24,621 bases of DNA, taken from the IMG/VR virus record IMGVR_UViG_3300017717_000072, positions 1 to 24,621 of that record; one strand, written 5' to 3'. Below the pieces are notes generated by a model, which saw nothing but the letters and a program-made list of their open reading frames with translations, did not search any database and was not told where the DNA came from. The DNA is from a virus. The translations under genes were made by a program, and so were the position numbers. Shown here piece by piece: positions 1-24,621 of this stretch; position 1 is the first letter of the stretch; each line of letters starts with the position of its first letter.

Positions 1-188
1 AATAACCTATAGTATTCAGGTGGGTTATCTTCTAACGCATCACTCTCTTGCCAGGTAAGTTCTATCTCTCCATTCTCACTATCAACAGATATGTTTATAC
101 CATAAGGTGTTTGTGTTTCTGTGTGATACGCATAAGCAGGTGTTGTAACTAATAAAAAAGCTGCAAGTAAACTAAAAAACTTTTTCAT
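1..188 (-). CDS. Exported protein with signal peptide, cut by window edge
   Basis: The reading frame starts at the ATG at 188-186 and runs off the window after 62 codons. Residues 1-20 are a textbook signal peptide: MKK, a hydrophobic core (FFSLLAAFLLVTT), then PAYA, with predicted cleavage after A20. The visible mature part (about residues 28-62) has the spacing of the first strands of a fibronectin type III-like domain (P..I.I.V....G.I.L.W, then P..YY), but too little is present to assign a family. The start shares ATGA with the stop of the 35-codon ORF upstream, so translation is probably coupled. A phage protein leaving through the Sec pathway could act in lysis, at the cell surface or in superinfection exclusion. 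The function is unknown, and the C-terminus lies outside the window. Confidence 0.75.
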   Translation of the reverse strand, partial: MKKFFSLLAAFLLVTTPAYAYHTETQTPYGINISVDSENGEIELTWQESDALEDNPPEYYRL

Positions 189-292
189 ATTTTACACGCA
201 TCTCCGCAATCATCATCAAATTCGTGTGAAGTATCTACAAACTCTGGGTTGTCTGCAAACATATTGTCTGGAAGTACGAAGTCCTCTTCCAT
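185..292 (-). CDS. 35-aa acidic small protein
   Basis: This short ORF reads MEEDFVLPDNMFADNPEFVD and continues to a C-terminal FDDDCGDACKI. It is strongly acidic, with two cysteines four residues apart near the end. I recognise no family. Support comes from position: its ATG shares one base with the stop of the 63-aa gene (TAATG) and its TGA overlaps the ATG of the exported protein (ATGA), so it fills the space between two likely genes exactly. The product is soluble and probably unstructured. It may serve mainly to couple translation of its neighbours. Confidence 0.55.
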   Translation of the reverse strand: MEEDFVLPDNMFADNPEFVDTSHEFDDDCGDACKI

Positions 293-483
293 TACATTAA
301 GTTGTTTATTAATACCACCAATGCAGAGATAGCTACAAGCCATCCACTTAATTCTTGTCTTGAAATTTTTTGATTAACTTTTTCGTGTAACTCATCTATG
401 CGTTTGTTTATATCTTGTTGTCCTTCCAATATTAAAGTAAGCATTTCTTTTTGTGTAAAACCATTGCCATTAGGGGAGGTCAT
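292..483 (-). CDS. 63-aa coiled-coil and membrane protein, holin-like candidate
   Basis: The N-terminal two thirds are a charged helix with heptad-like spacing (QKEMLTLILEGQQDINKRID and on to about residue 45). A single C-terminal membrane segment follows (GWLVAISALVVLINNLM, residues 47-63). This layout resembles XhlA-type and other small phage membrane proteins near lysis genes, but no diagnostic motif separates it from other single-span proteins. It overlaps the upstream 49-aa gene by 14 bases and shares TAATG with the 35-aa gene downstream. The ribosome binding site is weak (GGAACG). A role in lysis or membrane anchoring is inferred from the layout and from its position after the fibre genes. 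No endolysin is visible in the window. Confidence 0.65.
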   Translation of the reverse strand: MTSPNGNGFTQKEMLTLILEGQQDINKRIDELHEKVNQKISRQELSGWLVAISALVVLINNLM

Positions 484-619
484 CAGCGTTCCATTCGTTA
501 TCTAAATCAATTATAGTTTTAAATTCTTTATCTATGTTGTAGTAATTAACTATTCTTTTAAGATAGAAACTAATATCTTTTAAAAAAAATCCAAATAGAA
601 AGCCAATTATTAAATCCAT
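470..619 (-). CDS. 49-aa small membrane protein
   Basis: The ORF begins MDLIIGFLFGFFLKDISFYL and ends in an acidic tail (DLDNEWNADDLP). The first 20 residues form one short hydrophobic segment, the rest is polar, and there is no cleavage site. It overlaps the next gene by 14 bases. No Shine-Dalgarno sequence precedes the ATG. Instead an extended -10 box (TGATATAAT) ends 7 bases before it, so the transcript would start at or next to the start codon. The family is unknown. Given its partner with a C-terminal membrane span, a lysis or membrane role is possible but unproven. Confidence 0.6.
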   Translation of the reverse strand: MDLIIGFLFGFFLKDISFYLKRIVNYYNIDKEFKTIIDLDNEWNADDLP

Positions 620-626
620 AAATTGA

Positions 627-635
627 ATTATATCA
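627..635 (-). promoter_or_regulatory. Extended -10 promoter, leaderless type
   Basis: On the minus strand this reads TGATATAAT: a perfect TATAAT with the TG of an extended -10. No acceptable -35 lies 16-18 bases upstream. Seven bases separate the box from the ATG at 619, which places the predicted transcript start at about 619-621. The 49-aa gene would then be leaderless. It is the only gap of more than 30 bases in the tail end of the cluster. Confidence 0.45.
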
Positions 636-654
636 TATTATTTTTTATTAAGGT

Positions 655-1218
655 TTAAACACCTATTTCCATAAGTATAAAGGTTTGTCCTCTATCATTA
701 GCAGAATAAGTAGTCCAACCTATTTCTGAGGCGGTACTGTCAGTTTTACCTTGAAAATAATAAGTGACCTCAGATGTTGTATTTGGTGTATCCACAAATG
801 TATAAGAAAATGGATAGTTTGTATTGTAATTATTAGGAGTGTCCTCATCTCTAAACCTGTATGTCTGTACTGTCGTACCTGTAGTGCCTCCTGATATATC
901 TCTTACTGCTCTTATTTGGGCTACTTCAACGGCTTTTTCGTGGTAAGTTTGTGCTTGGGATATAGAAATTATTTTGCTATCACTTTGTTTAGGTGTAATT
1001 TTTATTTCTAATTTATTTGAACCATCAAAAGTTATATTTGTAAAAGAGGTATTACTTATAATATTTTCAGTTGTAATTGGATTTATTAAAGTGACCACTT
1101 GTAATATTGTACCTGTGGCAGCTAATATTCCACCATCTTTAACTTGAAAACTATCAATGCTTACACCATTAGCAGAAGTCTTTTCTGATATTGTATCTAC
1201 TTTTATTTCACTTGCCAT
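655..1218 (-). CDS. Short tail fibre or tip protein, 187 aa
   Basis: The N-terminus (MASEIKVDTISEKTSANGVS, then ID and VKDG) is the same adaptor-like motif that opens the 205-aa fibre at 2922, so both probably dock to the same tail site. The rest is rich in S, T, N and G with alternating beta-strand character. From memory, the pattern around residues 35-85 (ILQVV, later SKIISIS) resembles the C-terminal parts of fibres and tail proteins in marine phages. It follows the 62-aa chaperone-like gene by three bases and uses an AAAGGAT ribosome binding site within that gene's end. It is the last member of the fibre cluster and probably a host-recognition component. The exact receptor role is inference. 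Confidence 0.65.
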   Translation of the reverse strand: MASEIKVDTISEKTSANGVSIDSFQVKDGGILAATGTILQVVTLINPITTENIISNTSFTNITFDGSNKLEIKITPKQSDSKIISISQAQTYHEKAVEVAQIRAVRDISGGTTGTTVQTYRFRDEDTPNNYNTNYPFSYTFVDTPNTTSEVTYYFQGKTDSTASEIGWTTYSANDRGQTFILMEIGV

Positions 1219-1219
1219 A

Positions 1220-1236
1220 ATCTATCCTTTAGGGTT
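1220..1236 (-). repeat. 17-bp junction repeat, copy 1
   Basis: The minus strand reads AACCCTAAAGGATAGAT, identical to 1998-2014. It spans the last codons of the 62-aa chaperone-like gene and the AAAGGA ribosome binding site of the 187-aa fibre. The match continues for about nine more bases with one mismatch. It marks the boundary of duplicated fibre cassettes. Confidence 0.8.
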
Positions 1237-1410
1237 ATCATCTTTAACTTGTTTAATTGCAAGAAACCAAGTTCCTGTCTTAGCATCTGCACCAAATTTT
1301 CCATCATCAATATCGTGCCACAATTTATCTAATTGTACAGCAACATCTCCATATCCAAATCTTCTTGTATATAATAATTCTTCTTCTGCGTTTTCAAATT
1401 CTCTAGTCAT
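1222..1410 (-). CDS. Tail-fibre chaperone-like protein, 62 aa
   Basis: The C-terminal half matches the 101-aa protein at 2000-2305: VQLDKLWHDIDDGKFG here against EQFDKLWHDINNGTLD there, and both end in VKDDNPKG. Small proteins with a LD.L.HDI core and a K..NP. end commonly follow tail fibre genes in marine phages and are thought to help fibre folding or assembly, which is the best call. This copy lacks the N-terminal domain of its paralogue and has its own start (MTREFENAEEELL). It begins at 1410, exactly where the 195-aa fibre gene stops, so the two are coupled. The chaperone role is inferred from family resemblance and position. Confidence 0.6.
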   Translation of the reverse strand: MTREFENAEEELLYTRRFGYGDVAVQLDKLWHDIDDGKFGADAKTGTWFLAIKQVKDDNPKG

Positions 1411-1997
1411 TATGTATCTCCTAGTCTAATAAATGAAACACCTGTACCAAAAAAATCAGAAGAACCTGCTAAAGTAGCACTACCCTCATCATAAAATCTA
1501 AATTTTACTTTATCATTTGAAAGGTCTGTTATATCTAATATTACTGTTGCATTACTATCTGCTGTATCATAATTAGTTTGTCCTTGTCCTTCAGTAGAAG
1601 ATACATTATCCCAATTAGACCCATTATCGTTTGTAGAGTAAATATAAGTATATCCACCACTATATGCACTAAATCTTACTAATGCTTTAAATTCAACTCT
1701 ATAAATACCTGTTTGTGGAAATGTAAATACACCACTAGATACTGACATACCTGTACCAATAGCAGCACCACTAGGTAATGCTAATCCTGTTGTTCTTGTC
1801 CATTGTGTGATTGGGTCAGTTGTAGAAGTTAAACTTGTGTTTAAAGACCATTGGTCAACTTGTGTAATACCATTAGTAGTAGCAAGTGTTGCTGTTTCAT
1901 TAGGAATAGTAATTGTCTTGTCTGAACCTAACGAACCTGCGTTAGTTAAGATGGTATAGTTACCACTTCCATCATCTATCTTTATACTACCTGGCAT
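1410..1997 (-). CDS. Short tail fibre or tip protein with C1q-like fold, 195 aa
   Basis: The N-terminal 40 residues (MPGSIKIDDGSGNYTILTNA, then TITIPNETATLAT) resemble the start of short fibres that attach to a shared base. The C-terminal part, roughly residues 60-195, looks like a C1q/TNF-type jelly roll: TGIYRVEFKALV is the characteristic central strand, followed by alternating hydrophobic strands and a closing FIRLGD. Such trimeric domains are used by phages and bacteria for receptor binding. The gene lies between the 101-aa and 62-aa chaperone-like genes, forming one fibre-plus-chaperone cassette. The fold call rests on pattern only. Confidence 0.65.
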   Translation of the reverse strand: MPGSIKIDDGSGNYTILTNAGSLGSDKTITIPNETATLATTNGITQVDQWSLNTSLTSTTDPITQWTRTTGLALPSGAAIGTGMSVSSGVFTFPQTGIYRVEFKALVRFSAYSGGYTYIYSTNDNGSNWDNVSSTEGQGQTNYDTADSNATVILDITDLSNDKVKFRFYDEGSATLAGSSDFFGTGVSFIRLGDT

Positions 1998-2014
1998 ATC
2001 TATCCTTTAGGGTT
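1998..2014 (-). repeat. 17-bp junction repeat, copy 2
   Basis: This is identical to 1220-1236 on the minus strand. It joins the end of the 101-aa chaperone-like gene to the ribosome binding site of the 195-aa fibre. Together with the paralogous genes it indicates a duplication of whole fibre-chaperone cassettes. Confidence 0.8.
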
Positions 2015-2305
2015 GTCATCTTTTACTGTCTTTAAAGCTGTGTAAAAAGCACCTGTGTTATCTAGTGTACCATTATTTATATCGTGCCATAGCTTATCAA
2101 ACTGTTCTGCAAGAGCAGGGTAAGCAGATTGTCTGTCATACTTATAACCATTGGTTTCTTTATCTATCTCATTTGCTCTAATTTCTTCTGCCCAAGCATC
2201 AATAGTTTCGTTATATTCTTCTTCTTCAAAAACTCTATCTCCACTTTTTAAGGTAGGGTTATCATCTTTTAATTGTATTTTTATTGTGTCTAAATCTCTA
2301 GCCAT
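2000..2305 (-). CDS. Tail-fibre chaperone-like protein, 101 aa
   Basis: An N-terminal region (IKIQLKDDNPTLKSGDRVF, then an acidic helix) is followed by the conserved C-terminal core YPALAEQFDKLWHDINNGTL and an end of KDDNPKG. The core matches the 62-aa protein at 1222-1410. The motif KDDNP occurs both near residue 15 and at the very end, suggesting an internal duplication. I place the start at the ATG at 2305, which shares one base with the stop of the 205-aa gene (TAATG). A start 18 bases upstream is open but would add only MGVCKI and lie inside the previous gene. A role in assembly of the adjacent fibres is likely but inferred. Confidence 0.65.
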   Translation of the reverse strand: MARDLDTIKIQLKDDNPTLKSGDRVFEEEEYNETIDAWAEEIRANEIDKETNGYKYDRQSAYPALAEQFDKLWHDINNGTLDNTGAFYTALKTVKDDNPKG

Positions 2306-2922
2306 TATTTTACATACCCCCAAATTGCAAAATTCCCTGATACTATATTGCCTGAACTTGCATAAACTCTTACACCATCTATTGCTGTGTTGTCTTTAGC
2401 AAAACAAATTAAATTTGAAATGTATTTAGTTCCATTACCTTGCTCTCTAATACCTCTTGAAACCCAAGTTTTTTCTGTGTCGTGTGGGAACAACTCTGCA
2501 ATAGCGTGTCCAAATTCTCCAGTATCTGAACCAGTATTAAAACCTAATTCAAAATATCCTGTTGGATTTGATGCAGTACCTGCTAAAGAACCTGAACTAT
2601 TTGTTGCCATTGTAAATCCTGCTCTGTGTGTATATACAGAAGTAAGCACATCAGAACCACCATTTCTAAAACCTACTCTTGGTGCAGCATCATCAGTTGC
2701 AGGGTGGAAATCTTTTAATATCATCTTATATCCATAATATTTAGTTCCATCACATACATCAAAGTCTTTATCAGCATCATTATCAAATGTATATTCACCT
2801 AACTTAACTAAACCACCACCTGCTGCTGCTGCTAAAAAGTTATCTTTAATTAAAACACCATCAATGGTTACACCATTTGCACCTGTATATTCATTGATTG
2901 TGTTTACTTGTATTTCACTCAT
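2305..2922 (-). CDS. Short tail fibre or tip protein, 205 aa
   Basis: The opening MSEIQVNTINEYTGANGVTI, followed by DGVLIKD, is an adaptor motif frequent in marine phage fibres and shared with the 187-aa gene at 1218. The body (about residues 38-205) is a beta-rich domain. Features such as YYGYKMILKDFHPATDD and a closing SGNIVSGNFAIWGYVK match a domain I recall from tail proteins of marine phages, where the GNI.SG.F...G.. end is typical. Its ATG overlaps the stop of the 640-aa fibre in ATGA, and its stop overlaps the chaperone-like gene. It is a likely receptor-binding tip or side fibre. Confidence 0.7.
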   Translation of the reverse strand: MSEIQVNTINEYTGANGVTIDGVLIKDNFLAAAAGGGLVKLGEYTFDNDADKDFDVCDGTKYYGYKMILKDFHPATDDAAPRVGFRNGGSDVLTSVYTHRAGFTMATNSSGSLAGTASNPTGYFELGFNTGSDTGEFGHAIAELFPHDTEKTWVSRGIREQGNGTKYISNLICFAKDNTAIDGVRVYASSGNIVSGNFAIWGYVK

Positions 2923-4841
2923 AGTATCACCATTGTACCTGCATTTGTTACTGTACCTGTTATTGTAATAGGTCCTGCAAGAACTGTTCCCTCTGTTGCT
3001 GCTACTGTAAATGTAGCAGATTGTGTTTGATTATGTCTAAACATTCCACCTGCTGCTGTTAATGCAACACCACCTGCGTTCCAATCCGCCATATCTGTAT
3101 TGTCTAACTCATAATGAATACCACTAGCTACTCCATCTGTAAGTGTGAAATCGCTATCACTAGCCACTAATGCGTTAGCTGTACCTGATGAATTGTTATC
3201 TACATAATCTTTTACTGCTGCTGATGTAGGCAAAGTTGTATCATTGTCATTTGAAGCAATACCTTCACTTTCAATTACTACTGCTGCTGCTTTAAAATCT
3301 GCAACATCAATGTTAGATATAGAGTTACCTGTACCTTCAACATCAAATGTTTTATTAGTAAGAGTATCAGAACTACTTGCAGTTATGTAAGAACCTGATG
3401 CTTGTTTACCATCTAATTGTGTCTGTATGTCTGAGGTAACACCATCTAATCTTTGAAACTCTGCATTACTTACTGAACCATCAGCAATTTTTGCAGCATC
3501 AATAGCAGCAGATGCCTTAATATTTGCATCTTCTATATTTGTTATTGAGTTACCAGTACCATCTGCATCAATAGTTTTATTTGTAAATGTAGTTGTAGAT
3601 GAAGCTGTTACATCTCCCTTAGCATCTAGCTGTGTTTGTATATCTGAAGTTACGCCATCAAGTCTTTGAAATTCTGCGTTACTAACACTTCCATCTGCTA
3701 TCTTACTTGCATCTATTGCTGCAGCAGATTTGATATTAGCATCTTCAATGTTTGTAATACTGTTTCCTGTGCCATCAGCATCTATTGTTTTGTTTGTTAA
3801 AGCATCTGTAGTAGATGCAGTTATAAATCCACTATCGTTTGTAAGAGTAGATATATTATCACTAGGTTGTGTAGCACTATCCGCCAAAGAACCTTGTGCT
3901 GATGTAGCTAATCCTGCTTCTGATGCTGTTTGGTTTATATATTTACTTGAAGAATTATCATAAGCAATAATATCGTTATCGCCTACAGAAGTAATAGTTA
4001 CATCATCTAGTTCTGTAAGAGTGTCTTTAGTATCTACTTGTGCATCAACATAAGTTTTTACTGCTTTAGCTGATGGTATTGTAGTATCTGTACCTGCAAC
4101 AGAACTTATATCTGTATCTAGTACACCTGACTTTAAGTTATCTACTTCTATGTTTGTTACTGTGTTGTTATCTACATCTATAGATTTATTAGTCAAGGTA
4201 TCAGATGATGCAGGTTGTACTGCACTATCTGCTAATGCACCTTGTGCTGATGTTGCAAGACTTGCTTCACTTGCAGTTTGATTAATAAATTTACTAGAAC
4301 TATTGTCGTAAGCTAATACTTCATTGTCGCCTACAGATGCTATTGTTACATCATCTAATTCAGCTAATGTATCTTTTGTATCTAATTGGTCATCTACATA
4401 TTTTTTAATTGACTGTTGTGTAGCAAGATGTGTAGCACTATCAGATGCCATGTTATCTTCATCTTTAACTAATCCTGATGTATTTACTGCAGTACCATCA
4501 GAGTTCATTATTGTATCTACTCTGTCATTTAAGTCATCAAAGTGTTGCTTCATAGCAACCATTCTGACCTTAGCACCTACAGCGTGTGCGTTTAATCCAC
4601 CACTATCACTATCAATATTTCTTACTACTATAAGAGATACTCCACTTCTGCTAGTAACTTTAACATATTCTCTTGTAGCATCACTATCAGGGTCTATAAC
4701 TAAATACATTGGAACTGAAGTTGAAGGTGTACCTACTGGTGCTGCATTTACTTGTATTGCTACTTCTGTTGCGTCTGCACCAATAGCTAAAGCTAATGTT
4801 GTTTCATAAGCATTTTGCATTAAAGTTTTTTGTGCTGTCAT
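2919..4841 (-). CDS. Main tail fibre with internal repeats, 640 aa
   Basis: Residues 10-100 form a beta-module (REYVKVTS, then VVRN and a histidine at 86) that resembles part of the 333-aa adaptor and may fix the fibre to the tail. Residues 100-550 form a long shaft with two repeat types: a 53-residue unit at 158-210 and 274-326 (core TELDDVTI, then AYDNSSSK) and a 71-residue unit at 349-419 and 420-490 (core NKTIDADGTGNSITNIEDAN). A partial third copy follows. The last 90 residues form a separate G/T-rich tip that ends hydrophobic. This composition is typical of trimeric phage fibres. The gene starts one base after the beta-propeller gene's stop. The two long repeats are almost identical in protein but very different in DNA. 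Confidence 0.8.
   Translation of the reverse strand: MTAQKTLMQNAYETTLALAIGADATEVAIQVNAAPVGTPSTSVPMYLVIDPDSDATREYVKVTSRSGVSLIVVRNIDSDSGGLNAHAVGAKVRMVAMKQHFDDLNDRVDTIMNSDGTAVNTSGLVKDEDNMASDSATHLATQQSIKKYVDDQLDTKDTLAELDDVTIASVGDNEVLAYDNSSSKFINQTASEASLATSAQGALADSAVQPASSDTLTNKSIDVDNNTVTNIEVDNLKSGVLDTDISSVAGTDTTIPSAKAVKTYVDAQVDTKDTLTELDDVTITSVGDNDIIAYDNSSSKYINQTASEAGLATSAQGSLADSATQPSDNISTLTNDSGFITASTTDALTNKTIDADGTGNSITNIEDANIKSAAAIDASKIADGSVSNAEFQRLDGVTSDIQTQLDAKGDVTASSTTTFTNKTIDADGTGNSITNIEDANIKASAAIDAAKIADGSVSNAEFQRLDGVTSDIQTQLDGKQASGSYITASSSDTLTNKTFDVEGTGNSISNIDVADFKAAAVVIESEGIASNDNDTTLPTSAAVKDYVDNNSSGTANALVASDSDFTLTDGVASGIHYELDNTDMADWNAGGVALTAAGGMFRHNQTQSATFTVAATEGTVLAGPITITGTVTNAGTMVIL
3411..3797 (-). 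repeat. Two 71-residue fibre repeats with scrambled codons
   Basis: Aligned segments at 3797-3624 and 3584-3411 code for 58 residues each with only three differences. Of the 55 conserved residues, 34 are written with a different synonymous codon by my hand count. Examples are GGC/GGT, ACA/ACT, AGT/TCA and CTT/TTA. Confidence 0.85.
3864..4370 (-). repeat. Two 53-residue fibre repeats
   Basis: The segments 4370-4212 and 4022-3864 code for the same unit (ELDDVTI.SVGDN, AYDNSSSK, INQTASEA, LATSAQG.LADSA). There are about nine substitutions, mostly conservative, and here too many codons differ synonymously. An unrelated linker separates the copies. Confidence 0.8.
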
Positions 4842-4842
4842 T

Positions 4843-6825
4843 TTATCCTAAACCTGCTACTCCTAATTGTCCTACACCTAGCAATCTTGTTACTATTGTA
4901 GCAGCATCTTCTGCTCTTACACCTCGTACTCTAAGTAAACAATATTGTGTTACAGAACCTTTCTCTGATTTTTCAGAGATTGGATACTGTACAAATTCTA
5001 CTACACCTCTAATAATTTCGCTAGGTTCAAATAATTGTAATGTAACACTATCTCCTTCTTTTTGTTTTAATGTTTGATAAATTACTTCTCCTAAATTTCT
5101 AACATTAAATGCTTTTCTATTTGGTCGTTCTACTTGGTCAGATAAATTTATTGGTACTGTTATTACAATAAGTTCAGGTCTAGGCAAAGCTCTTACTGAT
5201 ACTGTTCTAAATTTAGGACTTATTGTTTTTGTAACGTTAGGTTCTAAAACAATTTTAGTATTTATATATCTAGCATTTCTATTTAATTGATATTCTACAT
5301 TACCTGTACCAGTAACAGACTGACCTATTAACTCCCACCTAACATCTGTAGGGCTATCAATAGTGTCATATTCAGTTGATACAAATATATTTATACTTTT
5401 TCCTTCAGCTAATTCATCATGTTCTACTTCTACACCAACCCATTGTTTATCTTCTGATGTAAAAAAATCTGCGTTAGGTAATATAATATAACCTTCGCTT
5501 TCAAAGGTAGATTGTTCTTTATATATATCACTACCTGATACACATATAATAAATTTACCGTTATTTTGTGTTATTGCAGTAACAAAACTATTACCAACTG
5601 TTTGTAAATCTCTAGCCAAACCACCTGTAGGTAGATAATATCGCCACAAATTTGCCTCATTAGTTGCTTCTTTTATTCCTATATATACACTATCTCTTGA
5701 CACAAACATTGTTTTAGGTGTTGTATCAACAGCAGTAATCCATTCTTTTATTAACTGTCTATTAGCAAGAACATATAAATTATCTAAAGCTACTAATTCT
5801 GCTTTATATAATCGTCCTACATTTCTAGCAACTTCTTTAGTTCCAAAAAATATAATGCCTTCTGATGCTGCAATAGAATGTACTTCTTCAAATGGTATTT
5901 TTGTTTGACCTTGATTTACAAAAGCACCGCTTGTAAGTTTAAAAGAATATATATTTCCATCAGTGCTTGAAGCTAATACTGCACCACCACCATCTACAAT
6001 ACCTGAAATCTGATGTGTAGGTTCTACTTCTATAATACTATCTGCATCTTGTAAATCAGAACTACTCCAACTTTTATTAAAAGGACTTACTTCCCAAATG
6101 TACTCAGCTGTTCCATCATTACCACTTATCCATAATCTATTTTTAACAAACCATACACCAGTTAATCCACCAGAACTAGATTGTGCAGTAGTACGTACAC
6201 TCCAAGTACTTGTTCCATCATACTCAATTAACTGTGACCCTGATGTTCCATTTTTTGTAGTAAGAAATAATTTGTTACCAAACGCTGCTATGCCTGTAAA
6301 GTTATGTGTAGCATTATTTGTTCCACTATTAACCTCAGTCCAACTATCTCCATCTGTAGAGTAATACACACTTGTATTATCAGTTACCCACATTTTTCCA
6401 TCTGTAGTTTGTGCCATATAATTATTAGTACCTGCAAATTGCGTAGAGCTACCTCTTACATTTACATCAGATGTTTCATGTAATAAATGTACATGATAAG
6501 AATTTTCTTCATCTCCATGAAATACATCTACACCTTTACTATCAAAAAATCTAGTAACATCATTTTCTTTAGCATTTCTTCTATGTGCAGTATCTAAACC
6601 TTGACCACCACTAAAATTTGACCGAGAAAATATTTGACCAATATTAGTAGTTATATCTTCAGGATTAGATTTTAAATTTATTTGTTGATTAGGAAATTCT
6701 GCAGTAGATATAGTCATTTGTCTATCAGGTGCTATAGCTGCTCTAAATAATAAATCATCTAATATAAGGTCATAACCTTTTCTTTTAGGATTAGATATAG
6801 TTGAAGTAGTTGGCACTCTAGGCAT
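4843..6825 (-). CDS. Beta-propeller tail protein, nozzle-like candidate, 660 aa
   Basis: The central region, about residues 120-450, shows repeated blade-like strands: MWVTDNTSVYYSTDGDSWT, LWISGNDG.AEYIWEV, AVLASSTDGNIYSFKL, MFVSRDSVYIGI and KFIICVSGSDIYK. This is characteristic of beta-propellers. The C-terminal 170 residues form another beta-rich domain with a basic patch (RALPRPEL) and strands running to residue 640. Podovirus tail nozzle proteins (the T7 gp12 group) contain a propeller and lie directly after the adaptor, as here. The match is by architecture and position, not a recognised motif, so a minor tail or hub protein remains possible. Its ATG overlaps the stop of the 333-aa gene (TAATG). 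Confidence 0.6.
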   Translation of the reverse strand: MPRVPTTSTISNPKRKGYDLILDDLLFRAAIAPDRQMTISTAEFPNQQINLKSNPEDITTNIGQIFSRSNFSGGQGLDTAHRRNAKENDVTRFFDSKGVDVFHGDEENSYHVHLLHETSDVNVRGSSTQFAGTNNYMAQTTDGKMWVTDNTSVYYSTDGDSWTEVNSGTNNATHNFTGIAAFGNKLFLTTKNGTSGSQLIEYDGTSTWSVRTTAQSSSGGLTGVWFVKNRLWISGNDGTAEYIWEVSPFNKSWSSSDLQDADSIIEVEPTHQISGIVDGGGAVLASSTDGNIYSFKLTSGAFVNQGQTKIPFEEVHSIAASEGIIFFGTKEVARNVGRLYKAELVALDNLYVLANRQLIKEWITAVDTTPKTMFVSRDSVYIGIKEATNEANLWRYYLPTGGLARDLQTVGNSFVTAITQNNGKFIICVSGSDIYKEQSTFESEGYIILPNADFFTSEDKQWVGVEVEHDELAEGKSINIFVSTEYDTIDSPTDVRWELIGQSVTGTGNVEYQLNRNARYINTKIVLEPNVTKTISPKFRTVSVRALPRPELIVITVPINLSDQVERPNRKAFNVRNLGEVIYQTLKQKEGDSVTLQLFEPSEIIRGVVEFVQYPISEKSEKGSVTQYCLLRVRGVRAEDAATIVTRLLGVGQLGVAGLG

Positions 6826-7826
6826 TACGTACTCGGATAAGTAATACTATTAAAAGATACTGGTTCAGGAAACCTAGCTCTTAAATCTTTTCTTGCTTGT
6901 TGTATTAATAATTGTTGATATTGTAATAAAGCATTTCTAATTGTGTTAGAACTTCCTATAGGAACATTAATTGTTTGGAATTGTTCAGTAATATAGTTTG
7001 CTTTCAAATTAGTTATATCTTGTCCTGATACTAATTGTGCTGCTACTCCTGCCATAACAATAGGTTCGTATTCATTTTCTAAACCAACAGAAGAAAGAGT
7101 TGTACTTTCGTCAGTAATAGATACAAATTTTTTTTTGAAAGTTACATAAATAGTTTTACCTGCAGTAATACCGAAAGACTGTATAGCATTTACTTTGCTT
7201 GGACCATTTGTATATGTTACAGTTTGGCTAACACCTGCATCATCTGTATAGGTAAATGGATTAGGTAAGTCTACAAGTTCAACTGATACTCCTCTAAATT
7301 GTGATATTGTACTATCTTGTCCTGCATCAAAATCTGTATATTGTGATACTGCTTTGATAGGTGCTATTAAATAATTATCATTTGCACCACTTAATACATT
7401 AATTCCTGTAGTAGCTGATATTGATTTAGTTTCTACAGCAAATAACGTAGGGTAAAGATTTTCAATTTGGTCAGATACAGAACTGAATACTGCTTTTCTA
7501 GTAAATATTGGATTAATTTTAATAATATCATCAACACTATGAACTGCTAAGGTAGTACCTTTCCATGCTCTTTTAACTGTTAGCTGTTCTGCAGATGTAC
7601 TTAATGATGTAACAAGCATTAATTCTTGATTTATTTCTACAACAGCACCAGGCTCTAATGCATCTTCTTCTTCTGATGTTAAATAATCATTAGAATAGTT
7701 AACTGTGGTATCAGCAGCATCTGCACTTAATCCTAGTCTTAAAATAGAAAAAGATTGTACATCATCATTTGGTTCAAGATATTCTCTATAAACCCTATCT
7801 ATTAGGTTTCCTATTGTGGTACTCAT
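6825..7826 (-). CDS. Head-tail adaptor candidate, 333 aa
   Basis: The N-terminal helix (IGNLIDRVYREYLEP) is typical of adaptor or connector proteins that bind under the portal. Residues 28-106 form a beta-module with VVEINQELMLVTS, then R86, G90 and H96, similar to the fibre N-terminus. After a polar middle region, the C-terminal 80 residues are helical and rich in Q and R (YQQLLIQQARKDLRARFPE), like a gatekeeper or tubular protein that contacts DNA or portal. Position between the decoration candidate and the propeller tail protein corresponds to gp11-type proteins in T7-like genomes. The assignment is by position and helix pattern. Confidence 0.6.
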   Translation of the reverse strand: MSTTIGNLIDRVYREYLEPNDDVQSFSILRLGLSADAADTTVNYSNDYLTSEEEDALEPGAVVEINQELMLVTSLSTSAEQLTVKRAWKGTTLAVHSVDDIIKINPIFTRKAVFSSVSDQIENLYPTLFAVETKSISATTGINVLSGANDNYLIAPIKAVSQYTDFDAGQDSTISQFRGVSVELVDLPNPFTYTDDAGVSQTVTYTNGPSKVNAIQSFGITAGKTIYVTFKKKFVSITDESTTLSSVGLENEYEPIVMAGVAAQLVSGQDITNLKANYITEQFQTINVPIGSSNTIRNALLQYQQLLIQQARKDLRARFPEPVSFNSITYPST

Positions 7827-7833
7827 TTATACC

Positions 7834-8178
7834 CTAAGAAGCTCTAAATATTAAAGTTATTTTTCTATCTGCAGCTTCTGTACCATTAGATGTTATTCTT
7901 AAGTATCCTGCGGAAGCGAAATACCAACCATTAGGTTCTACTCTTACAACATTTCCTGCTGAAACAGTATAAGATACCTCTGTACCATTAGTTTCAACTA
8001 CATCATAAAACGCAGTTTCATCTAAAGAATAATCAAAAGTTACAGCAGTCCCTGTCATTGCTGCAGGAAATATAATTCCTGTTAATATCATTCCATCAGT
8101 ATTAACTACTTTAGAATTACTAGCATCTTCTGAAATGTCTATAAGTGCTTCTTTTGCTATTGATTTACTAAAACTCAT
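7834..8178 (-). CDS. Head decoration or stabilisation candidate, 114 aa
   Basis: This small, almost entirely beta-stranded protein has strand pairs such as ILTGIIFPAAMTGTAVTFDY and YLRITSNGT, with a final KITLIFRAS. Proteins of this size and pattern between major capsid and adaptor are often head decoration or neck proteins. No family signature is certain. It has a good ribosome binding site (AGGAG, three bases before ATTATG is complete) and is separated from the capsid gene by a terminator hairpin, so it is probably expressed below capsid level. It ends seven bases before the adaptor start. Confidence 0.55.
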   Translation of the reverse strand: MSFSKSIAKEALIDISEDASNSKVVNTDGMILTGIIFPAAMTGTAVTFDYSLDETAFYDVVETNGTEVSYTVSAGNVVRVEPNGWYFASAGYLRITSNGTEAADRKITLIFRAS

Positions 8179-8194
8179 AATCTCCTACTTTAGC

Positions 8195-8226
8195 AGAAGA
8201 AAAGGGTGGAGGTGGAGTATCCACCC
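8195..8226 (-). terminator. Rho-independent terminator after the capsid gene
   Basis: On the minus strand a 7-bp stem GGGTGGA/TCCACCC (8226-8220 with 8210-8204) encloses nine bases and is followed by TTTTCTTC. It lies 19 bases past the capsid stop and before the 114-aa gene. The loop contains a second GG.GG/CC.CC option. The short T run suggests partial termination. Confidence 0.75.
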
Positions 8227-8244
8227 TAATCTTCAAGTTTTTAT

Positions 8245-9276
8245 TTAGGCAATATTAGAAATATTACAATGGTACTGAGGAGGACCGAAGTCAAATCCCA
8301 TTTCCATGTAAACTGCTTTGCCCATTCTTGCATTATCACCTTGGTCAAGGTCACGAATAAATACGGTTCCTTTTCCAGGGATATTCAAGAAGATAGGTGT
8401 AACAAACGCCATATCTACGATAAACGCTTTGCCACTAGGTAAGTAATCAGACAATGCTAATCCCATAGCTCCGAATGGAGTTACGATAGTATCAATGTCA
8501 ACCCCTCCAACGTTTCTATCACGTGGAAGAATACCTCCTGTTAAAGCACCTGATACTGTTGGGTTAACAAGTTCTTTGTTAAGGTCCAACAACATGGCAG
8601 GACTAATGAAAAGAACAGGTTCTCTTAATGGAGCGCCTGCATCATATAATTTTTTCATAGCACCTGCTACGGTGTCCCAATGTATTTTTTGGTCTGTTCC
8701 TGAACCGTTACCTGCAGTATCATTGTAATAGATATTGCCACCTGTTAAGTCCATATGAGCGTTAATACCTCTCATTTGTCTATCAGATGATGTTCCGTCA
8801 GAGAACGTTCCATTGAATGCTTGGAACTCTGCTTTTTTAGCGACAAGCTCTAATACCAACTCAAGTTGAGCTGCCATTTCATCATTAATAGGGTTAGTAC
8901 CCTCTAATGCAAGTTTGTCAATACTGTTTTTATAGTTTGCTGCCAAGTCAAATGGCACAATTTCCCCATAAGCTGCTTGAGCAGTAAATGTTACTTGTAC
9001 TGCTTCATGGAATATTTCCAATACACCTTGTGTAGCAGAACGTGAACGACCGTTATAAGTTGGTCCTGCACCTTCTGCGGCAGGTGTTACTGAAGATACA
9101 ACAGCATTATCAACAGATTGGAATTGGAAGAAAGTGCTTTGAATAGCCTTTCCACCAGTTAGTCCACCTGCTGCTGATAATAGAGGAGTTCTATGAGGTG
9201 TAACTTTAAAAAGTTCACCTGTAAAGTTGTTAATCTCAGAAGCTGAGATTGGGCTTGGGGAGCCTATAGCTGCCAC
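8245..9276 (-). CDS. Major capsid protein, HK97-like fold (SU10/DUF5309-type), 343 aa
   Basis: The length is typical of an HK97-fold shell protein without a protease domain. The N-terminal arm (SASEINNFTGELFKVTPHRT, then PLLSAAGG) matches the I..I.P..TPL pattern of the DUF5309/SU10-like capsid family. Central helices (MAAQLELVLELVAKKAEFQA) and C-terminal strands (AMGLALSDYLPSGKAFIVDM) fit the P and A domains. The start is a GTG at 9276-9274, chosen because AGGAGG ends six bases before it and no in-frame ATG is near. The gene looks less AT-biased than its neighbours, as expected for the most highly expressed protein. It follows the scaffold gene by 37 bases and ends at a terminator. Confidence 0.85.
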   Translation of the reverse strand: MAAIGSPSPISASEINNFTGELFKVTPHRTPLLSAAGGLTGGKAIQSTFFQFQSVDNAVVSSVTPAAEGAGPTYNGRSRSATQGVLEIFHEAVQVTFTAQAAYGEIVPFDLAANYKNSIDKLALEGTNPINDEMAAQLELVLELVAKKAEFQAFNGTFSDGTSSDRQMRGINAHMDLTGGNIYYNDTAGNGSGTDQKIHWDTVAGAMKKLYDAGAPLREPVLFISPAMLLDLNKELVNPTVSGALTGGILPRDRNVGGVDIDTIVTPFGAMGLALSDYLPSGKAFIVDMAFVTPIFLNIPGKGTVFIRDLDQGDNARMGKAVYMEMGFDFGPPQYHCNISNIA

Positions 9277-9313
9277 AATGCACCTCCTACTAAATTGTTA
9301 TCTTATACTTAAA

Positions 9314-9790
9314 TTATTGTTGCTTCTGAGCGTCTAATAAATTTAATTTAGCCCTGATACTGTCTTTTGCGTTACCAGCTTCAGTTACTTTTTTTAAAAG
9401 CTCAGTTGCATCTTGCGGTACAACAGACTGTGAACTTTGTTCAAGTGCTTCTACTCTAGCTCTAGCATCACTCTGAACTACAGTCTCCTGTTCAGATTGT
9501 GGTGTTACCTGTCCAGTTACACCAGTAGCTTCATAGCCATACTCTTGCTTTGCAAAATCTAAAAGTGCTTCGTTGTTTACGTCACCTTTATACACTTGCT
9601 TTAATGCTTTACCAAAACCTGTTGATGGGTCTAAACCAATATCTTTGACAGTACTATCTAATTCTTTTTCGTGATAAGAAGCTAACTTAGCTTCTAAATC
9701 AGCGATAGCATCATCTTTTCTTTTAATGGTTTCACGCATCTGTTTTGCACCTGAATTATCTTCAGTAGCATTATATTCTTGTTCCGTCAT
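9314..9790 (-). CDS. Capsid scaffolding protein, 158 aa
   Basis: This acidic and charged helical protein opens with MTEQEYNATEDNSGAKQM and continues into a coiled coil (ETIKRKDDAIADLEAKLASY). It then has a short conserved-looking helix region (STGFGKALKQVYKGDVNNEA) and a Q/S/E-rich C-terminal half ending LNLLDAQKQQ. Size, composition and position just before the capsid gene are typical of scaffolding proteins, which are removed after assembly. I start it at the ATG at 9790. The open GTG at 9805 would place AGGAGG (9802-9797) inside the gene, whereas from 9790 it sits six bases upstream, an ideal ribosome binding site. The leader before it is highly structured. Confidence 0.8.
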   Translation of the reverse strand: MTEQEYNATEDNSGAKQMRETIKRKDDAIADLEAKLASYHEKELDSTVKDIGLDPSTGFGKALKQVYKGDVNNEALLDFAKQEYGYEATGVTGQVTPQSEQETVVQSDARARVEALEQSSQSVVPQDATELLKKVTEAGNAKDSIRAKLNLLDAQKQQ

Positions 9791-9796
9791 TTCGTA

Positions 9797-9802
9797 CCTC
9801 CT
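9797..9802 (-). promoter_or_regulatory. Perfect Shine-Dalgarno that decides the scaffold start
   Basis: AGGAGG is followed by TACGAA and ATG. It excludes the upstream GTG as start. Three of its bases (A9802, G9801, G9800) belong to GTGAGG at 9805-9800, which is complementary to CCTCAC at 9849-9844 in the structured leader. Confidence 0.8.
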
Positions 9803-9805
9803 CAC

Positions 9806-9978
9806 AGTGTTACTCTTGCAGATAAGCCCTGTGGACGCTTATCGTGAGGCTACAGACCACACTTGACTTTAGATACTGTAGCTCTAACTAAAGTCCTTTA
9901 CTCTACGGTTTTAAGTACAAGATTTCAACGTAGGCATGAAATCCGATTTGCAGGTCATTGAGTGGACCACGCAACACT
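9806..9978 (-). ncRNA. Candidate structured RNA with tandem pseudoknots before scaffold gene
   Basis: The 173 bases between the 318-aa gene and the scaffold ribosome binding site hold no ORF but dense complementarity. The ends pair (AGTGTT 9978-9973 with AACACT 9811-9806). A first hairpin is TTGC/GCAA plus GGTC/GACC (9974-9948). A second is GATTTCA/TGAAATC (9943-9921), and its loop CTACG can pair with CGTAG at 9907-9903. A third is GACTTTAG/CTAAAGTC (9895-9865), and its loop GCTACAG pairs with CTGTAGC at 9855-9849. A final hairpin is GATAAGC/GCTTATC (9843-9821), with loop CCACA complementary to TGTGG at 9861-9857. I count 75 G or C among 173, well above the AT-rich neighbours. I know no matching family. 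It could be a cis-acting leader controlling scaffold and capsid translation or a free RNA. Confidence 0.7.
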
Positions 9979-9987
9979 TATACATAT

Positions 9988-9993
9988 AGTATA
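9988..9993 (-). promoter_or_regulatory. Possible -10 box for the structured RNA
   Basis: TATACT (five of six to consensus) lies just after the stop of the 318-aa gene. A start seven to nine bases downstream would be at about 9981-9979, right at the closing stem of the RNA. No convincing -35 is present, so this is tentative. Confidence 0.35.
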
Positions 9994-9995
9994 CA

Positions 9996-10952
9996 CTATT
10001 CTTCTACAAGTCCAGTTATTTTACCACTTCTTGTTTTTGCAGCACCAACACTAACACCACCTAATTCAGTTTGTGCTTCAGCTTGTACTCTACTTAAACG
10101 TTGACTAGCTTTTACATCACCAATAGCAGCTTCTTCTAATGTAGTAATATCAAGCTCTCTACCTATGTTTTCTGCTAATTCCATTGTTGGTTGTGCAGCT
10201 TCATATAATTGACTAGCTTGTTGTACTGTAAGTCCTGCTTTTTTAAGTTCTTCAAATCTAGCAAAGTTTTGTGTAAACCCTCTAATACTTGCTTGTGCTT
10301 GTAGTTGTAATGTTTGTATATCACCTTTTAATACTTTATCTGATATATCTTCATCAATTAATGCACCAAATACTGTAGGTGCGTCTATATTAATATTGTA
10401 TCTTTCTCTATGTAATCTTTCTACTTCAGGTATTTGGTCTACAACTTGACTATATACTAAGTCAACTCTTTGTTGAAACTCTGCAGCAGAAACTTCTCCA
10501 CTAACTAAATCTTTAAATTTTTGATTAAATTGTTCCGTATCTGTAATACCAACTTCTTGTAATGTTTCTTTATAACTAGCTTTTGTACTTAATGCTTCAC
10601 CTTCAGACATAATTAATGTACCATCTTCTCTTTTAAGATAGCCAAATTCATTTTCCCAAGCAGTTGTAGTTCTTACATCAGCTATAGCTAATTGTGGGTC
10701 AGCATATTTAACCCAAGATTTTGCATACTCTTTTAATACAGCTTCAGGAAAAAAACTAAATAAACTTCTAGCAATAGCCATAGCTGCTTCATTAGTTACA
10801 GAACTACTACTACCATTACTTGTAGTAGAAGTTTGTATACCTAAATTATCTCCTGTGCCAGGTGGATTGTCATATATATATTGACCACCTTCAGGTGCAT
10901 CAGGATTAATTTCTCCTTCAGGTCCTCTTTGTCCAAGTAAGTTATATTTCAT
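9996..10952 (-). CDS. Putative internal virion protein, 318 aa
   Basis: The first 55 residues are Gly/Pro/Ser-rich and disordered (MKYNLLGQRGPEGEINPDAP, later a TSNGSSSS linker). A helical body follows. Residues 60-110 show ARSLFSFFPEAVLKEYAKSW and ADVRTTTAWENEF, a pattern I recall from structural proteins of actinophage-like genomes. The middle has amphipathic helices (LQLQAQASIRGFTQNFARFE) and the C-terminus is basic and flexible. No catalytic motif is visible. It shares TAATG with the 405-aa gene and is the last gene before the RNA element. Position in an overlapping run between portal and scaffold suggests a head-internal or ejected protein, by inference. Confidence 0.5.
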   Translation of the reverse strand: MKYNLLGQRGPEGEINPDAPEGGQYIYDNPPGTGDNLGIQTSTTSNGSSSSVTNEAAMAIARSLFSFFPEAVLKEYAKSWVKYADPQLAIADVRTTTAWENEFGYLKREDGTLIMSEGEALSTKASYKETLQEVGITDTEQFNQKFKDLVSGEVSAAEFQQRVDLVYSQVVDQIPEVERLHRERYNINIDAPTVFGALIDEDISDKVLKGDIQTLQLQAQASIRGFTQNFARFEELKKAGLTVQQASQLYEAAQPTMELAENIGRELDITTLEEAAIGDVKASQRLSRVQAEAQTELGGVSVGAAKTRSGKITGLVEE

Positions 10953-12169
10953 TAACCCTCCAAATATCCTGCTGATTTAACTACGCCTGTACCAAAAGCA
11001 TCTGCCATATCACTAGCAAAACTATTTACTGTAGTTTGATAACCTCTATCTAAACCTATTTGTCTAAATTTCTGTATAGCTTCTGTTTGATTATTTTCTC
11101 TAACAGCGTTAAGTATTTCAGGGTCATCTTCTGATGCTTGTACACCCCAAATGTTAGATGCTTGTGACACATAATTGTTTACAATGTTTTGCCAAGCTAT
11201 ATCACGGTCATACATACCGTATTGTGCAAAACGTACATCTTTCATTTTTTCAATTAATTTAGTTTCGTATCCACCTATATTACGTAAATTACCTGCTTCT
11301 TCTGCAATAGTAAAGTTTGTATGTAAATGTTTTGGTACATAAGTATCTAACAACTGTTGTACTTTAGTTTCATTAGTTGTAATTTTTGTTGTATCTCCAA
11401 CTGCATTTGCAAAACCTGTATCCATAGTAAATGATGAGTAATCATCTAAAGCTGCATTTAATTGTTGAGATACTTTAGTAGATGTATATTTACCACTTGC
11501 CCATCTTTCTGCAAGATACATAGCACCTTTATCAGATATTACACCACCTAGTTTTTGTGCATCAGATTTAATTGTGTCATAGTATTGAGCTTTTTTATCT
11601 CCATAACCAATAGGGTTAGTAGCTCTTTCTATAGCACCGTTATATTCTTCTTTACTAAGTTGATATTTAGTTAAAAACTCTGCCATTTGTGAAGCGTTTA
11701 ATTCGTAACTTCCTGTTTCAGCAAAGTTTTCTTGCACTATATTTACATATTCACTATCTTTCCACCAATATAATTCATCTGCAATCGTGTTCATATCTTC
11801 AATAAATGATTGCACAGGACTTATATTTTCTAAATCTGTTTTAAGTTCTGTATAGCTACCTGCTGATACTATTTGTCCACTAATACTTAAATTATTAAAG
11901 TTTGTTAAAGATACTTTTGTATTAGGTAATGTATTAATAATTTCTTGTTCTAATGCACCTCTTTGTAATTCTTCATTTATATCTGTTACATTTGATATTT
12001 CATTAGCAGGTACATTCCACAAAAAGAAAGTACCATTAGCATCTTGGTATCCTAAATAATAAACAGTATCTACTCTACTGCCTTCTACTAAATTACCTTC
12101 TTCGTCTTGTTTAGCACCTTCAACTACTATTATCTGTGTACCTTTAGGTCCGTAAGTTATTTCACTCAT
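10952..12169 (-). CDS. Putative internal virion protein, 405 aa
   Basis: I do not recognise a family. The N-terminal 75 residues look like a small beta-domain (GPKGTQIIVVEGAKQDEEGN, then VYYLGYQDANGTFFLWNVP). The remainder is predominantly helical, rich in Q, N, Y and acidic residues, with no membrane segment or metal site. It overlaps the NUDIX-containing gene upstream by ATGA and the 318-aa gene downstream by TAATG, so it is translated as part of one coupled unit. A structural or ejected role is inferred from this context. A soluble enzyme is not excluded, but no active-site pattern was seen. Confidence 0.5.
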   Translation of the reverse strand: MSEITYGPKGTQIIVVEGAKQDEEGNLVEGSRVDTVYYLGYQDANGTFFLWNVPANEISNVTDINEELQRGALEQEIINTLPNTKVSLTNFNNLSISGQIVSAGSYTELKTDLENISPVQSFIEDMNTIADELYWWKDSEYVNIVQENFAETGSYELNASQMAEFLTKYQLSKEEYNGAIERATNPIGYGDKKAQYYDTIKSDAQKLGGVISDKGAMYLAERWASGKYTSTKVSQQLNAALDDYSSFTMDTGFANAVGDTTKITTNETKVQQLLDTYVPKHLHTNFTIAEEAGNLRNIGGYETKLIEKMKDVRFAQYGMYDRDIAWQNIVNNYVSQASNIWGVQASEDDPEILNAVRENNQTEAIQKFRQIGLDRGYQTTVNSFASDMADAFGTGVVKSAGYLEG

Positions 12170-13641
12170 CTATCTAACATCTTTCCTAGCCAACCATACC
12201 CTAAATTATCAAGTTTTTCATACTCTGTTTTTTCAGGCATGTTTTCAACTAACTTTGCAGTTGGGGATATTTTAGCTGTTTCTTGTAAATTAGCTATTAC
12301 TTGGTCTTTGTAACTTTCATTATTTTTAGGTGCTTTATATCCAGGTACAATGTATGGCATTATTGGTTCTAATAATTTTTGTGCAGCAGGTTCTGCTACA
12401 GCATATCCAATTAAACCTAATTCATACATATCTAAATAATTTAAACCACCAATAGCAAGTTTTTTTAATCTGTTTTTTAATACTTGTTTTAATTGGTTAC
12501 CTTTTAATGGTGCATTAGGTGTATCTATAACAATGTCATCAGGTATATTATCTATTGTATCAATTACTTCATCAGGAAACATATCAGCGTTTGATTGTTC
12601 TAATGCTTTTAATGTATCGTCCATTTGTGCTGTAGGGTCTACACCTCTTGATGTGTTTTCATTAAGCCATTCTCTAGCAGACAATGCAACTTCATCTGTA
12701 TCGTCTACAAAAGATTTTGCTACATCTGTTTTAAACTCTGTGTTTATATTATTTATTTGTGAAGATGTCATAGTTTTAGTATCAGTAATATAATCTTTAC
12801 CATACTTTTCTCCATACCATTCTGCTATTTCAGCATCTGTTGTTGCTGCCATATGTTCATCAAATGGTGTAGTTTCTATTGGTCCTTCACCTTCAAATTG
12901 GTCAGGTGGAAAATTTGTTTCAAATTCTGCATCAAATGTATTTCTAATATTTGTATCTTGTGATAAATCAATAGCATTAAAATTATCAGACACTCTTTTT
13001 TTATTAACTTCTACAATAAATTCTTGATTTCGTTTTGTATTTTCTTCTACAATATCAAACAGTTTATTTTTATTAGTATCATTAAAACCTTGTCCTTGCA
13101 AACCATCTTTACCTTTGTAACTATCAAGTATCCATTCTGCATGACCAAATGCTAAATCAATATTTTTGTTTGTAATTTGTTTTATATTTACAAACTTTGC
13201 AGATAATGCGTCATCAGAAGCAATAGGAATAAAATTACTATCTACTACAAATACTTTTCCGTATACATCAACACCTTTACCTGCTCTAGCGTCCCAGTCA
13301 AATCTGTTTAATTTAGGAGATAAATCATAACTATCAACAATATCTGTTGTTTGTAAACCCACTTCTTCTAATGCTTCTCTACCTATAAAGTCTTCAATAG
13401 TATCCATTCCTTCTTCGTAAATACCTCCAGGTAAAGCGTATCCATTTTGATGAGGACCTCTTTTTCTTTGTATTAACAAAACATCAAAATCTTTCATTCC
13501 ATCATTCATTTTAATAATTACTGCATCTCCAGTTATTTGTTTTTTATTAAATTTTTTATAAGTAAAATCATTAGTTACTTCATTAACTTCTGGTGAAAAA
13601 TCAGGATTATAATAAGGGTCTTGTTTAGGGTCACGTGACAT
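12166..13641 (-). CDS. NUDIX hydrolase domain fused to virion-cassette protein, 491 aa
   Basis: Residues 36-175 form a NUDIX domain: strands DAVIIK and FDVLLIQRKRG, then YALPGGIYEEGMD, then REALEEVGL at 88-96, and a closing FGHAEWIL. The catalytic REXXEE core is intact. The loop between GG and RE is one residue longer than the usual GX5EX7REUXEEXGU spacing. NUDIX enzymes cleave nucleoside diphosphates linked to another group, such as NAD, ADP-ribose, dinucleoside polyphosphates or RNA caps. The substrate cannot be told here. Residues 180-380 are acidic and polar, residues 396-430 contain a hydrophobic helix-rich stretch, and the C-terminus is helical. The gene lies in the coupled cassette between portal and scaffold, so the enzyme may be packaged and delivered. 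Confidence 0.8.
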   Translation of the reverse strand: MSRDPKQDPYYNPDFSPEVNEVTNDFTYKKFNKKQITGDAVIIKMNDGMKDFDVLLIQRKRGPHQNGYALPGGIYEEGMDTIEDFIGREALEEVGLQTTDIVDSYDLSPKLNRFDWDARAGKGVDVYGKVFVVDSNFIPIASDDALSAKFVNIKQITNKNIDLAFGHAEWILDSYKGKDGLQGQGFNDTNKNKLFDIVEENTKRNQEFIVEVNKKRVSDNFNAIDLSQDTNIRNTFDAEFETNFPPDQFEGEGPIETTPFDEHMAATTDAEIAEWYGEKYGKDYITDTKTMTSSQINNINTEFKTDVAKSFVDDTDEVALSAREWLNENTSRGVDPTAQMDDTLKALEQSNADMFPDEVIDTIDNIPDDIVIDTPNAPLKGNQLKQVLKNRLKKLAIGGLNYLDMYELGLIGYAVAEPAAQKLLEPIMPYIVPGYKAPKNNESYKDQVIANLQETAKISPTAKLVENMPEKTEYEKLDNLGYGWLGKMLDR

Positions 13642-14786
13642 TATAACTGTCCAATCATAGCTTGTATTAATGCTGCTTGTTGTCTTCTAGCTGCATTACC
13701 TTGTTCAATAGCAGACATTTCGCCTTCTAAATCTTGTTCTATTTGTTGAGTTACTTCAGCTTCAGGGTCTGTTATTTGAAATATATCTGTACGTAATTCT
13801 TGTTCAGGTACTACTTGTTCTCTGCCTTCTAAAGATACTGACATATCTGCATCTTGAAATATATTTTTAGTACGTACTGCTTTTTGTAATGCTTGTAATT
13901 CTTTAAATCTTGTTGAATACTGTGTTGCTAATGCAGTAACGTATCTATCTTTTTCTTTTGCAGTAGCTTCTCTAGGTACTAACTGATTAAATATTTCATC
14001 AAGAGTATCGTCCATTTCTGCATAAGTAGGTATTGTATATTGTGCTGCAAGTACTTGTGTTGCTTCTTCATCTCTAAGTTTTTCTTGTGCTTCTTCTTGT
14101 AAACGTACATCTCTACCTAATGCTTCTACTGCTAAATCAAGTACAGCTCTAGCAAATATAATATCTCTGCTTTCATTTTCTAAAAATCCATAATGTCCTG
14201 TACCATATTCTGTTATAAGTGCTTCACCTTGTTCACTATCTTTATCAATAAATATATTTGTATCTGCATAATCTAAAACAACAGATAAAGCGTTTGCAGT
14301 TTTTTGACCAAACTCATCTTCATCATCAAAGTAATCAGCTTCAACTACACCACTTCTAATTAAATCTTGTTGTAATCCTGCAACTAATTCAGGTTGTAAA
14401 GTTATGTTATATAGTGAAGCAAAGCCATCAGGAAATGCACTAGCTACTTCTACTTGTTTTAATCCACCAGTTTCAGGGTCATAAACATAATAACCACGTT
14501 CACTTAAAAAACTTGGGTCAAGATTGTATTGAGTTAATGCTTGATTAACACTTTCATCTACTATATTTTGTACTTCATTTTCATTAACAAGTCCTGCACC
14601 ACCTGCTTGTCCTTGTACTGCTTCTATTTCTTCAATAATAAAATCTATAATTGTAGGGTCTTCAAGTTCAATAGCTGTTACTACTCTGTCATAAAATCCG
14701 CCAAGAGCTTGTCTAGCTTCAGCACTATCTATTTGGTCTGCTGTTATACCAAAGTTTTCTTGTAATAATTCGTTTATTTTATCCAC
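13641..14786 (-). CDS. Putative internal virion protein with PG-binding-like motif, 381 aa
   Basis: Residues 128-173 read like a peptidoglycan_binding_1-type unit: LQPELVAGLQQDLIRSGVV, a gap, then FGQKTANALSVVLDYAD, with the usual L..L...G, FG..T and AL positions. Both flanks are acidic helices. Residues 250-300 carry TIPTYAEMDDTLDEIFNQLV, and the last 70 residues are Q/E-rich and helical. Phage virion proteins with such motifs are often involved in crossing the cell wall, but degenerate copies also occur in non-enzymatic structural proteins, and no lytic domain is present. It overlaps the 1767-aa gene by eight bases and the NUDIX gene by one. Confidence 0.5.
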   Translation of the reverse strand: MDKINELLQENFGITADQIDSAEARQALGGFYDRVVTAIELEDPTIIDFIIEEIEAVQGQAGGAGLVNENEVQNIVDESVNQALTQYNLDPSFLSERGYYVYDPETGGLKQVEVASAFPDGFASLYNITLQPELVAGLQQDLIRSGVVEADYFDDEDEFGQKTANALSVVLDYADTNIFIDKDSEQGEALITEYGTGHYGFLENESRDIIFARAVLDLAVEALGRDVRLQEEAQEKLRDEEATQVLAAQYTIPTYAEMDDTLDEIFNQLVPREATAKEKDRYVTALATQYSTRFKELQALQKAVRTKNIFQDADMSVSLEGREQVVPEQELRTDIFQITDPEAEVTQQIEQDLEGEMSAIEQGNAARRQQAALIQAMIGQL

Positions 14787-17700
14787 TTATAATACCCATT
14801 ATTTCTGTATCATCTCTAAATAATCTACTGTAAACACCAATCCAAACATACTTGAAATCAGGATAGTCTTCAATAATTTTCTTTGCAATCTGTGCAACTC
14901 CTAGTCTTAATGCTTTAGCTTTTGCATCATTACTGCTTAACCACCACTCAGGACTATCTGAAGGTGATAACTCAGCAGATATAGAAAGGGCTTGTTCCCA
15001 TACAGGATTAAACTCAGCAAATGCTTTACCGCTCTCTGTACTCATTATTGTATCATTTGACAACCACTTATCTTGCATTTCTCGTAAAACCTCTTTTGAT
15101 TTAACTGGATTAATTAATCCATAATCTTGTTGAAATCCTGGTAATTCCTTTATTAAATAGTTTCTATATACTCTAAGTAATATTGTTTTTTCTGTACTTG
15201 TAGCACCTGTAGCTTCTACTTGTTCTTTAAAAGCTGTATATCTGTAATAACCTAATGTGTCATTTACTTGTCTTTGATACTGTTCAGGGTCTAATGTTTC
15301 TATGTCACCTTTATTAAATGCATCATACATTTGTGAATAATTACGTTCATCATATGGACTATCAGGTATTACGTAATATCCTGATACATCTAAATTATCA
15401 AACACTTCTTTATGTTTTGCTTGAAACTCCATAACCCTATTAGTAAATGATTGTCTACCTACTTTAGATTGTGTTTTAGGTGCAGTTAACCAACCATGTT
15501 CTATACCGTATGTAGCAACAAAATCATTAAACGCAGCTATATTATCGCTATCGTTTTCATCAACTAATTTAGTAAACTCTTGAGCAAGTACTTGTGTTCC
15601 CCACCATTTACCATTTTTATCTTCTATATAATATCTTGGTGTCCAACCTGTAGGTAAAAAGAATTGTGATACACCTCTAAATAAATAAAGTTTAGATGCT
15701 TGAAATTTAGAATACTCTAAATACGCTTCATCTACTGTAAGTCCCTTATCTATGTATTTTTGTAGTTTACCTTGTTTTTCTAATGCTTTATCTCTACCAA
15801 CAGCTTTACCATATTTATATATATCAATAGTTGTAGATGCACGTAATTGTTGTGCTTCATCTCCTACACCAACAGCAGCTTGTATTTTTTTAAGCCATGC
15901 AGGTAAAGGAACTACATCAGATGCTCTTGGAGGTCCAAACTCACCATAAAGTAATCCTCTAACTTCATTTCCTAAACCATGTCTAGGTAATACTTTATCT
16001 GCAATAACACCTACATAAGGTAATGGTGCAGGTATAAAACCTTGACCTAACAAGTTAATACCTTGAACAAAACCTTTAGGTGCAACACGTACATCAGATT
16101 GTTCACCAAATATAGATTTAGTTAAGAAATCTGAACCTGGATATACAAACATTTCTGAACCTGAACCATTAGGGTCAGGTGCAAAGAAACCTTCTCCTAC
16201 ATAACTATTAGCATTAGAACCTCTAGCACCTGTTACAAATAATTGTGCTTGTCTTGCTCTATAAGGATTAGCTATAAGTAACTTACTCCATGTTTGTGCA
16301 AGTTCAAACCATACTTCAGGAAATGGAAATATGTTTCTAGTTATATCAGATATTAAATGTTTTTTAGATGCATCATATAAAAGTTCTTTTGTTGCAGCTA
16401 AACCATAAGCTCTACTTTGTGTATTAGCTAAATCATAGTTATCTATTTTTTGTGCAGATACTATTCCTTTTAATCCTTCTAGTTCTTCAATAACTTTTTT
16501 AGGTATCTTAGCTTCTTTAGCTTCTTTAATAAATTGTTTTTGTAAATCATCAGACATACTTCCAAAGTTATCAGAAATCCATTGCCATCTATATTGTTTC
16601 CATACAACAGACCTAGATAAATAAGCATTTGGTTTAGTCATTAAATGTTTGAAAGCTATATCAACTTTACTATCTAACCATTGTTCTAACTTACCAAGTG
16701 TTCCAGTTGGATTTAATGTTTGTGGTTTATAATATTTAACTACACCAAACTCTTGTCCTTCATCTAGATACTTAGATAAACCTCTATATATATTTTCTAA
16801 ATGTTTTTTGTTATATTCTTTTGTAACATCAGGTATAAATTCTACTGCAGAACCACCAGGTAAATTCATTTTACCTGTCCATATAGCATCACGTATTTCT
16901 TGATTACCACCATAAATACCAAACTTATAACTATATTTATCTCCTGCAATATAATTTTTACCTTCTATTAATTGTTCACCTGTTTTTATTCTTATACGTG
17001 CTTCAACAGATGCTAAGTATGCGTCCATATCTTGTGTGTTACTTAAAAGACTTTTATATTTTTTACCACCAATACGTGCTAATTCTTCTCTAAAAGGTAA
17101 AGCAGCTTTACTTCTAAACCACGCCTTAGACCCATCATTAAAACCATTTTCAGCTAAATGTCTAGCAATAGGGTCATTACGTAATTGTATTAACTCTAAA
17201 GCAACACCATTAACATATTCAGGCGCTCCTTTATTTAAAGGAATAAAATCTCTAGCCATTTTACTTTGTTTATTGTATTGACCTTTTAATGCACCTGCAG
17301 ACCAGTTACTGTTAGTTACTTCTCTGTATTCAAGAGTTTCTCTAATCTTTGCACTATCAACTCCACCTGCACTTTCACCAAAAAATCTTTTAGATAATTT
17401 GCCTGCTTGACCATGTGACCTAGCCCAAACCATATGACTTGCAGGGTGAACAAACATATTGTCTAATCCTGCTGCTGCCATACGCATACTTTCTTCTAAG
17501 AATACTCTGACAAACCAAGCACCTCTAAGTAGTACTAATGGTTTAAATAAATTACGTGTCATATAATCTAATGTCAATGTATATGCATCATCTGTTAAAT
17601 TTTTAGAAGGAATTATGCCTTTAAAATTTGTATCTCCTCGTAGTAGTTGAATTATATTTTTACTTGTATGTGTTAAATTAGCTTTTAACCCACCTTCAAA

Positions 17701-20082
17701 CTCATCACCATAAGTAGTAAATAATTCACCCATAGCTCTATTTATTAATCTGTAATCTACAAGTGGTGCATGTAAATCAGCAGCTTCTGCTAATAAATGT
17801 AATGACGGAATAATTATTTCTATTTTGTCACCATTAATATCTCTTTCAACAACTGTTTCTACAACATCACCAACAAATGGCATATTGTCACCTTTAACAC
17901 TGTCAATAAAATATTGTCTAATAGCACCGTTTTCTTGAAATATTTTTTTTGCCATATTAACTGTTGCAATATTTTTACCTGATTGTTGCATAATAAATTC
18001 ATCTCTTAATATTTGTTGATATGCAAATGTTTGTATTGCTTCAAAATCACCATCAGCAATATCTATAAGTTCATCAACATAAGGTTTCATAGCATCAAAA
18101 GACCAACCTGTAGTTTGCATATGTGCTATTAAATTACGTACTGCTTCATCTCTATTAGTAAAAGATAATCCTTGGTCAGGTGTAACACTTAATAATTTAT
18201 TAAAATATGGTTTATATCCACTTCTTAAATTTGCACTAAATCCCATAAGTTCTGCAAAGTTTTCACCTTCATATGGTTGTTTCTTAAGAAAATTAATTGT
18301 TCTTTTAGCACCACCTGCTAAATAAGAACCTGCACTTCTAAATGCTGCATCTTCATTACCTATAGCTGTAAGAGCTTTACCTGCAGTTTGTTTTAATACA
18401 TTAGAACTTTGTGACAATTCTTTTCCTGCTTGTGCTGATTGTCTTAATACAGCATTAGTAATACCTGATTGTTTTCCTGGTACTTGTGTAATTACACCTG
18501 TATCAAACAATTCATCAAGTACACCTCTAACTGATAAGTAATTATCTGCATCAGCAATTCTTTTAGCTACTTGATAATTTAAATTTGTAAAACCAGGAGT
18601 AGTCATAATTTTTGCTACATTACTTTCTTCTGTTAATGCACGTGTTACTTGCCTACCAAAAGGAGAGTTCATTAAATCACGTGATGTATTTCTAAATAAT
18701 GATTTTCTAGTACCACCAATTACACCTGCTTGTTTATATAATTTACGCCCTGCTCTTACATCTTGAGCTTGTTCTTTAGAAAACTTTCTAATTAATTGTC
18801 CATTACGTCCTGATATTTTTATTTTTTTATCTTTAAATGGGTCAACGCTATCTTCTAAGTCATCTATGTTTTTAGTAAACGCAGTTAAATAATCTTCAAC
18901 TTTTGCAGCATTTTTAGCTTCTAATAATTTATCAACTGTTACAGCACCTTTACCTAGTTTTCCTAAAGCACCAATACCTTTAGCTAATGGTATATCTGCA
19001 GCTAACATTGCAGCTCCATCAATAAGACCTGACATAATATTTGCTTGTGTAGTACCACTAGGAGTAACTTGATAGGTTATTGCTCTACCAGGGCTATAAG
19101 GTTGTAATACGCCTGTATCTAATCCACGACTATTACGCCACCAATTAGAAATACTAAACATATCATTTATGTTATTGCCTGGTGCATAATCAGATTTACG
19201 TCCTTCAAAAAACATAATTTTATTTGGGTCTGATAATGAAGTATATTCTTGTATTCCAAGTGCTTCGTTAGCTCTAATAGGTGTACCTATGTTTTCATAA
19301 AATACTTTTTTAGCATCTTCAGGAGATAATCCCATATCAACAAGTCTGTGATACCTTGCATCATCTTCTGCTAATATACTTTCAAATAAAAATTTTCTAC
19401 CTTCTCTTTGATAGTTGACTGGATTACCTTCTAACGCTTCTCTAAAAGCAGCTCCAAATGCAGTTTCTCCTGCTTTTTCGTTTGCTTCTCCCCACATGTC
19501 TACATAAGAACGTAATTCACCCCACATGTTTTTATCTTTACCAATATCAGGAACTTCTGTATTAGATACAAACATTTGTAAATTAGATTGTGCTTCTTCT
19601 TTTGTGTAACCTTCTTGTAAAAATTTATCATAAAACATTAAATCAGCAACATACTTACGTTGTCTGTTTAACATACGTATTTTTTCTCCAAAACTTTCTA
19701 ATGCAAGTAATCCCCATATACCTAACTCAGCATCACCTTTTAATGCTTTACTTATATTTAAAGTCATATCTTGATGTTCAGGATATAAATATTCACCATT
19801 AACATCAGTAGAAGCTAACTCCCATACTTTTTTACCATACTCAGCTTGATTAATTGCATACTTATCTGCTACATCTTCCATAGCTTTGCTTTCAGGATTA
19901 GCACCAGTTAATGCTGCGGATATACTTAAACTTTGTGGCATACCAGGATATTTTTGAGTAATAGCAATCATACGTTGAGCAACATCACTCGTCATATTCT
20001 TTTTAAGATTTTGAAATTTTCTATCTCTAGCTTCGTTTTGTTTAGCTAAATCTTCTTCAAATACAGGGTCAGGGTAATACAT
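14779..20082 (-). CDS. Giant internal (ejection-type) virion protein, 1767 aa
   Basis: This is the largest gene of the window. It is soluble and mostly helical, with many aromatic and basic residues. A small hydrophobic and glycine-rich stretch lies near residues 350-380 (GAAMLAADIPLAKGIGALGK). Around residue 1250, FPFPEVWFELAQTWSKLLIA followed by a G/P-rich region resembles conserved parts of very large phage proteins described as polyvalent or internal. I see no lysozyme, protease, polymerase or MuF signature. In T7-like phages, large internal core proteins are ejected and form the DNA conduit. Size and absence of a tape-measure gene fit that role, but here the gene lies before the scaffold rather than after the tail genes. 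It shares one base with the 134-aa gene. Confidence 0.6.
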   Translation of the reverse strand: MYYPDPVFEEDLAKQNEARDRKFQNLKKNMTSDVAQRMIAITQKYPGMPQSLSISAALTGANPESKAMEDVADKYAINQAEYGKKVWELASTDVNGEYLYPEHQDMTLNISKALKGDAELGIWGLLALESFGEKIRMLNRQRKYVADLMFYDKFLQEGYTKEEAQSNLQMFVSNTEVPDIGKDKNMWGELRSYVDMWGEANEKAGETAFGAAFREALEGNPVNYQREGRKFLFESILAEDDARYHRLVDMGLSPEDAKKVFYENIGTPIRANEALGIQEYTSLSDPNKIMFFEGRKSDYAPGNNINDMFSISNWWRNSRGLDTGVLQPYSPGRAITYQVTPSGTTQANIMSGLIDGAAMLAADIPLAKGIGALGKLGKGAVTVDKLLEAKNAAKVEDYLTAFTKNIDDLEDSVDPFKDKKIKISGRNGQLIRKFSKEQAQDVRAGRKLYKQAGVIGGTRKSLFRNTSRDLMNSPFGRQVTRALTEESNVAKIMTTPGFTNLNYQVAKRIADADNYLSVRGVLDELFDTGVITQVPGKQSGITNAVLRQSAQAGKELSQSSNVLKQTAGKALTAIGNEDAAFRSAGSYLAGGAKRTINFLKKQPYEGENFAELMGFSANLRSGYKPYFNKLLSVTPDQGLSFTNRDEAVRNLIAHMQTTGWSFDAMKPYVDELIDIADGDFEAIQTFAYQQILRDEFIMQQSGKNIATVNMAKKIFQENGAIRQYFIDSVKGDNMPFVGDVVETVVERDINGDKIEIIIPSLHLLAEAADLHAPLVDYRLINRAMGELFTTYGDEFEGGLKANLTHTSKNIIQLLRGDTNFKGIIPSKNLTDDAYTLTLDYMTRNLFKPLVLLRGAWFVRVFLEESMRMAAAGLDNMFVHPASHMVWARSHGQAGKLSKRFFGESAGGVDSAKIRETLEYREVTNSNWSAGALKGQYNKQSKMARDFIPLNKGAPEYVNGVALELIQLRNDPIARHLAENGFNDGSKAWFRSKAALPFREELARIGGKKYKSLLSNTQDMDAYLASVEARIRIKTGEQLIEGKNYIAGDKYSYKFGIYGGNQEIRDAIWTGKMNLPGGSAVEFIPDVTKEYNKKHLENIYRGLSKYLDEGQEFGVVKYYKPQTLNPTGTLGKLEQWLDSKVDIAFKHLMTKPNAYLSRSVVWKQYRWQWISDNFGSMSDDLQKQFIKEAKEAKIPKKVIEELEGLKGIVSAQKIDNYDLANTQSRAYGLAATKELLYDASKKHLISDITRNIFPFPEVWFELAQTWSKLLIANPYRARQAQLFVTGARGSNANSYVGEGFFAPDPNGSGSEMFVYPGSDFLTKSIFGEQSDVRVAPKGFVQGINLLGQGFIPAPLPYVGVIADKVLPRHGLGNEVRGLLYGEFGPPRASDVVPLPAWLKKIQAAVGVGDEAQQLRASTTIDIYKYGKAVGRDKALEKQGKLQKYIDKGLTVDEAYLEYSKFQASKLYLFRGVSQFFLPTGWTPRYYIEDKNGKWWGTQVLAQEFTKLVDENDSDNIAAFNDFVATYGIEHGWLTAPKTQSKVGRQSFTNRVMEFQAKHKEVFDNLDVSGYYVIPDSPYDERNYSQMYDAFNKGDIETLDPEQYQRQVNDTLGYYRYTAFKEQVEATGATSTEKTILLRVYRNYLIKELPGFQQDYGLINPVKSKEVLREMQDKWLSNDTIMSTESGKAFAEFNPVWEQALSISAELSPSDSPEWWLSSNDAKAKALRLGVAQIAKKIIEDYPDFKYVWIGVYSRLFRDDTEIMGIISG

Positions 20083-20486
20083 TAACTACTACCTTGATTA
20101 ATCATCTCCGATATTATTGAGCTAGGATATACTTGATACATAGCAGCTAGTAACATATTAGCATCTTCATCTATAGCTTGATTTGGAGGACTTCCTGGTC
20201 CTAACATAGCACCTTCTGTTATTGGTTCAGCAGGTCTTTCGGTTGGTGCAAATATATTTATTCCTCTACCTTGTGTACCTGATTGTGCAGCAACAGGTAA
20301 TGGAGCAGCTTGTTGTTGGTCAACTAATGCTTTACCTTCACCATATTGTTGTCCTGGTATTCTTCTTATAGGTTGTGTTTTACTTCCTGCACCACCATCT
20401 GTTCTAGCAGATAATGCTCCTGGACCACTTGTAGCAGCAGGATTTTTAGGTTGTCTATAACCACCTCTAGAACGTTTCTTTGCCAT
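20082..20486 (-). CDS. Basic, disordered virion-cassette protein, 134 aa
   Basis: The N-terminus is basic (MAKKRSRGGYRQPKNPAAT) and followed by SGPGALSARTDGG at 20-32 and then a P/Q/G-rich stretch. A short hydrophobic helix closes the protein (NMLLAAMYQVYPSSIISEM, 110-128). I recall the GGYR.P..PA..SGPGALS.RTDGG arrangement from small proteins next to the portal gene in phages of Actinobacteria. This is memory, not a search. The start is fixed by GGAGG eight bases upstream. Low complexity and charge suggest a protein that binds DNA or the inner portal face, or a docking peptide for the giant protein. The function is unknown. Confidence 0.6.
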   Translation of the reverse strand: MAKKRSRGGYRQPKNPAATSGPGALSARTDGGAGSKTQPIRRIPGQQYGEGKALVDQQQAAPLPVAAQSGTQGRGINIFAPTERPAEPITEGAMLGPGSPPNQAIDEDANMLLAAMYQVYPSSIISEMINQGSS

Positions 20487-20631
20487 TATCCTCCATTATT
20501 ACTATAAAAATATTTGGGTAAGGTTGTAGTATTTCATATGCTTGATTGAAATCAACAACTGTTGTATCTCCATATTCTTCAGTTACTAAACTCCAAAACT
20601 CATTATCAATAAAATCTTCTGAAAAAGTCAT
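20467..20631 (-). CDS. 54-aa protein between portal and virion cassette
   Basis: The ORF begins MTFSEDFIDNEFWSLVTEEY and ends in NIFIVIMEDNGKETF. It is acidic, aromatic and probably a small helix-strand fold. No family is recognised. It exactly fills the space after the portal: its ATG shares one base with the portal stop (TAATG), and its end overlaps the 134-aa gene by 20 bases, within which the stop TAG falls. The sequence GGAGG near its end serves the next gene. This gap-filling arrangement supports a real gene. Confidence 0.65.
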   Translation of the reverse strand: MTFSEDFIDNEFWSLVTEEYGDTTVVDFNQAYEILQPYPNIFIVIMEDNGKETF

Positions 20632-22415
20632 TATACAAGACCAAATGCTTCTTGCATAGATGGTGGTTGTTGTGGCATAGCTTGTGACATTTGTTGTTGT
20701 TGTATCATAGCCATTTGTTCAGGACTAAGTTGTGGTTCTTCAGGAGTATAAAATTGTTTTAATATTTCAGTCATACCGTTTGGATTTTCATATACAGCAA
20801 TAACTGCCATAGTAGCAGCAGGGTCACCTTCTGCACTTCTAGCAAGTACACTTTCAAATAAAACGTTTTCTGCTTTATTTTTTCTAATACGTTCTTGTAC
20901 TTTAGCTATATTTTCTAAACCATCAATGTTATCTTGTAATGTTTCAACATCAATAACACCTGCTTGTAACAACTGTAAACCTGTAACAATTTTTTGTGGT
21001 TCATCAAATCCTGCCATAACACCATAAATACGTCTAGTTTTATGGTCACCACCAATATCAGTTGACGGTTTATAATTTTCAGAAAAAGATGTTCCATTAA
21101 AATAACCTGCCATAGGTTTACTTTCTTGACCTATTTCTGCAGATACTATTTCATCTAGTTCTAATCTTTTACTATCCATATCAGATATACCAACTTTTAT
21201 TATTTCTCTATATTCATTAATCATTAATGACATAGATGAATTAAGTTCAGCTAATCCTGCTCCTGTTGCAACACTTGCAGGTGATTGTGCGTCATCTGTT
21301 ACTGGGTAACCACCAACAAGTCTTAGTTGTCTTTCTAATCTGTCTACTTGTTGAAATAATTGATAAGGTATATTATTTGCAGGTTTACTTACTTGTGTAC
21401 CTGGAGCTAAATAGTTTACAGCAAATCTACCTTTACGATACTGTCCACTTTCTAATTCACCTGAAATGTTTGTTTCTGTAAATACAGCGTCTTCCATAGC
21501 TATAGCTGACATAATATTTATTTTTGCCATCATAGCCATTAAACCTACTGTGTGGTCGTATTGACCTTTAAGTTCATCAAAACTAAATCTTTTCATAAAC
21601 ACAAAAGGAACTGTGCTTAATGCATTAGGTATGTAATCAAACAGTTGTCTTGTTTCAGGATAAACTATATAAGTACCTGTAATGTCATAATATTCAATAA
21701 CATCAACACCTTGACCTGTATTATCTTCCCAATCTGCTGATTGAGTATTACCTCTGTCATATCCTATAAGAGATGTATTTGTATTACCTACACCTGATTT
21801 TTTCTTTTCATTAGGTTTTAATATAACATTTTGATACTCAGGATATATTTGAGCAAGTTTCCATCTAGGTACACTTCTTAATACAGCTAACTCTTGTGGT
21901 TGTTGGTCTGCACCAAAGTTTCCAGGAAATGTATCATATGGGTCACGAAGTTCAGCAGTAGGATATATAAAACCATTTTTATCCATCTTGCTAGTAATAA
22001 CCCAAGCACAATATCCATAACCAGGTAGCCATCTAGCAGCTTGTGCTAATTGTAAATTTAATCTTTGTTTTTCATCATAAGATGAAACAATACGTTCTAA
22101 TTTTTCTGCACGTATTCTTGCACGGTCACTTGAATTATTATTCATTACATCAACACGTACTTGTGGTATGCCTGATATTTTTTGTGCAAGTCTATCTATA
22201 CCTGATTGTAAAAGGTTTGGAGCAGGTAATAAATCTGCATCTGCAGTATCCATTGTATTGCCTAATAAAGCACGTATACCATCAGAACCACCATTTAAGA
22301 TAGCTTTAATTCTATATTTATTTATTTGTCTAGTATCACTAGGAGAACCTGCAACTAATTCTTGTGCTGCATCAATTACTTCTTGTGCTGACTTTTGATT
22401 TAAATCTATTGCCAT
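20631..22415 (-). CDS. Portal protein, 594 aa
   Basis: Length, position right after the large terminase and sequence pattern all fit a portal, the dodecameric ring for DNA entry. The clearest signature is LLPAPNLLQSGIDRLAQKIS at residues 63-82, followed by PQVRVDV. The wing and crown region has WLPGYGYCAWVI and strands around RDPYDTFP, typical of portals that bind at the vertex. The helical stem lies around residues 340-400 (FQQVDRLERQLRLVGGYPVT). The last 35 residues are Q/P/M-rich and flexible. It overlaps the terminase gene by ten bases, with a weak GAGATG upstream as ribosome binding site, so expression is probably coupled. Confidence 0.85.
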   Translation of the reverse strand: MAIDLNQKSAQEVIDAAQELVAGSPSDTRQINKYRIKAILNGGSDGIRALLGNTMDTADADLLPAPNLLQSGIDRLAQKISGIPQVRVDVMNNNSSDRARIRAEKLERIVSSYDEKQRLNLQLAQAARWLPGYGYCAWVITSKMDKNGFIYPTAELRDPYDTFPGNFGADQQPQELAVLRSVPRWKLAQIYPEYQNVILKPNEKKKSGVGNTNTSLIGYDRGNTQSADWEDNTGQGVDVIEYYDITGTYIVYPETRQLFDYIPNALSTVPFVFMKRFSFDELKGQYDHTVGLMAMMAKINIMSAIAMEDAVFTETNISGELESGQYRKGRFAVNYLAPGTQVSKPANNIPYQLFQQVDRLERQLRLVGGYPVTDDAQSPASVATGAGLAELNSSMSLMINEYREIIKVGISDMDSKRLELDEIVSAEIGQESKPMAGYFNGTSFSENYKPSTDIGGDHKTRRIYGVMAGFDEPQKIVTGLQLLQAGVIDVETLQDNIDGLENIAKVQERIRKNKAENVLFESVLARSAEGDPAATMAVIAVYENPNGMTEILKQFYTPEEPQLSPEQMAMIQQQQMSQAMPQQPPSMQEAFGLV

Positions 22416-24298
22416 GGTGCGTTATTCATCTCTGTTATATTATAACCACTAAAACTTGGATTGTATTCCATTCCTACCTCTGCTAAGTGTTCTTTTTGAA
22501 CACGTCTAAATACCTTCATAGGAAACCAACCTGCCATAACTATATCAGTTTTATGCTTGTTTCTACTAGAAACAGGTTTACCATCAAAGTACACTAATTG
22601 TCTTTTATAACTATCTATTTTAGCTTGACTTTCCGAATTGCCATAGGGTAAATGAATTTTATTTGCTTCAAATAATTCTGCCATTGCACCTACACCATAT
22701 AGTGGGTCATGTTTATTTTTGCCTGTAAGATGTCCTTGTAACAATATTCCTGTTCTTAATACAAATTCTTTTATATTGTTATCTTGTCTTATAGCAGTTT
22801 GAAATCCATTTTCTTCTATTATCCAATGTGATAAATCATACTTATGAAACCAATCACTAATAATTTGATTAGCAGCTTTAACACCACCACCTTGTTGATT
22901 GTCTATGTCTATAAGATAAAGTTCTGAGTTATAAGTATCTATTCCCCACAATACAGCAGCTTGATAGCCTGATGATGAAGGGTCAAGTCCTGCAACAAGT
23001 TGTAATTGTTTTGGAATATCTCCAACTATTAATTCATTACGTTTACAACTATCAACAGCATCAGGATTAAAAATTTGTGTTCCTTGTACATAGGCTTGAT
23101 TAAAATAAACCATTTCAAATATTTGTCTACCACCTGTAGTTTCAGCAGCTTTCATTCTTGACATCAACCATTTATGTGAACGTTTACTAGACCACAACAT
23201 ACAATCTATATGCATTTCATTTGAGGCTTCAGGTAAATCACATTCTAAATCATGTGCTGTTTCTACAATAGCTTGATACTCATCATTGTTAAGTAGATGA
23301 TGATATAAGTCATCAGGGTGCTGTCTTGAACCAATTACTACTACAGCAGTATGTTCCTCTTTACGAGATGACAAAGTAGTTGTCCACCATTGTCTTGTGT
23401 TTTCTCTTGCACCAGGTTGCATAGTTGTTTGATGGTCTTCAATGTCGTCAGCAATAATAATATCGCAGTCACGAGATAATATCTTTCCACCCTTACCTAC
23501 AGCAACCATAGTAGGTGATTTAATACCAGGTACAGTTCTAGTTCCTACAGTAAATTGATTTGATGCCCACATCTTACCTGAACGATTATCAGGTTTAAAA
23601 TTTTTACCAGGTTCACAAAAATCTTGTTGTAATCTTTCATTACTTTCTAGTTGGTCAAGAACAGCAGACACAGCATTCTTAGCAATATCTTCGTTACCAC
23701 CTACCCACATAATTCTTGTATTAGGGTTTTTACATATTTGATATACAGCAAAGTGTATTAACAATTCTGTTTTACCGTGTCTAGGGGGTGATAGTATTAA
23801 TAGTTCCTCACCATGTTCTATAGAATGTAAAATTTTATTTATCCAGTTTTCATGAAAGTTAGCAGTTTCATACTTCTCTCCTGTTTCAGTAGCAAAGTAT
23901 TTGTTTCTAAATGCAGAGAAATTTTCTAGTGCTGCTTGTGCATCAGTAGATACTTGCCAACCTTCTGCATCTAATTTGTTTTGTAAATCTATTTGGTAAG
24001 CAGCGTTCATTTTAGATATAGTTGCTATTGGGCAACCAATAACTTCTGCTGCCTTAGTAGCTGTTAACTCACTATTCATAACTTTATCTGCTAAACCACT
24101 ATCTACATACTCTTGATAATGTTTACCTTTCATAGGTGTTAACGCTGAGTACTTAGAATTAATAGGTTTATCTTGTTTTTTATTATGTCTATATTCTTTC
24201 ATATACTGTCTACGTTGACATTCTGTAGAACAATACTTTGATTTATTAGCTGTTAATCTTTTTCTACAGTTAGTAGCGTGGCATATCTTCTTAGACAT
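22406..24298 (-). CDS. terL: Terminase large subunit with N-terminal zinc and HTH region, 630 aa
   Basis: This is the packaging motor. The ATPase has Walker A SPPRHGKTE at 170-178, Walker B CDIIIADDIED at 278-288 with the acidic pair D284-D285, and a coupling motif VIGSRQHPDD near 321-330. The nuclease is RNase H-like, with candidate metal ligands D439 (AGLDPSS), E496 (IIEEN) and D585 (HKTDIVMAG). Unusually, the first 130 residues add a zinc knuckle (C6, C11, C23, C27) with a basic stretch and a helix-turn-helix-like segment at 76-104 (ATKAAEVIGCPIATISKM). No separate small terminase gene is seen in the 323 bases upstream. The start ATG at 24298 has a weak AGG ribosome binding site and lies about 32 bases after a predicted transcript start. 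Confidence 0.93.
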   Translation of the reverse strand: MSKKICHATNCRKRLTANKSKYCSTECQRRQYMKEYRHNKKQDKPINSKYSALTPMKGKHYQEYVDSGLADKVMNSELTATKAAEVIGCPIATISKMNAAYQIDLQNKLDAEGWQVSTDAQAALENFSAFRNKYFATETGEKYETANFHENWINKILHSIEHGEELLILSPPRHGKTELLIHFAVYQICKNPNTRIMWVGGNEDIAKNAVSAVLDQLESNERLQQDFCEPGKNFKPDNRSGKMWASNQFTVGTRTVPGIKSPTMVAVGKGGKILSRDCDIIIADDIEDHQTTMQPGARENTRQWWTTTLSSRKEEHTAVVVIGSRQHPDDLYHHLLNNDEYQAIVETAHDLECDLPEASNEMHIDCMLWSSKRSHKWLMSRMKAAETTGGRQIFEMVYFNQAYVQGTQIFNPDAVDSCKRNELIVGDIPKQLQLVAGLDPSSSGYQAAVLWGIDTYNSELYLIDIDNQQGGGVKAANQIISDWFHKYDLSHWIIEENGFQTAIRQDNNIKEFVLRTGILLQGHLTGKNKHDPLYGVGAMAELFEANKIHLPYGNSESQAKIDSYKRQLVYFDGKPVSSRNKHKTDIVMAGWFPMKVFRRVQKEHLAEVGMEYNPSFSGYNITEMNNAPWQ

Positions 24299-24621
24299 AT
24301 TTTCCTATCTTTTTTGTAAAGATTTGTGTAATGATAATTATATGGTAACATACTTTAAATTACAAACATTGGGAACAAGTAATTAGTTACAAGTGAAGTA
24401 GCAATCGGGGTGCTGAAAGCTAGGGATACGTAGAAGTATATAGCAGTAACACAAACCTAGTACTCAAGGATTAACCAAAAGTTCCAATCATAATTCTTTC
24501 TCCCTTACTAGCCCGCTATGTCTGAGAAGGCAAAACTCCTTATAATTACTGTCTTCTTACCTTTACAATGTTTTACTAGAATATTTTTTAGTACTTACAT
24601 ATATACAGGTGGGGGTACGCA
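24299..24621 (-). other. Non-coding leader before the structural operon
   Basis: No gene of reasonable length is present on either strand in these 323 bases. Besides the promoter close to terL there is a weaker candidate further up: TTGTAA (24568-24563), 18 bases, then TATAAG (24544-24539). Downstream of it is a six-codon ORF (MIGTFG, 24491-24471) with AAGGGAG eight bases upstream, flanked by a possible stem CTAGTA/TACTAG extended by AGG/CCT (24511-24503 with 24469-24457). I see no tRNA and no small terminase gene. The window ends inside this region, so its full extent is unknown. Confidence 0.5.
24337..24365 (-). promoter_or_regulatory. Sigma70-type promoter before terL
   Basis: The -35 is TTGTAA (24365-24360, four of six) and the -10 is TATAAT (24342-24337, six of six), with a 17-base spacer. 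The predicted start is near 24330, giving a leader of about 32 bases. It is the best promoter match I found in the window and fits a late structural operon start. Confidence 0.65.

Follow-up and report, generated by a model that had tools for sequence, protein, structure and literature searches.

Tandem H-type pseudoknots are known from type III antitoxins such as ToxI, from plant-virus 3′ pseudoknot domains and from tmRNA, and HK022 put and the Bacillus EAR RNAs are processive antitermination RNAs. The scaffolding protein of P22 is subject to post-transcriptional autoregulation, and we know of no pseudoknot leader in that phage. In T4, a pseudoknot in the leader of gene 32 nucleates binding of the encoded protein, which shuts down its own translation (PMC535899, PMC3014915). 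Marine phage RNAs in Rfam include manA, wcaG and PhotoRC-II, which are described with cyanophage metabolic and photosynthesis genes (PMC2864571).

The RNA described here precedes the scaffold-like and major capsid genes of a phage contig (the window, that is, the whole 24,621-nt stretch of IMG/VR record IMGVR_UViG_3300017717_000072 that was analyzed), and the gene 32 operator is its best precedent. As in T4 and RB69, the 5′ leader of a phage gene contains H-type pseudoknots (here PK0 to PK3) that lie 5′ of the Shine-Dalgarno sequence (PMC535899, PMC3014915). The gene 32 operator, however, consists of one pseudoknot of ∼28 nt, with an unstructured A+U-rich stretch behind it that covers the ribosome site, whereas three or four pseudoknots fill the scaffold-capsid leader and end at the Shine-Dalgarno sequence; a UUAAA-rich unstructured stretch of the gene 32 type is absent over the ribosome site, where AGGAGGU stands directly 3′ of PK3. 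The encoded protein represses its own message in gene 32, and such repression is only proposed for the present leader. The likeness to P22 would lie in the scaffold protein as a candidate sensor of its own dosage, a role that we infer for this locus. ToxI, the plant-virus 3′ domains and tmRNA resemble the leader in their consecutive pseudoknots but differ in position and partners; near-identical tandem repeats beside a toxin gene, as in ToxI, were not found, the units here being different from one another and their neighbor a scaffold gene. manA, wcaG and PhotoRC-II are also structured marine-phage RNAs, but they are not described with capsid genes, and their covariance models do not match the leader. 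Rfam 15 covariance models gave no match in the window, none for the element at E up to 10, and none in 14 diverse loci, in line with the claim of an earlier, sequence-only reading that the element lies outside known RNA families, and ARAGORN found no tmRNA or tRNA in the window. A search of open-access papers returned no description of the leader RNA, which may be described elsewhere. Structured phage mRNA leaders are a known kind of element; as far as tested, the novelty lies in the array and its target.

Position and fold of the leader RNA

All large genes of the contig lie on the minus strand. A gap at 9806-9995 separates an unassigned ORF at 9996-10952 from the scaffold-like gene, and the SU10-type major capsid gene comes next (Table 1; nucleotide k of the RNA is window position 9981-k, minus strand). 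The scaffold start is ATG 9790, and the GTG at 9805 given by the ORF lister falls within PK3. The putative name "scaffold" rests on synteny, since a scaffold-like gene lies 5′ of the major capsid gene in relatives and annotated scaffold genes also precede the capsid gene in cultured actinophages with related capsids. An AlphaFold model of the protein is helical with low confidence (pLDDT 67), and profile comparison with actinophage scaffolds gave no convincing homology. Elsewhere in the window, a virion-region ORF (12166-13641, minus) carries an N-terminal Nudix-like part (phrog_1198, E 6e-11), which is unusual among structural genes.

Table 1. Coordinates of features at the scaffold-capsid locus (window positions)
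Feature	Position	Strand	Details
-10 box	9988..9993	-	TATACT (TATAAT in most relatives); upstream of PK0
Whole structured RNA	9803..9978	-	four consecutive pseudoknots, PK0-PK3; fills predicted 5′ UTR
PK0	9948..9978	-	S1 9978-9975 with 9964-9961; S2 9974-9971 with 9951-9948 and 9968-9965 with 9956-9953
PK1	9903..9944	-	S1 9944-9937 with 9927-9920; S2 9933-9929 with 9907-9903
PK2	9844..9895	-	S1 9895-9888 with 9872-9865; S2 9882-9876 with 9855-9849
P2b	9862-9860 with 9846-9844	-	small stem around PK2 S2 3′ strand; tentative
PK3	9803..9843	-	S1 9843-9837 with 9827-9821; S2 9833-9829 with 9807-9803; ends at Shine-Dalgarno
Shine-Dalgarno	9797..9802	-	AGGAGG; directly 3′ of PK3; GGAGGU invariant in A1
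Scaffold-like gene	9314..9790	-	ATG 9790; adjacent partner of the RNA; named by synteny
Major capsid protein, SU10 type	8245..9276	-	PF17236 E 5e-43; phrog_1328 E 3e-31
Terminator-like hairpin after capsid gene	8195..8227	-	loop with UCCACC, U-rich tail; z -3.4

The sequence-only reading had drawn two consecutive H-type pseudoknots and a third hairpin whose loop paired back to the linker, all enclosed by a terminal pairing. The structured RNA before the scaffold gene holds, as does its center: PK1 (a 7-8 bp hairpin whose loop CUACG pairs over 5 bp with CGUAG) and PK2 (an 8-bp stem whose loop GCUACAG pairs over 7 bp with CUGUAGC) are confirmed as drawn, together with the third 7-bp hairpin, GAUAAGC/GCUUAUC. 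At neither end does the earlier fold hold. Pairing of the third loop to the linker is possible in 35.6% of cells among 53 relatives, below the slid controls, and one of the six pairs of the terminal pairing is broken in 48 of the 53; co-substitutions were found in neither. These two pairings are replaced by PK3, in which the third-hairpin loop CACAG pairs with CUGUG downstream, just 5′ of AGGAGGU, and by PK0 at the 5′ end of the RNA, formed by AGUG:CACU plus GGUC:GACC and UUGC:GCAA. The four pseudoknots are consecutive, with PK2 touching PK3 if the tentative P2b is counted, a stem with no double changes in the 53 relatives. PK1 and PK3 have a common geometry, with a first loop of 3 nt, a second of 1 nt and a third of 11-14 nt.

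A pseudoknot-chain finder that is blind to relatives gave exactly PK0-PK3 as its optimum for the window, with a score of 55.1 against a mean of 33.0 (sd 6.8) for dinucleotide shuffles, none of 300 scoring as high. Plain minimum-energy folding, a method that cannot represent pseudoknots, is unremarkable for the element (z -0.85). An open frame is present in none of the 53 aligned elements, so the RNA is non-coding, as had been supposed. At 33 unpaired positions, six of them the Shine-Dalgarno sequence, identity is at least 95%, and these invariant unpaired bases suggest a bound partner or tertiary contacts.

Conservation of the base pairs

Relatives came from five capsid searches of IMG/VR, and many of the several hundred loci returned were overlapping stretches of a shared contig; 169 non-redundant loci remained. 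Four RNA types were distinguished, namely A/F (window-like), B/C, D, and E. The base pairs of the leader RNA are clearly preserved by evolution. When 53 A/F elements were aligned, 94.3% of cells pair, compared with 31-40% when the 3′ partners are slid, and changes on both sides occur in 27 pairs and 177 cells, compared with 14.2 pairs and 36 cells in shuffles. PK0 is paired in 92% and 98.7% of cells, and relatives exchange AGUG:CACU for AGCG:CGCU or GACG:CGUC and UUGC:GCAA for UUGA:UCAA. In PK1 (90% and 100%) CUACG:CGUAG becomes CUGCG:CGCAG, and PK2 (88%) has nine pairs with double changes. PK3 is paired in 100% of cells, with both-side changes in all seven S1 pairs and three of the five S2 pairs, the latter including CUAUG:CAUAG and CACGG:CCGUG.

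An all-pairs test (R-scape-like, substitution-shuffled null) found no pair at E<0.05 in the 53 close sequences, which are too alike and vary little per site. A tree-aware test, which counts both sides of named pairs changing on the same branch and so tests pairs but cannot discover them, was significant in four lineages: co-substitutions numbered 41 against 7.0 expected in A/F, 25 against 3.9 in E, 7 against 0.96 in B/C, and 17 against 3.8 in D, with none of 2000 null draws as high in any of the four. In PK2 the counts are 7 against 1.8 expected and 7 against 0.34 expected. Lineages B/C, D and E were aligned separately, and an untargeted helix finder ranked the pseudoknot helices among the best-covarying. 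PK3-S2 in A/F has 48 double-change cells but no same-branch events in the reconstruction, since a single change near the root seems to account for them; this helix is backed independently by B/C, D and E. A bulge in its stem explains the weak score of PK1-S1 in B/C (0.72). For PK1-S2 in lineage E, only about half of the cells pair when the 6-bp version is taken in the column alignment, and we count this helix as unsupported there, with shorter matches visible by eye. Absence of covariation in homologous loci and a conserved peptide, the two outcomes named beforehand as speaking against the element, were both looked for, and the finding stood.

Occurrence and gene partner

One of the four RNA types precedes the scaffold gene in 342 of the 345 loci in which that gene was located (redundant contigs included), a count made with short sequence motifs per type that registers recognized types and is no independent proof of each fold. 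The A/F covariance model matches B/C (best E 2e-8), several E-type RNAs (E about 1e-4), and a single outlier in the equivalent gene position; it misses the D type, whose homology we accept on topology and position only. Searched with a DNA pattern for PK0 alone, IMG/VR gave 82 stretches, each with a single match, and in 70 of the 80 examined the capsid gene lies 649-731 nt downstream of the RNA, the other 10 ending first. By this RNA-only search, the leader is exclusively linked to scaffold-capsid (70 of 70 testable contigs). Among six whole records searched with the RNA model, four have one match each, and the other two, of E and D type, have none, as expected of an A/F model. At five loci (L035, L037, L189, L347, and L258) the RNA in this gene position is divergent, with PK0 and parts of PK1 retained and the rest different; these are possibly further subtypes. 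A weak match to the RNA model inside the terminase gene (22469-22597, minus; E 0.0027 in a 49-source search) is probably due to chance.

The compact pseudoknots and conserved loops just 5′ of the Shine-Dalgarno sequence would suit a ligand-binding riboswitch, but the RNA is found before one structural operon only, has no conserved alternative fold that would hide the Shine-Dalgarno sequence and matches no Rfam riboswitch, and we hold this reading to be highly improbable.

In bacterial genomes, the capsid profile found two contigs, both from one marine Actinomycetota MAG, and the RNAs they carry are of A/F and D type; the RNA model is absent from 41 other genomes of the order of this MAG. Together with the matches to actinophage capsids, these contigs suggest an actinobacterial host (ocean actinobacteria) for these marine phages. 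Cultured actinophages with related capsids have pre-scaffold gaps of about 40-102 nt and no match to the RNA model, the 258-nt gap of Doucette holds a terminator-like hairpin and not a pseudoknot array, and a nucleotide search of cultured phages gave no match.

In its divergence the RNA keeps closer to the scaffold gene than to either the capsid or the upstream gene. RNA distance correlates with scaffold distance (Spearman 0.67, and 0.56 as a partial correlation controlling for the capsid or the upstream gene), and the partial value for the equally adjacent upstream gene is 0.25. This co-divergence favors RNA and scaffold as a unit; since the RNA adjoins the scaffold gene, it may partly be linkage. 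Among the 169 relatives, RNA type goes with scaffold type and not with capsid type. Identity to B/C is 68-69% for the window capsid and only 27% for the window scaffold, while in L038 and L051 the scaffolds are 51-56% and the capsids 57-58% identical. Sequence comparison suggests recombination between scaffold and capsid.

Transcription signals and proposed function

The -10 box lies 7-9 nt 5′ of PK0 in nearly all relatives, and a perfect TATAAT is present in 62 of 74 A/F-type sequences, compared with 0.56% of random positions. From this distance and the usual spacing between -10 box and start, which is well established, the transcript is predicted to start at, or a few bases before, PK0, so that the RNA would fill the 5′ UTR of the scaffold-capsid mRNA. 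At the other end, a ribosome binding site adjoins the element, as had been noted: PK3 ends 0-1 nt from the Shine-Dalgarno sequence in A/F and within about 10 nt in the other types. The Shine-Dalgarno sequence is free in the conserved fold, and no conserved alternative fold that hides it was found, so any switching would have to come from a bound factor. The one anti-Shine-Dalgarno pairing seen in the window, CCUCAC with GUGAGG, is perfect there but was rejected as a switch because it is not conserved: only 4-30% of sequences keep four of the six pairs.

A trans-acting or packaged RNA, such as a decoy or an antitoxin built of tandem pseudoknots as in type III toxin-antitoxin systems, would account for the tandem H-type pseudoknots and for the loop geometry that PK1 and PK3 share (3, 1 and about 12 nt). 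Such an RNA is improbable, as the window has no terminator 5′ of the Shine-Dalgarno sequence, the units are not repeats, the RNA is always with the scaffold gene, and there is no Rfam match. A terminator-like hairpin follows the capsid gene in 98 of 131 relatives compared with 1.8% of random stretches. Given the -10 box before PK0, PK3 at the Shine-Dalgarno sequence and this hairpin, the scaffold-capsid pair looks like its own transcription unit of promoter, pseudoknot leader, scaffold, capsid and hairpin. The hairpin stem is strongly variable with compensation (AGGGTGGA/TCCACCCT, TGGGGGGAA/TTCCTCCCA, AAACACCGCTAT/ATAGCGGTGTTT), its loop has UCCACC in 109 of 131 relatives, and a U-run does not always come after it; it may serve as a terminator and also as a second RNA element or a protein site. 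The same hairpin, with an RNA that begins at the predicted transcript start, would fit processive antitermination, in which the nascent RNA makes the polymerase read through the post-capsid terminator. This is unlikely, however, in that antitermination does not need PK3 to end at the Shine-Dalgarno sequence, and the likeness to put and EAR is positional only, with no Rfam sequence match.

As its base pairs are preserved, the leader very probably governs the amounts of scaffold and shell protein, and judged by its position it is cis-acting. Of the functions that the sequence-only reading had left open, cis-acting translation control is best backed by position, and a packaged RNA or a ribozyme has no positive evidence. 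Taken as a whole, a cis-acting translational leader of the scaffold-capsid mRNA with probable autogenous control is the reading toward which we lean; about half of that confidence extends to the scaffold protein as effector. In its favor are the conserved fold, the -10 box at a fixed distance, PK3 at the Shine-Dalgarno sequence, the exclusive linkage and the co-divergence, and we also count for it the 33 near-invariant unpaired positions, which exceed the needs of a plain stability hairpin. Against it, the scaffold protein has no match to an RNA-binding domain in a domain search, there is no conserved fold that hides the Shine-Dalgarno sequence, and a constitutive leader or an antitermination element would agree equally well with position and promoter.

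The main rival is a constitutive armor and ribosome-loading leader, in which the 5′ end is protected from nucleases and the Shine-Dalgarno sequence is kept open with no regulator. The predicted start at PK0, the free Shine-Dalgarno sequence with no conserved sequestering alternative, and the abundance of the capsid as a product all speak for it. We nevertheless find it doubtful, since the many invariant unpaired nucleotides and the retention of three pseudoknots through deep divergence go beyond what a stability element needs, and the co-divergence with the scaffold also counts against it.

For the translational leader with autogenous control, we infer the start site, the translational effect, the binding of a protein and the identity of that protein. 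Transcription from the dedicated promoter would begin at or a few bases before PK0, and the leader would fold into three or four pseudoknots that bury the 5′ end as a shield and display an open Shine-Dalgarno sequence right behind PK3. The leader would thus set the translation, and probably also the lifetime, of the scaffold and capsid message. The array would most likely also be an operator, where a phage protein, with free scaffold as the first candidate, binds close to PK3 and keeps the 30S subunit from loading, which would hold scaffold and shell production in proportion. That the tandem array senses free scaffold or another assembly protein and couples capsid synthesis to procapsid assembly, as a new RNA class, is a tentative proposal; if true, a large group of ocean phages would provide the first case of a capsid operon with a multi-pseudoknot operator.

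The leader constitutes a well-supported RNA family that had not been catalogued before. Its fold and gene partner are defined and its natural variants number well over a hundred, which makes the balance of scaffold and shell in dsDNA phages directly testable by compensatory mutants. A leader this compact, placed before the most abundant of the structural genes in marine phages, would also be a useful model for pseudoknot arrays in bacterial mRNA. In E-type loci (L061, L075, L079, and others), the palindrome TTGTTTAAACAA and close variants stand just upstream of the -35 region of the promoter, where they are possibly an operator.
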